In this document: piece by piece, positions 1-64,000 of the stretch
How the letters are laid out: every line of letters begins with the position of its first letter
How positions within the stretch are numbered: position 1 is the first letter of the stretch
Source: Corynebacterium glucuronolyticum DSM 44120
GTDB taxonomy: Bacteria; Actinomycetota; Actinomycetes; Mycobacteriales; Mycobacteriaceae
Assembly (NCBI RefSeq): GCF_030440595.1
Contig: NZ_CP047452.1
Coordinates: 2,480,001-2,544,000, forward strand
Direction of reading: 5' to 3'
Length of the DNA: 64,000 bases
The notes under the pieces: model-generated
Databases searched by the model: none
The model's input: the letters and a program-made list of their open reading frames with translations, nothing else
Told to the model about the DNA's origin: nothing
Position numbers and translations under genes: made by a program

Positions 1-1095
1 GCCAAACAGCTCCTCGGAATAGGCTTTGGTCCCCGGCGCGATGTCGGTGAGAACGGCGGGAGAAATGTAGGCCCCCGTGTCACTCAGCTCGCCGCCAGCG
101 CGCAACGTGGCTCCCTCTTTCACGGCCGTTTGGATTTGCTCGTACAGGTGCTCGGCCGCCTCGCGGGACGACAGCGCCGAGTAGACATCGTCGGCCGAGG
201 CCTCCTTCGGCGTTCCCGGCTTCATGGCTTTGGCGAGCTCCACCAGCCTATCCACAAACTCGTCGTAGATGTCCTCCATAACGATTATCCGCTTATTGGA
301 GTTGCAGGCCTGGCCGGTGTTGTACATGCGGGTGGCCCAGGCGGTATCGGCTGCTTTCTTGACATCGTCGCTATCGAGGATAATGTACGGGTCCGAGCCG
401 CCGAGCTCGAGCACGGCCTTTTTCAGGTTCCTGCCCGCTTGTTCGGCGACGATGGCGCCTGCCCTCTCGGAGCCGGTGAGCGAAACACCCTGCACGCGGG
501 GGTCGGCAATGATCCGGGCGACCTGGTCGTGATCAGCAAACAGGTTGGTGTACACACCCTTCGGCACACCGGCCTCGTCCATGATCTGCTGCACGGCCAG
601 CGCCGAGCGCGGGCAAAGGTTGGCGTCCTTGAGCAGAATCGTGTTCCCCAGCACGAGGTTGGGGCCCGCAAAACGGGCAATCTGGTAGTACGGGAAGTTC
701 CACGGCATGATGCCAAGAAGGACGCCGATCGGACGGCGACGGATTATGGCGGTGCCGTCAGAATCGGTAGGAATCTCCTGGTCGGCTGCGAACTCGGCAC
801 CGTGGTCGGCGTAGTAGCCGATGATGGCGCCGGCGAACTCGGCCTCCTCCACGGCCTCCGAATACGGCTTGCCCATCTCCTGGCCGGCGATAACTGCGAG
901 TTCGTCCTTCTTAGCGTCGAAAAGCTGAGCAACCTTGGACGCGACCTCGGCCCGCTCGGTGATGGGGCGAGACCCCCACTCAGCGTAGGCGGCGTGGGCG
1001 GCGTCGATGGCGGCGGTGACCTCCGCATCGGTCGCGGTGTCAAACGTCTCCAGGACCTCGCCGGTGGTGGGGTCTTGAACCTTGAATGTAGACAT
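1..1095 (-). CDS. NAD(P)-dependent aldehyde dehydrogenase, succinate-semialdehyde dehydrogenase type (3' end outside window)
   Basis: The frame is open from the ATG at 1095 to the window edge (365 codons), so the C-terminus is missing; family members are about 455-480 residues. It is an aldehyde dehydrogenase: the N-terminus begins MSTFKVQDPTTGEV, and the catalytic cysteine is Cys264 in NTGQACNSNKR. The last visible residues, YSEELFG, are the usual motif near the C-terminal third. It would oxidise a semialdehyde or aminoaldehyde to the acid. It follows the APC permease by about 20 nt, downstream of a universal stress protein, and lies divergent from gabT-gabD, so succinate semialdehyde or 4-aminobutyraldehyde is a likely substrate. 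That is inferred from context. The family call is secure; the substrate is not. Confidence 0.9.
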   Translation of the reverse strand, partial: MSTFKVQDPTTGEVLETFDTATDAEVTAAIDAAHAAYAEWGSRPITERAEVASKVAQLFDAKKDELAVIAGQEMGKPYSEAVEEAEFAGAIIGYYADHGAEFAADQEIPTDSDGTAIIRRRPIGVLLGIMPWNFPYYQIARFAGPNLVLGNTILLKDANLCPRSALAVQQIMDEAGVPKGVYTNLFADHDQVARIIADPRVQGVSLTGSERAGAIVAEQAGRNLKKAVLELGGSDPYIILDSDDVKKAADTAWATRMYNTGQACNSNKRIIVMEDIYDEFVDRLVELAKAMKPGTPKEASADDVYSALSSREAAEHLYEQIQTAVKEGATLRAGGELSDTGAYISPAVLTDIAPGTKAYSEELFG

Positions 1096-1116
1096 GTTTT
1101 CTCTCCTTTTTTTAGG

Positions 1117-2790
1117 TTAGTTTGATGGTGACGTGGGGCTTACGGTGGGACCGCGCGGCCTTGTCGATTCGCAGCGGGGAAGAGTCTCCCCACGGAAGAA
1201 CTCGGGGTAGAACGCCCGGGTGGCGAGCATGACCACAACTCCGAGGCCGAGGATGCCCGCACCGAGGATGAAGACAGTGCCGATCCCCATGACGCTGGAG
1301 CCGGAGCCGTACGAGGGATCGATGCTGTCCACGGCCGTGATGCAGAACATGACCAGCAACGCACCGCCTCCGACGAGCGGAAAGAGGAAGCGGAAGACGA
1401 TGTTGCGGGCAGAGGAGAACAACTCCCTGCGGAAGTACCAGAGACACGCGACGGCGGTGATGCCGTAGTAGAAGCAAATCATGAGCCCCAGCGCGGCGAT
1501 GGTATCCCACAGTGCGTTTTCTGACAGCACCCTGGTGACGGAGTAGAACAGCCCGGCACCGATGGCGGACACGATCGTCGCCGTCGACGGGGTGCGGAAC
1601 TTGGCGCTGACGCGGGCAAAGCTCGGTGGTAACGCGCGGTAATAGCCCATAGCAAGAAGCGTCCGCGCGGGTCCCACCATGGTGGATTGGAGCGAGGCGA
1701 ACGAGCTGGACAGCACGGCCACGTAGATGAGGATGGAAAACGGCCCCAAAACCGGCCCGGATAGGACGGCGAAGATGGATTCCTGGTTATCCGGATTTCC
1801 TGCACCGAGCCCCTCAGTGCCAATTCCCGCCCAACACACCACGGCAACGGCGGTGAGAACATACAGCACGATGATGATGATCACCGTGACCATGGCGGCC
1901 CGCCCCGGCGTGGTCTCCGGGTCTTTTGTCTCCTCGTTCATGGTGAGGGTGACGTCCCACCCCCAGAACATGAAGATGGATAGTGAAATACCCGCGGCGA
2001 TGACGGATACATCCCCAGCACCAGCCGGGTTGAGCCAAGACCACTCGAAGGGGGTGAAGTCAAACCCCTGGTGGTGGTAGGCCTCCCAGATCGCTACCGC
2101 ATCAAAGACGATGATGCTTATCACCTGGATGGCTACGAGTACGTTCTGAATCTTCTGCGTGGAACCCATGCCACGGTAAGAAATGTAGGCGGCAAGTGCG
2201 AGAAACACGAGGGTGGTGGGGATATTCACCCACAAGTTATCCGTCAGCGCGGCGATGGAATCATTGCCCGCTACCCGTGCGAGGAGGAGGAACAAGAAAT
2301 CCACGGCAACGGCGGCGAGGTTGGAGATAACCAGCACGGTTGCGGTAATGAGCCCCCAACCGCCCATCCAGCCCACCCACGGGCCGAAGGCACGCGTGGC
2401 CCAGGTAAACGAGGTGCCGGAATCCGGGATCGCGTTATTGAGCTCTCGGTACGCAAACGCGACGAGGAGCATGGGGAGAAAGCCCAGCAACAATACTGCG
2501 GGGACGTATTGCCCCACCGCCGAGATGGTGGGACCAAGGCCACTGGTCAAGGTGTAGGTGGGTGCGATGCAGCTGATGCCGATGATGACGGCCCCGACAA
2601 GCCCCACGGTGCCTGTTGCAAGCCCCTTGGAACTGGAGCCGTCACCGTCTGACGCGGGTGAATCGATGGTATCGCTGGTGACAAGTACGTGGCGGGGGCG
2701 CTTTACGGCATGGCGGGCTGAGGCAGGAGACGCACCGGACGACGTTACAGATCTAAGGGCGCTGTGGGCGCTATGGAGTATGGACATCAC
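1117..2790 (-). CDS. APC-superfamily amino acid/amine permease
   Basis: This is a 557-residue integral membrane protein with about 12-14 hydrophobic segments. The first helix region reads GLVGAVIIGISCIAPTYTL, and the PDSGTSFTWATRAFGPW stretch is typical of the APC amino acid/polyamine/organocation family. About 50 hydrophilic residues precede the first helix. The GTG start at 2790 overlaps the stop of the upstream universal stress protein by four bases (GTGA); an ATG directly follows the GTG. Coupling to an aldehyde dehydrogenase downstream and divergence from gabTD suggest uptake of GABA, putrescine or a related amine. The substrate is inferred only from neighbours. Confidence 0.88.
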   Translation of the reverse strand: MMSILHSAHSALRSVTSSGASPASARHAVKRPRHVLVTSDTIDSPASDGDGSSSKGLATGTVGLVGAVIIGISCIAPTYTLTSGLGPTISAVGQYVPAVLLLGFLPMLLVAFAYRELNNAIPDSGTSFTWATRAFGPWVGWMGGWGLITATVLVISNLAAVAVDFLFLLLARVAGNDSIAALTDNLWVNIPTTLVFLALAAYISYRGMGSTQKIQNVLVAIQVISIIVFDAVAIWEAYHHQGFDFTPFEWSWLNPAGAGDVSVIAAGISLSIFMFWGWDVTLTMNEETKDPETTPGRAAMVTVIIIIVLYVLTAVAVVCWAGIGTEGLGAGNPDNQESIFAVLSGPVLGPFSILIYVAVLSSSFASLQSTMVGPARTLLAMGYYRALPPSFARVSAKFRTPSTATIVSAIGAGLFYSVTRVLSENALWDTIAALGLMICFYYGITAVACLWYFRRELFSSARNIVFRFLFPLVGGGALLVMFCITAVDSIDPSYGSGSSVMGIGTVFILGAGILGLGVVVMLATRAFYPEFFRGETLPRCESTRPRGPTVSPTSPSN

Positions 2791-3737
2791 CCCTCACCCC
2801 CTGTGGCTTCCTTACCCGTCATATATCCGGCGGGCACGATCATCAGCGGCACGGGGATACAGTGCAAGAGCTGCGCGCCGGTGGTGCCCAAGAAGATGCG
2901 GCCGTGGACTGCAAGGCGGGAGGAACCAATGATCACCATCTCTCCAGGCACAAAGGTGAGTTCCTTGACGGCCTCCGCCACGCTTGCTCCCGCAGCGGTG
3001 GCGACCGCAACATCACCCTCCTCGATTGCCTCGGTAGCAAGCTCTGCAAGAAACTCCTCGGTGTATGCACTAAGCGCCGCCACCGTATTTTTTGGTGGGG
3101 ACTTTCTCAGCCGCTTGAGAAGCCTCTTGTCTTCCTTCACCATGAGCGACACCAACCGGGCGGGAATCCCCCTGCGCTGGGCGCGGTCCATGCATAGCGC
3201 CACTACATCATTGCACCCGTGTCTCGGCCCGAACATCGCGGTGATCCGGGTGACTTCCCCGGTGTAGTGGTACCCAGGTGGCGCAATGGCCACCGGCCGC
3301 GTGGCGGAATGCAAGAGGGCATCCACGGTGGCCCCCATGGTCACACGGTTCAACACACGATGGGCACGCGACCCGATGATGATGGCGTCGCACGATAATT
3401 GTTCGGCCGCCCTGCTAATGGCATCGGCCTCGTTTTCACCCGTGACAATCCGCGCCCGCGCGGGAATGTCCAGGGGTACCTCATCAAGCGCCTGGCGCAA
3501 CCATTTCTGGAGCTGGTTGGTAATGACAACGTCATAGCCCGAGTCCCCCACCCATACCCCGGAATAGGAATCATCGCGCGGTTCAACCGATACAATTTCA
3601 AGCCCGATATCTCTGCCGGCTGCCAGGCTAATGGCGAGCTTCAGGCCCGCTTTCCCAGCCCTGGTAGCCTGGTAAGCGACAAGGAACCGCCCCGTGGTTG
3701 GCCGGTAGTGGCCTCGTACGCTTTTCTTCCTTCTCAT
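2787..3737 (-). CDS. tandem-domain universal stress protein (UspA family)
   Basis: The 316-residue protein contains two UspA-like domains. The first spans about residues 15-155 and ends in IIIGSRAHRVLNRVTMGATV, followed by the TRPVAIAPPG strand. The second, about 160-305, ends in VIIGSSRLAVHGRIFLGTTG then VPLMIVP. These G-x2-G/S-type loops bind the ATP phosphates in the family. A purine-rich GGGGGAGG lies about 9 nt before the ATG at 3737. It is the first recognisable gene of a minus-strand unit with the APC permease (4-base overlap) and the aldehyde dehydrogenase. Placement in a transport operon suggests it modulates the permease or senses energy state; that is inference. Confidence 0.88.
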   Translation of the reverse strand: MRRKKSVRGHYRPTTGRFLVAYQATRAGKAGLKLAISLAAGRDIGLEIVSVEPRDDSYSGVWVGDSGYDVVITNQLQKWLRQALDEVPLDIPARARIVTGENEADAISRAAEQLSCDAIIIGSRAHRVLNRVTMGATVDALLHSATRPVAIAPPGYHYTGEVTRITAMFGPRHGCNDVVALCMDRAQRRGIPARLVSLMVKEDKRLLKRLRKSPPKNTVAALSAYTEEFLAELATEAIEEGDVAVATAAGASVAEAVKELTFVPGEMVIIGSSRLAVHGRIFLGTTGAQLLHCIPVPLMIVPAGYMTGKEATGGEG

Positions 3738-3907
3738 GGCGTTGTGCCTCCCCCGCGAGATCCAAGCGAGGGCCGAACCGGCCTTAATGGAATATCACTG
3801 CGGGCCGCAGCACATAGGCCTCCCGCGCCACCGCCCCCAGTGACACCAGCAGTGCGCCACCCCCATGTGGCCCATGCGGAAAGCTTCGAACGTTCGACGC
3901 CGTGCAT
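3734..3907 (-). CDS. possible small ORF (57 codons) or frameshifted small membrane peptide ahead of the Usp gene
   Basis: A near-perfect Shine-Dalgarno (AAAGGAGG, 3913-3920) sits 5 nt before the ATG at 3907. The frame begins MHGVERSKLSAWATWG, runs 57 codons, and its TGA overlaps the ATG of the universal stress protein (ATGA). I recognise no family. Codon use is poor after about codon 16. The neighbouring frame, however, reads GALLVSLGAVAREAYVLRPA with strong GC-rich third positions and stops at 3784. Removing one G from the G5 run at about 3860 would join the two into a roughly 40-residue single-helix peptide. It may be a leader peptide, a small protein with a frameshift, or chance. The ribosome site is real; the product is uncertain. 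Confidence 0.35.
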   Translation of the reverse strand: MHGVERSKLSAWATWGWRTAGVTGGGGAGGLCAAARSDIPLRPVRPSLGSRGGGTTP

Positions 3908-4530
3908 CGCGACCTCCTTTTCCTTGTGGTTAAAGTCTTAAGAATCCTTTTGACCAGTCCTGTCTTCTTGTACGTATCCGTTTCGGGCCTCAACCGGCCC
4001 TGTCCGAGCCCCCAACGCCGGCTACGGGAACCGCGGTGGGCGTGGACACAACTTTCACTCCATGCAATTTATGCATTATGTGGTTGGTGCCACTCTAACA
4101 GAACTTGCACCCCTTCGGAGGAAATTTTCTTCTCTGGGCCGGTGCGTTTATTCCACTCAACATACCTATCCCCTGGTAGCTTCGCCTATTTTAGTTTTCC
4201 CCACACCCGACCGATGGGGGAGGTTTAAGCCTCCACTCGCGACGCGACGGACGAGAATTGCCCCTCCACAAACCATCCGTGCATATTTGCGCTCTTTATT
4301 AGCCGTTTTATAAATCACTTTCTCACCCCGTTTTCCATATCCATGTTGGATTTTTTCTTTCGACGAATTATCCATAATGTCCACGCACACATGGCCGTTT
4401 TCCGCCGTATTCTGTGCCGAGACACTCGCACTCCCCCGACCGGGCCGGCCGCATTCCCCCACACGCAGATGGATCGGAATCACCGGCTTCCCCGCAGCGG
4501 AGAAGACGCATGAAGAAAGGAAAAACCAAA
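3908..4530. promoter_or_regulatory. divergent intergenic region between the usp/permease operon and gabT
   Basis: About 620 bases separate the leftward usp unit from the rightward gabT unit. The stretch is AT-rich in places (about 3925-3975 and 4300-4385) and contains no convincing gene. It must hold both promoters and is the likely target of the PucR-type regulator encoded downstream of gabD. I could not identify the operator by eye. TAAGACT on the minus strand near 3936 is a weak -10 candidate for the leftward unit. Confidence 0.5.
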
Positions 4531-5865
4531 ATGAAAGACCTGGAATACCGGCTCCCCCAAACCCGCTCCATCACCACGGATATTCCCGGACCAATAAGCA
4601 CGGAGCTTGATGCTCGCCGCGAAAAGTCCGTGGCACGGGCCCTCCATCCAGGTCTCCCCGGCTACGTTGTTGATGCCGACGGCGGAGTGCTTGTCGACGC
4701 CGACGGAAACTCGTGGATTGACTTTGCCTCCGGCATCGCGGTGACATCCGTCGGCGCCTCCAACAAAGCCGTCACCGAGGCCGTGGCCGAGGCCGCAAAG
4801 CACTTTACCCACACCTGCTTTATGACATCCCCCTACGAGGGATACGTGCAGGTGGCGGAGCTCCTGGCGGAGGTCACCCCCGGCGATCACGAGAAGAAGT
4901 CCGTGCTGCTCAACTCCGGCGCCGAGGCCGTGGAAAACGCCGTGAAGGTGGCACGCGCCTACACCGGCAAGTTCGGCGTGGTCACCTTTGAAAATTGCTA
5001 CCACGGCCGCACCAACCTCACCATGGCGATGACCGCCAAGAACAACCCGTACAAGACGGGGTTCGGACCGTTCGCCTCCGATGTGTTCCGCGTTCCCATG
5101 TCCTACCCGCTGCGTGACGGGCTCTCCGGCAAAGAGGCCGCAGAGCGCACCATTCGGGTCATGGAAAACGAGCTCGGCGCCGAGAACCTCGCGTGCGTGG
5201 TAGTGGAGCCGATCCAGGGCGAAGGCGGATTCATCGTTCCTGCAGAAGGGTTCCTGCCCGCCATTGTGGAGTGGTGCAAGGAAAACAACGTGGTGTTCGT
5301 CGCCGACGAGATTCAAGCCGGATTCTGTCGCACGGGCCAGTGGTTCGCCTGCGAGAAGGAGGGCATAGTGCCCGATCTCATCACCACCGCCAAGGGGATC
5401 GCCGGCGGCCTGCCGCTGTCGGCGGTCACCGGTCGCGCGGAGATCATGGATGCTGCGGTAGTCGGCGGCCTCGGCGGCACCTACGGCGGTAACCCCATCT
5501 CCTGCGCCGCGTCTGTCGCCGCCATCGGCGAAATGAAGCGCCTTAATCTTCCGGCCCGCGCCCAGGAAATGGAGAAGATTATTCGCGAAGAGTTCGAGGC
5601 AATCGCAGGCCTGCCGGAAGTAGCTGAGATCCGCGGGCGCGGCGCCATGGTTGCCGTGGAGTTTTCCACCCGGGACGGCGCACCAGGCACTGCACTGTGC
5701 AAGGCTGTGGCCGCCGCGTGCAAGCAAAACGGCGTGCTCATCCTCACCTGCGGGCTCGACGGCAATGTCATCCGCCTCTTGCCCCCGCTGGTCATGCCCG
5801 AAGATCTTCTCCGCGACGGCCTGCGCGTTCTGGTTGAGGCTGTCAAGAACGAAACCGCCAAATAG
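4531..5865 (+). CDS. gabT: 4-aminobutyrate aminotransferase
   Basis: This 444-residue class III PLP aminotransferase transfers the amino group of GABA to 2-oxoglutarate, giving succinate semialdehyde and glutamate. Diagnostic parts are the LNSGAEAVENAVKVARAYTG cofactor segment, FVADEIQAGFCRTG with the PLP-binding Asp, and ITTAKGIAGGLPLSAV with the Schiff-base lysine at Lys288. I chose the ATG at 4531 because AGAAAGG precedes it by about 10 nt and the protein then has normal family length. An in-frame ATG at 4510 would add seven residues. gabD follows after 21 nt. gabT-gabD together carry GABA into the TCA cycle. Confidence 0.93.
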   Translation: MKDLEYRLPQTRSITTDIPGPISTELDARREKSVARALHPGLPGYVVDADGGVLVDADGNSWIDFASGIAVTSVGASNKAVTEAVAEAAKHFTHTCFMTSPYEGYVQVAELLAEVTPGDHEKKSVLLNSGAEAVENAVKVARAYTGKFGVVTFENCYHGRTNLTMAMTAKNNPYKTGFGPFASDVFRVPMSYPLRDGLSGKEAAERTIRVMENELGAENLACVVVEPIQGEGGFIVPAEGFLPAIVEWCKENNVVFVADEIQAGFCRTGQWFACEKEGIVPDLITTAKGIAGGLPLSAVTGRAEIMDAAVVGGLGGTYGGNPISCAASVAAIGEMKRLNLPARAQEMEKIIREEFEAIAGLPEVAEIRGRGAMVAVEFSTRDGAPGTALCKAVAAACKQNGVLILTCGLDGNVIRLLPPLVMPEDLLRDGLRVLVEAVKNETAK

Positions 5866-5886
5866 AAGCACGAAGGAGGAGACCGA

Positions 5887-7341
5887 ATGCGCCTGCGCGC
5901 CACTATCCCCACCGGGATTCGGATCGGTTACACCGAACGCCCTGCATCTGGCGGAACCGAATTTCCCGTAGTTGATCCGGCCACCGAGGAGGTTGTTGCA
6001 CACGTTGCCAACGCAACCTCCCCCGATTGGAACGAGGCGCTCGACCTCGCCCACGCGGCCGCACCAACGCTTGCTGCCATGCCTGCCAGAGCGCGGTCGC
6101 AAGCCCTGCGGGAAATCTTCGAGGCAGTCAAAGAACGCACGGAGGATTTCGCCACCACCATGACAGTGGAGATGGGCAAACCGCTGGCCGAGGCGCGCGG
6201 TGAGGTGAGCTACGGCAACGAGTACTTCCGCTGGTTTTCTGAGGAAGCCGCCCGCATCAACGGGCGCGTGACCCCCGCACCGGCAGGTGGTGGAACCATC
6301 GCCACCACGAAGCACCCCGTGGGCCCGGTGCTCGCCATCACGCCATGGAACTTCCCGCTGGCCATGGCCACGCGAAAGATCGCTCCCGCCCTTGCCGCCG
6401 GCTGCCCCATTCTGGTTAAGCCTGCGGCGGAGACTCCGCTTACCCTCCTCCTTCTTGGTAAGGTCCTAACCGATGTGCTGCGTCGCCTCGATTTTCCGGA
6501 CGGCACTGTCTCTATTCTCCCCACCACACACGCGGCAGATCTATCAGCCGAACTCATGGCTGACGCCAGGCTGAAAAAGGTCACCTTCACCGGGTCTACC
6601 GCCGTGGGGAAAACCCTGGTGCGGCAATCGGCCGACAACCTGCAGCGCACGTCTATGGAACTCGGTGGGAACGCTCCGTTTGTAGTTGCAGGGGATGCCG
6701 ATCTTGATCTTGTCCTCGAGGCAGCACTTGCCGCCAAGATGCGCAATGGAGGCGAGGCGTGCATCGCCGCCAACAGGTTCTTGGTACACGAGGATCTAGC
6801 AAAGGAATTCACCGAACGCCTCACCGCGCGGATGGGTGAATTTGTTGCCGGGCACGGCCTTGATGATTCCACCACGCTTGGTCCCCTCATTACCGCCGAG
6901 CAGAGGGATCGCGTGGCCACACTTGTCAAGGATGCCGTTTCTGGCGGAGCCACCGTCCTCATCGGTGGTGAAACTCCGACCGGTGCCGGCTACTTCTACC
7001 CGGCGACAGTTCTCACTAACGTTGCACCCACCTCCCGGATCATGCACGAGGAGATATTTGGCCCGGTGGCAACGGTTACCTCCTTTCATAATCTCGACCA
7101 GGCGGTCGCCACCGCCAATGACACCCCCTTTGGGCTCGCAGCCTACGGATTTACTGAGAACATCCACACCGCGAAGTACCTGGCAAGCGCACTCAACGCC
7201 GGAATGGTGGGCATCAATAGGGGTGCCATCTCGGATCCGGCGGCGCCATTTGGTGGCATCAAGCAGTCTGGCTTTGGACGCGAGGGGGGAAGTGAGGGCA
7301 TAGAGGAATACCTGGAAACACGCTACATCGCCCTCCAGTAA
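5887..7341 (+). CDS. gabD: succinate-semialdehyde dehydrogenase [NAD(P)+]
   Basis: The 484-residue aldehyde dehydrogenase has the full family length. Motifs in order are ITPWNFPLAMATRKIAPALA (cofactor-binding core), FTGSTAVGK (nucleotide loop), MELGGNAPF with general base Glu258, and GGEACIAANRF with nucleophile Cys292. It oxidises succinate semialdehyde to succinate. A GGAGGAGACCG sequence gives a strong ribosome site 5-8 nt before the ATG. It is the second gene of the gabT-gabD-regulator unit. With the partial aldehyde dehydrogenase at the window start this is a second semialdehyde dehydrogenase nearby, so the two probably serve different steps or substrates. Confidence 0.93.
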   Translation: MRLRATIPTGIRIGYTERPASGGTEFPVVDPATEEVVAHVANATSPDWNEALDLAHAAAPTLAAMPARARSQALREIFEAVKERTEDFATTMTVEMGKPLAEARGEVSYGNEYFRWFSEEAARINGRVTPAPAGGGTIATTKHPVGPVLAITPWNFPLAMATRKIAPALAAGCPILVKPAAETPLTLLLLGKVLTDVLRRLDFPDGTVSILPTTHAADLSAELMADARLKKVTFTGSTAVGKTLVRQSADNLQRTSMELGGNAPFVVAGDADLDLVLEAALAAKMRNGGEACIAANRFLVHEDLAKEFTERLTARMGEFVAGHGLDDSTTLGPLITAEQRDRVATLVKDAVSGGATVLIGGETPTGAGYFYPATVLTNVAPTSRIMHEEIFGPVATVTSFHNLDQAVATANDTPFGLAAYGFTENIHTAKYLASALNAGMVGINRGAISDPAAPFGGIKQSGFGREGGSEGIEEYLETRYIALQ

Positions 7342-7387
7342 TTGCTCGCGAGTATCCTCCGAAGAATAGCCAATAAGGAGGACGACC

Positions 7388-8902
7388 GTGTCGCACTTTC
7401 CCACCCCGTACACGCCGCTGGATCTGTCGTGGCTCATGCGCCAGCCAGATCTTCGCCTCACCCCGGTGGTATCCCGCCCGGTGGAGTTTTGGGGCGTGCA
7501 GGTCTCCGAGATCGCGCACCCGGAGACCTTCATTGAAAACGGAGCCGTCGTGCTCACGGTGGGGCTCGCGTTCCGTGGCGACCTCCCCGGTTTCATTGAG
7601 GCTGTGCGCGCTATGGCCCGCTCCGGCGCCGTGGCCATCGGTGTGGGTGTGGGCTACGCGTTCGACCACATTCCGGACGAGCTCATTAAGGCCACGGCCG
7701 ACCTTCCCCTCGCGCTGTTTGAGGTCCCGCGCGAGGTGTCCTTTGCCTCCATCCTCGCCGCGGTGCAAGCCGAGCGCACCTCCCGCGCGGCTTCCCGCGA
7801 GCGGAAGCTTCTCCGCACTCTCATCAGGCTTAACGACGCCGCCAATGCGGGCGATACGGTCGCCTTGGTCCGTGGGGTTGCTCAATCATTAGACGTGACG
7901 GCAGCCCTCATTGATAGCGATAACCGCATCATCGCCCACCACGGCGACGATACCCTTATCACCGCAGCCGTGTCGCTTTATTCGGGAACGAGCAAGGCGG
8001 TATCCGCCGACGGCGTAAACTATCTCTTTCACAAGATGCGCACCCGGGGAACGGTTCACCGCGCCATGGCCATCGCCTCCCGCGCAGAATTTGGGTTCAT
8101 CGATCGCGTGGTTATTAGGCACAGCGCGGGGCTCGCCGATCTCTTATTGGGGCGCCCGCAGGAGCTCGCGGGGCAGCGCGCCGCCGTCAACGAAGCCGCC
8201 ATCCTTGCCCACCTCGGTCGCAGTGGCGACGAATCTGCACTGCATGACCTGTTCCGTGTGGTAGTGGACTCGCGGGGGCTCACGCGTCCGGCGGTGGTGT
8301 GCACCCGGACGAGGAAGACGATGCGAGCCATCCGCCAGGCGCTGCTGCAGCGCGCGTGGGAGGATGGCCGGACGCTTTTTGTGGCGGAAGTGGCACCCAA
8401 CACCACCCTGTACCTCGTGCGTGGATCCACGAGTGAGGCGGAGATTGTGAAGAATTTTCAAAAGTGGCACGACCAAGTAAGACTCGGAATAGGAGCACCG
8501 ATTCCTTTGGGTGCGCTCACGGGGCACAGCGTGGACAAGCTCATCGCCGAGGCACGCACCAACCCGGCCGGCTATGGCAAGCCGGGCGGACACGCACCGC
8601 AATGGCTTTTCTCCCCCACCGTCACCGCCGCCACGCAGGGGCGATTCATGGAGGTGGAGGAGAAACTAGCGAACTCCGCCAAGGCCGACGAGCTCAAGGA
8701 AGCGGTGGCGGCCTTTCTTTTTGAAAACGGTAACCTCGGCGCCGCCGCCGACCGCCTCGGCATTCACCGACACACCATGCGCGCCCGGATCGGCGAGGCG
8801 GAGGGGCTTTTGTCTACCGACCTATCGCACCCACTCACCCGCGCCGAGCTCACCCTCGTTTTTGCCACCCGCATGCGGGAATTTAACCCACCACTCCAGT
8901 AA
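7388..8902 (+). CDS. PucR-family transcriptional regulator (GabR-like)
   Basis: The 504-residue protein has the two hallmarks of the PucR family. The N-terminal domain (about 1-130) includes FIENGAVVLTVGLAFRGD, and a C-terminal helix-turn-helix (about 430-495) reads NGNLGAAADRLGIHRHTMRARI. The start is a GTG at 7388 with AAGGAGG about 6 nt upstream, 46 nt after gabD. PucR-type proteins activate catabolic operons in response to pathway metabolites, and in C. glutamicum the gab operon is controlled by such a regulator. It very likely controls gabTD and perhaps the divergent permease unit. Its 3' end overlaps the convergent permease by 20 bases. Confidence 0.9.
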   Translation: MSHFPTPYTPLDLSWLMRQPDLRLTPVVSRPVEFWGVQVSEIAHPETFIENGAVVLTVGLAFRGDLPGFIEAVRAMARSGAVAIGVGVGYAFDHIPDELIKATADLPLALFEVPREVSFASILAAVQAERTSRAASRERKLLRTLIRLNDAANAGDTVALVRGVAQSLDVTAALIDSDNRIIAHHGDDTLITAAVSLYSGTSKAVSADGVNYLFHKMRTRGTVHRAMAIASRAEFGFIDRVVIRHSAGLADLLLGRPQELAGQRAAVNEAAILAHLGRSGDESALHDLFRVVVDSRGLTRPAVVCTRTRKTMRAIRQALLQRAWEDGRTLFVAEVAPNTTLYLVRGSTSEAEIVKNFQKWHDQVRLGIGAPIPLGALTGHSVDKLIAEARTNPAGYGKPGGHAPQWLFSPTVTAATQGRFMEVEEKLANSAKADELKEAVAAFLFENGNLGAAADRLGIHRHTMRARIGEAEGLLSTDLSHPLTRAELTLVFATRMREFNPPLQ

Positions 8903-10163
8903 TGCTCAGGGCCGTGTACACAAACGCGAGCCCGTACACTACGATGATTGCGCCGCGGATAAGCGGATGTGCCTGCCACGTGTTCGCCCACGCCGGTGAG
9001 ACATCACCGAAACGTCGTGCAGCGGTGAGGAGCATGACGGGGACGATGGAGATGATCGCGCCCGCGAAACCACCGGTATAGGTGAGCGCCTGGACAAAAC
9101 CGTGGAACCCGCAGAAGAAGATGATAAGCGGCGGGAACACCGTCATGGCGATCCCCACATGCCGGTAGAGTCCCTCCTCCGGCCAGTGGAAGATGTCCAG
9201 CACGTTTCGCATGGTGGTAAACCCGATGGCGATAAACGATGTCATCATCGCGCACAGCGCAAAGATATTAGCCATGATAAAGGCCGCATGCCCCAAGCGC
9301 TCACTCCAGGCAAGCGTAATAACCTCCGTCACCTGCGTTCCCAAAAGGCCCAGTGCGGCAAACGGCACGGCTGCGAGGGTAAACCCGGTGATGCACATGC
9401 CCACAACGATGGTGACGGGGATGGCCCCCGCGCGGTGGTCCTTCATCCCGCGGGCGAGTTCCGGCACCACGTACTGCGCGAGAAACGTGAACACGGCGAG
9501 GTTAACGATGGGGATGATAAACCCGGGACGAAATACCCACAGGTTACCAAGGGTGATGCCAGGACCGAGAAGCGTCCACCCGATGAGTACTGCAAGTATC
9601 ACCGCCATCGCGGTGGTGATGGCCCCCTCCACCACGCCGGTGGCTTGGAGGCCCAGCCACATAATTGCCGCGCCCGCCGCGAAGAACACCACCGTGCCCA
9701 CGGATTCTGGAAGCCCCGTCAAGCTCGCGATAAGTGACCCGGATCCGGAGGCGTAGGCGATGAGTGCGCCTACGCCGTTGATGATGACGGCGGTGAACAC
9801 TATCCACCGTCCAGCCTGCCCGAGGTACTTTTCCGTCAGCCCCGAAAGCTGCAGCGGCTTATTGGTTCGAAGCGCCACCTCTGCCACGTAGAGCATGGAG
9901 AATGTGGTGAGCGTTCCGGCAATAACCAGGGCCAGCACCAGTGACGCGAAGCCCCCGTCCTTGGCCGCGTACGGCAGGCTCAAAATCCCCGCGCCAATGT
10001 TGGTACCGAAGATTATCGCCACGCCCTGCAGGGGCGTGATCGAGTTGTGGTGGATGCTCGCATCATGCGCGGTCTGAGCGCTGCTGGTCCCGCCGGGCTC
10101 ATATACCTGTTCTATTTCCACCTGCTGTTCCCGCGGGGTGGTTCCCGCCACTTCTAACGCCAC
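8883..10163 (-). CDS. aromatic/hydroxy amino acid permease (HAAAP family)
   Basis: The product is an inner-membrane transporter of about 426 residues with some 11 hydrophobic segments. The first helix, GVAIIFGTNIGAGILSLPYA, is the signature of the hydroxy/aromatic amino acid permease family (TyrP/Mtr/SdaC relatives), which are proton or sodium symporters. An in-frame ATG lies at 10190, but AAGGAGG at 10170-10176 sits inside that extension and exactly 6 nt before a GTG at 10163, so translation most likely begins at the GTG (VALEVAGTTP). About 50 polar residues precede the first helix. It is convergent with the PucR gene. The substrate within the family is unknown. Confidence 0.88.
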   Translation of the reverse strand: MALEVAGTTPREQQVEIEQVYEPGGTSSAQTAHDASIHHNSITPLQGVAIIFGTNIGAGILSLPYAAKDGGFASLVLALVIAGTLTTFSMLYVAEVALRTNKPLQLSGLTEKYLGQAGRWIVFTAVIINGVGALIAYASGSGSLIASLTGLPESVGTVVFFAAGAAIMWLGLQATGVVEGAITTAMAVILAVLIGWTLLGPGITLGNLWVFRPGFIIPIVNLAVFTFLAQYVVPELARGMKDHRAGAIPVTIVVGMCITGFTLAAVPFAALGLLGTQVTEVITLAWSERLGHAAFIMANIFALCAMMTSFIAIGFTTMRNVLDIFHWPEEGLYRHVGIAMTVFPPLIIFFCGFHGFVQALTYTGGFAGAIISIVPVMLLTAARRFGDVSPAWANTWQAHPLIRGAIIVVYGLAFVYTALSITGVVG

Positions 10164-10169
10164 AGCCGA

Positions 10170-10176
10170 CCTCCTT
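10170..10176 (-). promoter_or_regulatory. Shine-Dalgarno that fixes the GTG start of the aromatic-type permease
   Basis: AAGGAGG on the minus strand is spaced 6 nt from the GTG at 10163. It lies inside the longer in-frame ORF, so the upstream ATG at 10190, which has no such site, is probably not used. Confidence 0.75.
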
Positions 10177-10388
10177 GTGATGCGCGTCATATTTATTACT
10201 GCCAGCGTAGGGGGACAAAACACCGCACCATAGGGCCGTAACGTACATTTCGTAGTTTCTTGTTAGACATCTCGTCCACTGCAGCAGGTCCCAAGTCCCT
10301 GCTGAGTCCCCACTTCATCCACAGCTCACTCCCCAAACAATGTGTTCGTCATTCGCTGGTCTTTTCGTGCGAAGCCGAAACAGACCCC

Positions 10389-11840
10389 TCACTTACCCAG
10401 GCTCTCGCCACAAGGCAATTCTGGACTATGCCCACTGCCTATATTTTGATAAATGGCTGGTCGTTTCTTTCTCAAATACTCCCCACGTGCAAAACCTGCG
10501 ATGCCACAACTCAAAATCACACCAGGGATAACAAACACCAGGTACCAGAGCTCTGCATCACCGATTAGATTTTTGAAATTGAGAAGGACAAGGACAAACA
10601 TCGCACCGAAACCAACGATGGCAACAACCGGAGAATATGTCGTAATGAAAGACGAATATTTTCTTTCCCTCCGCGTGAAATACCGCAGAACCGAGATACT
10701 TGTTACCAAAAATAGGAAGATCAACCCGAATCCGCCGGCGTTACTCGCCCACGAAAACACGATGTCGGAAGGGAACGAATCGTCCATATACAAAGTCTTT
10801 TGTGTCAACCACATTGCTATCACGACCACGATGGCTAAACATGATTGAGAGACTGAGGCCGTCCTTGGCACACCATCAGCTGTCACACGCCCCAGAGACT
10901 TCCACAACACATGCTCCCTCCCTAAGGCCATGAGGTACCGCGAGATGGAATTGTGAAAGGAAACCACCGCTGCAAACAACGAGGTGACGAGCAAGGCCTG
11001 TAGGAACGGTACCAGCGCAGTAAATCCATGACTACCGAGGTAAGTGAAAAATAGCGTTGAACCCTGCTCCTGAGCGGCGGTAATCACGTTGTCTTCCCCT
11101 ACGCTCTGTGCAATTGCCCACGAGGAGAAGCCATAAAACACCGAAATAACCGCAATGGAAATCAAGGTCGCCCGCGGAATCGTCTTTCCCGGGTCTTCAG
11201 TTTCCTCTGCATACATGGAGCTGCTTTCGATTCCCATAAATCCGGCAATGGTGAAAGCAAGGAGCGTCCCTGTACCGCCACCGATAAGAGACATCGGGGA
11301 AAAAGTGCCCACGGCGAGATCGTGGCCCCTGTTGATCAGTACGACGATGCAGAAAAACAACACCGTTAAAAATTCGAGTATAAGGAGAAATCCGATAATC
11401 CGAGAAGCGAGGTCAGCGGACCTTACTCCCAGAGTCCCAACGAGTATCACCGCCACTATGGAGAATAAAACCCAGGTAACACTACGCCCGGTGACCCTCA
11501 GTAAGAGGTCTTCCGCCATGAACCCCAGAAGACACACAAGTGCAGTCTGCATCATGGAGTAGGAGATAATGGCAAGCCAGGATGCCGCCAGACCGTGGCT
11601 TTCCCCTAGCCCCGCAGAAACATATGAAAAGAACGCAGCGGTATTCGGGATTTCCTTTGCCATCGCACAAAACCCAAGGGCAAACATCGCCACCAGACCG
11701 CCGCAGATGAGGTAACCGAGCGGAACGCCCGCGAGGCCAGAGGCAGCATACGCAGCAGTAACACCAGCGGAAACAACGGTAAGTGGGGCGGCAGCAGCAC
11801 AGACCAGGAAAACGATGTGGTGTGTTTTCAGGGTCCGCAT
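10389..11840 (-). CDS. APC-superfamily permease coupled to a deacetylase
   Basis: This is a 483-residue membrane protein with about 12 helices. The first helix region is VFLVCAAAAPLTVVSAGV, and GIESSSMYAEETEDPGKTIP matches the conserved cytoplasmic motif of the APC amino acid/polyamine family. The ATG at 11840 lies 2 nt after the deacetylase stop, so the two are translationally linked. Base composition here (10.4-13 kb) is visibly more AT-rich than the gab genes to the left, which suggests separate acquisition. Pairing with an acetylpolyamine-type deacetylase suggests import of acetylated amines or export/import of the product. The substrate is inferred. Confidence 0.87.
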   Translation of the reverse strand: MRTLKTHHIVFLVCAAAAPLTVVSAGVTAAYAASGLAGVPLGYLICGGLVAMFALGFCAMAKEIPNTAAFFSYVSAGLGESHGLAASWLAIISYSMMQTALVCLLGFMAEDLLLRVTGRSVTWVLFSIVAVILVGTLGVRSADLASRIIGFLLILEFLTVLFFCIVVLINRGHDLAVGTFSPMSLIGGGTGTLLAFTIAGFMGIESSSMYAEETEDPGKTIPRATLISIAVISVFYGFSSWAIAQSVGEDNVITAAQEQGSTLFFTYLGSHGFTALVPFLQALLVTSLFAAVVSFHNSISRYLMALGREHVLWKSLGRVTADGVPRTASVSQSCLAIVVVIAMWLTQKTLYMDDSFPSDIVFSWASNAGGFGLIFLFLVTSISVLRYFTRRERKYSSFITTYSPVVAIVGFGAMFVLVLLNFKNLIGDAELWYLVFVIPGVILSCGIAGFARGEYLRKKRPAIYQNIGSGHSPELPCGESLGK

Positions 11841-11842
11841 GT

Positions 11843-12988
11843 TTACGTAGCCTTTCGCTGGTCACGTGAATTCATGTAGGCATCACGAGCTGCCGTGAGA
11901 AACTTTTTCTGCTCTTCGTTTACTTCGGACCTTATCTGTCCTTCCACGATATAGGAATAGCCATCAGCAAATCCAGAATTTTTTTCAGTTAACGCCTCAA
12001 GCGTTGCCAATCCACAGAAAGGAACGTAATACTGACAGTAGCCACCTTCCTGAATGAACACTAACTTTCCATCGCACAGCAACTCCGCAGCAGACACCAT
12101 TTTCCGAGTCAAATTATTGAATCCTTGAGCGGTGACCATCATCCGCCCCAATGGGTCCATCATTGCTGCATCATAGCCGCTGGAAATCACGATCAGGTCG
12201 GGGCTGAAATCCTCCAATGCTGGCACCACAATGTCAGTAATGGCATGGCAGTACACCGCATCTCCACTTCCCGGGGGAAGTGGGATATTGATGTTGAAAC
12301 CGGTACCGGCCCCGCTTCCAATTTCATCAACGAAACCACTATTCACTGGATAGTTCCGATCCTGGTGAATAGATATGGTGAGGACGTTGCTGTTGTCCCA
12401 CCAGATGTCTTGGGTGCCGTTGCCGTGATGGACATCCCAATCCACAATTGCGACCTTTGAAACGTCATTTCTTTCTAACGCATGCGCAACTGCTACGGAG
12501 GAGTTATTGAACATACAAAACCCCATTCCCTTGTCTTTACATGCATGATGACCTGGTGGATTAATAAGCGCGTAGGCGCGGTCCACTTGGCCATCGAGTA
12601 CGGCATCGACAGCCACCATCGCACCACCGGCCGAAAGTACCGCAATATCGAGAGCATTGTGCCCTAACGGTGAGGCGCCGTCACCACAGTCCCCTCCCTT
12701 AGGCAATGCGGACTGTTCTACCATACGGTTCCAATGACCCTCCGTGTGAACGCGAAGAATATCCTCTCGCGTGCAGGGGATTGCCCGCATGTGCTGGATT
12801 TCACGGCTGAGCTTAGATACCTGGATGAGCTCATTAAGCCTGCGCTTCGGTTCCGGCGAAGAGTAATGCCTGTACACCGGTTGGAGTCCACGGGCTGGAT
12901 CGGATGGCATGTCTCCGCCAGTACCCGTGTCATGCCAACCGTAGAGGGTATCCCATACATAGCCCACTTGTATTTCTTTCTCTGACAT
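11843..12988 (-). CDS. histone deacetylase superfamily enzyme, probable acetylpolyamine amidohydrolase
   Basis: The 381-residue Zn-dependent deacetylase has all catalytic motifs: NPPGHHA (His147-His148), VDWDVHHGNGTQD (metal Asp/His around 185-187), SSGYDAAMMDPLG (metal Asp and substrate loop) and IQEGGYCQYY (transition-state Tyr region). The family splits an acetyl group from acetyl-lysine, N-acetylpolyamines or acetoin-related amides. AAGGAGAGGGAA precedes the ATG at 12988. It heads a two-gene unit with the APC permease and lies downstream of a class III aminotransferase. I therefore favour deacetylation of an imported N-acetyl amine for later transamination. It could instead act on another small acetamide. 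Confidence 0.88.
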   Translation of the reverse strand: MSEKEIQVGYVWDTLYGWHDTGTGGDMPSDPARGLQPVYRHYSSPEPKRRLNELIQVSKLSREIQHMRAIPCTREDILRVHTEGHWNRMVEQSALPKGGDCGDGASPLGHNALDIAVLSAGGAMVAVDAVLDGQVDRAYALINPPGHHACKDKGMGFCMFNNSSVAVAHALERNDVSKVAIVDWDVHHGNGTQDIWWDNSNVLTISIHQDRNYPVNSGFVDEIGSGAGTGFNINIPLPPGSGDAVYCHAITDIVVPALEDFSPDLIVISSGYDAAMMDPLGRMMVTAQGFNNLTRKMVSAAELLCDGKLVFIQEGGYCQYYVPFCGLATLEALTEKNSGFADGYSYIVEGQIRSEVNEEQKKFLTAARDAYMNSRDQRKAT

Positions 12989-13514
12989 TTCCCTCTCCTT
13001 CTTTCCGGGGTATTCACCGATGTGGGGCGAAAGCCATGACTAAATATTCCTGGGATCTATTTCTTGACCTAAATATCCGCTTGGGAAGTAACAGCACTTG
13101 TAGCTGTCAGCGTGTTGGTCGATCCGCTACCGCACCAACGTCAAAGAGTGAGGTATATTCTCCTCCTCCTAACCGGGCCCGGACGCATATGGCGCCGGGG
13201 AGTTTTCATCTGCGGTAGCCCCATGATGCGTGAAGTGGGTCACTTTTCACATCGCCACGGTGTCTAAATCAAGGTTGAAGAAAGTACATCGAGCCTATTG
13301 CGGGTCTCGCTGACTTGAATTTTTCATTTTCTCAAAAAGTTTTCAACTTCCCAGTCGATCCCCCGCGTCCCCCATTCCCTCCGGTTACAATGACAGCGCA
13401 CAGTGCACGTTCCAGCGTGACTCCAAACGACGTCCCAAAACCGGAGATTTTTTGGACGATAATCAATAGTTTTTGCGAGGGATCCAGTTCATCTAAACGA
13501 ACATGCACAGAAAG
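12989..13514. other. intergenic region upstream of the deacetylase operon
   Basis: About 525 bases without a supportable gene. It carries the leftward promoter of the deacetylase-permease unit and is AT-rich around 13310-13345. No operator could be assigned by eye. The nearby Lrp/AsnC regulator is a candidate binder. Confidence 0.45.
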
Positions 13515-13549
13515 AAGCCCCATCGGTAGAAATAATCCGATGGGGCTTT
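13515..13549 (-). terminator. rho-independent terminator after the class III aminotransferase
   Basis: An 11-bp perfect stem (AGCCCCATCGG with CCGATGGGGCT) encloses a 10-nt loop. A T-rich run follows on the minus strand, about 30 nt past the aminotransferase stop. Confidence 0.85.
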
Positions 13550-13580
13550 AAGAAAGGACGAGTGATGAAGCAGTGACGGG

Positions 13581-14951
13581 CTACTTTGTTACCTCAGCCA
13601 GGAGAGAATCGAACGCATCAACGTAGGCATCGATAGCCTCGTCGGTGTGTGTGACGGAGAGGGTCCATTCCTCCTCACGGCCAGGGGTCATGAAAATGCC
13701 GTGGTTCATGTTCCACAGCCAGGCAAGGTCGGTGATGGGACCCGCCTGGAGCCGGGCGTAGGACTCGTAATCCGTGATCTTTTCCGGCGCGAAGGTGACA
13801 CAACCCTTGGAGCCGATGCCCACGGTGTACGCGGCGATATCGTACTTCTTAATTACGGCGTCGCAGCCAGCGAGGATGCGGTCATTGAGGTGGTCGAGAT
13901 GCTTGTAGGCATCCGGGGTGAGTACCTTTTCCAGCGACGCACGAGCAGCTGCCATGGATAGCGGATTGCCGGAGTAGGTGCCTACCTGGTACACGGTGTG
14001 ATCCTCCACCACGCGCATGACCTCCTCGGACCCGCCGATTCCGCCGGCTGGGAGTCCGCCGCCGAGAGCCTTGGCAAGCGTGACAAGATCCGGGGTGACG
14101 CCGAATTTCTCCGTCGCGCCACCTGCTGCGATACACAGGCCGGTTTTCACCTCGTCGAAGATGAGCACGATACCGTGGCGCTTGGTGATATCACGAACCG
14201 CCTCCAAGTAGCCCGGTTCCGGAAGAACCACACCGAGATTCATCATGGCGGCCTCCATGATGACACAGGCAGGCTTGCAGCCTTCCTTATCCAGGTCAAT
14301 GATGCGCTTCTCCATCGCCTCGGCATCGTTGAACGGCACGGGGACTGTCATATCCACCGTGGCCTGCGGGATGCCGCCACCGTAGGGGAGCTGGTTGTAG
14401 TGATCGCGCGGGCCAATGTTGTCGTACGGCATGCCGATGGATACCATGACCGTATCGTGGTGGCCGTGGTAGGAACCGAAAATCTTCATCACCGTATCGC
14501 GCTTGGTGTATGCGCGGGCGATGCGGATGGCATCCATCGTCGCCTCCGAACCCGAGTTGGTGAAACGCCACTTGGGGAGGCCGAACCTCTCGGCGAGGAG
14601 GGTGGAGACTATGAGGTCATCTTCTGTGGCGGAACCAAAGTGGGATCCCTTGGGCCACCGTTCATTGATAGCCTTGCCTATCTCCGGGTGCCCGTGGCCC
14701 TGCACCATAGCCCCGTAGCCATTGTGAAAGTCCCAATATTCGTTGCCGTCCACATCCCAAATCTTGGCACCGTGACCCCGGTCGATGTAGATGGGCCACG
14801 GGTCACGGGATTGGTAGCTGGAAGCAACGCCATTGGACAGGTGCTCGGCGCCGTCAAACATCTGCTTTGACTTTTGAGTATTGGCATCGAGGATCTTCTC
14901 CTGTTCCTCGATGAGATTAGCAATACGGGATTCATCCAGTGATACGGTCAC
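13581..14951 (-). CDS. class III aminotransferase, glutamate-1-semialdehyde aminotransferase-like
   Basis: The 456-residue PLP enzyme resembles glutamate-1-semialdehyde 2,1-aminomutase and related omega-aminotransferases. It shows NSGSEATMDAIRIARAYTKR (cofactor phosphate loop), FGSYHGHHD, LIFDEVKTG with the PLP Asp, and TLAKALGGGLPAGG with Schiff-base Lys294. I place the start at the GTG at 14951 because AAGGAGG (14960-14966) lies 8 nt upstream; a longer in-frame ORF to 15020 has no such site. It is probably not the haem-pathway enzyme, because its neighbours are an Lrp regulator, a deacetylase and an amine-type permease. A diamine or amino acid substrate is more likely. The exact reaction is unknown. 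Confidence 0.85.
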   Translation of the reverse strand: MTVSLDESRIANLIEEQEKILDANTQKSKQMFDGAEHLSNGVASSYQSRDPWPIYIDRGHGAKIWDVDGNEYWDFHNGYGAMVQGHGHPEIGKAINERWPKGSHFGSATEDDLIVSTLLAERFGLPKWRFTNSGSEATMDAIRIARAYTKRDTVMKIFGSYHGHHDTVMVSIGMPYDNIGPRDHYNQLPYGGGIPQATVDMTVPVPFNDAEAMEKRIIDLDKEGCKPACVIMEAAMMNLGVVLPEPGYLEAVRDITKRHGIVLIFDEVKTGLCIAAGGATEKFGVTPDLVTLAKALGGGLPAGGIGGSEEVMRVVEDHTVYQVGTYSGNPLSMAAARASLEKVLTPDAYKHLDHLNDRILAGCDAVIKKYDIAAYTVGIGSKGCVTFAPEKITDYESYARLQAGPITDLAWLWNMNHGIFMTPGREEEWTLSVTHTDEAIDAYVDAFDSLLAEVTK

Positions 14952-14959
14952 GGTTTTCT

Positions 14960-14966
14960 CCTCCTT
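14960..14966 (-). promoter_or_regulatory. Shine-Dalgarno that fixes the GTG start of the class III aminotransferase
   Basis: AAGGAGG on the minus strand, 8 nt before GTG 14951. It lies within the longer open frame and argues against the start at 15020. Confidence 0.75.
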
Positions 14967-15078
14967 GGGATGGATTACGAGAGTGTGTACCCCAACGAGC
15001 CTAGCGAAATTTTCCGCCAAACGGAACGGTTTCCGTACTTTTTTATAGTTTTTAGTACCGTTTAAGTATCTAAAACTG

Positions 15079-15519
15079 CTAGATAACGCCCCAATTGTAA
15101 ATTTGTTTATTTATCTCCAGGTACTGAAAGGTCTCCGTGCTTCGCACCCCATCGGTGGCGCGAACCTTCTTATATATGGCTTCTTTAAGGTGAGCGTCTG
15201 ACCTGGCGACGATCTCAGCAAGGATGTCATAGCGCCCCGTGGTCACGACAAGGTAGGTGACCTCCTCCAGCTCCCGCAGGTGGGCAAGCACCGGTTCCAC
15301 GTCGCCATCCACGGTGATACCAACCAATGCCTGCCTAGGAAACCCCATCTGCTTGGGGTCGGTGACCGCGACAATATCAATGACCCCTTCGCTTTCGAGC
15401 TTTTTCACGCGTTTTCGCACCGCCGCCTCACTGAGGTTGACATACGCGGCTATATCCGAATACGGCACCCGGCCATCGTTTTGCAGCATCTCGATGATTT
15501 TCCGGTTCACACTGTCCAT
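15079..15519 (-). CDS. Lrp/AsnC-family transcriptional regulator
   Basis: The 146-residue protein has an N-terminal AsnC-type helix-turn-helix (about 1-60: NRKIIEMLQNDGRVPYSDIA, then LSEAAVRKRVKKLESEGVI). A RAM/Lrp effector domain follows, with ALVGITVDGDV and VVTTGRYDILAEI. Such regulators sense amino acids as octamers. The start MDSVNRK at 15519 gives normal family length; its ribosome site is weak. It lies on the same strand, 127 nt before the class III aminotransferase, and probably controls that gene and perhaps the deacetylase-permease pair. The closing sequence FQYLEINKQIYNWGVI is intact. Confidence 0.9.
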   Translation of the reverse strand: MDSVNRKIIEMLQNDGRVPYSDIAAYVNLSEAAVRKRVKKLESEGVIDIVAVTDPKQMGFPRQALVGITVDGDVEPVLAHLRELEEVTYLVVTTGRYDILAEIVARSDAHLKEAIYKKVRATDGVRSTETFQYLEINKQIYNWGVI

Positions 15520-15620
15520 GCAAGCATCGTATCTAAATTTTCCCCTTAGCCCTTGGCATATGTGCAAATTAGCTCACACAATCGACCACACCTAGCCCGG
15601 CTATGTCTCCCGATCTAAAA

Positions 15621-15647
15621 AACCGCAACGCACCAGGCGTTGCGGTT
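15621..15647 (-). terminator. rho-independent terminator of the Nudix-ABC operon
   Basis: The stem AACCGCAACGC / GCGTTGCGGTT has a 5-nt loop and is followed on the minus strand by six T. It lies about 30 nt beyond the ABC permease stop. Confidence 0.88.
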
Positions 15648-15678
15648 AACCTATCCACACAGTGGTTCTACACGGGCT

Positions 15679-16455
15679 CTACACGTCCCGTTTTTGCAGC
15701 GAGATCATCGAGCAGATGACCAGTACCGCGAGCAGCGCGAGGAAGTACCACAGGGAACCCTCCCAGCCCCACGGCGCCGTCTTGCCCGTCATCATGTGCG
15801 TCACGTCGTGCTTGCTCATGAAGGCGTTGAAGTTGGTGAACGGCATGAGGTAGAAGATGTGCTCGCCGATCTTGGGCAGCAGGCCGAGCAGCCCCTCGAT
15901 CATAGAGGCGAGCAGCACGATGGCGATGGAGCCTGCGGTGCTGCGAGTGAGCCACCCCAGCGCCTGGCCGACGGTGACGTACACGATGGCCTGGAACGGG
16001 TAGAGCCACATGAAGCGCTGGGAGCGCTCGTCGCCCCACACGTCGAGGGACTCGCCGATGGCGCCACCGACGATGAACTTGGCCATGTACAGGCACAGCA
16101 GCACGGTGATGAAGGTGAGCAGCGCCGCGAACACGGCGTAGATGAGCCACTTAGCCAGCGCCACCAGCGGCCGGTTCGGGGTGGCCAGGAAGGTGGCGGA
16201 CTGGTAATTGTTGCTGTATTCGTTGGTCACCACGAGCACGGCCTGGATGGCGAGCACGAGGAAGCCTGCCTGGCCGACGAGGACGAGGAGGTTGTCAACG
16301 GAAAAACTCAAGGCCTGGTTGGGATCCATCCGCACGAGCAGGGCGGTCAGAGCCGAGAAGCCGACACAGAGAACGAGGTAGACGCCGGTTGTCCAGAAGA
16401 TGGAGTTCACCGACCAGAGCTTCGTCCATTCGGATTTCAGTGTTTGCGCGAACAT
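15679..16455 (-). CDS. ABC-2 type transporter permease
   Basis: This 258-residue membrane protein has six predicted helices and the layout of ABC-2 permeases. It has a short N-terminal amphipathic stretch (FAQTLKSEWTKLW) before helix 1. The motif TNEYSNNYQSATFLATPNR after helix 2 is typical of bacterial ABC-2 permeases. It starts 5 nt after the ATPase gene stop, so the two form one exporter. The substrate cannot be read from the sequence; drug, peptide or lipid export are all possible. It is the last gene before a strong terminator. Confidence 0.88.
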   Translation of the reverse strand: MFAQTLKSEWTKLWSVNSIFWTTGVYLVLCVGFSALTALLVRMDPNQALSFSVDNLLVLVGQAGFLVLAIQAVLVVTNEYSNNYQSATFLATPNRPLVALAKWLIYAVFAALLTFITVLLCLYMAKFIVGGAIGESLDVWGDERSQRFMWLYPFQAIVYVTVGQALGWLTRSTAGSIAIVLLASMIEGLLGLLPKIGEHIFYLMPFTNFNAFMSKHDVTHMMTGKTAPWGWEGSLWYFLALLAVLVICSMISLQKRDV

Positions 16456-16460
16456 GGTCT

Positions 16461-17432
16461 CTACTGCTCCTTCTCATTCAACGCGTGCTGCGACGGCTTC
16501 GGTTTCGCTGCCGCTGAAGCCTCGCCGTGGTACTGCACGGAGTCGGAGGTGGCCTGCATGAAGACGTCCTCAAGCGAATCGTGGACCTCCGTGAGCTCGC
16601 CCAACGGAACGCCGGCGGCGAAGGCAACCTCGCCAACCTCGTCGGAGTTCTTGTCCTTCACGAGGACGTACGGACGCTCATCCTCGTCGGTGCCGTCGGT
16701 AAACGGGATCGACTTCAGCGCCAAGGCACTGCGGAACTCCTCCAGGCGTGGGGAACGCACGCGGACGGAGACCTTGGAGGAACGCTTGAGGAACTCATGG
16801 GTGGTCGTGTCTGCAACAAGCTTGCCCTGGCCGATAACGACGAGGCGGTCGGCGGTCTGCGACATCTCGCTGAGCAAGTGAGAGCTCACCAGAACCGTGC
16901 GCCCCTCGGCCGCAAGGTTGCGGAGGAAGCCACGGACCCACCGGATGCCTTCGGGATCAAGGCCGTTGACCGGCTCGTCGAAAAGCAAAACCTCAGGGTC
17001 GCCGAGCATTGCGGCGGCGAGCCCCAGACGTTGCCCCATGCCGAGCGAGAACTTGCCGGCCGGGCGCTTGGCAACTTCGGAAAGCCCCACCAAGTCAAGC
17101 ACCTCATTGACGCGGGAACGAGGAATACCATTAGAATCCGCGATCCAGGAGAGGTGTGCGTATGCTGAGCGCTTGCGGTGCACAGCCTTGGCATCGAGGA
17201 GGGCACCCACCGTGCGAAGGGGATTCTTCAACTTGTAGTACGGCTGGCCATTGATAGTGGCGTAACCGTTGGTGGGCTTGTCAAGTCCCAGGATCATGCG
17301 CATTGTTGTCGATTTCCCCGCACCGTTCGGCCCAAGAAAGCCAGTCACGACTCCGGGCTTAACAGTAAAAGTTAGGTCATCGACGGCAACGGTGGACCCG
17401 TAGACTTTTGTCAATCCGTTGACTTCGATCAT
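16461..17432 (-). CDS. ABC transporter ATP-binding protein
   Basis: The 323-residue ATPase carries Walker A (GPNGAGKST), a Q-loop region, the ABC signature (FSLGMGQRLGLAAAM) and Walker B (VLLFDEPVNGLDPEG). The C-terminal 100 residues are a DrrA/CcmA-like extension common in two-component exporters. I take MIEVNGLTKVYG at 17432 as the start, with GGTGGTC just before it; an ATG three codons upstream is also possible. It powers the adjacent ABC-2 permease. A Nudix hydrolase lies a few nucleotides upstream on the same strand, so all three probably share a transcript. Confidence 0.92.
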   Translation of the reverse strand: MIEVNGLTKVYGSTVAVDDLTFTVKPGVVTGFLGPNGAGKSTTMRMILGLDKPTNGYATINGQPYYKLKNPLRTVGALLDAKAVHRKRSAYAHLSWIADSNGIPRSRVNEVLDLVGLSEVAKRPAGKFSLGMGQRLGLAAAMLGDPEVLLFDEPVNGLDPEGIRWVRGFLRNLAAEGRTVLVSSHLLSEMSQTADRLVVIGQGKLVADTTTHEFLKRSSKVSVRVRSPRLEEFRSALALKSIPFTDGTDEDERPYVLVKDKNSDEVGEVAFAAGVPLGELTEVHDSLEDVFMQATSDSVQYHGEASAAAKPKPSQHALNEKEQ

Positions 17433-17450
17433 GACCACCATTTTTACACG

Positions 17451-17912
17451 TTAGCTACTTTTGCGCATAACCAATTGTGTGAGTTTAGGCAGACTGTTAG
17501 CAAATGGGGACAATAACGGAAGTTTTGACAGGCTATTCACATGCACCCACCGCAGCTCCAAGCTCTCCGCATTCGGCGTCACCGGCAGCTCCTCCGCACA
17601 CCGCGCGACGACGGTGGTGTACGTCCACCCATCCACGCGCGTGGTCACCAGCTCCTCAATCACGTGAACGAGACCCACGTCCATCCCCGTTTCTTCCTCC
17701 GCCTCGCGCAGCGCCGCCTCGCGCGCGCTCTCGTGTGAATCCCGCGCGCCCCCGGGCAACGCCCACGTCCCACCCATGTTGGTCCACAGCGCCCGGTGCT
17801 GCAGGAGCACCGTATCCGCGCCAGACACCAGGAATAACCCCGCAGATCCGAACCGCCCCCAACGGCGCACGCCATCCGAACCATCCACGAAACCGTTGCC
17901 ATCACCACGCAT
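17451..17912 (-). CDS. Nudix hydrolase
   Basis: The 153-residue protein has a perfect Nudix box (G-x5-E-x7-RE-U-x-EE-x-G-U) from Gly55 to Met77, where the Glu residues bind the metal. The fold is preceded by the typical GTWALPGG strand. Members hydrolyse nucleoside diphosphates linked to another group, for example oxidised nucleotides, NADH or ADP-ribose. The specific substrate is unknown. It lies just upstream of the ABC ATPase on the same strand. As I recall, a Nudix gene also lies beside glnX in C. glutamicum, so the position may be ancestral. Confidence 0.88.
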   Translation of the reverse strand: MRGDGNGFVDGSDGVRRWGRFGSAGLFLVSGADTVLLQHRALWTNMGGTWALPGGARDSHESAREAALREAEEETGMDVGLVHVIEELVTTRVDGWTYTTVVARCAEELPVTPNAESLELRWVHVNSLSKLPLLSPFANSLPKLTQLVMRKSS

Positions 17913-17937
17913 AGCCCTCAGCCTACCTTTTTCCGGG

Positions 17938-18026
17938 TGGCTGCTTTGGGGTTTGCTTGGCGCTTGGTGGCTTGCTTTGGCCTTGGTGGCTGTGGGGGAT
18001 TTGCTTTGGCGTTTGGTGGCTGTGCG
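17938..18026. repeat. short degenerate tandem repeat beside the Nudix gene
   Basis: About three imperfect copies of a roughly 25-35 bp G/T-rich unit, built around TTTGCTTTGG and CTTGGTGGCTGTG, lie end to end. They occupy the left part of the Nudix-glnX gap and may have arisen by replication slippage. Confidence 0.6.
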
Positions 18027-18040
18027 TGATTCTCGGGAAC

Positions 18041-18112
18041 GCTAACTCCACAATTCCCCTCAAAATCAAGCTAATTCGCGAGTTAAGGGACCTGGCACAC
18101 CCGGCACCCGCC
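18041..18112. repeat. intergenic repeat, copy 1 of 3
   Basis: This is a unit of about 72 bp beginning GCTAACTCCACAATTCCCCT and ending CACCCGGCACCCGCC. Its ends carry TAACTC and GAGTTA as inverted arms. It recurs twice more within 290 bp before glnX. Confidence 0.85.
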
Positions 18113-18166
18113 ACCACACCGCATCCCGGCATCGCGCCGGGATCGCCTCAGCACCGACCCGGGATC

Positions 18167-18238
18167 GCTAACTCCATAAATCCCCTCAAAATCAAGCTAA
18201 TTCGCGAGTTAAAGGACCTGGCACACCCGGCACCCGCC
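18167..18238. repeat. intergenic repeat, copy 2 of 3
   Basis: This copy differs from copy 1 at only a few positions (for example CATAAATC for CACAATTC, and AAAGG for AAGGG) and keeps the inverted arms and the CACCCGGCACCCGCC tail. Confidence 0.85.
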
Positions 18239-18269
18239 GCCACCCGCAACCCGGCACCGCCTCAGGATC

Positions 18270-18326
18270 GCTAACCCCACAATTCCCCTCAAAATCAAGC
18301 TAATTCGCGAGTTAAGGGGTCTGGGG
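18270..18326. repeat. intergenic repeat, copy 3 of 3 (truncated tail)
   Basis: The core from GCTAACCCC through GCGAGTTAAGGGG is conserved, but the GC-rich tail is replaced after GGTCTGG. It ends about 70 bp before the glnX promoter. Confidence 0.82.
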
Positions 18327-18393
18327 AGCGGGAGATCCAACCGCTGGTGCACGCAATACTGCGCAACTTCTTTCGGCCGCCAATGCAACCTAT

Positions 18394-18399
18394 TAGACT
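18394..18399 (+). promoter_or_regulatory. -10 box of a probable leaderless promoter for glnX
   Basis: TAGACT fits the actinobacterial TAnnnT consensus and ends 7 nt before the ATG at 18407. The transcript would begin at or next to the start codon. Confidence 0.5.
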
Positions 18400-18406
18400 G
18401 TGGAGA

Positions 18407-19770
18407 ATGGCGAGGATTGTGGGAGCCGACGACAGCTGGCTAGATGTGCCCCGCACACTGGCCGTGCGCAGGCGCGACAAAATCAAGGAGTGGATTGGCC
18501 AGCCGATCCAGTGGCTCCGCGGTGCCGGCGACTTCGTCCGCACAACCCCCGGCATCATGGCAGCAATGACCCTCATCATCTCGGTCACCCTCCTCGCCGC
18601 CGGAATCGTCACGCTGACCTCCACCGATGCCCGGCGAACCTCGTATCAGGAACTGTCGCAGACGATGGAGCCGGCAAGCTACGCCGCGCACAACCTGTAC
18701 ACATCCCTGGCCCTGACGGACACCCTCGCCGTCACGGGGCTGGCGGAGTTCGGCAGCAATTCGAGGCAGGAGCAGACTGCCTACCTCGAACCGCTCAACC
18801 GGGCGGCGCTCGCCGGCAACGAGACCGCCGCCAACGCCAGCGGTGCGGATGAGCTCATGGCCGTCGCCAGGGCGAACCAGAATTTGCCTACGTACGCGGG
18901 GCTCGTCATGGCGGCACGGATGAACGTGCGGGCGGGCAATCCTATCGGCTCCGCCTACATGGCCGAGGCCAACGCTCTCATGCGCGAGCAGCTGCTGCCC
19001 GCCGCCGGTGAGGTGTTCCGCTCCTCTTCCGACCGGGTGCAGGCCCAGCTCCGGAATCTGACGATGCCACAATGGTGGTCGGTGGGGCTGCTTGCGCTCG
19101 CCTTCGTTCTTCTCGTTCTGGCCCAGCTGTGGCTGGCGAGACGGACGCGGCGGCGGCTGAATATCGGGTTCCTTGCTGCGAACCTTCTCGTCGCCATCGC
19201 GCTCGTGTGGCTCAGTGGCAGCAATGCCGTGGCTTACCACGCGGCGAGCGTCGGCACGCACGAGGCAGCGACCCCTTATACCGCGCTCACCGATGCCCGG
19301 ATCGTCGCCCAGCAGGCCCGCACGGCCGAGACGCTGGCGCTCGTCCGTCGCGGGGCGTTCAACGAGTCGCAGGTGAGCTTCGATGACGCAACAGTGCAGG
19401 TAGAGGATGCGATCAAGCAGTTTGACCACTCGGCATTAAACCCGACCTCGCAGGAGGATGTGGCGACGGCGCGGGCTGCCCTGTACTACTGGGAGAGCGT
19501 CCACGCGGACTTCGTTGAGGCTCTGGAAAAGGGCGACTACGAGGCGTCGACAAGGCTCGCTTTGGCGCCGGGGAACTCGACCGGGGAGGCCTTCACGGGC
19601 CTCGATGCCGCCCTGACCACGCTTATCGACGCTTCCCGCGCAGGCACTCGCTCCTACATTACGCAGGGCTTGCGGTCCACGACGGGGACGGGAGTGGGCG
19701 TACTCACCCTCAGCGTTCTCGCTCTCCTCGCCATCTGGCTGGGGATCCGACCAAGATTGCAGGAGTACTT

Positions 19771-19774
<4 letters not shown>
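18407..19774 (+). CDS. glnX: GlnX-like membrane protein of the PknG signalling pathway
   Basis: The 455-residue protein has four transmembrane segments: about residues 50-70 (AAMTLIISVTLLAAGIVTL), 225-245, 255-275 and a final one near 430-450. These enclose two large extracytoplasmic loops rich in helices. This layout and the glnX-glnH-pknG order match C. glutamicum, where GlnX and GlnH relay extracellular amino-acid (glutamate/aspartate) status to PknG. I chose ATG 18407 (MARIVGADDSW) because a -10 box ends 7 nt earlier, implying a leaderless mRNA; an in-frame ATG at 18347 would lie upstream of that promoter. Its stop overlaps the glnH start by four bases. Confidence 0.88.
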
Positions 19775-23095
<3,321 letters not shown>

Positions 23096-23130
23096 AGCGC
23101 ACCCTCCGCGTATCCGCCCCGGACACACAG

Positions 23131-23161
23131 AAAGACCCCCACCGTAATGGTGAGGGTCTTT
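23131..23161. terminator. bidirectional terminator between pknG and the first surface-protein gene
   Basis: The 13-bp arms AAAGACCCCCACC / GGTGAGGGTCTTT (one mismatch) flank a 5-nt loop and end in T runs on both strands. It serves the two convergent genes. Confidence 0.88.
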
Positions 23162-23198
23162 CGGGGACCAGACTTTATTCTCCTAGGAGATCAACTGC

Positions 23199-26100
23199 TT
23201 ACTTCTCGTCGGCAGCTGCAGGGGTGGTCGTGGTGGTCGTGGTGTCCTCAGTGGAGGAACCTTCAACCTTCACGTCCTTACCGCTGGAGAGGTTGGAGCT
23301 CAGCTGATCGCCACCGGGGGCACACTGCGTAGCAGCGACACCAGCGAGGAGGCCGATAGCAGCCAGGAAGCCAGCGCCCAGGACAGCGTTCTGCAGGTGC
23401 GGAGCAACGTTGTTCTTGAAAGCAACAGCAAGCTCGGGGTTGTAGATACCCAGAGTCTTCTGGATGCCCGTGTTGATGTCCTCAACCTGCTTGCCGAAGC
23501 CATCAGCGATGCCACGAACCTCAGGAACGTTTCCTACCAGGCCGAGAGCGACCGGGAGCAGGAGCAGCAGCGGCACAGCGGAAGCAGCCGAAGCGCCAAC
23601 GCACACTCCGAGGTGCTTGTCATCCATACCAACGGTGATCTTTACGGTGTCAATAACCTTGCCGTTCTTGTCCTTGACGGTAACCGTAATGGTGTCACCG
23701 TACTTGGCGTTACCGGGCTTGACCTTCAGATCGCCAGTGTTGGGATCGATCTCAGCGGTTGCGCCATTACCGGCGGGTTCAACCTCGGTCGTGTAACCGG
23801 CGTTGGGGTCGTACTTGCCACCCGTGTTCGGGATGGTGACTTCGCCACCCTCCTTAACATTGCTGTCTTCCCACTTCGGGGTATCCTTGCTGATCGGGCC
23901 GGGGTTGACATCGCCCTGGTCGGTGCCGTCGGCGGGGTTCTTGCCCTGCTTGACCTCGTCGCCATCGTTCACGCCGTCACCATCGGTGTCGGGGTTGGTC
24001 GGGTCGGTGCCGTTCTTCAGCTCGTCACCGTCGTTGATGCCGTCACCATCGGTGTCAGCCTTGTTCGGATCGGTGTAGAACGGGCCGGAGATAACCTTGG
24101 TGTTGCCGTCCTTGTCCTTGATGGTGATGGACGGAACCTGCGGGTTACCGTTGATTTCCTGGCCATCGGTCAGGCCATCGTTATCGGTGTCGGCCTTGTT
24201 CGGGTTGGTTGCCTTGTTGCCAAAGTGAACGTTCTTGGAACCGTCAACCTCGTCGCCGTCCTTGATACCGTCGCCATCGGTGTCGGCCTTGTTCGGATCG
24301 GTGGGCTCGTTGTTGAACGGGTTCTTTGCGCCGCTCTCTTCGTCCTTGTCGGTGATGCCGTCCTTGTCGGAATCCTTGCCAACGTGAACAACAACCGGAA
24401 CCTCATCCTTGGAGCCATCCGGGTAGGTCACAACGACGGTGGCATCCTTGTCGCCCTCGGTCGTGGTGTCAACCGGCTTCTTGAACTCGGTCTTGGTGCC
24501 CTCGGGAAGCTCGTTAAGGTTAGCGATGGAGTCCTCAGCCTTCGGGGTGTCACCCTTGTTGACGGTCTGATCCTTGCCCTGAGGATCGTACTTGGAAGCG
24601 TCCGTCTCCTTGTCGGAAATGGTGTACTTGAAGGTCTGCTCGACCGGCTTGCCGTCCTTATCGGTGATCGGGTTGCCGTCTTTGTCCACAGCCTTCAGCG
24701 TGACATCGTAGTTGCCAGCCTTGGTCGGGGTGCCCTCGATGGTATAAACGGGCTTGCCGTTCTCATCCTTGGACTCGACGAGCTTGAGGCCCTCAGGCAG
24801 ACCCTCAGCAACGACCTTGCCGCCCTCAGGGAGGTTGGTGGTGTTGACCTTGACCGGGTCGATGGCCTTGTCAACGGTGCCGTTCTGGTCCGCTACATCG
24901 GCAATCCTCGGGGTGGAGGTGACGATGAAGGAGTCAGAAGCAATGTCGTTTGCGCCGTTGTTCACGACAGCGTAGAAGAAGTCGCCGTCCTTAGCATCGG
25001 CAGGAACCTCGAACTTGGAGCAGTCCTTGTCACCATCGGTGAGGTTGGAGATGGAAGTGATCTTGCAGGACTTCAGAACCTTGCCACTGCCGTCGCGCCA
25101 CTCCATGGTGGCACCGGTGATGGGAAGCTCACCGTTGAGCTTGGCCTCAGCGACATCGCCAGGAGCAGCGGGCTTATCCGTCGCGTCGAAGTTGGTGATG
25201 TCCAGCTTGACCTGGCTGTAAGGAACGCCAGCGAAGTTGACATTGTACAGACGACTCATGCGGGAGTTGTTAGAAGCAGACCAGGCGTTATTAATAGCGC
25301 TAGCCGGAGCAGGACGCCACTGGTTAACCTGATCGTACGGCTGGAAGACCGGCTGCAGGTACGTGGAGTACGAGGGAACAACGTTGCCCTGCGGATCTTC
25401 AACCCACATGTACAGGTACTTCTGGAAGTTGTCAGCTGCTCCGAGGGTCTTCTCGTGAGTGAACATCTCGTCGGAGAAGCGAAGCTTGTAGTGGCCGTCC
25501 TTATCGGTCTTGCCATAGACGGTGCCGGCGATGGCATCCGGATTCTCAGCAAGGAACTTCTTGGTGGCTGCGGCCTGCTTTTCAGCCGGGAGGGAGCGGA
25601 CGTCGCGCTCGTACTTCTGGATGGCATCCGGGGTCAACGCGGAAGCGAAGACAGTGTAACCCTGAGCCGCCGGGTTCGCAGTGCTCGTTGCACCGGTGAA
25701 CAGCTGACGCTCGTTACCGGTCTCCAGCCACATGCTACCGGAAACAGTACGGGTCATGTAACCGGGAACATTCGCGTTGTAATCGCCGTGTGCCGGATCC
25801 TCGACGAGCTTGTCGCCCTTAGCCTTCATGTAGTTGACGCCGTCGGCGTTGGGAACCTCAAACATCCACACGCCGGTCTTAGCCATGTTGCCGTTGGTCT
25901 CAACAGCACCTGGGAACTCGCCGATGCCGCCACCGTTGCCACGATCGTAGGCGAACGGAATCATGCCAGGAGCAGTGCGCAACGGAACGAGGGTGTTACC
26001 GGTCTGAGGATTCTGGGTCGGCTCGACCCAAATGCGGTAGCGCTGCTTTCCTTGAGTCTTAAAACGGTGCGTCTTGCCAGCGGCATCTACCCACCGGGGA

Positions 26101-26636
26101 AGAGCGAACGCGTAAGTACCCTTGCCACCGACGGTACCGGCCTTTCCATCGCTTTCCTCAGCAATGGTATCGGAGGTCTTGGTGGAGTACACGGGAGAAA
26201 CAGCTCCATCGCTATCCATCCACTGCATGTAAACCGGGGTGCCAGCTGGAATGGAATCGAATCCACCCCAGTTCGCCGTCAACAGGGCGCCACCCTTAGG
26301 GGTGAGAATTTGTGCACGGCCGGAAACTACGTCCTTACCGGCGGTCTGAGCGCTGGTGAGATCAACAGCCTTAGCGATCTGGCCAGATGCAATCGCATCG
26401 ACATTGTAGGAGCCATCGGCCTGCAGCTTCGGCTGCGTCAGGCCCGGCTTGTCTACGCTGCCGTAGAAGTGCTTCTTGTCAGGGTTTGCATTGGTAGCCT
26501 CTTCTGCAGCTGCAGTCACAGCGAACTGCGGCGCAACAACGGGCTGGATAGTCGGCGCAACGAGCGCCAGGGAAAGAGCAGCAGCGGCGAGCGAAACGCC
26601 ACGGCGGATCTTTCCGTTCTTCATGTGGATAGCCAT
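23199..26636 (-). CDS. giant surface-anchored repeat protein (Rib/YPDG and thrombospondin type 3 repeats), paralogue 1
   Basis: The start is ATG 26636 (MAIHMKNGKIRRG) with GAGAGGA 8 nt upstream, giving 1145 residues. Order of parts: signal peptide (about 1-45, hydrophobic AAAALSLALVAPTIQPVVA); a long N-terminal domain shared with the two paralogues; a putative-Ig domain ending TKAGNYDVTLKAVD; a Rib/alpha-like domain with TYPDGSKDEVPVVV; and Ca-binding thrombospondin type 3 repeats (DTDGDGIKDGDE and variants, about 760-900). A C-terminal module has two hydrophobic helices starting at Cys1012 and ending at Cys1105, then a Thr-rich tail. There is no LPxTG motif. It is probably an adhesin or coat protein held by the helical hairpin. 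Confidence 0.85.
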   Translation of the reverse strand: MAIHMKNGKIRRGVSLAAAALSLALVAPTIQPVVAPQFAVTAAAEEATNANPDKKHFYGSVDKPGLTQPKLQADGSYNVDAIASGQIAKAVDLTSAQTAGKDVVSGRAQILTPKGGALLTANWGGFDSIPAGTPVYMQWMDSDGAVSPVYSTKTSDTIAEESDGKAGTVGGKGTYAFALPRWVDAAGKTHRFKTQGKQRYRIWVEPTQNPQTGNTLVPLRTAPGMIPFAYDRGNGGGIGEFPGAVETNGNMAKTGVWMFEVPNADGVNYMKAKGDKLVEDPAHGDYNANVPGYMTRTVSGSMWLETGNERQLFTGATSTANPAAQGYTVFASALTPDAIQKYERDVRSLPAEKQAAATKKFLAENPDAIAGTVYGKTDKDGHYKLRFSDEMFTHEKTLGAADNFQKYLYMWVEDPQGNVVPSYSTYLQPVFQPYDQVNQWRPAPASAINNAWSASNNSRMSRLYNVNFAGVPYSQVKLDITNFDATDKPAAPGDVAEAKLNGELPITGATMEWRDGSGKVLKSCKITSISNLTDGDKDCSKFEVPADAKDGDFFYAVVNNGANDIASDSFIVTSTPRIADVADQNGTVDKAIDPVKVNTTNLPEGGKVVAEGLPEGLKLVESKDENGKPVYTIEGTPTKAGNYDVTLKAVDKDGNPITDKDGKPVEQTFKYTISDKETDASKYDPQGKDQTVNKGDTPKAEDSIANLNELPEGTKTEFKKPVDTTTEGDKDATVVVTYPDGSKDEVPVVVHVGKDSDKDGITDKDEESGAKNPFNNEPTDPNKADTDGDGIKDGDEVDGSKNVHFGNKATNPNKADTDNDGLTDGQEINGNPQVPSITIKDKDGNTKVISGPFYTDPNKADTDGDGINDGDELKNGTDPTNPDTDGDGVNDGDEVKQGKNPADGTDQGDVNPGPISKDTPKWEDSNVKEGGEVTIPNTGGKYDPNAGYTTEVEPAGNGATAEIDPNTGDLKVKPGNAKYGDTITVTVKDKNGKVIDTVKITVGMDDKHLGVCVGASAASAVPLLLLLPVALGLVGNVPEVRGIADGFGKQVEDINTGIQKTLGIYNPELAVAFKNNVAPHLQNAVLGAGFLAAIGLLAGVAATQCAPGGDQLSSNLSSGKDVKVEGSSTEDTTTTTTTPAAADEK

Positions 26637-27054
26637 GTAACTGGTCCTCTCAGCTTGAAAGAGATTTTCGTTCATTACGACGGTTGAGTTTTCACATTCA
26701 AAACCATACCTTCGAGTCCCAAAATCGGAACACAAAGTTCGCAACCGCTACTATCTTAAAATCCCCTAAGCGAAAGACCAAAATACATTAATGTTTAAGT
26801 TAACCTTCCGTAACTTATTCACACCTCAATAAGTCTCAAAATTGTTTAACCCCCTGCGGGAATAACGCACGTTTATATGCACAATAATAAGGTAATGGGC
26901 CTAAATTACATTCTGATATAAATCCTTCGACTACCCCCATGCAGGGATGTACCTACTCTGCAAGATTTCATTGGAGATGACCGGAGCCGTAGCCCTTCTC
27001 ATGCTCCTATCAGGATCCCTTAGCGTGACCACGAGTGAGGTAACACACAAAAAG
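26637..27054. promoter_or_regulatory. AT-rich promoter region of surface protein 1
   Basis: About 420 bases with no gene. The 26700-26900 part is strongly AT-rich. On the minus strand TAAGAT near 26752-26757 is a -10 candidate, which would give a long leader. GTTAAC-like elements lie near 26800. Confidence 0.5.
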
Positions 27055-27090
27055 AAGTGCCCCGTCCCCTCTGAGGAGGAAGGGGCACTC
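27055..27090 (-). terminator. rho-independent terminator after surface-protein pseudogene 2
   Basis: The stem AGTGCCCC / GGGGCACT encloses a loop of about 18 nt with internal pairing. On the minus strand it is followed by TTCTTTTTG. Confidence 0.87.
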
Positions 27091-27127
27091 ACTATTTAGT
27101 TGTTAACAAGTCCAGCGACTCGATGTA

Positions 27128-30100
27128 CTACTTACCAGAATTCTCATTCGGCGTAGTTTTCGTCGTATTCGTCATGTCCTTGTCGCTCGACAGGTTGGAG
27201 CTCAACTGATCTCCACCAGGTGCGCACTGCGTTGCAGCAACGCCGACAAGCAGGCCAAGCGATGCGATGAACGCTGCAGCCAGAGCCAGGTTCTGCATGT
27301 GCGGAGCAACGTTCTGCTTAAAGGCGAGAGCGAGCTCCGGGTTGTAAATACCCAGAGTCTTCTGGATACCGGTGTTGATATCCTCAACCTGCTTGGCAAA
27401 CCCGTCGGCGATCTGCTTTACCTGCGGGTTGTTGCCGGCCAGGCTGAGAGCAACCGGGGGCAGGAGCAGCAACGGGATGGCGGAGGCGACGGAAGCACCG
27501 ATGCAGATGCCGAGGTAATCGTCGCACATGCCGATCGTGATCGTGACATCGTCGAGCTTGTTGCCGTCCTTGTCGGTCACCGTCACCTTGATGGTGTCAC
27601 CGTACTTGTATTCCTTTGTGTCCAGGGTGATATCGCCAGTGGGCGGGTCGAAGTAAATCTTGCCGTCCTTGGTAGCGAAGTCCTTAACATCCCCCGCCAA
27701 GCCCGGAACCTTCGTGCCGTTCTTCTCAACGTGGAACTTGGCACCCCCTGGAACCTTTTCACCGACATTCTTGACCGGATCGGACTTACCGCCCTCAGGA
27801 GCCGTGGTGTCATCCCATGCCGGGTTGCCTTCCGCAATCGGGTTCGGATTGATCTTGCCACCGTTGGTGCCATCACCATCGGTGTCAGGGTTGGTCGGAT
27901 CCGTGCCGCTCTTAATTTCATCACCATCGGTGATGCCGTCACCATCGGTGTCGGCATTATTCGGATCGGTGTAGAACGGGCCCTCGATGACCTTTTTGTT
28001 GCCGTCCTTATCAACGTAGGCGATATCCGGAGCCTGCGGGTTACCGTCGATCTTTTCACCATCGGTCAGGCGATCCTTATCGGTATCAGCCTCGTTCGGA
28101 TTGGTCGGCTCGTTGTTGAAGTGATCGTTCTTGGAACCGGAGGTCTCATCAGCGTCGGTGATAGTGTCCTTATCAGTGTCCTTGCCCACGGTGAACGTCA
28201 AGGATGGGTTATCAAGCCTTGTTCGGGTCCGTGAAGAACGGGCCCGCGACAACCTTGACGTTGCCGTCCTTATCAGTCACAGTGAGGGAGGGAACCTGGG
28301 CGTTGCCGGCCAGCTCCTCACCGTCGGTAAGCCCATCACCGTCAGTGTCAGCCTTCGCAGGGTCGGTGGGCTTGTTACCAAAGTGGGTGTTGAGCGCACC
28401 GGAAGCCTCGTCGGCGTCGGTGACACCATCGTTGTCAGAGTCCGTGCCCACGGTGAACTTCAGCGGTGCGGTATCAGTGGACTTGTCCGGGTAGGTGACG
28501 GTGACCGGAATCTCCACCGTCGTGTTGTTCGCAACATCCGGCCCCGGGGTCACGGTGACCACACCGGTGACGGGGTCAACCTCGACGGTAAAACCGGCCG
28601 GAACCTTGGACTGATCGGTGGAGTACACGGTTCCCTCCGGAAGCTCCTCGGCACCGTTCGGGGAAACCTCAACCGACTGACCGGCCTTGCCGGATGCCGG
28701 GGCGTACCCGGGCGCGTAGGCAGCGGCATCCTTGTCAGCAACGGTAACCGTGGCCGGAACCCTGTCGGTGGAACCATCAGGGTAGGTCACCACGACGGTG
28801 GCTTCTTTGGCACCAGGAGTGGAGGTATCCACATCGGTGGCGTAGGCGACCGCAGTGCCCTCGGGCAGGAACGCAGCATCCTTGAGGGACTTCGCTGCAT
28901 CCGGGGTCTCGCCCACGCGGACGGTCTGCGGGGCGGATTCCGGCGCGTGCCTATTCGCCTCGGTCTCCCCTACCTTGGTGTCCATCGCGGGAAGCTCGCT
29001 CTTGATGTCCTGCGGTGCAACCGCGAAGTCGATGGCAGCCCAGGCCTTGCGCTCATCGCGCCACTGCGCCTCGAGGGACGAGGTGCGCCACGAGCCGATG
29101 ACCACGTTGTTCGGCGCAACGAAAATCGCCTTAACAAAGTTGGAACAGGCAGGAACGATGTTGCCATCCAGGTCCGTCACCCACATGTACACGCGCTCCA
29201 TGTTCGGGCGCTGGCCGTTGACTTCATCAAAGCGGAGGGTGTAGAAGCCATCCGCGTTGACGGTGGCAACCTTCGTCTGCTGCAGGTACTCGGGGTGATC
29301 CTTAAGGATCTTCTGCGTGGCAGCCACCTGAGTTTCCTTCGGCTCGGATTCCATGAGCTGCGACAGGCGGGTGTAGCCCTCGCTGTTGAGGGTGGTAGCC
29401 CACACCTTGTAGCCGTTGGCGAGCACCTCGCCGCCCTTGGTCACGCCGTCATAGCGAGGGCCGTTGGCGGCAGACAGGTTCTGGTAACCCGCACCGTTTT
29501 CCAACCACACGCGGCCGGCGATGAAATCGTTCTCGCCGGTCGTTTGCGCCTGGGAGCGGTTGAACGCCTTGCCTGCGCTCTTGGACACGTTCTTGGCCAC
29601 GAACTTATCGTGCGGGGCCTCGTACATGAACAGGGCCACCTTCTGCATGGACACGCCCGCGTACTGGAACGAGCCGAGGAGCTGGTCGCCCGACTTCACT
29701 CACTCTCCCACGGTGAGGCCGCCAGCCTGACGCATCGGGATCATGGTGTTACCCGTAGCCGGGTTGGTGTAGTTATCAATCCACAGGCGGTACCACTGGC
29801 CGCGGTGGGCACGGTATTCGTGCTTATCGCCGAGTTTGTCCACCCAGCTCAGTCGCCCGCCGTCGGGGTTATTGAAGGAGAAGGTACCCTTGCCGCCGTT
29901 GCCAGCAACAACGTCCTTGAGGTCATGGGTCTTAGCCTTGAACCACGGCGACTCGGAGAGCTCTCCGTTGGCATCCTTCTCCCGCAGCTGCAGGTACACG
30001 GTCTGGCCTGTGGCCGGGATGTTGTCGTTATCGTAGGTGGCGCCCGGGTTGCCGTTCGGGTGTGCCTCGTAGACGTGGCCATTGATTTGGCCCGCGTACT

Positions 30101-30347
30101 TGAGCCCGTAGCCAAACTGGGCGGCGCTGGTAATCTTGCCGCTGGCGATGCCGTCTGCCTCGATAGCCTCGTCCTTGATCTTCACGGCCTCGTCGTAGGT
30201 GAGGGTAGTTTCAGCGTTGGCGACGCCGGCAAACTGGGGTGCCACGAGGGGCTGAATGGTGGGGGCTACGACGGCGAGGGAAAATGCGGCCGCAGCGATG
30301 GAGATGCCACGGCGAATACGCCCGTGACAGGTACGGATGGTAGCCAT
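27128..30347 (-). pseudogene. giant surface repeat protein, paralogue 2, interrupted by a stop codon and a frameshift
   Basis: The start MATIRTCHGRIRRG at ATG 30347 and the signal peptide match paralogue 1. The frame is closed by TGA at 29702-29700 (TVGE-stop-VKSGDQ) but continues in the same frame without loss of homology; a TGG to TGA change would explain it. A second lesion near 28215 ends the frame at FFTDPNKA, and the thrombospondin type 3 repeats resume in another frame with PSLTFTVGKDTDKD. That suggests a deletion between repeat units. The C-terminal two-helix module is intact (ICIGASVASAIPLLLL to ATQCAPGG). Fragments of about 215, 495 and 370 codons remain. Assembly error in the repeats is a possible alternative to true decay. 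Confidence 0.8.
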
Positions 30348-30993
30348 TAGTCTGGTTCTTTCAAATGACTTATCTGTGGAGTTTTTCAAACCCTAAGAGC
30401 CCGTTAAGACAACCCGCGATTCACGTGCGTTTTACCAGCCCTCTTGATCTGTATGTACTTGCTTCTAAGGTTTTCTTACCCTTTTGCCTGTCTTCCACTC
30501 AATAAATTATTTACTTTTCCACACAATAGCGCTCCAGCGGCGACACACTGGACCGCATCATCCAAGGTCACGCCTAAAAAATGAACAGCAACCCAGATCC
30601 CCATCCCCCTCTCAGAATTCCTCAGTATCAGCCAGCCTACTACCCCACATCGAGGGAGTCGCACACACTCGGCACTAATTGAATCCCGATATTTATGAGC
30701 TCCTCCCCCACTTCACAACGAGCGACCACGCCCCACAAAACAAGGAGAATACGAGCGCTGCCTGCACACGGAGTCCAAACCCGAACACGCACCGCAGCAA
30801 GACTGATAGCCACTCACGAAGCGGACCGCTGCACGCCAGGACATGAACGTCACCCCCCCCAACAGATACCAAGATGGCCCCACGCGTTGCCACGTGAGGC
30901 CATCCTTGACGGTAGTCTCTAGCTTCTTTGCAGAAGATCTAGCGACTGTTCTCCCAAGGAAGGGAGTCTATTTCTCCTCCAAAGAGGAAGTTT
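30348..30993. other. intergenic region between surface proteins 2 and 3
   Basis: About 645 bases without a supportable gene; short open frames here have poor codon use and no ribosome site. It holds the promoter of paralogue 2 near its left end, a run of eight C at 30853-30860, and a long imperfect hairpin at 30871-30906 that may terminate paralogue 3. Confidence 0.5.
30871..30906 (-). terminator. possible terminator hairpin downstream of surface protein 3
   Basis: Arms of about 14 nt (AAGATGGCCCCACG / CGTGAGGCCATCCTT, with mismatches) lie about 90 nt past the gene stop. No clear T run follows on the minus strand, so its role is uncertain. Confidence 0.4.
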
Positions 30994-33874
30994 TTACTTG
31001 TTCGCGGTGGAGCCGTTGGAGCTGCCACCGTTCGGGGTGCACTGCGTTGCCGCGACACCAGCCAGCAGGCCGATGGAGGCTATGAAGCCGGCCGCCAGAG
31101 CAAGGTTCTGCAGGTGCGGAGCAACCTGAACCTTGAACTGATGTGCAAGAGCCGGGTTGTAAATACCCAGAGTCTTCTGAATACCAGTGTTGATATCCTC
31201 GAGCGTCTTACCGAAGCCAGCCGTCAGCTCCTTCACCTGAGGATTGTCCATGGCAAGACCAAGAGCAATCGGGGTCAGAAGCAACAACGGGATAGCAGAA
31301 GCAGCCGAAGCACCAACGCAGACCTGAGCCTGGTCTTCAGTGAGACCCGGGATAGAGCCCTCAGCGGTACCCTTATCCACAACTGTGATGGGCAGTTCGC
31401 CGATCTTGTTGCCACCCTTGTCGGTGATCTCAACAACGTACTTGCCCGGCTTGGTTCCATCCGGAACCGTCACCGTCACCTTGCCATTTTTATCAATGAC
31501 AACCTTGGCACCATCAACCGCCTTACCGTTGCTATCAACAACCTTGCCAGTCAGACCGTCGACTGGGCCGGTAATTTTTCCATCAATGGTTTTACCTTGC
31601 CCGTCGTTCGGGACCGTGTCGTTGGTACCCGGAACAACCGCCGGAGTAGAAGCATCAGTGACCTTCACATCAATCGGATCACCAACATTCTTACCGTCCT
31701 TATCCTTCACCTGAACCTTGTAACCAGCACCAGGCTTCGTACCCTCAGGCACCGACACAGTGATCTCACCAGTCTTAGGATCAACAGTCACCGTGGCACC
31801 CTCAACAGGTTTGCCATCCTTATCGGTCACCGTGCCAGACATGCCATCAGTCGGATTCTTCACCGTGTCATCCAACTTCTTACCGGTCCCATCGTTTGGA
31901 ACCTCATCCACAGCAGTACCCGGAACAACCGACGGAGCAGGCGTGGTAGAAGCATCAGTGACCTTCACATCAATCGGATCACCAACATTCTTACCGTCCT
32001 TATCCTTCACCTGAACCTTGTAACCAGCACCAGGCTTCGTACCCTCAGGCACCGACACAGTGATCTCACCAGTCTTAGGATCAACAGTCACCGTGGCACC
32101 CTCAACAGGTTTGCCATCCTTATCGGTCACCGTGCCAGACATGCCATCAGTCGGATTCTTCACCGTGTCATCCAACTTCTTACCGGTCCCATCGTTTGGA
32201 ACCTCATCCACAGCAGTACCCGGAACAACCCTCGGATTTTCTACACGGAACTGATCAACGGCTTCGAAGTTCGCGGATCCCTCTTTTTCGGTGGTCCGGT
32301 AAATTCGAGCTTCCACGATCGTATTGTCCGGGGTTCCCTCTGGAACTGTGAAAGTGTGATCCTCGAGGTTTCCGTAACGATTGGTTGTCCCCTGTACCTT
32401 GTCTACCAGCTTACCGTCGACATACCACTCAATGCGGTACGGCATTTCAGACTTAAACGAGGTTGTTTTCGCGGTTACCTTAGTACCAGCCGGAGCGGGC
32501 TTATCAGTGGTGTTGTAGTCCAGGATGTCGAACTTGGGGAAGCCGTTATTCACGGCAAACAACACGTTGATTGGGTTGGAACGTCCAGCGGTCCCAATCG
32601 TAGCCATCGCACCGGGAGAAGCGATGTCACTGAAGTAGGCGCCACCCATGGTCCGCATGTTGGCACCGTTTTCTGACGTCGATGTGCTTCCATCCGAAAC
32701 AGTAAGCGCCGGGTACACGTACATATAGTCCGTGTTGACGTGCTTCTTACCCTTTGTAACCAAGTCATCGCTTCCGGCGATGAATACACCATCGCTGGGG
32801 CTTTTAGCTAGTTCATGGGTATCGTTGAAAATTCCCTTGAACTGGAGCTTGTAATTACCGTCCTTGTCACTCGTGGTCCATACGGTCTCGGCAATAGCAG
32901 GCTTGCCAGCATTGGCAGGATCAGCATCCCAGGCCTCGATGGCGCGCTTTTGCTCAGCAACAAGCTCATCATACTTGAAGCCCTTATTGGCTTCCTTCCA
33001 CTTATCCAGCTGTGTTTTCAGCTCATCGCGAAGGTACGAACCAACAATTTTCTCATTAGGAAGCGCAACATCGGTACCCTTGAATGTGGTTACACCACCG
33101 CTGGTAGCGATACCGATTTCATTCTCGCGGAAGATACGACCACTAGTATTGCCGTAGGTTTGAACGTCCGTGGACTTGACCCACTGATCCTCCGGCTGAG
33201 TCAGCCAGCTCTGCGGGCGTTCCTGTAAAGCAATGTTATATGGGCCAGCATAGCGTGCGGCTAACCCCTTCCAAGTAGCTTTCTGGCGATAGGCCGCACC
33301 AGTCCATTGGCCGAGGAATTCGGCAAAGCCCAGTTGGTACTTCTCAGTATCGTAATCTTCAATCCATACTCGGAGGTACTGGCCAGCTGTCGCTTCCCAG
33401 TTGTGCTCCTGCCCCAATTCATCGGTCCACACAGGCAAGTGGATCGCCCAGGAACCATCCGGTTTCACCGTTGCGGCGTATACCGGAGAAATACGGCCAT
33501 TACCGTCCTTAACCGGGGCGTAGTCCTTCCACTGCGCAAAAACAACTTTGCCCTCCAGCGGAACGTCATATGCGTCTAGGCCAGAAGGCCAGCCAGTAAC
33601 GTCAATGTAGGCGTTACCATTTACCGACTCGTAAGCACCAGCTTTTTCCGCATCGGAAATGTAGTATTCAGTACCCTGAGAACTGACCTGCTTAGGCGTT
33701 TTAACGCCTGGATCAAACTTTGTGGGCAGCGCGGTTTCAGCTTGCGCGACCACACCGGTAGAGATCGGACCCGCCGGCTGGATCGCAGGTGCAACGAGGG
33801 CTAGAGAAAGAGCAGCCGCCGCGATGCTAATTCCGCGACGGACCCCCCCCCCGTTGGTTTCGGATTGCAGTCAT
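30994..33874 (-). CDS. giant surface-anchored repeat protein, paralogue 3, out of frame at a poly-G tract (probable phase-variable OFF state)
   Basis: ATG 33874 has AAAGGA 8 nt upstream. It reads MTAIRNQR, enters a run of ten G (33843-33852) and stops seven codons later. With nine G the frame continues RGGVRRGISIAAAALSLALV, matching the paralogues' signal peptides in sequence and length (14 residues to RRG), for 959 residues in all. The long open frame itself (33753-30994) is undamaged. It comprises the shared N-terminal domain, a region ending in a VEARIYRTTEKEG strand, two identical ~100-residue Rib/Ig-like repeats and a third diverged one, then the C-terminal two-helix module (VCVGASAASAIPLLLL to ATQCTPNGG). 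It lacks the thrombospondin repeats of its paralogues. A homopolymer sequencing error is the main alternative. Confidence 0.8.
31646..31930. repeat. perfect 285-bp direct repeat, copy A, in surface protein 3
   Basis: It is identical base for base to 31946-32230, with a 300-bp period. It encodes most of one Rib/Ig-like domain (GTVTDKDGKPVEGATVTVDP and ITVSVPEGTKPGAGYKVQVK). Identity at all codon positions implies recent duplication or gene conversion. Confidence 0.93.
31946..32230. repeat. perfect 285-bp direct repeat, copy B, in surface protein 3
   Basis: Identical to 31646-31930. Recombination between copies would add or remove exactly 100 residues without shifting the frame. Confidence 0.93.
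33843..33852 (-). repeat. poly-G (10) tract in signal-peptide codons of surface protein 3
   Basis: Ten consecutive C on the plus strand (G on the coding strand) begin at the eighth codon. One G fewer, or two more, brings the start codon into frame with the gene. This is the classic layout of a slipped-strand phase-variation switch. Confidence 0.85.
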
Positions 33875-34199
33875 AAGAACTGTTCCTTTCGAAGAAATTG
33901 AAGGTGAAAGCCTTTATTACGAATTTGCCAGTTAGCGCTAGTGACTAGAACGCAGCTAATCACCAGTGCTACCTCACCGTTCGTAACCATCGCCCAGTTT
34001 AAAGAATTTTCGGAGGATTGTCCACCTTTTAACAGGTTTCTTTAACCTCTTACTAAATATTAAGGTACACTTAGGTTTCTTTTTACTCCTATTTGCGCAC
34101 GTAGTGTAATTATTTAACGGGTTTACTGTGTAGACACGTATACATTTTTTGGGGGGTTTGCGGCGAGTCAGGTTCCTATTGAGCTGTTGAAGTATGTCA
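33875..34199 (-). promoter_or_regulatory. AT-rich leader/promoter region of surface protein 3
   Basis: About 325 AT-rich bases lie upstream of the gene. AAAGAAACCT occurs twice on the minus strand (34073-34082 and 34034-34043), 39 bp apart, which suggests a regulator site. No gene is present. Confidence 0.45.
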
Positions 34200-34420
34200 C
34201 TGCCTTCGCCGGCATCACCCCCCGGATCATTTTCAGACAGGGACAAAAACAAGCCATACCGAAGCCAGTGACGAGTCCCGCTGCTAAGCAGGGACCGGAA
34301 CAAACATAACCCACCCCAAAAGGGGAGAAACCATGAATCCTCGGGTCCCCAGCAGGGAACTGCCTAAACCGTAATGGGAAAGCATTTTCCTTAGGAGGGG
34401 GACAAAGCAGAGTGTTCACC
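34200..34420 (-). ncRNA. hairpin-rich leader, possible riboswitch or structured RNA upstream of surface protein 3
   Basis: Read on the minus strand, the segment has at least three strong hairpins: GTTCCC-TGCT-GGGGAC, CCCC-TTTT-GGGG, and GTCCC...GGGAC around TAGCAG. It also contains GGGGACCC followed by GGGGTG, and later CGTCA with CGGTATGGC. That loosely recalls the ydaO/yuaA cyclic-di-AMP riboswitch, which in actinobacteria precedes cell-wall genes. The match to the core GGGGTGAA and GTCAGCTAACC motifs is poor, so the class is not established. It lies between the ackA 3' end and surface protein 3. It could be a remnant or another RNA. Confidence 0.3.
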
Positions 34421-34487
34421 AAAGCCATGTGTTCCTCAGGAAAAGTGCTGTCCTTCTTCTACTCCTTCACGTGACGGGCGTGTGTTT

Positions 34488-35684
34488 CTACACCCCCGCA
34501 AGCTCAACCGCGTAGCGGGCGATGGCCAGCTCCTCGTTGGTGGGGATGACCAGCACGGGGATCTTTGAGCTGTCGGTGGAGATGAAGCGGGGGCCGTCGT
34601 TGGGCAGCTTGTTCTTCTGCGGGTCGAGCTCAATGCCGAAGTTCTCCAGGCCGGCGAGGGCATCCCAGCGGACGTCCTGATCGTTCTCGCCCACACCGGC
34701 GGTGAAGGTGATGGCGTCGACGCGGCCGAGCTGCAGCATGTAGGCGCCGATGTACTTGCGCAGGTTGTGGATGTAGACGTTGTAGGCCACCCACGCGTCC
34801 TGGTCGTCGTTGTCGATCATCTCACGCAGGGCGCGGAAATCGTTGACACCGGACAGGCCCTTCACACCGGACTTACGGTTGAGGAGCTCGTCGATCTCAT
34901 CGATGGACATGCCGCGACGGTAGAGGTGGAAGACGATGCCGGGATCGATGTCGCCGGAGCGGGTGCCCATGACGAGGCCGGCCAGCGGCGTGAGCCCCAT
35001 GGAGGTGTCGATGGCGGCACCGTTGTGGATGGCAGCGCAGGACGCACCGTTGCCCAGGTGGAGCGTGATCTGGCGGGTGTGCTCCGGATCGCGGCCGATC
35101 ATTCCGGGCACTTGCTTGGAGATGAACTCGTGGGAGGTGCCGTGGAAGCCGTAGCGGCGGATGCCTGCCTCGCCGGCGACGTCCTTGTTGATGGCGTAGA
35201 GGGCGGCTGCCGGGGGCAGCGTGTGGAAGAAACCGGTATCGAAAACCGCGATGTGCGGGAGCTCCGGGAACATCTTCTGCGCCACTTCGATGCCGTCGAT
35301 GTTGGCGGGGTTGTGCAGCGGTGCCAGCGGGATGAGGTCGCGGATCATGCCCATCACCTCGTCGGTGATGACGACCGGCTGGGAGAAGAGGAGACCGCCG
35401 TGGACGACGCGGTGGCCGACGGCCTTGAGGTCCACCTGTTCGGGGCCGACGCCGAGGTCGTTCAGCAGGTTGAAGGAGAGGTCGAGACCCTCCGTGTGGT
35501 TGGCGATGGGGGTCTGCACCACGTGCTTCTGGCCGCCCGTCTTGACGGTCAGCTTGCCGTTGGGCTCACCGATCTGCTCAACCACGCCGGAGACGAAGGG
35601 ATCCTCGGTGGCATCGGCGTCGGAATCGACGATCTGGAACTTGATGGACGATGAGCCGGAGTTGATAACGAGAGCGTAAGCCAT
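34488..35684 (-). CDS. ackA: acetate kinase
   Basis: The 398-residue cytoplasmic enzyme interconverts acetyl phosphate plus ADP and acetate plus ATP. It opens [20 protein letters not shown], the conserved N-terminal ATPase-fold motif. It also shows GHRVVHGG, the FHGTSHEF loop, and near the C-terminus [14 protein letters not shown]. Length and motifs are normal. Its ATG directly abuts the pta stop codon, so pta-ackA form a coupled acetate overflow/assimilation operon, the usual corynebacterial arrangement. No obvious terminator follows; the downstream 600 nt are hairpin-rich and AT-rich. Confidence 0.97.
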
Positions 35685-37085
35685 TTACTTTGTTTCTCCT
35701 GCCTGGATCGCGGTGATGGCGATCGTGTTGATGATGTCCGGGACGGTCGCGCCACGGGAGAGGTCGTTGACGGGCTTGTTGAGCCCCTGGAGGATCGGTC
35801 CGATGGCGAGCGCGCCACCGGTGCGCTGTGCCGTCTTGTAGCCGATGTTGCCGGCCTCAAGGTCGGGGAAGATCATGACGGTGGCCTTACCGGCGACGGG
35901 GGATTCGGGGGCCTTCTTGGCCGCAACACCCGGGTCGACGGCGGCATCGAACTGCAGGGGGCCGTCGATAAGCGTCTCAGGGGCGAGTTCCTTGGCCTTG
36001 GCGGTGGCGGCGACCGCGCGGTCGACGTCGGGGCCAGCACCGGAGGTGCCCGTCGAGTAGCTCAAAATGGCGACCTTGGGGTCGATGTCGAAAGCGGCGG
36101 CCGTCTGCGCGGAGACGGCGGCGATCTCGCCGATCTGTTCGGCCGTGGGGTTCGGGTTGACGGCGCAGTCACCGAAGGCCCATAGGCGGCCGCGCAGGGC
36201 CATGAGGAAGATGGAGGACACGACGGAGGTGCCCGGCTTCGTCTTGATGATTTGGAAGCTCGGGCGAATGGTGTGAGCCGTCGTGTGGGACGCACCGGAG
36301 ACCATGCCGTCGGCCTGGCCGGTGTGGACGAGCATTGTGCCGAAGTAGGAGACATCCTTCATCGTCTCGCGCGCCTGCTCGAGGGTGACACCCTTCTTCT
36401 TGCGGAGCTCGGCGAACTGGGCGGCGAACTCCTCGGCGCGCGGGTCGGTGAGGTGGTCGATGATCTCCGCGCGGGAAATGTCGAGTCCGAGCGCGCTAGC
36501 GCGCGAAGTAACGGTTTCCTTGTCTCCCAGGATCATGAGCTCACAGATGCCCTCGGCGAGCACCTCGTGGGCGGCTTGGAGGATGCGGTCGTCGTCACCC
36601 TCGGGAAGCACGATGCGGGTGGTCTTCTCCTGGGCCTTCTTCTGCAGCCACGTCTGGAGGTAGTCGGGGCTCATGACGGGTTTCGTATCGACGCCCGTAA
36701 GGGCCTCGGCGATGGCGTCGGCCGTCAGCTCACCCTCGGTGAACACGCCACCGACGGTGGCGAGGTAGCCCCCCGCCTCACGCACTGCGAGCTTCTCGGT
36801 CAGTCCACGCTTGTCGACGATGAAGATCACCGGAATGCCCAGTGCCGCGGCGGCTTCGGAGTCGTAGGAGACGTTGCCCGTGCCCTCGATGAGTGCCGGG
36901 CCAGCCGCCAGCGGATCCTCCACGATGAGGCGGCGGATGGGGGTCGGCTCGTCGTCGCCCGTCGCGGGAACGATCGAGACGAGGTCGAGGTGGCGGAGGC
37001 CGAGGTCGGCAGCAATGGCACTGGCGTCGAAGTCTGCCGACGTCCGGCCGACAGTGGTGAGCAGCGCAGAGCGAGGAGAATTCAT
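35685..37085 (-). CDS. pta: phosphate acetyltransferase
   Basis: The 466-residue protein transfers acetyl between CoA and phosphate. The C-terminal catalytic PTA domain (about 140-460) includes VLPEGDDDRILQAAHE, SYFGTMLVHTGQADGMVSGA, SYSTGTSGAGPDVD and NDLSRGATVPDI. A shortened N-terminal region of about 130 residues retains a P-loop-family DRTB-like part (GLTEKLAVREAGGYLATVGG), as in other corynebacteria; the E. coli enzyme is about 710 residues. AAGGA lies upstream of the ATG at 37085. It is the first gene of pta-ackA, divergent from fprA. Confidence 0.96.
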   Translation of the reverse strand: MNSPRSALLTTVGRTSADFDASAIAADLGLRHLDLVSIVPATGDDEPTPIRRLIVEDPLAAGPALIEGTGNVSYDSEAAAALGIPVIFIVDKRGLTEKLAVREAGGYLATVGGVFTEGELTADAIAEALTGVDTKPVMSPDYLQTWLQKKAQEKTTRIVLPEGDDDRILQAAHEVLAEGICELMILGDKETVTSRASALGLDISRAEIIDHLTDPRAEEFAAQFAELRKKKGVTLEQARETMKDVSYFGTMLVHTGQADGMVSGASHTTAHTIRPSFQIIKTKPGTSVVSSIFLMALRGRLWAFGDCAVNPNPTAEQIGEIAAVSAQTAAAFDIDPKVAILSYSTGTSGAGPDVDRAVAATAKAKELAPETLIDGPLQFDAAVDPGVAAKKAPESPVAGKATVMIFPDLEAGNIGYKTAQRTGGALAIGPILQGLNKPVNDLSRGATVPDIINTIAITAIQAGETK

Positions 37086-37438
37086 AATGGCAAGTCCTTA
37101 TATATAGGTCATGGTCTGAAGCGCCACCACCCTAGCCGAACCAGTCGGCAGTGTTACCGGACACACCCAAGGTGACCAAGTAGGCGCCAACACACCACTC
37201 TACAAAACGTCAGACTACATGCGCGAGTTCAGGGGCGGTGGTTTGTCTTGCATCATAGACGCGACCGATCGTTACCGTCCGCTTCCTGGTTTTTTAGTCC
37301 CATCTAGACCAGACGGTTTCCTTTTACTAGACCGCTTAGTATGCTAATGTAAATCCCGCACACCTTACAGGTACTAGCCCGCCTTAGTTTTTCGGGTTAA
37401 GGTAGTAACGGTTTACACGTATTCGAAACAGGAGAAAT
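37086..37438. promoter_or_regulatory. divergent promoter region pta-ackA / fprA
   Basis: About 350 bases with no gene. TCTAGACCAGACGG and ACTAGACCGCTTAG form a direct repeat near 37301-37345. TATGCTAATGT near 37338-37348 offers -10 boxes for fprA. The acetate operon of C. glutamicum is controlled by RamA, RamB and SugR, but I could not place their sites here with confidence. Confidence 0.5.
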
Positions 37439-38809
37439 ATGACTCGCCCACTTCGCGTCGCAGTAGTCGGTTCCGGCCCCGCAGGCATCTACGCCTCGGA
37501 CATCCTCATCAAGTCCGGGCAGGACGTCGCCATCGACTTGTACGAGAAAATGCCGGCCCCCTTCGGTCTCATCCGCTACGGCGTGGCACCCGACCACCCG
37601 CGCATCAAGGGCATCATTAAATCCCTGCACAAGGTCCTCGACCAGCCCCAGATCAAACTCCTGGGCAACGTAGAAATTGGCACGGACATCACCGTCGAAG
37701 AGCTCCACGAATTCTACGACGCCATCATCTTCGCCACCGGCGCCACCGGCGACCGCGACCTGGACATTCCCGGCATCGACCTCGAAGGCTCCCGCGGCGC
37801 CGCCGAGTTCGTCGGCTTCTACGACGGCAACCCCAACTTCCAGCGCGAGTGGGACCTCACCGCCCCGCACGTCGCCGTCATCGGCGTGGGCAACGTCGCC
37901 CTCGACGTCGCCCGCATCCTCGCCAAGACCGCCGACGAGCTGCACGTCACTGAGATCCCCGACAACGTCTATGAGGGACTTGGCGCCAACGCCGCCGACG
38001 AGGTCCACATCTTCGGCCGCCGTGGCCCCGGCAACGCCAAGTTCACCCCGCTCGAGCTCAAGGAGCTCGACCACTCCCCCACCATCGAGGTCATCGTCGA
38101 CCCCGAGGACATCATCTACGACGAGGCCGCCGAGCAGGCCCGTCGCGACTCCAAGACGCAGGACCTCGTCTGCCAGACCCTCGAGCAGTACGCCCTCCGC
38201 GAGCCGAAGAACGCCCCGCACAAGCTGTTCATCCACTTCTTCGAGGCCCCCGTCGAAATCGTCGGCGACGAAAACGGCAAGGTGACCAAGCTGAAGACCG
38301 AGCGCCAGGAATACGACGGCAAGGGCGGCATCCGCAGCACCGGAAAAATCACCGAGTGGGACATCCAGGCCGTCTACCGCGCCGTGGGCTACCGCTCCGA
38401 CGAGGTCAAGGGCGTGCCCTTCGACCACCGCTCCGCCGTCATCCCCAACGACGGTGGCCACGTCATCGACGCCGAGACCCGCGACCGCATCCCCGGCCTC
38501 TACACCACCGGCTGGATCAAGCGCGGCCCCGTCGGCCTCATCGGCAACACCAAGTCCGACGCCAAGGAGACGACGGATATGCTCCTGTCCGACTACCGCA
38601 CCGGGAAGCTCCCCGCGCCCGCCAAGCCCGAGCGCGACGAGGTTCTTCAGCTTCTCGACGACCGGGGCATCGCCTACACCACATGGAAGGGCTGGTACAA
38701 CCTCGACGCCCACGAGCGCGCCCTCGGCGAGGCCGAAGGCCGCGAGCGCAAGAAGGTTGTCGAGTGGGACGACATGGTCAAGTACACCCACTCCGAGCGC
38801 GACAACTAA
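37439..38809 (+). CDS. fprA: ferredoxin/adrenodoxin-type NADP+ reductase
   Basis: The 456-residue flavoprotein resembles mycobacterial FprA and adrenodoxin reductase. It transfers electrons between NADPH and ferredoxin. FAD binds at VAVVGSGPAGIYASDIL (residues 7-23), NADP at VAVIGVGNVALDVARIL, and the C-terminal flavin motif is GWIKRGPVGLIGNTKSDA. AGGAGAAAT precedes the ATG at 37439. The gene lies divergent from pta-ackA, as in related corynebacteria as far as I recall, and is closed by a strong terminator 13 nt after the stop. Length and motifs are complete. Confidence 0.94.
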   Translation: MTRPLRVAVVGSGPAGIYASDILIKSGQDVAIDLYEKMPAPFGLIRYGVAPDHPRIKGIIKSLHKVLDQPQIKLLGNVEIGTDITVEELHEFYDAIIFATGATGDRDLDIPGIDLEGSRGAAEFVGFYDGNPNFQREWDLTAPHVAVIGVGNVALDVARILAKTADELHVTEIPDNVYEGLGANAADEVHIFGRRGPGNAKFTPLELKELDHSPTIEVIVDPEDIIYDEAAEQARRDSKTQDLVCQTLEQYALREPKNAPHKLFIHFFEAPVEIVGDENGKVTKLKTERQEYDGKGGIRSTGKITEWDIQAVYRAVGYRSDEVKGVPFDHRSAVIPNDGGHVIDAETRDRIPGLYTTGWIKRGPVGLIGNTKSDAKETTDMLLSDYRTGKLPAPAKPERDEVLQLLDDRGIAYTTWKGWYNLDAHERALGEAEGRERKKVVEWDDMVKYTHSERDN

Positions 38810-38822
38810 CTAACGCTCACTC

Positions 38823-38851
38823 ACCCCGCCGGCTGGCGGGGTTTTCTTTTT
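38823..38851 (+). terminator. rho-independent terminator of fprA
   Basis: The stem CCCCGCC / GGCGGGG with a 4-nt loop is followed by TTTTCTTTTT. Confidence 0.92.
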
Positions 38852-38896
38852 ACCAGCGTTTTTGCTCTTCCAATTGAAGGGTGAGACCGTTTTCGG

Positions 38897-38902
38897 TATT
38901 TT
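38897..38902 (+). promoter_or_regulatory. -10 box of a probable leaderless promoter for the first acetyltransferase
   Basis: TATTTT ends 8 nt before ATG 38911, and no Shine-Dalgarno is present. Confidence 0.45.
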
Positions 38903-38910
38903 TTGTGGAC

Positions 38911-39399
38911 ATGACGACACTCTACAAAAGCGCGCACCTCCAGGATCTCAGTCCGCATGAGGTGCATGAGCTGTATAAGCTCCGCACGGAGGTGTTCACT
39001 GCGGAGCAGGGCGCCAGCTGGGCGGAGGCCGACGAGATCGACTCTCGCGAGACCACGTGGCACGTCCGCGCCTACGACGAGGCGGGCCATCTGAAGGCCT
39101 ACACGCGTCTCTTTTTGACCCCCAGCATCGACGACACGACCAAGGGTGAGATTGAAGTAAGGATCGGGAGGGTGGCCGTCGACAAGCAATATCGGGGCGA
39201 GGGGCTCGGGCGCACAATCATCGAGTACTCGCTCGAGATGTGCAAGAAAGAATTCCACGACATCGACATCGCACTGGAAGCACAGACCCACGCCATCGAC
39301 TTCTACAAAAAGCACGGCTTCCACACCGTCGGAGAGGTGTTTGACCTCGGCGGCATCGACCACATCAAGATGGTCTGCCCCGCCAACGACCTGAAATAA
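38911..39399 (+). CDS. GNAT-family N-acetyltransferase (ElaA-like), copy 1
   Basis: This 162-residue acetyl-CoA-dependent acetyltransferase has the ElaA-type opening HLQDLSPHEVHELYKLRTEVFTAEQG. The GNAT motif A reads RIGRVAVDKQYRGEGLGRTIIEY with the R-x2-G-x-G/A acetyl-CoA loop, and motif B has FYKKHGFHTVGEVFDLGGIDHIKM. The ATG at 38911 follows a -10 box by 8 nt, so it is probably leaderless. A closely related gene follows 48 nt later, so the pair arose by tandem duplication. The substrate is unknown. C. glutamicum has a GNAT gene at this place as I recall. Confidence 0.86.
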   Translation: MTTLYKSAHLQDLSPHEVHELYKLRTEVFTAEQGASWAEADEIDSRETTWHVRAYDEAGHLKAYTRLFLTPSIDDTTKGEIEVRIGRVAVDKQYRGEGLGRTIIEYSLEMCKKEFHDIDIALEAQTHAIDFYKKHGFHTVGEVFDLGGIDHIKMVCPANDLK

Positions 39400-39433
39400 C
39401 AGACCCGATTTGGCAATAGGGGAGGTGAAGAGT

Positions 39434-39439
39434 TATCCT
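39434..39439 (+). promoter_or_regulatory. -10 box of a probable leaderless promoter for the second acetyltransferase
   Basis: TATCCT ends 8 nt before ATG 39448, and no Shine-Dalgarno lies between. Confidence 0.45.
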
Positions 39440-39447
39440 CCCCGCTC

Positions 39448-39894
39448 ATGACTACATACTTTGCTGTGTCCCACCTCGGACACCTGAGCGCACGTGAGGT
39501 CCACGACCTGTACAAGCTGCGCACCGACATCTTCGTCGTTGAGCAAAAGTGCCCCTACGAAGAACTCGAAGACCGCGACGCCGACCCGGCGACGCTCCAC
39601 ATCCGCGCGCTGGAAAACCAACAGCTCGTTGGCTGCGCCCGCGTCTACCGCGACGGCGACTCCGTCCACCTCGGACGCATCGCCGTGCGGAAGGACCACC
39701 GTGGCACGGGGCTCGGCGCAACCATCGTCCGCGAATCCCTCGCCATGATCGACGGCCAGTTCCCCGGCCCGCCCGTGCGCCTCGACGCACAGGTCGTCTC
39801 CCAGGGCTTCTACGAGAAGCTCGGCTTTACCGTCAGCGGTGAGGAATACGACTGGGACGGCGTCACGCACGTCCCCATGACGCTCAGCGCGTAA
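39448..39894 (+). CDS. GNAT-family N-acetyltransferase (ElaA-like), copy 2
   Basis: The 148-residue protein has the same ElaA layout as its neighbour: HLGHLSAREVHDLYKLRTDIFVVEQ at the start, then LGRIAVRKDHRGTGLGATIVRE with the acetyl-CoA loop, and GFYEKLGFTVSGEEYDWDGVTHVPM. ElaA-type proteins are small GNATs of unknown substrate. It is more compact than copy 1, lacking an insertion between strands 3 and 4. Its 3' end overlaps the convergent PurT-like gene by 11 bases. Confidence 0.87.
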   Translation: MTTYFAVSHLGHLSAREVHDLYKLRTDIFVVEQKCPYEELEDRDADPATLHIRALENQQLVGCARVYRDGDSVHLGRIAVRKDHRGTGLGATIVRESLAMIDGQFPGPPVRLDAQVVSQGFYEKLGFTVSGEEYDWDGVTHVPMTLSA

Positions 39895-40879
39895 CCTCCA
39901 TCGCCAGGTTCTCCACCTCGGCGATCCGGGCGGCGGCCTCCTCCACCGAGGGGGCCGTCGCCACGATAATGTTCCCGATCTCACAGGCCCGCACGTCCAC
40001 CTCATCGAGGGCGAGGGCCTTTTTCACATCCACGGTCCGCTCCGTAATCATCGCCGCACCAGGAGACGTCAGCGTGACATCGACGGGCAACCCCAGCTTC
40101 GCGCGGGCGTGCAACTCATACTGCGAATAGCGCTGCGTGTACAGCGTCACCAGCCCGATACGGCGGGGGCCGTACACCACGTCCTCAAAATAGCAGCAGT
40201 CCCCCGCCACCCACATGGTCACCGAATACAGGCCGCGCCCGTCGTTCATCGACTGCACAATCCGCACCGCAATGGAATGCGCCGCGTCCCGCGCCGCAGA
40301 CGAAATCGGCATTGGCTGCACCGCCTGCGACACATCGTGGCCAATCGGCTCCGAGAACCAGGAGGCCTCCTCCCCCGTCGAGGGATCCACGCTGCGCACC
40401 ACCTGAATGGTGACGAGCTCGACGCCCTCAATGACCTCCTCCACGAGAGTGTCCTGGCCATTCCAGTGACGCTGGGCATCCTCCACGGACTGCACCTCAA
40501 TATAGGAATAGGGGCCGACGGCCGGCACCAGCCGGGCGGGCACGCCCACCGACTCCACCGCAGCCTGCACCTGATCCAGCGACGTCGCCGTCCGGGTTTT
40601 TACCACCGGGCTGCCCAAAGACTCCCCGGCAAGCCAGCGACTATCTGCGCGATTGAAGGAAATCGGCCGCAAATCCCGTGGCGTCAGCTCAGCGGCGACG
40701 TCCCCCAGGTGGGACAGCGCCTCGGCCGCCTCGTGATCATGCATGGCGGTAACCGCCTCCGAGGAGCCCACAGGCGCGTCCGGAAGCTCAGGCCCTTCGT
40801 CGGTGATGTAGCGCCCGCGCCCGTACGCCCCCGCGTATCTGGGCGATGCCGAATCATTTTCTGGCGACGTCTCATTCAT
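39884..40879 (-). CDS. degenerate PurT/PurK-like ATP-grasp protein
   Basis: The 331-residue protein aligns by eye with the ATP-grasp half of formate-dependent GAR transformylase PurT. IGHDVSQAVQPMPISSAARD and GLYSVTMWVAGDCCYFEDVV correspond to PurT's GHRQ...WQPQ and GLFGVELFV...FSEVSPR, and VTLYTQRYSQYELHARAKLGLPV is nearly PurT-like. The ATP-binding lysine strand (VKPxxSSSGKGQ in PurT) is absent and SPRPHDTG is changed to YGPRRIG. The N-terminal substrate domain is replaced by about 80 polar residues, and PurT is about 390-400 residues. I infer it no longer makes formyl-GAR and may be a binding or regulatory relative. The start is ATG 40879 (MNETSPEND). Confidence 0.75.
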   Translation of the reverse strand: MNETSPENDSASPRYAGAYGRGRYITDEGPELPDAPVGSSEAVTAMHDHEAAEALSHLGDVAAELTPRDLRPISFNRADSRWLAGESLGSPVVKTRTATSLDQVQAAVESVGVPARLVPAVGPYSYIEVQSVEDAQRHWNGQDTLVEEVIEGVELVTIQVVRSVDPSTGEEASWFSEPIGHDVSQAVQPMPISSAARDAAHSIAVRIVQSMNDGRGLYSVTMWVAGDCCYFEDVVYGPRRIGLVTLYTQRYSQYELHARAKLGLPVDVTLTSPGAAMITERTVDVKKALALDEVDVRACEIGNIIVATAPSVEEAAARIAEVENLAMEVTR

Positions 40880-41157
40880 GCCCCCAGTATCCCACGCGGA
40901 GGCAACGAGGCCAAAGGGAGACGCACAATGCACTCCCGTGACTAGAGGGCAATTCTCCGCGACCAATAGGGAAATACGCAGCACAATCACTACTTCACTG
41001 TTGCCAAACGGGCACGGAAGCTCCAGAAGTCTTGTGGCAATCCTTGGCAACGATGTATATTATGCAACTCCATCCTAAAAAATGCGGAGAAATAATACCG
41101 ACCACGTGTTTTACACGCATGAAAATGTCTATCTCGCCCCAAACAAGGAGCAACATC

Positions 41158-41253
41158 GTGCAACCACCCGCTAACCCCGCAACCACCCCCACATTCACAA
41201 AAAGTGAACATACCCCCAAGTGTGATGTTGGTCTACTTTTACTCGAAAACTAA
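41158..41253 (+). CDS. possible 31-residue peptide ORF
   Basis: A GTG at 41158 is preceded by AAGGAG with a 7-nt spacer. The frame encodes 31 residues, Pro/Thr-rich at first and ending KCDVGLLLLEN. I recognise no family and there is no terminator. It could be a leader peptide for the MFS gene 230 nt downstream or a chance ORF. Confidence 0.25.
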   Translation: MQPPANPATTPTFTKSEHTPKCDVGLLLLEN

Positions 41254-41313
41254 AGCATTTGTGATTACCACAGGCCACCGCGCGTGCCCGCGCTAAAAAT
41301 AGGGGACAATCCG

Positions 41314-41336
41314 CCGAAAAGTCTTATCACTTTCGG
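41314..41336. promoter_or_regulatory. inverted repeat upstream of the MFS gene, possible operator
   Basis: CCGAAAAGT and ACTTTCGG face each other across 6 nt; one arm has an extra A. It could be an operator for an MFS-controlling repressor or a weak hairpin. Confidence 0.35.
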
Positions 41337-41479
41337 GGGTAGTAAAGAAAAAGTGTGACTTAAAACTTTTGGCAATTCGCATAAAGTCGTCGTTTTCCCC
41401 GGTAGCGTAAAGGTATTCCTAAAAAAGATAATGCTGATTTAAAAACCACGACACGACAACTCTTGAGGCGGTTAAAACC

Positions 41480-43033
41480 ATGACTAACACACAAGCTGCC
41501 ACACGGGAGACGTACCAAGGTACTGACAAGGCTCTCGTCGGCATCGTCCTGGGAGTGATGACATTCTGGCTGTTCGCCCAGTCCACCCTCAACGTCGGCC
41601 CGCTCATGGCCAAAGACGTGGGAATCCCCATGCACATCATGAACGTGGCGATCTCCGCATCCGGACTCTTCTCCGGCATGTGCATCGTCGTCGCCGGTGG
41701 TTTCGCCGACCGGTGGGGCCGCAAGCGCGTTGCCATGATCGGTAACCTGATCAACATCGTCGGCTCCCTGCTCGTCGCCACCGCCTTCGGGCCGTTCGGC
41801 ACGACAATGATGATCGGCGGCCGCATCTTCCAGGGCATTGCCGCAGCATCCATCATGCCCTCCACCATGGCCCTCGTCCAGACGTACTGGCGCGGCCGCG
41901 ACAGGCAGCGCGCCCTGTCCATGTGGTCCATCGGCTCCTGGGGCGGCGGCGGCATCTGCGCCGTCTTCGGTGGAGTACTCGCATCCTCCGCACTCGGCTG
42001 GCGCTCTATCTTCTTCCTCTGCGCCGCCGTCTCCGTCGCATCCATCCTCCTCATGCGCGAAATGCCCGAAGCCAAGGCCAACGTCAAGACCTCCGGCTTC
42101 GATCTCAACGGCATCCTCAGCCTGATGATCACGATCGTCGCCCTCCAGCTCATCATCACGCAGGGCGCCTCCTTCGGCTGGCTGTCCCCGACCGTCATCG
42201 GCCTGTTCGTCACCTTCATCGCCGCCTTCTGGTTCTTCGTCCGGATGGAGACCTCCAACGACAGCGCCTTCGTGGACTTCCGCCTGTTTCGCAACAAGAC
42301 GTTCTCCGCCACCTGCGTGGTCAACGCCATCATGAACGCCACCAGCGGCATCCTCGCCGCGTTCCTCTGGGTCATGCAGGACGGTGCGAGCTACTCCGCC
42401 GGCCAAGCCGGCCTCATCACCCTCGGGTACGCCATCTTCGTTGTCGCGTTCATCCGCGTCGGTGAAAAGATGATGCAGCGCTACAACGTCCGCACCCCGA
42501 TGCTCCTCGGCTGCTCCATCGTCTTCGTGTCCATCATCATGCTCATGTTCACCAACGTCATGACCGGCACCTACGTCATCATCGCAGCGGTCGCCTTCAG
42601 CCTCTACGGCCTCGGCCTCGGCCTCTTCGCCACTCCGGTCACCGACGCCGCCCTTTGCGGCCTGCCGGAAGACCAGTACGGTTCCGGTGCCGGCATCTTC
42701 AAGATGGCTTCTTCCCTCGGCGCGGGCCTCGGCGCAGCCATCGCCGCCGCCACCTACACCGCGCTGCGGGACACCGGCTCCGCCCTGCCGACGTACATCC
42801 TCGACTTCGTCGGCCGCCAGGACAACATCACGATCCGCGAGGCAGGCTTCATGGCCCTCGGCACGAACGCCGTCATGTGCGCCATCGCCATCACCCTCAT
42901 CCTCGTGTTCATCCCGAAGGTCACCCAGACCTCCGAAACCCTTGATAACACCGAGGATCTCGACGCCCACCGTCCCTGCAAGGACTGCCCCGAGGGAGTC
43001 GCGGTTTTTGCCGATGACGAGCTCGCAGCTTAG
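41480..43033 (+). CDS. MFS transporter (EmrB/QacA-like drug:H+ antiporter type)
   Basis: The 517-residue membrane protein has 12-14 helices. Its motif A in loop 2-3 reads GGFADRWGRKRVAMIG, and GRIFQGIAAASIMPSTMALV is motif C-like. These are typical of the major facilitator DHA2 family. A GAGGCGG ribosome site precedes ATG 41480. The C-terminal tail is soluble and has two Cys (PCKDCPEG). The reading frame ends DDELAA at a stop formed by the first unit of a 12-bp tandem repeat. Substrates may be drugs or metabolites. No regulator is adjacent. Confidence 0.88.
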   Translation: MTNTQAATRETYQGTDKALVGIVLGVMTFWLFAQSTLNVGPLMAKDVGIPMHIMNVAISASGLFSGMCIVVAGGFADRWGRKRVAMIGNLINIVGSLLVATAFGPFGTTMMIGGRIFQGIAAASIMPSTMALVQTYWRGRDRQRALSMWSIGSWGGGGICAVFGGVLASSALGWRSIFFLCAAVSVASILLMREMPEAKANVKTSGFDLNGILSLMITIVALQLIITQGASFGWLSPTVIGLFVTFIAAFWFFVRMETSNDSAFVDFRLFRNKTFSATCVVNAIMNATSGILAAFLWVMQDGASYSAGQAGLITLGYAIFVVAFIRVGEKMMQRYNVRTPMLLGCSIVFVSIIMLMFTNVMTGTYVIIAAVAFSLYGLGLGLFATPVTDAALCGLPEDQYGSGAGIFKMASSLGAGLGAAIAAATYTALRDTGSALPTYILDFVGRQDNITIREAGFMALGTNAVMCAIAITLILVFIPKVTQTSETLDNTEDLDAHRPCKDCPEGVAVFADDELAA

Positions 43034-43139
43034 CTCGCAGCTTAGCTCGCAGCTTAGCTCGCAGCTTAGCTCGCAGCTTAGCTCGCAGCTTAGCTCGCAG
43101 CTTAGCTCGCAGCTTAGCTCGCAGCTTAGCTCGCAGCTT
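43020..43139. repeat. ten tandem copies of a 12-bp repeat overlapping the MFS stop codon
   Basis: The unit AGCTCGCAGCTT is repeated perfectly ten times, then a partial copy runs into a hairpin (CAGCTTAGC / GCTAAGCTG, 43134-43162). The unit contains internal palindromes. In the MFS frame each unit reads L-A-A-stop, so copy number does not alter the protein. Confidence 0.93.
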
Positions 43140-43180
43140 AGCTCGCTTCGCTCGCTAAGCTGTTAAGGAAACCTACGCGA

Positions 43181-43210
43181 AGGCCCCGCACCCCGGTGCG
43201 GGGCCTTTTT
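43181..43210 (+). terminator. rho-independent terminator of the MFS gene
   Basis: AGGCCCCGCACC / GGTGCGGGGCCT with a short loop is followed by TTTTT. Confidence 0.92.
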
Positions 43211-43254
43211 CCTGCGGTTTTGGCACTTGTCATGCAAGGTTGAGCGACCTGTTT

Positions 43255-43260
43255 TATAGT
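43255..43260 (+). promoter_or_regulatory. -10 box of a probable leaderless promoter for the HNH gene
   Basis: TATAGT ends 7 nt before GTG 43268. No Shine-Dalgarno is present. Confidence 0.5.
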
Positions 43261-43267
43261 GTCAGGC

Positions 43268-44407
43268 GTGAGCATAGCGGGGGATTATATCCGGGTACTA
43301 GCACAGGCGATAGATGTCGCTGAGGAACTCTACGGGGTGTCCAAGGCCGCGCTTGTGTGTCGCGGAATCGACACTGTCAACGCCTCGCACATCACGAAGA
43401 TCGCCAACATTTACTTCGGGCATTGTGGGGCACCGCGCAAGCAGGAGCGTGCTCGGGAAGCGGCTCGCCAAGCGGGACACACGTTCCGGTCGCTCATGGC
43501 CATTGAGTCTCAGGTGGCGAAGCTCGAAAAGAAGGCCTACGCGTGGCGTGTGCGCGAAGAACTAACGCCACTCGGGGCAGATATCACCTCGATTAACGCG
43601 CAAGGCGCACGCCTCCTCCAGGAGTTGAATGAGCACCGGGCCGATAACCCGGACAAGAAACTCACGTATCGGGCGATCAAAAACTCCACGTTCGCCACCT
43701 TGACGCTCACAGCAGAATCCTCCCGGTTGAAGCAGATTTATGATCGTGCGAAAGCCACGGACAAGACGTGTCCTGCTGATGGGTTAGTCAAGCTAGCTTT
43801 GTCTGAATCAGATGGGTCGCTTCCCACTGTTGGCAAACCTCTGTTTGTGCTCCCGTTCACTATGGACTTTATAGGCTACACGGAGGAGGAACGAAACCAG
43901 TTCGTGTTCTCGGCTACCAACGGTGCGACTATTACGGGTAAGGAGATTGTGGAAGCAGAGCTTGAAAAAGAGGGGATTATTGCTCTTGTCAGCCCTCTTG
44001 CTCCTGAAAACTTCGGCCTCTACTCGTTTGAGATGACGGAGGATTCCCGGTTTGCGGATGTGTTGGAGTTTATTAACCAGTCGATTCGTAATCCGGTGTG
44101 TCCGCATCCGGGGTGTTCGACTCCTGCTAGTGAGTGCCAGGTGCACCACATTTGGCCCGTCAAACTCGGAGGCAAAACAATCTCCTCTAACCTGATGTTG
44201 TTGTGTAAGTTTTTCAACGGTCGCAATGATGATGATCCGGCTACACCCATGTACGGCCGGATGGTGCGTATCGATGGGTTGGAGTATTGGAAGCCTGCGT
44301 TCGGTGGGCCGCTCCAGTTGAACATGCACCCGTGCGCCCAAGGCGGGGCCGTGCGTCTTGCCCGGATGCAACTCGGCATGCCCATCGACCCCAGCCCACC
44401 AGGCTAA
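43268..44407 (+). CDS. HNH endonuclease domain protein
   Basis: The 379-residue protein has a C-terminal HNH-type nuclease module. A CPHPGC knuckle (Cys278/Cys283) and Cys290 lead to VHHIWPVKLGG with His293-His294, and SNLMLLCKFFNGRND supplies the conserved Asn. The N-terminal 250 residues are helical and match the family of HNH proteins abundant in corynebacteria and other actinobacteria, often linked to mobile DNA. I start at GTG 43268 because a TATAGT box ends 7 nt before it; a GTG at 43259 would overlap that box. A perfect 18-bp inverted repeat lies 21 nt after the stop. Its role (restriction, homing or transposon-associated) is unknown. Confidence 0.85.
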   Translation: MSIAGDYIRVLAQAIDVAEELYGVSKAALVCRGIDTVNASHITKIANIYFGHCGAPRKQERAREAARQAGHTFRSLMAIESQVAKLEKKAYAWRVREELTPLGADITSINAQGARLLQELNEHRADNPDKKLTYRAIKNSTFATLTLTAESSRLKQIYDRAKATDKTCPADGLVKLALSESDGSLPTVGKPLFVLPFTMDFIGYTEEERNQFVFSATNGATITGKEIVEAELEKEGIIALVSPLAPENFGLYSFEMTEDSRFADVLEFINQSIRNPVCPHPGCSTPASECQVHHIWPVKLGGKTISSNLMLLCKFFNGRNDDDPATPMYGRMVRIDGLEYWKPAFGGPLQLNMHPCAQGGAVRLARMQLGMPIDPSPPG

Positions 44408-44428
44408 GGTGTAAGGAAAACTGCAAAA

Positions 44429-44466
44429 ATGTCGAGGAACCCGATGGTCATCGGGTTCCTCGACAT
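44429..44466. terminator. perfect 18-bp inverted repeat after the HNH gene, terminator-like
   Basis: ATGTCGAGGAACCCGATG and its exact complement are separated by 2 nt. Five T follow on the minus strand, so it may terminate the leucine-rich-repeat gene (stop at 44709). On the plus strand there is no T run. Confidence 0.7.
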
Positions 44467-44708
44467 GCTCGCAAGAAGCGGAGGACGGTAGCTAACGAGA
44501 GAGATTGAAAATCTCAGAGCACCTCGTCAGATAATCGGGTTGTGCCCTTGCCTGCTCACGTCCGGAGCCGAGATTGGTCCGCAGTCCTTGGCAGCCTCTT
44601 CAACCTGCTATACGACACTTCGTCGTTGGATTCCCCGTGCTCAACTAACCTCTTGCGTGTGACAATAAGGACTGCACTTTCAAGGAGACCAACACAGAAT
44701 TCCGTGTT

Positions 44709-47129
44709 TTACTTCCAGATAATTAGGCCTTTGATGAAACTCGGATACTCCGTAGTGTAACTCAGGTAGAGCTTCTGCAGATTTAGATTTCCCAATGATT
44801 TTGGTATTGAACGGAGATTCCTACTAACCAAGCTCATGGTTCGTACTCTGTGAAGATTACCCAAGCTCTCAGGCACACTTGTTATACCGTTTCCATCGAG
44901 GCTAAACTCATGCACTTCAGTGAGGTTTCCTAGACTGGAAGGAACACGAGTAACACCGTCGCCATAAAACTCAAAAATTTCCAAATCCGCAAAGTAACCA
45001 AGGAAATCTGGAAGCTCTTCAATGGAGTTATCTGACAGCTTCAAATGCTTGAGAGACATCAGCTTCGAAAATCCATCCGGCAATCTAGTCAGGTTTGAAC
45101 CATCATATTTGAATGTCTCAAGACCACTGAGGTTAGAAATGCTTTCGGGAATTTCTGAGAACGTGGACCTGGTCAACTTCAGTGACTTCAAATTCGACAA
45201 CTTCGTTGTTTGCTCCGGGAATTTAGTCGCTCCACGAATGGTCAATTCCTTCAGGTTGCTTGCGAATTCAAGTCCTGTGTAGTTCAGATCTGCTAGGTCA
45301 GCTCCTTCAGCAACTTCAAGCTGGGTGATCGACTCCATTTGCTTCTTGGTTATCGATTCAAGTTGCCGGTTCCCCGACTTTCCGAAAACATTCCGGTTGA
45401 TCTGGCTCCGTAGGCGCTCATCCGGCACAACGTTGAGAGTTTCATCAAGATCCCAGGATCCACACACATCTCCCGTGTCCAGTAACGTTATGGGATCGAA
45501 ATTTACATCCTTTACAAATTTATCCGTGCCCTGAGGCAAATCCTCCTCGTCCATTTCAAACCACCGATTCCAAGGCCAATCAAAATCCAGATCGGGGAAA
45601 TAAAAACCATACTCAAGTCGGGGGCGTAAGTAATACGATCCTGAGCAGACGAGGGAAGGTGCTAAGAAATCTGCTTGAGCCCCAAACCTGGCCCCCAGTG
45701 TTATGCCTCCTGTAGCCCCAATCAGGTCATACAGCTTAAGGCCGAATTCAATGGGCAGAGAAGGCTCAAGAGTTGCACTACCAGTGAGAGCAATCACGTT
45801 GGGGTTCGTCTGAGTAAGTGGCTGCACTTCCTTATAAGGCTCTATCACGCCATCCTTGTACGTGACACCAGCGCCGATGCCACCTTCAATAATGGGGTTG
45901 AAGCGCGCTTCAGCGTCGATCTCGAGATTTACTTCCCATTTCACGTCGAAGCTAGCTACAAGCCAAACAGGAACTGGGCCCGCCATAAATGTAAAGGTCT
46001 TATCTGTCCCGAACAGATCTCCACCAACGGAGTCCTCAAAGTGGCCAGTCTTTTTGAGATCAATTTCGGTTCTAGAAGAAACATCAACACCAGTCTTGAG
46101 TTGTTTAATATCTTTGGATTTGACTTCAACTTCAAGTGTCGATGTTGCTGTGATAGTCGACTTAACTGTGGCGGTATCAAGACCTTTCAGCTTAGGAATG
46201 TGTCTCGCCAAATTGACATTAACTATATCCTCTGAGAATGATTCTTCTCCTGAAAAAGAGGCCCTATCCCGGTACGGCGAATGGCTCCCTTGGGTCACAC
46301 TCACTCCGTAGCCCGGGTCGAGTCTTGTAGTTTCTACGCCCACTACGGGAAGAGCAACCATGCCTCCGGTGTTTTCAAGGATGTCACCTAAATCACCCTT
46401 TTCGACTGTGACCTTGGCATAATATGGCGAACTATCATCCACAGAAGAAACTCGGATGATCCGTCCTTCAGGTAAAGACGAGGATGGCGGGAGCGACAGA
46501 ACGCTTCCTTCAGAAACTTCCGCGGAATTTAGCTCACTTTGCCTGATTATGAATTCTTTCTTGGTATCTCCGAGGCCTTCCAGGCTCCCGAAAAGATCAG
46601 TCGCCTGCCAAGTTTCCATCCCCTTCGCTTTGGGGTTGACTTGGATCTCACCGTCTTTTAGGGCAGGAGCTTCTGGCTTCTCCGTCGATGGACTGCCAGA
46701 TCCATCTCCTCCTGGTTTGGGCGTTTCCCCACTATCGGCGTCCGCAGATTGGGATTTTCCACCGTAGATGACACCTAGAATGATGCCAACAATAACGCCG
46801 AGAGCAAGAACGGCACCGCCGACAACCTGTGGCAGGGGAATCACGTTGCCACCGATATTGACAGTCATTGCGGCGGGGTCGAAGAGTGGCTGAGCATACC
46901 TTTGTACTGGTGGCAGATTTGAACCTGCTTGCGAATCCCCGTAATCAATTGGGGCGTTTGTCGGCTGGCCACTCCATGCATCGTTGGTCACGGATACTTC
47001 ATTACCGACGGGCTCCTGTGGCTGAGCCAGGGCTGGTTGAGTAACGACAGAAGTTGCCATCGCTAAGCCAGCGATGAGACCAATCACTTTCTTTTGTGTT
47101 GGACGCTTTTTTGGCGCTTTCCACACCAT
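44709..47129 (-). CDS. secreted/anchored leucine-rich-repeat protein
   Basis: The 806-residue protein starts at ATG 47129 with GGAAGGAAAAG upstream. Parts in order: signal peptide (KKVIGLIAGLAMATSVVTQPALAQ); a second hydrophobic helix at about 105-130 (VVGGAVLALGVIVGIILGVIYGG); a Pro/Ser/Gly-rich linker; a beta-rich central domain of about 350 residues I do not recognise; then about seven 23-residue leucine-rich repeats near 620-790, such as LKSLKLTRSTFSEIPESISNLSG. DNA is clearly AT-richer than the flanks and codon use differs, which suggests transfer. It is probably cell-envelope anchored, with the repeats binding protein or glycan outside. The function is unknown. Confidence 0.8.
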   Translation of the reverse strand: MVWKAPKKRPTQKKVIGLIAGLAMATSVVTQPALAQPQEPVGNEVSVTNDAWSGQPTNAPIDYGDSQAGSNLPPVQRYAQPLFDPAAMTVNIGGNVIPLPQVVGGAVLALGVIVGIILGVIYGGKSQSADADSGETPKPGGDGSGSPSTEKPEAPALKDGEIQVNPKAKGMETWQATDLFGSLEGLGDTKKEFIIRQSELNSAEVSEGSVLSLPPSSSLPEGRIIRVSSVDDSSPYYAKVTVEKGDLGDILENTGGMVALPVVGVETTRLDPGYGVSVTQGSHSPYRDRASFSGEESFSEDIVNVNLARHIPKLKGLDTATVKSTITATSTLEVEVKSKDIKQLKTGVDVSSRTEIDLKKTGHFEDSVGGDLFGTDKTFTFMAGPVPVWLVASFDVKWEVNLEIDAEARFNPIIEGGIGAGVTYKDGVIEPYKEVQPLTQTNPNVIALTGSATLEPSLPIEFGLKLYDLIGATGGITLGARFGAQADFLAPSLVCSGSYYLRPRLEYGFYFPDLDFDWPWNRWFEMDEEDLPQGTDKFVKDVNFDPITLLDTGDVCGSWDLDETLNVVPDERLRSQINRNVFGKSGNRQLESITKKQMESITQLEVAEGADLADLNYTGLEFASNLKELTIRGATKFPEQTTKLSNLKSLKLTRSTFSEIPESISNLSGLETFKYDGSNLTRLPDGFSKLMSLKHLKLSDNSIEELPDFLGYFADLEIFEFYGDGVTRVPSSLGNLTEVHEFSLDGNGITSVPESLGNLHRVRTMSLVSRNLRSIPKSLGNLNLQKLYLSYTTEYPSFIKGLIIWK

Positions 47130-47349
47130 ATCTTTTCCTTCCAAACTTGCGGTTTACAAAAATGGCATGGTCGACCATTCCGGAATGGTTTTTCCAAACG
47201 AAGATGCCCTCAGAATCCGGAAATCGCGTCCATGTCCTTTTATTTCATCTTGCGACATATTGATTCTTTTTTCAATTTTTTGACAGGTTTCTTTACTTTC
47301 GCGCTCAGCTTCTGTGCTGGTTTCAGTGGCGGCAGAATATCCCAAACAC

Positions 47350-47378
47350 AAAAAGCCCCGCACCATAAAGGTGCGGGG
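47350..47378 (-). terminator. rho-independent terminator of purA
   Basis: GCCCCGCACC / GGTGCGGGG with a short AT-rich loop is followed by TTTTTG on the minus strand, 20 nt past the purA stop. Confidence 0.92.
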
Positions 47379-47398
47379 TGAACCTCAGTGGGTTTGTA

Positions 47399-48682
47399 TT
47401 AGAGGATCGGGAAGCGCTCGATCGTCTGCTCGCGGCCGGGGCCGACACCGATGTAGCTCATCTGGGCGCCGGAGAGTTCCTCGAGGCGGAGGATGTAGTC
47501 CTTGGCCTTCTCGGGAAGCTCGTCGAAGGTGCGGCAGCCGGTGATGTCTTCCTCCCAGGCGGGCATCGTCTCGTAGATGGGCTCCGCGTGGTGGAAATCG
47601 GACTGGTTGACGGGCATTTCGTCGTAACGCGTGCCGTCGACATCGTAAGCGACACAGATCGGGATCTCGCCGATGCCGGTGAGCACGTCGAGCTTGGTGA
47701 GGAAGAAGTCCGTGAAGCCGTTGACGCGGGCAGCGTAGCGGGCGACGACGGAGTCGTACCAGCCGCAGCGGCGCTTGCGTCCGGTGTTCACGCCGACCTC
47801 ACCGCCGGTGGTCTGGAGGTACTCGCCCCACTTGTCAAAAAGCTCCGTGGGGAACGGGCCGGCGCCGACGCGGGTGGTGTACGCCTTGATGATGCCGAGG
47901 GAGTGCGTCACCTTGGTGGGGCCGATGCCAGAACCGACGCAGGCACCGCCGGCGGTCGGGTTGGAGGAGGTGACGAACGGGTAGGTGCCGTGGTCAACGT
48001 CGAGCATCGTGGCCTGGCTGCCCTCCATGAGGATGGACTTGCCGGCGTCAAGCGCCTTGTTGAGTTCCAGCTCGGCCTCGATGACCATGGGGCGCAGGCG
48101 GTCGGCGTAGGAGAGGAAGTACTGGACGGTCTCCTCCACGTCGATGGCCTGGCGGTTGTACATCTTCACCAGCATCTGGTTCTTCACGTCCAGGGCGGAC
48201 TGCACCTTCTGGCGGAGGATGGACTCGTCGAAAATGTCCTGCACACGGATGCCGACGCGGGAGACCTTGTCGGCGTAGGTCGGGCCGATGCCGCGGCCGG
48301 TGGTGCCGATCGCGCGCTTGCCCAGGAAGCGCTCCTGGGTGCGGTCGAGAACGCGGTGGTAGGGGGCCACCACGTGGGCGTTGGCGGCGATTTTCAGGCG
48401 GTCGGCCTTGGCGCCGCGGGCGAGGAGGCCGTCCATTTCGTCGAAAAGCGCCTCCAGGTTGATGACCACGCCGTTGCCCAGGACGGGGACGGCGTTTTCA
48501 CTGAGGACGCCGGCCGGAAGGAGCTTGAGGGCGTACTTTTCGCCGTTCACCACGACGGTGTGCCCGGCGTTGTTGCCGCCGTTGGGCTTGACCACGTAGT
48601 CGACCTTGCCGCCGAGAATGTCGGTAGCCTTGCCCTTGCCTTCGTCGCCCCACTGGGCGCCCACAATTACGATTACAGCCAT
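47399..48682 (-). CDS. purA: adenylosuccinate synthetase
   Basis: The 427-residue enzyme joins IMP and aspartate with GTP to form adenylosuccinate in AMP synthesis. It begins [21 protein letters not shown], the GTP-binding P-loop signature of Pur[25 protein letters not shown] and [10 protein letters not shown] follow. The ATG at 48682 gives the standard length; an in-frame TTG/ATG-like extension of four codons is not needed. It is transcribed alone toward a strong terminator and lies back to back with the next plus-strand gene. Confidence 0.97.
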
Positions 48683-48742
48683 ATTGGTTTCCAAATCACT
48701 CGTTGCCTTATGAACCGTCTAGGCATTGTACTCTCTTACAGT

Positions 48743-49615
48743 ATGAAGCTCCTCTGTGTGGCCTGCGGAACCCCGTCTATCCCCGGCATCGATGCCATCC
48801 ACTGCGACAACGTCCCCACTCGCCAGCAGCTGCGCCCCGTCGATGAGCTGGCGCGTCAGGCGCTCCCCCACGATCCCACACCGTCGCTGGACGAGATCGC
48901 CGCCCAGCCCGATGTCAGGCACCTCGGGCACCCCCAGCCCGCGCCACAGCACCCCAGCGAGCCCGTGCGGCTCATCGTCTGCGGGTCGGACGCGGCGCTC
49001 AGCGCGGTACTCACCCGTCTCATGCGGGCGGACACGATGTGGGTGGAGGTCGCCTTCATGCCTACCGGTAAGTCTCTCACCACGTTTGGGCTTGTCGACG
49101 CTGGGCAGGCGGTGGATGCGGTCGCCGTCCCCACCCCCGTCGTCCGCAACGACCTCGGCACCGTCGTCGCCGGGGCGGCGACCATCACCAATATGGATCG
49201 GCGCACGGAGATCTCCGGCGAAATCATCGTTGACGATCACGTCCTCGTCCACCACGGCGCCGACCCCGCGGCGCGGTTTTTTGGCACCTTCGGCGCCCGC
49301 CTCGTGCCCATGATGGACGCCCCCGGCATCGCCGCCGTGCGACTCACCTCCCCGCTGGAGGCAGACCCGCCCAGCGGCCCCTTCGCCGGCCGTGAGCCGG
49401 AAGAAAGGCAGAGGCTCGCGGCGCTACCCGTCGTCGGCAAGCAAATGCGGGGAGCAGTGACAGGCCTCAGCGACCCGACAAGCGTATGCACAGGCAGGGC
49501 CGTGCAGGCCGGCGGCGAAAACCTCGGGGTGACCATCGACGGCATCGCGCACCCCCGACCGCTCACGCGCGTGACGTTCTACCGCCACCTGCGCGACATG
49601 CAAATCGTGCGCTAA
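48743..49615 (+). CDS. conserved hypothetical protein
   Basis: The 290-residue soluble protein starts MKLLCVACGTPSIPGIDAIH. The N-terminal CVAC pair and a later Cys-Gly-Ser-Asp strand (RLIVCGSDAALSAVLTRLMR) stand out. The middle is an alpha/beta fold with VVRNDLGTVVAGAATI and IIVDDHVLVHHGADPAARFFG, and the pattern GVTIDGIAHPRPLTRVTFYRHLRDMQ closes it. The fold loosely recalls diacylglycerol-kinase/NAD-kinase-like proteins, but I do not claim a family. It lies divergent from purA, and its stop overlaps the convergent FUSC-family gene by four bases. No clear ribosome site precedes the ATG. Confidence 0.78.
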   Translation: MKLLCVACGTPSIPGIDAIHCDNVPTRQQLRPVDELARQALPHDPTPSLDEIAAQPDVRHLGHPQPAPQHPSEPVRLIVCGSDAALSAVLTRLMRADTMWVEVAFMPTGKSLTTFGLVDAGQAVDAVAVPTPVVRNDLGTVVAGAATITNMDRRTEISGEIIVDDHVLVHHGADPAARFFGTFGARLVPMMDAPGIAAVRLTSPLEADPPSGPFAGREPEERQRLAALPVVGKQMRGAVTGLSDPTSVCTGRAVQAGGENLGVTIDGIAHPRPLTRVTFYRHLRDMQIVR

Positions 49616-50760
49616 TTCTCCGGCGGAACCGCCGGCGTATCCGACGTGGGGGCAAGCACCGCACGGGCGGAATGCAGGTTGTGACCGCACACCATGAGCA
49701 AGTCCACGATGAGCGAACGGGTCTGCGCGAGGATCGAATACGCGGAGAACACGCGGCCTTTCGCGAGCGTCTCGGGGGTCTGCGGGCCGAGCTCGCGGAG
49801 TTCGTGGGCGAGCTCGCCGATCGTCTCCGCAGCATCATCGCTCTCCTCCAGATACACCTCCGCCAACCGCTGCGTGATATCCGCCAGCTTCGCGATGAGC
49901 TCCACCTGCTCCGGGGCGACCTCGTCCCGGTCCTCCACCAACACCTGCGCCCGGCGAGCCAACACGCGGGTCGTGCGCATCGTGTTGTCCACCGGGCCGA
50001 GAAGCAGCAAGAGGCTCACCATCCGGCGGCGGTTCTTCCACTTCAGCGGCGACACCTTCGTCTGCTCCTCCACCGCCTTCGCGCGCGTAATCATGTTGTT
50101 GATCCCCGCCTGCGAGCCGCGCGCACGGTTAAGGGCGAGGCCGACGAGCTCCGCGTCTTTGGTGTGCAGGGCGCGGGACACGTCGTGCAACACGCCCGAC
50201 GCCGTGGCCAACACCTTGCCGATCTCCCGCTCCCCGTGAATCGACGACTGCGGCAGGAACGCCACGACGATAATGCCGATCACGCCGCCGATGAGCGCGT
50301 CCACCATGCGGTCTGTGCCGCCAGAAGTCCCCGGCGGCATGATCGTGGCGATGAGCACCGCGCCGATCGCTGTCTGGTTCATGACGAGGGGTGCCGTGTC
50401 CACGAAAGAGGCAAGCGTCAACGCGATCATCACGGCCAGCGAAATCTGCCACGCGCCGGAGCCGATGTTGGAGATGATGAGATCGCCGAGCCCCACGCCC
50501 AGGGAGGAGCCGATGACCATCTGCACCGCGCGCTTGACCTTGCCGCCGCCAGACATCGACAAGATGATGATCGCCGCCATCGGCGCGAAGAACGGCTGCG
50601 CGTGGCCGACGACGTGGCGGGCGACGTAGAACGCGAGGCCCGCAGCGATGCCGCCCTGGATCGCGGGAAAAATGGAGCTGCGCATCCGCCGCAGCCGGTG
50701 CGGAATGTCCACTCTGTCGCTCACGTACGAGCGCGCTTCCCTGGCAGATGGAATATGCAT
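49612..50760 (-). CDS. FUSC-family inner membrane protein (aromatic acid exporter-like)
   Basis: The 382-residue protein has an N-terminal block of about six hydrophobic helices (residues 35-165: IQGGIAAGLAFYVARHVVG, FFAPMAAIIILSMSGGGKVK, IVVAFLP). A cytoplasmic helical domain of about 200 residues follows. The FAPMAAII motif and layout match the fusaric-acid-resistance/AaeB-like FUSC superfamily, often with an unknown substrate. AAAGGAG lies a few nt before the ATG at 50760. A hairpin terminator for fba lies between it and fba, so it likely has its own promoter near 50770-50830. Confidence 0.83.
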   Translation of the reverse strand: MHIPSAREARSYVSDRVDIPHRLRRMRSSIFPAIQGGIAAGLAFYVARHVVGHAQPFFAPMAAIIILSMSGGGKVKRAVQMVIGSSLGVGLGDLIISNIGSGAWQISLAVMIALTLASFVDTAPLVMNQTAIGAVLIATIMPPGTSGGTDRMVDALIGGVIGIIVVAFLPQSSIHGEREIGKVLATASGVLHDVSRALHTKDAELVGLALNRARGSQAGINNMITRAKAVEEQTKVSPLKWKNRRRMVSLLLLLGPVDNTMRTTRVLARRAQVLVEDRDEVAPEQVELIAKLADITQRLAEVYLEESDDAAETIGELAHELRELGPQTPETLAKGRVFSAYSILAQTRSLIVDLLMVCGHNLHSARAVLAPTSDTPAVPPEN

Positions 50761-50828
50761 ACTGACTCCTTTCGTCCCTTACATACTATGCAAGACTGCG
50801 CCTGGGGTGGAATTCTGCCAATAGCAAA

Positions 50829-50859
50829 ACGCGCCGCCGACCGAAGTCATGCGGCGCGT
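50829..50859 (-). terminator. rho-independent terminator of fba
   Basis: ACGCGCCGC / GCGGCGCGT with a 13-nt loop is followed by TTTT on the minus strand, about 15 nt past the fba stop. Confidence 0.85.
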
Positions 50860-50872
50860 GAAGCGTAAAAAC

Positions 50873-51904
50873 TTACTTGTTGTGGGAGCCCACAGAGTGC
50901 AGGTCCTTGCAGGCCTCGATGACGCGCTCGGACATGGACTGCTCGGCCTTCTTCATGTAGGAACGCGGGTCGTAAACCTTCTTGTTGCCCACTTCGCCGT
51001 CGATCTTCAGAACGCCGTCGTAGTTGGAGAACATGTGGGACACGATCGGGCGGGTGAAGGCGTACTGCGTGTCGGTGTCAACGTTCATCTTGATGACGCC
51101 GTAGGTCAGGGCCTCCTCGATCTTCTCCTTCTCGGAGCCGGAGCCACCGTGGAAGACGAAGTCGAAAGGCTGTGCGCCGGCCTCGAGGCCGAGCTTCTTC
51201 GCTGCGACTTCCTGGCCCATCTTCAGGACCTCGGGGCGCAGCTGCACATTGCCCGGCTTGTACACGCCGTGGACATTGCCGAAGGTAGCGGCCAGCAGGT
51301 AGCGGCCGTTCTCGCCGGTGCCGATGGCATCGATCGTCTTCTCGAAGTCCTCGGCGGAGGTGTAGAGGTTCGCGCCGTGCTTGGCCTCAACGCCGTCCTC
51401 TTCGCCGCCGACGACGCCGATCTCGAGCTCGAGGATGATGTTGGCCTTGTGGGCCTTGGCCAGGAGCTCCTTGGCGATCTCCAGGTTCTCATCGATCGGG
51501 ATAGCGGAGCCGTCCCACATGTGGGACTGGAAGAGCGGGAGCTCGCCGGCGTCGACGCGATCCTGGGAGATCTTGATGAGGGGACGGACGTACTCGTCGA
51601 GAACTTCCTTCTGGCAGTGGTCGGTGTGCAGCGCAACGTTGATGCCGTAGCTCTTCGCAGCCTCGTGTGCGAACGCCGCGAGGGCGACAGCGCCCTTCAC
51701 CTTGTTTTGCACGGCCAGGCCGGAGCCGAAGGAGGCACCACCGGTAGAGAACTGGATGATGCCGTCGGACTCGGCCTCAGCGAAGCCCTTCAGCGCGGCG
51801 TTGATCGTCTCAGAGGACGTGCAGTTAATGGCCGGGTAGGCGAAGCCGCCCTTCTTGGCCTTATCCAGCATCTCGTTGTAGATATCCGGAGTTGCAATTG
51901 GCAT
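50873..51904 (-). CDS. fba: fructose-bisphosphate aldolase, class II
   Basis: The 343-residue Zn-dependent aldolase cleaves fructose 1,6-bisphosphate in glycolysis. Motifs: AINCTSSETINAALKGF, VALHTDHCQKEVLDEYV with Zn-binding His and catalytic Asp, LELEIGVVGGEEDGVE, AATFGNVHGVYKPGNVQL, and FHGGSGSEKEKIEEAL. GAGGAGGAAAAC lies just before the ATG at 51904. It is transcribed alone. It corresponds to the single class II aldolase of corynebacteria. Confidence 0.97.
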   Translation of the reverse strand: MPIATPDIYNEMLDKAKKGGFAYPAINCTSSETINAALKGFAEAESDGIIQFSTGGASFGSGLAVQNKVKGAVALAAFAHEAAKSYGINVALHTDHCQKEVLDEYVRPLIKISQDRVDAGELPLFQSHMWDGSAIPIDENLEIAKELLAKAHKANIILELEIGVVGGEEDGVEAKHGANLYTSAEDFEKTIDAIGTGENGRYLLAATFGNVHGVYKPGNVQLRPEVLKMGQEVAAKKLGLEAGAQPFDFVFHGGSGSEKEKIEEALTYGVIKMNVDTDTQYAFTRPIVSHMFSNYDGVLKIDGEVGNKKVYDPRSYMKKAEQSMSERVIEACKDLHSVGSHNK

Positions 51905-51989
51905 GTAGTTTTCCTCCTCAGGAGTTTTTAGACGTGTCTACCCTCTATTATGCACAATTCGCGGGAGAATTTGTCGTCCATGACCGTTA

Positions 51990-53180
51990 TCACACACGCG
52001 TAGCGGAGTATTTCTCCGACACCCGCGCGGCGGCCTCCATGAGCATCCAGCCGGACAGCTGGACAGAGAGGTCACGCTCCGGCACGGTCGAGCCAAGAAT
52101 CGTTCCGCGCTCGCTCGTGGCGGGAACGGCATTGCGCGGCAGCTGGGCATCGGTGTCCCAGTGGTTGGAAAAAACTGGCAGGCCGTCGACTTCGAGGCGG
52201 TGTCGCCACTCGGATTCGGCGGAGTTCAGCACCATGCGGGCGGCGAGGCGCTTAGTGGCGCGGTTCAGGTGGCTATCGGCGGGCAGGCGCAGGGCGATGT
52301 CTGCGAGGTAGCGGGCGAGGATGCCGTTGAATAGCCCGCCGTCGCCGCCGGTTGTGGGCCAGTTGAGGACGTAGTGCGTGGAGGCGAGGTGGGTTGCCGT
52401 GGACTGCACGAGGTCGCGGATGAGCATGATGTGCGGGATGTAGGCGTCGGCGGAGTCAGCCTCGGCGTACTCGAGGTTCTCGACGGGCGTGGCGGACTGT
52501 CCACGCAGTGCGAGCGCGATCTCCAGCTCCGCGCCCATGAAGGTGCCCTGGTTGTAGGGGTGGATATCGGTGACGACCTCGGGTCCGTGCATGCTCATGC
52601 GGACGCCGTCCATGACGATGCCGTCATCGTTGATGAGGTTGCGGCTGATCCAGTCGGTGACGGAGACGGCGAGGTCGAGGCGACCGCTGCGGGCGCACAT
52701 GATGGCCATCGGGCCGTTGGCGGGCACGTTGAAGAAGCTAGCACCCGTCTTCCAGGGCAGGACGCCAAGGTTGGGGTCGACGCCAGCGATGATGTCCATC
52801 TCCAGGGCGTCGAGCGTTGACGGCGGGTGGACACGGGGAAGGCCGCGCATCCGGCCGAGGGCGAGGGCCATCCAGGCGCGGTCGTCGTAGTAGCGGTTGC
52901 GTGTCAGGGGGCCGAGGTTGCGCAGGCGGATGCCGCGCACCGTGCGGGTGAGCCGTTTGGCGCGGACGTTGGTGGCACCGCGGTTGAAAGCATCGATTTG
53001 GCAGTCGAGGTAGTGGGCTTGCCACCAGTAATGCCAGTGCAAGAAAAGTTCATCGCGGCTGGCCGACGGCCAGGCGACAACGCCCAGGTTGGTTCCCGGG
53101 ATACCCCACACTTTGGAGGCGTGGCGATCGTTGATCGCGGCCTCTGCAAGGTCGGCCCTGTGGGCCCAAATCTCTAACAC
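51990..53180 (-). CDS. glycoside hydrolase family 76-like protein (alpha-1,6-mannanase fold)
   Basis: The 396-residue protein has features of GH76: HWHYWWQAHYLDCQIDAF near 48-65, the YYDDRAWMALAL motif with the Asp99-Asp100 pair, and VPANGPMAIMCARSGRLDLA followed by VTDWISRNLINDDGIVMDGV. GH76 enzymes cleave alpha-1,6-mannan and use an adjacent Asp pair. There is no signal peptide, so it would act in the cytoplasm or be non-classical. In corynebacteria alpha-1,6-mannan belongs to lipomannan and lipoarabinomannan. A similar protein lies between fba and pyrE in relatives, as I recall. The family call is fairly secure; activity is unproven. Confidence 0.72.
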   Translation of the reverse strand: MLEIWAHRADLAEAAINDRHASKVWGIPGTNLGVVAWPSASRDELFLHWHYWWQAHYLDCQIDAFNRGATNVRAKRLTRTVRGIRLRNLGPLTRNRYYDDRAWMALALGRMRGLPRVHPPSTLDALEMDIIAGVDPNLGVLPWKTGASFFNVPANGPMAIMCARSGRLDLAVSVTDWISRNLINDDGIVMDGVRMSMHGPEVVTDIHPYNQGTFMGAELEIALALRGQSATPVENLEYAEADSADAYIPHIMLIRDLVQSTATHLASTHYVLNWPTTGGDGGLFNGILARYLADIALRLPADSHLNRATKRLAARMVLNSAESEWRHRLEVDGLPVFSNHWDTDAQLPRNAVPATSERGTILGSTVPERDLSVQLSGWMLMEAAARVSEKYSATRV

Positions 53181-53222
53181 ATTAGTTCCTTCGCTGACGC
53201 GCGTTGGTTTATTACATGAGTT

Positions 53223-53864
53223 CTACCACGCCCGGCTGAGATCCGCATGCTGCCTGATCCAGGTGTGCATGGCGATTCCCGCGGCGACGCCGGCGTTGAT
53301 GGAGCGGGTGGATCCGAACTGGGCGATGGACAGCGTCATCACCGCCGCGTCCTGGGCTTCTGGGGTGACGCCGGGGCCCTCCTGGCCGAAGAGGAGGAGG
53401 CAGCGCTCGGGTAGCGTCGCGGTCTCGAGTGGAACGCTCCCGGGGATGTTATCTATCGCCAGGACCTGAAGGTCCTGTTCATTTGCCCACGAGATGAGGT
53501 CGGCGATGGTGTCGTGGTGCATGAGGTGCTGGTACCTGTCGGTGACCATGGCTCCGCGACGATTCCAGCGCCGACGGCCCACGATGTGGACGGTGTCCAC
53601 AGCGAACGCGTTGGCGGTGCGCACGACGGTGCCGATGTTCATGTCGTTTTCGAAGTTTTCGATCGCGATGTGCAGCGGGTGGCGGCGCGTGTCGACATCC
53701 TCGACGATGGCCTCGCGGGTCCAGTACCGGTAGGCGTCGACGACGTTGCGGTGGTCACCCTCGGCGAGTAGTTCCGGGTCGTAGCGGGGATCTGTGGGAA
53801 GCGGGCCGTCCCAGGGGCCAACCCCGTGGCGGCCTTCTCCCCATTCGGTTGGGCCTTTAGTCAA
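53223..53864 (-). CDS. TrmH/SpoU-family RNA 2'-O-methyltransferase
   Basis: The 213-residue SPOUT methyltransferase shows the three family motifs: ENFENDMNIGTVVRTANAF (motif 1, Asn/Arg), LLFGQEGPGVTPEAQ (motif 2) and IAQFGSTRSINAGVAAGIAM (motif 3, the knot that binds S-adenosylmethionine). It would methylate a ribose 2'-OH in tRNA or rRNA. The start is a TTG at 53864 that overlaps the end of pyrE by 8 bases; AAGGA inside the pyrE 3' end lies 7 nt upstream and supports it. It is the last gene of the sulfurtransferase-hypothetical-pyrE run. Confidence 0.88.
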   Translation of the reverse strand: MTKGPTEWGEGRHGVGPWDGPLPTDPRYDPELLAEGDHRNVVDAYRYWTREAIVEDVDTRRHPLHIAIENFENDMNIGTVVRTANAFAVDTVHIVGRRRWNRRGAMVTDRYQHLMHHDTIADLISWANEQDLQVLAIDNIPGSVPLETATLPERCLLLFGQEGPGVTPEAQDAAVMTLSIAQFGSTRSINAGVAAGIAMHTWIRQHADLSRAW

Positions 53865-54390
53865 GGCCGAGGTCCTTCAGCCCCAGGAGGTGGCGGTACT
53901 CGTAGCCGGCCTCGGCGAGAACGGCGTCGGCACCGGTCTCACGGTCGACGACGGTGGCGATGGCGACGACCTCGGCGCCCGCCTCGACGCAGGCCTTGGC
54001 GGCGGTCAGCGGGGAGTTGCCGGTGGTCGTGGTGTCCTCCACGACGAGCACCTTCTTGCCGGCGATGTCCGGGCCCTCGATCCGGCGCTGCATGCCGTGT
54101 TTCTTGGCTTCCTTGCGCACGATGAAGGCATCGATCGGGCGGCCGTCGGCGTGCATGATGGCGTCGGCGACCGGGTCGGCGCCCATGGTGAGGCCGCCGA
54201 CGGCGTCGAACTCAAGGTCTGCAACCATCTCGCGCATGAGCTTTCCGATGAGCTTCGAGGCGCGGTGGTGGAGGGTGGCGCGGCGCAGGTCGACGTAGTA
54301 ATCGGCTTCCTTGCCGCTGGACAGGGTGACCTTTCCGCGGACTACGCAGAGGTCGGTCACAAGCTGGGCGAGTTCTTCTTTTTCAGTCAC
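53857..54390 (-). CDS. pyrE: orotate phosphoribosyltransferase
   Basis: The 177-residue enzyme makes OMP from orotate and PRPP in pyrimidine synthesis. It has GKVTLSSGKEADYYVDLR at the N-terminus, the catalytic loop VRKEAKKHGMQRRIEG and the PRPP-binding motif VLVVEDTTTTGNS. It starts with GTG 54390, whose GTGA overlaps the stop of the upstream gene by four bases. Length matches actinobacterial PyrE (175-185 residues). Confidence 0.96.
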   Translation of the reverse strand: MTEKEELAQLVTDLCVVRGKVTLSSGKEADYYVDLRRATLHHRASKLIGKLMREMVADLEFDAVGGLTMGADPVADAIMHADGRPIDAFIVRKEAKKHGMQRRIEGPDIAGKKVLVVEDTTTTGNSPLTAAKACVEAGAEVVAIATVVDRETGADAVLAEAGYEYRHLLGLKDLGLD

Positions 54391-55148
54391 GAATCTAGTG
54401 TGCCACAGCCCTCGTCAAAAATAGAGCTCGGCTCCATCTTGCGGGTGGCTTTCGCCGGCGCGGGGCCGGTCTGGGGTGCCGGATCGATACGGCGGGAACC
54501 GTCGGCGATGGGTACCACGTCATCTGCGGCGACGACGTAGTCGTCGGCTTGCCCGAGCGTCGCCCCGACGGCTCGTTGTGGGAGCTCTACCTTTGGCTTG
54601 TCGACGCCCTGGTCGTCCCGCTGGGCGCGAATGGCCCGCACCGGGCGCGTCGGGTCCGACTCTGGGGCGGTGCGTTCGCGGTAGCCACCTGCGGGAGGAA
54701 GCGCGTAGGCGGCGTCGGCAAGCAATTGGAGGGACTCGAAGGCGTCTGGGCTGCCCTCAGCACGCACCCACTCCCCATCGACGGACACACGGGTGACCTC
54801 GGCGGGAAGGGTGGCCAGGGCGGCGTCGACACGCGAGTCGAGGAAACGGCGACCCGCGGGCTCGCTGGCCTCGACGGAGAACCCATCGGCCCCGCGCGTG
54901 AACGTCACCGACGGGCCTGCCGACTCGTCGCGGCGCAGGCCACACAGGCAGTTACCGGCGGCCGCCTCGTAGCCACCAACGATGCCACGGGCTGCGGGCG
55001 AGGCCGGAAAACCCGGCACCGACGGGACAACCTCGAAGCCGTTAGCAGCGGCCCACGCCTTCAGCTGCCCCCGACCGCCCGGCGCGCGCAGCAGGTAGAT
55101 GCCGACGGCGAGGAGGACGAGGGCAAGGACAATAAGCGCTAGCCGCAT
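54387..55148 (-). CDS. hypothetical protein with one N-terminal membrane helix
   Basis: The 253-residue protein has one N-terminal helix (LALIVLALVLLAVGIYLL, residues 3-20) acting as signal anchor. An extracytoplasmic part of about 230 residues contains two Cys in GNCLCGLRRDE. A disordered, charged C-terminus (about 155-253) includes a third Cys near the end. I do not recognise a family. It sits between a sulfurtransferase (3-nt gap) and pyrE (4-base overlap), so it is co-transcribed. Similar single-pass proteins precede pyrE in other corynebacteria as far as I recall. Confidence 0.75.
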   Translation of the reverse strand: MRLALIVLALVLLAVGIYLLRAPGGRGQLKAWAAANGFEVVPSVPGFPASPAARGIVGGYEAAAGNCLCGLRRDESAGPSVTFTRGADGFSVEASEPAGRRFLDSRVDAALATLPAEVTRVSVDGEWVRAEGSPDAFESLQLLADAAYALPPAGGYRERTAPESDPTRPVRAIRAQRDDQGVDKPKVELPQRAVGATLGQADDYVVAADDVVPIADGSRRIDPAPQTGPAPAKATRKMEPSSIFDEGCGTLDS

Positions 55149-55151
55149 GAA

Positions 55152-55982
55152 CTAATCACCCGTTGCCACGGGGTTCTTCGGATCGGCGCACCACTGCGAC
55201 CAGCCGCCGAGGTAGGTGGCGGCGCCCGGCAGGCCCGCCAGCTCCATGGCGATCAGGCCCTGCGCCGAGTGCAGGCCGGAGCCCGAGTAAATGATGACAT
55301 CGGAGGCGTCCGTAATCCCCTTCGAGTCGAAGGCCTGGCGGATGACCTGCGGATCCTTGAAGGTGCCGTCCTCGTTGAGGAAATCCGCCGTGGGCACGTT
55401 CACCGCGCCCGGGATGTGGCCCGCCTTGAGATCCAGGCGCTCCGTCTTGCCGGTGAAGCGGTTGCGCCCGCGCGTATCGACGAGCAGACCTGAATGCTTC
55501 TTCACGTCCTCCGTGGTCACGATCGGCATGTGGCCCGGATCGACCTTCAGCGCCCCCAGCGAGCGCGGGTTGCCGGGGCCGCCCATGCGCGGGTACTTCA
55601 GCTCACGCCACTTGGTCAGGCCGCCGTCGAGGACGGAGACGTTCTTGACGCCCGCCCAGCGCAGCACGAACCAGGCGCGGGCGGCGAGGATGCCGCGCGC
55701 CTCGTCGTAGCAGATGACGTGGTGATCATCGCCCAGGCCCCAGCGGTCGAACCAGCGCTGGAGGATATCCGGATTCGGCAGCGGGTTGCGGCCGCCGAGC
55801 TTGCTCGGGGTGCCGGCGAGCGCGTTGGCCGCGTCGCAGAACAGCGCGGTGGGGATGTGGGACGCGTTGAACATGGCAAACCCGTCGCTGCGGGTTTCCT
55901 CGTACATCGCGTGTAGGAGGATTTGCTTCCCGCCCTTTTGCAGGTTGGCTTTCAGCTCTTCAGGGGTCACGAGGATACTCAT
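55152..55982 (-). CDS. sseA: rhodanese-fold sulfurtransferase with Ser at the catalytic Cys position
   Basis: The 276-residue protein has two rhodanese domains, as in thiosulfate/3-mercaptopyruvate sulfurtransferases. The first has HVICYDEARGILAARAWFVLRWAGVKNVSVLDGG. The second has LLVDTRGRNRFTGKTERLDLKAGHIPGAVNVPTADFL. The active-site loop, normally YCGSG, reads IIYSGSGLHSAQG with Ser233 (TCG). A persulfide cannot form on Ser, so classic sulfur transfer should be impaired. Other corynebacterial copies may share this; I cannot check. It is the first gene of the operon with the membrane protein, pyrE and trmH-like genes. Confidence 0.85.
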   Translation of the reverse strand: MSILVTPEELKANLQKGGKQILLHAMYEETRSDGFAMFNASHIPTALFCDAANALAGTPSKLGGRNPLPNPDILQRWFDRWGLGDDHHVICYDEARGILAARAWFVLRWAGVKNVSVLDGGLTKWRELKYPRMGGPGNPRSLGALKVDPGHMPIVTTEDVKKHSGLLVDTRGRNRFTGKTERLDLKAGHIPGAVNVPTADFLNEDGTFKDPQVIRQAFDSKGITDASDVIIYSGSGLHSAQGLIAMELAGLPGAATYLGGWSQWCADPKNPVATGD

Positions 55983-56163
55983 GGCCCCAATTTTAAATGC
56001 CTCCCCGCATTTTGCCTACCCTGCCGCGTTTGCCGAGGGATCCCAGGCACCTCGCCACGGGCCAGAGCCACCCGCCGACCAAAGCCCCAGGAAACCTGGA
56101 CACGTGTCCTACCACTTTCCCCGCCACCTTCCATTTTGTTGACACGTCACATCCAATTGCGGC

Positions 56164-57148
56164 ATGAAGAAATTTGGATTCTTGAGCTTTGGAGACTTCG
56201 CAATCGGCCGCCAGCGCGGCATCAGCGGCGCGGACGCCCTCAAACAATCTCTTGACCTCGCACAGGCCACCGATGACCTCGGCGTAAACGGCGCCTACTT
56301 CCGCGTGCACCACTTCGCCCCGCAGGCGGCTTCCCCAATGCCGCTGCTCGGCGCGATAGCCGACTCCACCAAACATATAGAGGTGGACACCGGCGTTATC
56401 GACATGCGCTACGAAAACCCGCTCTACCTCGCCGAGGAGGCGGCGGCGTTGGATCAGCTCGCGGACGGGCGCGTGGCACTCGGCGTATCCTGCGGGTCAC
56501 CCGAGCCCGCCAAGGACGGCTGGCGCGTCTTCGGTTACGCCGCTGCGGAAGCCAACGCCTCCGACATGGCGCGCGCCAAGTTCAAGCTCTTCCTGTCTGC
56601 CATCCGCGGCGAGGGCACCGCCGAGGCTGACTCGCTGGAAAACCAGTACCCGCAGATGTACCAGCCCGGCCCCACTCCCCGGGCCTCGACCGGCGCATTT
56701 GGTGGGGCTCCGGCACGAACGCCACGGCCGTAAAGGCCGCAAAGGACGGCGTCAGCCTCATGAGTTCCACCCTCGGCGACATCCAGGCCGAGCAGATCCG
56801 CCAGTACCGCGAGGCCTAGGCCACAACTGGGAGCCCCCGGGTCTCCGTCTCCCGCACCGTCTTTTCGCTTGTCGACGACGAGACTCGCCGTCTCTTCTCC
56901 CTTCAGGGTTCCAGCAAGGACCAGATTGGGCCGCTGGGTGAGGGCAGGCAGGTCACGTTTGGGAAGACGTATGCGGCTGAGCCGGATGTGCTCGTCCAAA
57001 AGCTCCGAGCAGACCGTGCGGTGATGGACGCAGATACGTTGATGCTGACCGCTCCGAACACCATGGGGTCGACCTGAATGTAAAAATTTTGCAGGCCTTC
57101 GCCGAGCACGTTGCCCCGGCGCTGGGGTGGGAGCCCGCTAATACTTAG
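56164..57148 (+). pseudogene. luciferase-like flavin-dependent monooxygenase, decayed
   Basis: The first 175 codons encode a good N-terminal half of an LLM-class flavin oxidoreductase: NGAYFRVHHFAPQAASPMPLLGAIA and IDMRYENPLYLAEEAAALDQL. After about 56690 the frame shifts; the homologous WWGSGTNATAVKAAKDGV continues in another frame. That frame meets TAG at 56815-56817 where a Trp codon is expected, then runs on to TLMLTAPNTMG. A one-base loss in the G run near 57065 is needed to join GVDLNVKILQAFAEHVAPALG and the final TAG at 57148. Three lesions make it a pseudogene. One of them could be sequencing error, but not all. Confidence 0.85.
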
Positions 57149-57163
57149 AAGGCCTTCTCACAC

Positions 57164-57916
57164 TTAGTCGCAATCTTCCACAACTATTCCTGGCCAACGG
57201 TGCTGGACATCCTCAGCACCGTTTCTACCCACCGTCATACCATCAGGAAGCACGGTCCACCTATCAATCAGTACATCACGGAAAGTGACATTTTCAGCAG
57301 AAGTACCATCAACCCCATACGCAAAGTCACCAGTATTTAGTTGGACACCACGGAGATCGCTTCCAACAAAACAAACCCCATCCAAATCACAACAGTGCAG
57401 CGAAGCATAACGACAATCGCAGTCTACAAATTGCACGCAGTCGAAATCTACGTATTCGAAATAGACGCTCTGCAAATCACAGCCTTCGAAACTGCATTCC
57501 TTCATTTCGCCACTAAATTGACTGCCCGAGAGATCGCAATGGTCGAAGTACAATTCCCTGGTATCAACCAAATCAATCCCAAAATGCAGCTCCACGTTGG
57601 CAAATGTCATAGCAGAAAAATCCACCGAGCAATATCCAATTTTCACGTTTTTCAGGCATTCCCAGGAAAATTCGACCTGGTCAGTACAGAAGTAAAAATT
57701 TCCATTTTTATAGTAGATCCGATCCAGCAGACCACTTAACGCATACGTTCTCACAGACTCGAAGCTACGACTTTCCGCGAATCTGCCAGGCCTGTTCAGC
57801 AACCCAATAATTGCCCCTAAATTTTGAGATATCTTCACACTTTTGTCACATTCGTCAAACATCGTATACAGAAGCGATATCTCATGAGCCGGAAATTCAT
57901 GACTTGCCAAATCCAT
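57164..57916 (-). CDS. pentapeptide-repeat-like protein, Cys-rich
   Basis: The 250-residue protein has a helical N-terminal third, then about 110 residues of a right-handed beta-helix-type pattern with F/L every five residues (YFDHCDLSGSQFSGEMKECS, FVGSDLRGVQL). It is unusually rich in Cys. It ends with LPDGMTVG and WPGI, matching LPNG...WPGL at the end of the gene upstream, so the two are paralogous. ATG 57916 lies 2 nt after the upstream stop; a GTG at 57940 would overlap it. AT-rich codon use sets this island apart. The function is unknown; pentapeptide proteins act as DNA mimics or scaffolds. Confidence 0.7.
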   Translation of the reverse strand: MDLASHEFPAHEISLLYTMFDECDKSVKISQNLGAIIGLLNRPGRFAESRSFESVRTYALSGLLDRIYYKNGNFYFCTDQVEFSWECLKNVKIGYCSVDFSAMTFANVELHFGIDLVDTRELYFDHCDLSGSQFSGEMKECSFEGCDLQSVYFEYVDFDCVQFVDCDCRYASLHCCDLDGVCFVGSDLRGVQLNTGDFAYGVDGTSAENVTFRDVLIDRWTVLPDGMTVGRNGAEDVQHRWPGIVVEDCD

Positions 57917-57918
57917 CG

Positions 57919-58755
57919 CTAACACCCCAGACCAGGCCACATTTCCGATAATTGCTGCGGGGTAAACCTGTCACTTCTTCTCCCGTTAGGGAGCGTTACG
58001 CCCTCCAAAATTCCAACGCCCAATAGAAAATCGGTGCTTACACGGCAATGGCGAAAACTCACTCCTGAAACGTCACAATCGGAGAAATCCGCCCCTAAGA
58101 GGTCGCTACCGCTAAGGTCAGATTTTCTCAGATCGCTGCCATGGAAGATACAATTGCGAAAGTTACCGCAGAGACGGCTTCCGCACATGATAGCATCCGT
58201 GAAATCCGCACCCTCAAAATCGCCTTCCAATATCGCTGCCGAGAAGGTGGCTGCAGCGAAGAGCGTTCCCACTGCCGTGACACCACTGAACTCTGCGTTC
58301 TGAAAACTTGAATACTGCGCATCAAGCTGTGAAAGGTCTCCTCCTCCGACCTTGCCCCCATCAGCATGAAGAAATGAAATAGGCATGCAAACATCTCTGC
58401 CATTCATCAGGTGAATATTCCTAGCGTATCCCCTCCGAGTCTCGCTCTGCAGTGTTCTCCGAATTGACCCATACGCAGACCACTGTCTAAACAGAGGTCT
58501 TTCAATTCGTAAAAAAAGTCCAGTTAGAATATCGCTAACCAGCTGAGTCCTCGCGGCGGGAGGAATGCGCGCCTCGCCATCTTGCGCGAAAGAAATAAGC
58601 GATGTGACTATTGCTTGCGAGAGCGCACCACTTCCAGTTGTGTCACCATCTAGCAGTTCAAATAAACGATTGACAGCCCGTCTAGCGGAAGCCAAATCAT
58701 GAGAATACAGCGTAAGAGAGCTCAACCTGAATTCGGCTGCGGAGTCTACTGCCAT
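57919..58755 (-). CDS. pentapeptide-repeat protein
   Basis: The 278-residue protein has an N-terminal helical domain of about 140 residues without recognised family. Clear pentapeptide repeats follow at about 145-245 (FEGADFTDAIMCGSRLCG, GSDLRKSDLSGSDLLGADFS). The C-terminal motif LPNGRRSDRFTPQQ...WPGL is shared with the downstream gene. Its start overlaps the end of the secreted-protein gene by 10 bases, so the three genes are one unit. It has no signal peptide. The partner relation with a secreted Cys-containing protein could suggest an immunity or scaffold role; that is speculation. Confidence 0.75.
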   Translation of the reverse strand: MAVDSAAEFRLSSLTLYSHDLASARRAVNRLFELLDGDTTGSGALSQAIVTSLISFAQDGEARIPPAARTQLVSDILTGLFLRIERPLFRQWSAYGSIRRTLQSETRRGYARNIHLMNGRDVCMPISFLHADGGKVGGGDLSQLDAQYSSFQNAEFSGVTAVGTLFAAATFSAAILEGDFEGADFTDAIMCGSRLCGNFRNCIFHGSDLRKSDLSGSDLLGADFSDCDVSGVSFRHCRVSTDFLLGVGILEGVTLPNGRRSDRFTPQQLSEMWPGLGC

Positions 58756-59336
58756 TTCCCAAACTCCTTAGTCGTATTGACATAATCAGGACAGCGGGAA
58801 AAGTTCTTCCCAGAAGCGTCCTCTGAATCACGGTGACACCATGCGGTTACAACGCCTACCGGATGATTATCTTTCACGCCTCTCTTTCTCGTTTGAGCAC
58901 GAACTCCTTTGTAATATGGTTGGGAAAGTGGACGAAATACCTCGCTTACGAAAATTGGGGTATAAATTTGGCGACATTGGCCCCCTACCCCGTTAACTAC
59001 AAAGCCACAGTCGTAAAACCTAACCTTGGAGGTTGACTTGAAATTCCCTTTTTCTATCGAACTCTCAACAGGTGCCCGATCCAAACGCACAATTGCTTCT
59101 AAAATTTTGACGTTTTTTATGTTGTGTTTCTTAGAGATTTTTTCCCACCCCCAGCCCGCATCATCTCTATCAGGACGAGCGTTCGCCAGAGACTCTAACT
59201 TCTCTTCGATCGAAGGCTCGTTTCTATTCGCAACATAATCATCCGCAGGTGTCGATTCCAATGCCACAGCTGGAAAGACAAAAGACGAAGAGAGCAAACT
59301 AGCAAGTGCAACCGCGAGTAGTAGTAGCCCTTTCAT
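58746..59336 (-). CDS. small secreted protein of unknown function
   Basis: The 196-residue protein has a clear signal peptide (KGLLLLAVALASLLSSSFVF, cleavage after PAVA near residue 25). A charged mature part carries four Cys (in YDCGF, GQCRQ, AWCHR and SRCPD) that could form two disulfides. GVVTAWCHRDSEDASGKN and the preceding RRGVKDNHP-like segment suggest a compact C-terminal fold. I recognise no family. It is the first gene of a three-gene AT-rich island with two pentapeptide-repeat proteins downstream. It could be a toxin, inhibitor or envelope factor. Confidence 0.72.
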   Translation of the reverse strand: MKGLLLLAVALASLLSSSFVFPAVALESTPADDYVANRNEPSIEEKLESLANARPDRDDAGWGWEKISKKHNIKNVKILEAIVRLDRAPVESSIEKGNFKSTSKVRFYDCGFVVNGVGGQCRQIYTPIFVSEVFRPLSQPYYKGVRAQTRKRGVKDNHPVGVVTAWCHRDSEDASGKNFSRCPDYVNTTKEFGKWQ

Positions 59337-59461
59337 GAATTTCTCCGACCGGTTTGAAGCATATTCTGAATCTCAGTTTACAGAAACACTATCAACCACG
59401 CCTTTTCTCTCGTTTCAAATTGGGATCAAACTGAATGAGAAGGTCCACAACTGCTTCACAT

Positions 59462-60163
59462 CTAGTAATTCTCCCGGCGCTTAACCCAGTTGATCACAGG
59501 ATAGGTGATGGGGAGCATGATGACCTCGATCATGGTCTTCCAGACGAAGCCGACGATGACGTAGTTGAGGAAGGCACCCACCGAGTCGATGCCGATGACG
59601 GGCGCGGCGATGGTGCAGAAGATGGCCGTATCACCGAGCTCCCCCACCACGGTTGAGCCGATCAGGCGTGCCCACAGGGTCTTTTCGCCCGTGCGAAACT
59701 TGATTTTGACGAGCGTCCACGAGTTGAGGAGCTGGCCCACGAGGTAGCCAGCGAGAGACGCGGCGACGATTTGGGGAACAAGCCCGACGACGGCGGCGAA
59801 GGCCTCCTGGCCGTCATAGAAGGAGGCCGGCGGAAGGGCGATGCCGATATAGAAGGCAACCACAGCGAGGAGCATGCAGCCGAAGCCTAAGAAGATGGCG
59901 CGGCGGGTGGCGCGGAAACCGAAGCATTCGCTGAGCACGTCGCCGACGACGTAGGCCAGCGGGAAGAGGAAGAACGCGCCGTCGAGGACGAAGGGGCCGA
60001 TTTCCACGCCCTTGGTCGCGTTGATGTTAGAGATAAGGAAAACGACCACAAACACCACCACGAGCGGGGTGTACAGCGATCGCTGGATTTCAATGTGCCT
60101 GGTGTTACCGGACGCAGCCGCTGCGACTGCGCCCTGCCCAGACCCGGGGTTATTCGTTGTCAT
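59462..60163 (-). CDS. yhhQ: queuosine precursor transporter (YhhQ/VUT family)
   Basis: The 233-residue membrane protein has six to seven helices. The motif NINATKGVEIGPFVLDGAFFLFPLAYVVGDVLSE is the hallmark of the YhhQ family, which imports preQ0/preQ1 for queuosine synthesis. IGSTVVGELGDTAIFCTIA and FVWKTMIEVIMLPITYP follow at the expected place. The ATG at 60163 gives normal length. It is a lone gene with its promoter in the short gap before the clpB terminator. Confidence 0.93.
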   Translation of the reverse strand: MTTNNPGSGQGAVAAAASGNTRHIEIQRSLYTPLVVVFVVVFLISNINATKGVEIGPFVLDGAFFLFPLAYVVGDVLSECFGFRATRRAIFLGFGCMLLAVVAFYIGIALPPASFYDGQEAFAAVVGLVPQIVAASLAGYLVGQLLNSWTLVKIKFRTGEKTLWARLIGSTVVGELGDTAIFCTIAAPVIGIDSVGAFLNYVIVGFVWKTMIEVIMLPITYPVINWVKRRENY

Positions 60164-60214
60164 GGACTAAAAGGGTACAGGTAGCTGCTAGCCTGAGGCG
60201 CACCCAGAACCGAC

Positions 60215-60249
60215 AAAAATCCGCAGTTCGCGTGAACTGCGGATTTTTT
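60215..60249. terminator. terminator after clpB (usable in both directions)
   Basis: AAAATCCGCAGTTC / GAACTGCGGATTTT, a 14-bp perfect stem with a 4-nt loop, has T runs on both strands. It lies just past the clpB stop. Confidence 0.92.
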
Positions 60250-60254
60250 GTGCG

Positions 60255-62810
<2,556 letters not shown>

Positions 62811-62857
62811 GGTTTATTGCTCCTTTTCTTTACCTATCATCTATAACGCACCACAAG

Positions 62858-62876
62858 TTGAGTATGTTCCACTCAA
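62858..62876. promoter_or_regulatory. HAIR element (HspR operator) 1 of clpB
   Basis: TTGAGT-N7-ACTCAA with perfect arms, 48 bases upstream of the clpB start codon, overlaps the likely -35 region. TATAGAT near 62838-62844 on the minus strand is the -10 candidate. Confidence 0.92.
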
Positions 62877-62888
62877 GGAAAAATATTT

Positions 62889-62907
62889 TTGAGTCGCTTT
62901 GACTCAA
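62889..62907. promoter_or_regulatory. HAIR element (HspR operator) 2 of clpB
   Basis: A second perfect TTGAGT-N7-ACTCAA lies 31 bp from the first (three helical turns), suggesting cooperative HspR binding. Confidence 0.92.
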
Positions 62908-62989
62908 CTTTACTCCTCGGTTTCCCCTCCGGTTATTGAAAACGTATCCTAGTTAGGATTCGATATCCCCACGGCTTAGGAGCACAACG

Positions 62990-64000
62990 ATGGCCAAACA
63001 CGGACACCAGGACAGTCGCCGCAGCGGCTTTACCGGCGCGCAGCTGGCGCTCCTCGTATTCATCGGCATAAGCACCCTCCTCACGCTCATCGGACTCGCC
63101 GCCTACTGGCCGCCGTCCACCGCGCCCGCCATCAACGAGTCATTCACCGCCAACTTCGCCCTCAACCAGAACTACGTCCCCGGCACGGTGACCACCGTGG
63201 ACGAGGGCGGCTGCCCGCCGCCCAACGACACCGGCTGCAAGCGCAACACCGTGGCCATCACCGGTGGGCCCAACGAAGGCATCTCCACGCAGCTCGTCAC
63301 CCACGACGTGGTCGGCGAACCGCAGCTTAACGTCGGCGACAAGATTCTCCTCACCCAGACCGCCACCCCCGACGGCTACACCTACGCCTTCGGGGACTAC
63401 CAGCGCGCCATCCCGCTGGCGATCTGGGGGATCGTCATCGGGCTCGCCATCATCGCCCTCGCCGCCTGGTACGGACTCCGCTCTCTCATCGGGCTCACCT
63501 ACTCCCTGGGCGTGGTCGTCGTGTTTCTTGTGCCCGCGCTGCTCCACGGCGAACCCGCGATCCCCCTGGCCGTCACCGCAGTGAGCGCCATCATCATCGT
63601 CTCCGTCCCCCTCGTCCACGGCCTCAACTGGAAATCCGCCTCGGCACTGTCCGGCACCTTGCTGTCCATCCTCGTGACCGCCGTCCTCGCCACGTGGGCG
63701 ATCGGCACCACCAACCTGCGGGGGCTTGGCGACGACGAGAATCTCAACCTCGTCCTTTACCTCCCTGAGGTGCAGATCCTCGGCGTCATGCTGTGCGGCT
63801 TCATCATCGGCGCCGTCGGCGGCCTCAACGATGTCACGGTTGCCCAGGCATCCACCGTGCAGGAGCTGTCCACCGCCGACCCCGGCGCGCGGCCGTGGTC
63901 ACTATTCACCTCCGCCATGAAGGTCGGCCGCGACCACGTCTCCTCCATGACGTACACACTCGTCTTGACGTACACGGGCACCGCGCTGCCGATGCTGTTA
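62990..64000 (+). CDS. YibE/F-like multispanning membrane protein (3' end outside window)
   Basis: AGGAG lies 7 nt before the ATG at 62990, and the frame stays open to the window edge (337 codons seen). It has an N-terminal helix (LALLVFIGISTLLTLIGLAAYW). An extracytoplasmic segment of about 100 residues has a Cys pair in EGGCPPPNDTGC, and at least five further helices follow. The segment AVGGLNDVTVAQASTVQEL with preceding GVMLCGFIIG is the characteristic YibE/F motif. The function of the family is unknown. It diverges from clpB. Confidence 0.88.
   Translation, partial: MAKHGHQDSRRSGFTGAQLALLVFIGISTLLTLIGLAAYWPPSTAPAINESFTANFALNQNYVPGTVTTVDEGGCPPPNDTGCKRNTVAITGGPNEGISTQLVTHDVVGEPQLNVGDKILLTQTATPDGYTYAFGDYQRAIPLAIWGIVIGLAIIALAAWYGLRSLIGLTYSLGVVVVFLVPALLHGEPAIPLAVTAVSAIIIVSVPLVHGLNWKSASALSGTLLSILVTAVLATWAIGTTNLRGLGDDENLNLVLYLPEVQILGVMLCGFIIGAVGGLNDVTVAQASTVQELSTADPGARPWSLFTSAMKVGRDHVSSMTYTLVLTYTGTALPMLL

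What the first reader, a model, noticed from the sequence alone, without database searches (positions are those of the whole stretch)
33843..33852. Poly-G switch inside the signal peptide of a giant surface protein: probable phase variation, currently OFF
Seen: ATG 33874 with a good ribosome site reads eight codons, enters ten consecutive G, and stops seven codons later, while the downstream frame of 920 codons is undamaged. With nine G the frame joins and the N-terminus matches both paralogues in sequence and exact spacing (14 residues to the RRG before the hydrophobic core). Neither paralogue has a G run there, so the tract is specific to this copy. Known: homopolymer slippage in early codons is a standard ON/OFF device for surface antigens. 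Inferred: clonal switching of this adhesin. It is rarely described in corynebacteria to my knowledge.
Basis: partly seen in the sequence, partly recalled or inferred. Interest (0 to 1): 0.87.

Follow-up and report, generated by a model that had tools for sequence, protein, structure and literature searches.

The report
Likely poly-G switch in surface gene
A run of ten G bases sits in the first codons of a Corynebacterium surface-protein gene and puts it out of frame; a related species has the same run at the same codons, which fits a reversible on/off switch that has not yet been seen to flip.

Summary
ATG 33874 (minus strand) runs into G10 (33843-33852) and stops after 15 codons, while the downstream frame is open for 958 codons. 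It is the only G/C run of 10 in the 2.87-Mb genome. The closest relative found, a C. glucuronolyticum MAG, also has one G10 in its genome, at the same codons of a homologue 69% identical, also out of frame. The pair shows dN/dS of 0.10-0.15. That suggests a frame kept by selection, but intact copy C (about 0.5) and broken copy B (0.16-0.40) show that this measure does not separate live from dead genes here. Of 104 surveyed starts of this protein family, 13 carry coding-strand G runs of 8-14: two in the signal peptide, 11 in the 5' flank. Runs of 10 or more are enriched. NucS is present; MutS and MutL were not found. Length variation within one species could not be observed, so switching is inferred. 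It is a known kind of device, unreported for Corynebacterium in the library listings seen.

The parts
33843..33852 (-). G10 homopolymer tract in the n-region codons of the signal peptide
33827..33874 (-). Frame read from the ATG as sequenced: 15 residues and a stop
33884..33888 (-). AAGGA, probable ribosome-binding site 9 nt before ATG 33874
   Evidence: read by eye
30994..33870 (-). Copy A: long open frame of the surface protein, 958 codons stop to stop, intact downstream of the tract; YPDG/long-Rib domains
33781..33840 (-). RRG motif and hydrophobic core of the signal peptide
   Evidence: 95 of 104 surveyed starts have an RRG-like motif
31646..32230 (-). Tandem repeat in copy A: period 300 bp, 2.0 copies, 100% match
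   Evidence: strand taken from copy A
31027..31323 (-). C-terminal region with two hydrophobic segments and no LPXTG
   Evidence: by eye; residues 787-948 are 79% identical in the MAG homologue
30853..30860 (-). G8 run about 130 nt past the stop of copy A, next to a terminator-like hairpin (30871-30906)
28212..30347 (-). Copy B, paralogue broken by TGA 29700-29702, frame ending at 28212; the MAG's copy B is also broken
27128..28252 (-). Remnant: C-terminal part of a family member in another frame
23199..26636 (-). Copy C, intact paralogue with Rib and TSP3 repeats and no G run at its start

Best explanation
The G10 tract is a slipped-strand (simple-sequence) contingency switch in the signal-peptide codons of a Rib/YPDG-type surface protein. 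Replication slippage changes the number of G. Some lengths join the ATG to the 950-codon frame (ON). Others, including the one sequenced, end translation after 15 codons (OFF), so no protein is made or exported. Shown: the tract, the OFF frame, the intact downstream frame, the same tract in a diverged homologue, purifying selection on the pair, NucS present with MutS/MutL not found. Inferred: that length changes at useful frequency in the population and that the protein is an adhesin or surface antigen.
For: Only G10 in the genome. The relative's only G10 is at the corresponding codons of its homologue and is also out of frame. Pairwise dN/dS about 0.10, 0.13 and 0.15 on three separately read pieces (179, 390, 162 codons), dS 2.0, 1.9 and 0.95, against dS 0.47 for ackA and 0.21 for rplI. 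Eleven of 104 family starts carry coding-strand G8-G14 in the 5' flank, with homologous tracts of different length between species: 9/9/10 and 8/12/10. Nine runs of 10 or more in 76.6 kb against 0.23 expected; for the seven in 5' flanks, P=2.4e-4 even if all background runs are put in an assumed 12% intergenic share. NucS found; mutS1 and mutL models negative; NucS repair does not correct short indels (PMC8228993, passages). In the same genome a G8 lies at a frame break in an LGFP-repeat protein.
Against: No second strain or read set was available, so no length change has been seen. Both known sequences have the same length and the same OFF phase. The MAG copy has two further frame breaks from 19-bp and 8-bp tandem duplications, so it may be decaying. 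Copy B is broken in both genomes yet still gives dN/dS 0.16-0.40, and intact copy C gives about 0.5 (dN 0.311, dS 0.615). Low dN/dS therefore records past selection and does not by itself show that copy A is still used. Conservation of the tract itself rests on three four-fold sites plus length. The promoter scans that bear on the other tracts are at chance level or empty. None of the eleven 5'-flank tracts has a tested link to expression.
Confidence: 0.68

Rival explanations
1. Recent pseudogene: a slip-prone run drifted out of frame, perhaps during culture, and the gene is now simply lost, as the neighbouring copy B was.
For: Copy B is broken in both genomes and still gives dN/dS below 0.5, so low dN/dS does not exclude loss. 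The MAG homologue has two more frame breaks.
Against: The window copy has 958 open codons and the lowest dN/dS of the array genes compared. The same run is out of frame at the same codons in two lineages. G tracts recur in the family.
Confidence: 0.2
2. Bypass rather than switch: transcriptional slippage on the G run, or ribosomal recoding, makes a fraction of full-length protein from a fixed out-of-frame gene.
For: The two known sequences share the same length and phase, which a programmed site would do. The pair shows purifying selection.
Against: Homologous 5'-flank tracts differ in length between species. Bacterial transcriptional slippage is best documented on A/T runs (recalled). A CTG follows the in-frame stop in the window copy, but the MAG has no ATG/GTG/TTG/CTG there.
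Confidence: 0.07
3. Assembly or sequencing error in a homopolymer: the true gene is in frame.
For: Long homopolymers are error-prone (recalled; also stated in PMC11287997 section 11). The window's sequencing platform is unknown here.
Against: A separate MAG assembly of another lineage shows the same length at the same codons.
Confidence: 0.05

Closest known systems
Cutibacterium (Propionibacterium) acnes dermatan-sulphate adhesin PPA2127 and putative adhesin PPA1880 (PMC3224659, passages)
   Same: [quoted passage not shown] tract length differs between strains and gives frameshift or spacer change.
   Different: Different proteins (PT repeats). Strain-to-strain length variation is documented there and not here.
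Gardnerella homopolymer tracts near Rib, GA-module and other surface-protein genes (PMC11287997, passages and section 11)
   Same: Actinobacteria; tracts of 8 or more upstream of or inside genes with Rib and other surface-protein motifs; one tract shown by Sanger sequencing to vary between colonies.
   Different: Other genus and proteins. Here the tract is in the signal-peptide codons and is shared with a diverged homologue.
P. acnes polymorphic homopolymeric tracts (PMC4746626, passages and section 17)
   Same: 54 polymorphic tracts in 90 genomes, 96% G/C; some cause frameshifts and others sit upstream of genes.
   Different: There, lengths mostly follow clades, which its abstract reads as slow accumulation: a caution for this case.
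Opa-type simple-sequence contingency loci of Neisseria (recalled; Opa also described in a PMC11287997 passage)
   Same: Repeat in the coding sequence that sets the reading frame of a surface protein.
   Different: Gram-negative host, five-base repeat, well-studied switching.

Membership tests
Simple-sequence contingency (phase-variable) locus | Long repeat placed so that a length change alters the reading frame or promoter | tested here: met
   G10 in codons 8-11; the frame breaks there
Simple-sequence contingency (phase-variable) locus | Gene otherwise intact and under selection | tested here: inconclusive
   958 open codons and pairwise dN/dS 0.10-0.15 speak for it. But broken copy B also gives 0.16-0.40, and the MAG copy has two further frame breaks
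Simple-sequence contingency (phase-variable) locus | Tract kept over evolutionary time while such runs are scarce elsewhere | tested here: met
   Only G10 in each of two genomes, same codons. Of 104 family starts only these two have a run of 8 or more in the start codons
Simple-sequence contingency (phase-variable) locus | Tract length varies between clones or strains | not testable with these tools
   One genome per species is held. The one genome-contig scan gave a single locus, the MAG; viral contigs gave none
Simple-sequence contingency (phase-variable) locus | Reversible ON/OFF expression | not testable with these tools
   Needs reads and protein from single colonies
Simple-sequence contingency (phase-variable) locus | Little repair of slippage errors | tested here: met
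   NucS_C hit over cut-off; mutS1 and mutL models gave no hit in the own genome. NucS does not correct short indels, but polymerase proofreading may remove most of them (PMC8228993 passages)
Rib/alpha-like surface protein family | Signal peptide followed by Rib-type repeats | tested here: met
   Copy A: YPDG_rpt 45.3 bits (cut-off 40) and RibLong 30.7 bits (cut-off 27). The classical Rib models hit copy C, not copy A
Rib/alpha-like surface protein family | LPXTG sortase anchor | tested here: not met
   No LPXTG in the printed sequence (read by eye); two hydrophobic C-terminal segments instead. So it is called Rib/YPDG-containing, not a classical alpha-like protein

The most novel reading that the evidence does not exclude
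Corynebacterium has a genus-wide set of G-tract switches acting on one family of tandemly arrayed Rib/YPDG surface proteins. Most sit in the 5' flank as rheostat or promoter tracts of 8-14 G. In the C. glucuronolyticum group the tract lies in the signal-peptide codons as a strict ON/OFF switch that predates the split between the two lineages, in cells with no MutSL to correct slippage.
Probability: 0.48. Interest if true: 0.7.

Novelty: new member of a known kind. Interest (0 to 1): 0.52.

Why it matters
Six library searches on phase variation or homopolymers in Corynebacterium listed 12 of 12, 5 of 5, 12 of 90, 6 of 6, 15 of 31 and 8 of 8 papers. From titles and abstract starts, none reports homopolymer phase variation in this genus. 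If the tract flips, a single-colony isolate would misreport which surface proteins a population makes, and the genus would join Cutibacterium and Gardnerella as actinobacteria with G tracts on surface proteins. The tract shared by two diverged genes gives a ready comparative test.

Tried and rejected
Considered and dropped: (1) 'Tract specific to this copy': a MAG homologue has it. (2) Chance run: the window's composition alone would allow it, but the genome has one G10 and the relative's only G10 coincides. (3) Alternative start in the long frame: only a CTG after the in-frame stop, absent in the MAG. (4) Own promoter: 2 promoter-like sites against 2.0 expected, no evidence. (5) More copies of the locus: viral contigs gave no relative; genome contigs gave only the MAG. 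(6) Other tracts of this genome in the MAG: homologues of the C9-tract protein are at most 37% identical, none was found for the C8-tract protein, and LGFP hits are short repeat-level matches, so those tracts could not be compared. (7) The C8 promoter-like site is one found against 0.7 in shuffles; the C9 region gave none by the scan's rules, its TTGACA being read by eye. (9) Structure prediction was not run; a sequence search of solved structures gave one weak match to a surface-protein domain, 6s5w. (10) A Gardnerella Rib search gave nothing. Survey limits: starts were fetched for most, not all, hits that begin near query residue 1. Dropped were hits not reaching the first 12 query residues, hits above E 0.01, and duplicates by their first 150 nt.

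Full report
WHAT IS THERE. On the minus strand an AAGGA (33888-33884) precedes ATG 33874. Eight codons run into ten consecutive G (33843-33852); the frame then gives 15 residues in all and a stop. The long frame of the gene is open from 33870 to 30994, 958 codons stop to stop. Its first ATG/GTG/TTG is GTG 33753, after the hydrophobic core of the signal peptide. The spacing between ATG and the RRG motif equals that of copy B (11 residues) but not that of copy C (10 residues).

THE PROTEIN. Copy A matches YPDG_rpt (NCBIfam, 45.3 bits, cut-off 40) and RibLong (Pfam, 30.7 bits, cut-off 27). It has a 300-bp tandem repeat in 2.0 identical copies and ends in two hydrophobic segments with no LPXTG (by eye). 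It is a Rib/YPDG-type surface protein of about 950 residues; 'adhesin' is inference. It stands first in a tandem array on the minus strand. Copy B is broken by TGA 29700-29702 and its frame ends at 28212; a C-terminal remnant in another frame follows; copy C is intact. The array lies next to acetate kinase and phosphotransacetylase genes.

IS THE RUN SPECIAL? In the window, runs of 8 G are no more frequent than in shuffles. Across the 2,866,769-bp genome there are only 8 G/C runs of 8 or more, 4 of 9 or more, and exactly one of 10, this one.

A SECOND LINEAGE. Of 242 genus genomes searched with the N-terminal 330 residues, 68 matched at E 0.01. The MAG homologue lies at another locus, between genes I recognise by eye as dnaB and rplI, and is 69% identical over the aligned N-terminal part. 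It has G10 at the same codons, also out of frame, giving 15 residues and a stop. This is the only G10 of that genome. In the MAG's own array (L067, next to the same kinase gene) the first copy is intact with an interrupted G5. The MAG's G10 copy has further frame breaks from a 19-bp and an 8-bp tandem duplication.

SELECTION. Read as three separate pieces, copy A against the MAG homologue gives dN/dS of about 0.10, 0.13 and 0.15, with dS 2.0, 1.9 and 0.95 and four-fold sites 36%, 33% and 47% identical. ackA and rplI give dS 0.47 and 0.21, so the two G10 genes separated before, or evolve much faster than, these core genes. This suggests that the frame was kept while the tract was present. The comparison genes limit the argument: pieces of copy B, broken in both genomes, give 0.16-0.40, and intact copy C gives about 0.5. 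Low dN/dS therefore shows past selection and cannot exclude recent loss in each lineage.

THE FAMILY ACROSS THE GENUS. I surveyed 104 distinct starts from 51 genomes (95 with an RRG-like motif), 450 nt upstream and 300 nt downstream. Coding-strand G runs of 8 or more were found 13 times and C runs twice. Two of the 13 are this gene and the MAG's. The other 11 (G8-G14) lie 154-367 nt before the RRG codon. In one five-gene array (G178) all four runs of 8 or more in the 35 kb fetched lie before four of the five genes. In the loci these tracts lie beyond the stop-to-stop frame of the gene, except in G098, where it lies inside that frame but upstream of the likely start; in G136 this was not assessed. 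Homologous flank tracts differ in length between species: 9, 9 and 10 in one set of three genomes, and 8, 12 and 10 in another, less firmly aligned set. Runs of 10 or more: 9 observed in 76.6 kb against 0.23 expected from the same genomes. If every background run is put in an assumed 12% intergenic share, the 5' flanks would be expected to hold 1.19 and hold 7 (P=2.4e-4; 7e-6 without one outlier genome). The seven come from five genomes, so they are not fully independent. Long G runs are not rare in the genus as such: 184 of 242 genomes have at least one G10.

OTHER TRACTS OF THIS GENOME. A G8 at 1,735,245 lies at a frame break inside an LGFP-repeat protein: three LGFP stretches before it, half a repeat after it. 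A C8 at 2,631,332 lies in the 17-nt spacer of a TTGACA/AATATT site before a gene with a signal peptide (one site against 0.7 in shuffles). A C9 at 508,058 follows a TTGACA 64 nt before another gene with a signal peptide (by eye; not called by the scan). A G9 at 1,963,675 is in frame in a 128-residue ORF. The G8 past copy A, the C9 at 1,653,316 and the G8 at 2,757,542 are intergenic or of unclear role. The candidates could not be compared between species.

MECHANISM. The genome has NucS and no hit to the mutS1 or mutL models. The mutS1 control rang in 11 of 14 known genomes; the mutL control rang in 14 of 14, C. glutamicum included, over cut-off in 11. NucS-based repair does not correct short indels, though polymerase proofreading may remove most of them (PMC8228993, passages). 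Slippage at G10 that escapes proofreading would thus stay and flip the frame. Most likely the tract is a translational ON/OFF switch, OFF as sequenced. Length change in a population has not been seen here.

KNOWN KIND. In P. acnes, tract length in adhesin genes differs between strains and causes frameshift (PMC3224659, passages). A 90-genome study found 54 variable tracts, mostly following clades (PMC4746626, passages and section 17), a caution that some tracts change slowly. Gardnerella has many tracts near Rib and other surface genes and one shown to vary between colonies (PMC11287997, passages and section 11). Six library searches showed no report of homopolymer phase variation in Corynebacterium (listings only, two of them capped). 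The device is a known kind; the host, the position in the signal peptide and the sharing across lineages are new as far as these searches go.

Noticed in passing
L195 3043, 8432, 12561, 19034; L197 16618; L199 18304; L201 10766; L206 1724; L207 8285; L208 9730; L209 1010: Coding-strand G8-G14 runs in the 5' flank of Rib/YPDG-type surface-protein genes in several other Corynebacterium genomes; two sets lie at homologous positions with different lengths.
   Followed up: yes
G000:C1:1735245-1735252 (L162 1246-1253): G8 run at a frame break inside an LGFP-repeat protein gene: a second candidate OFF switch in the same genome.
   Followed up: partly
G000:C1:2631332-2631339 (L163 1333) and G000:C1:508058-508066 (L141 1059): C8 and C9 runs just after a TTGACA, before two genes with signal peptides: candidate promoter-type switches, not above chance by the promoter scan.
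   Followed up: partly
window 30853-30860: Second long G run of the window, about 130 nt past the stop of copy A beside a terminator-like hairpin; two of the genome's eight runs of 8 or more flank this one gene.
   Followed up: no
window 43020-43146: Perfect 12-bp tandem repeat, 10.6 copies (AGCTCGCAGCTT): a possible strain-typing VNTR.
   Followed up: no
window 28212-30347 and L067 about 5700-8480: Array copy B is broken in both this genome and the C. glucuronolyticum MAG, by different lesions, while copy C stays intact in both.
   Followed up: partly
L066 about 3720, 2515 and 2330 (MAG homologue): Three short tandem duplications (19, 8 and 15 bp) within one gene, two of them frame-breaking.
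   Followed up: partly
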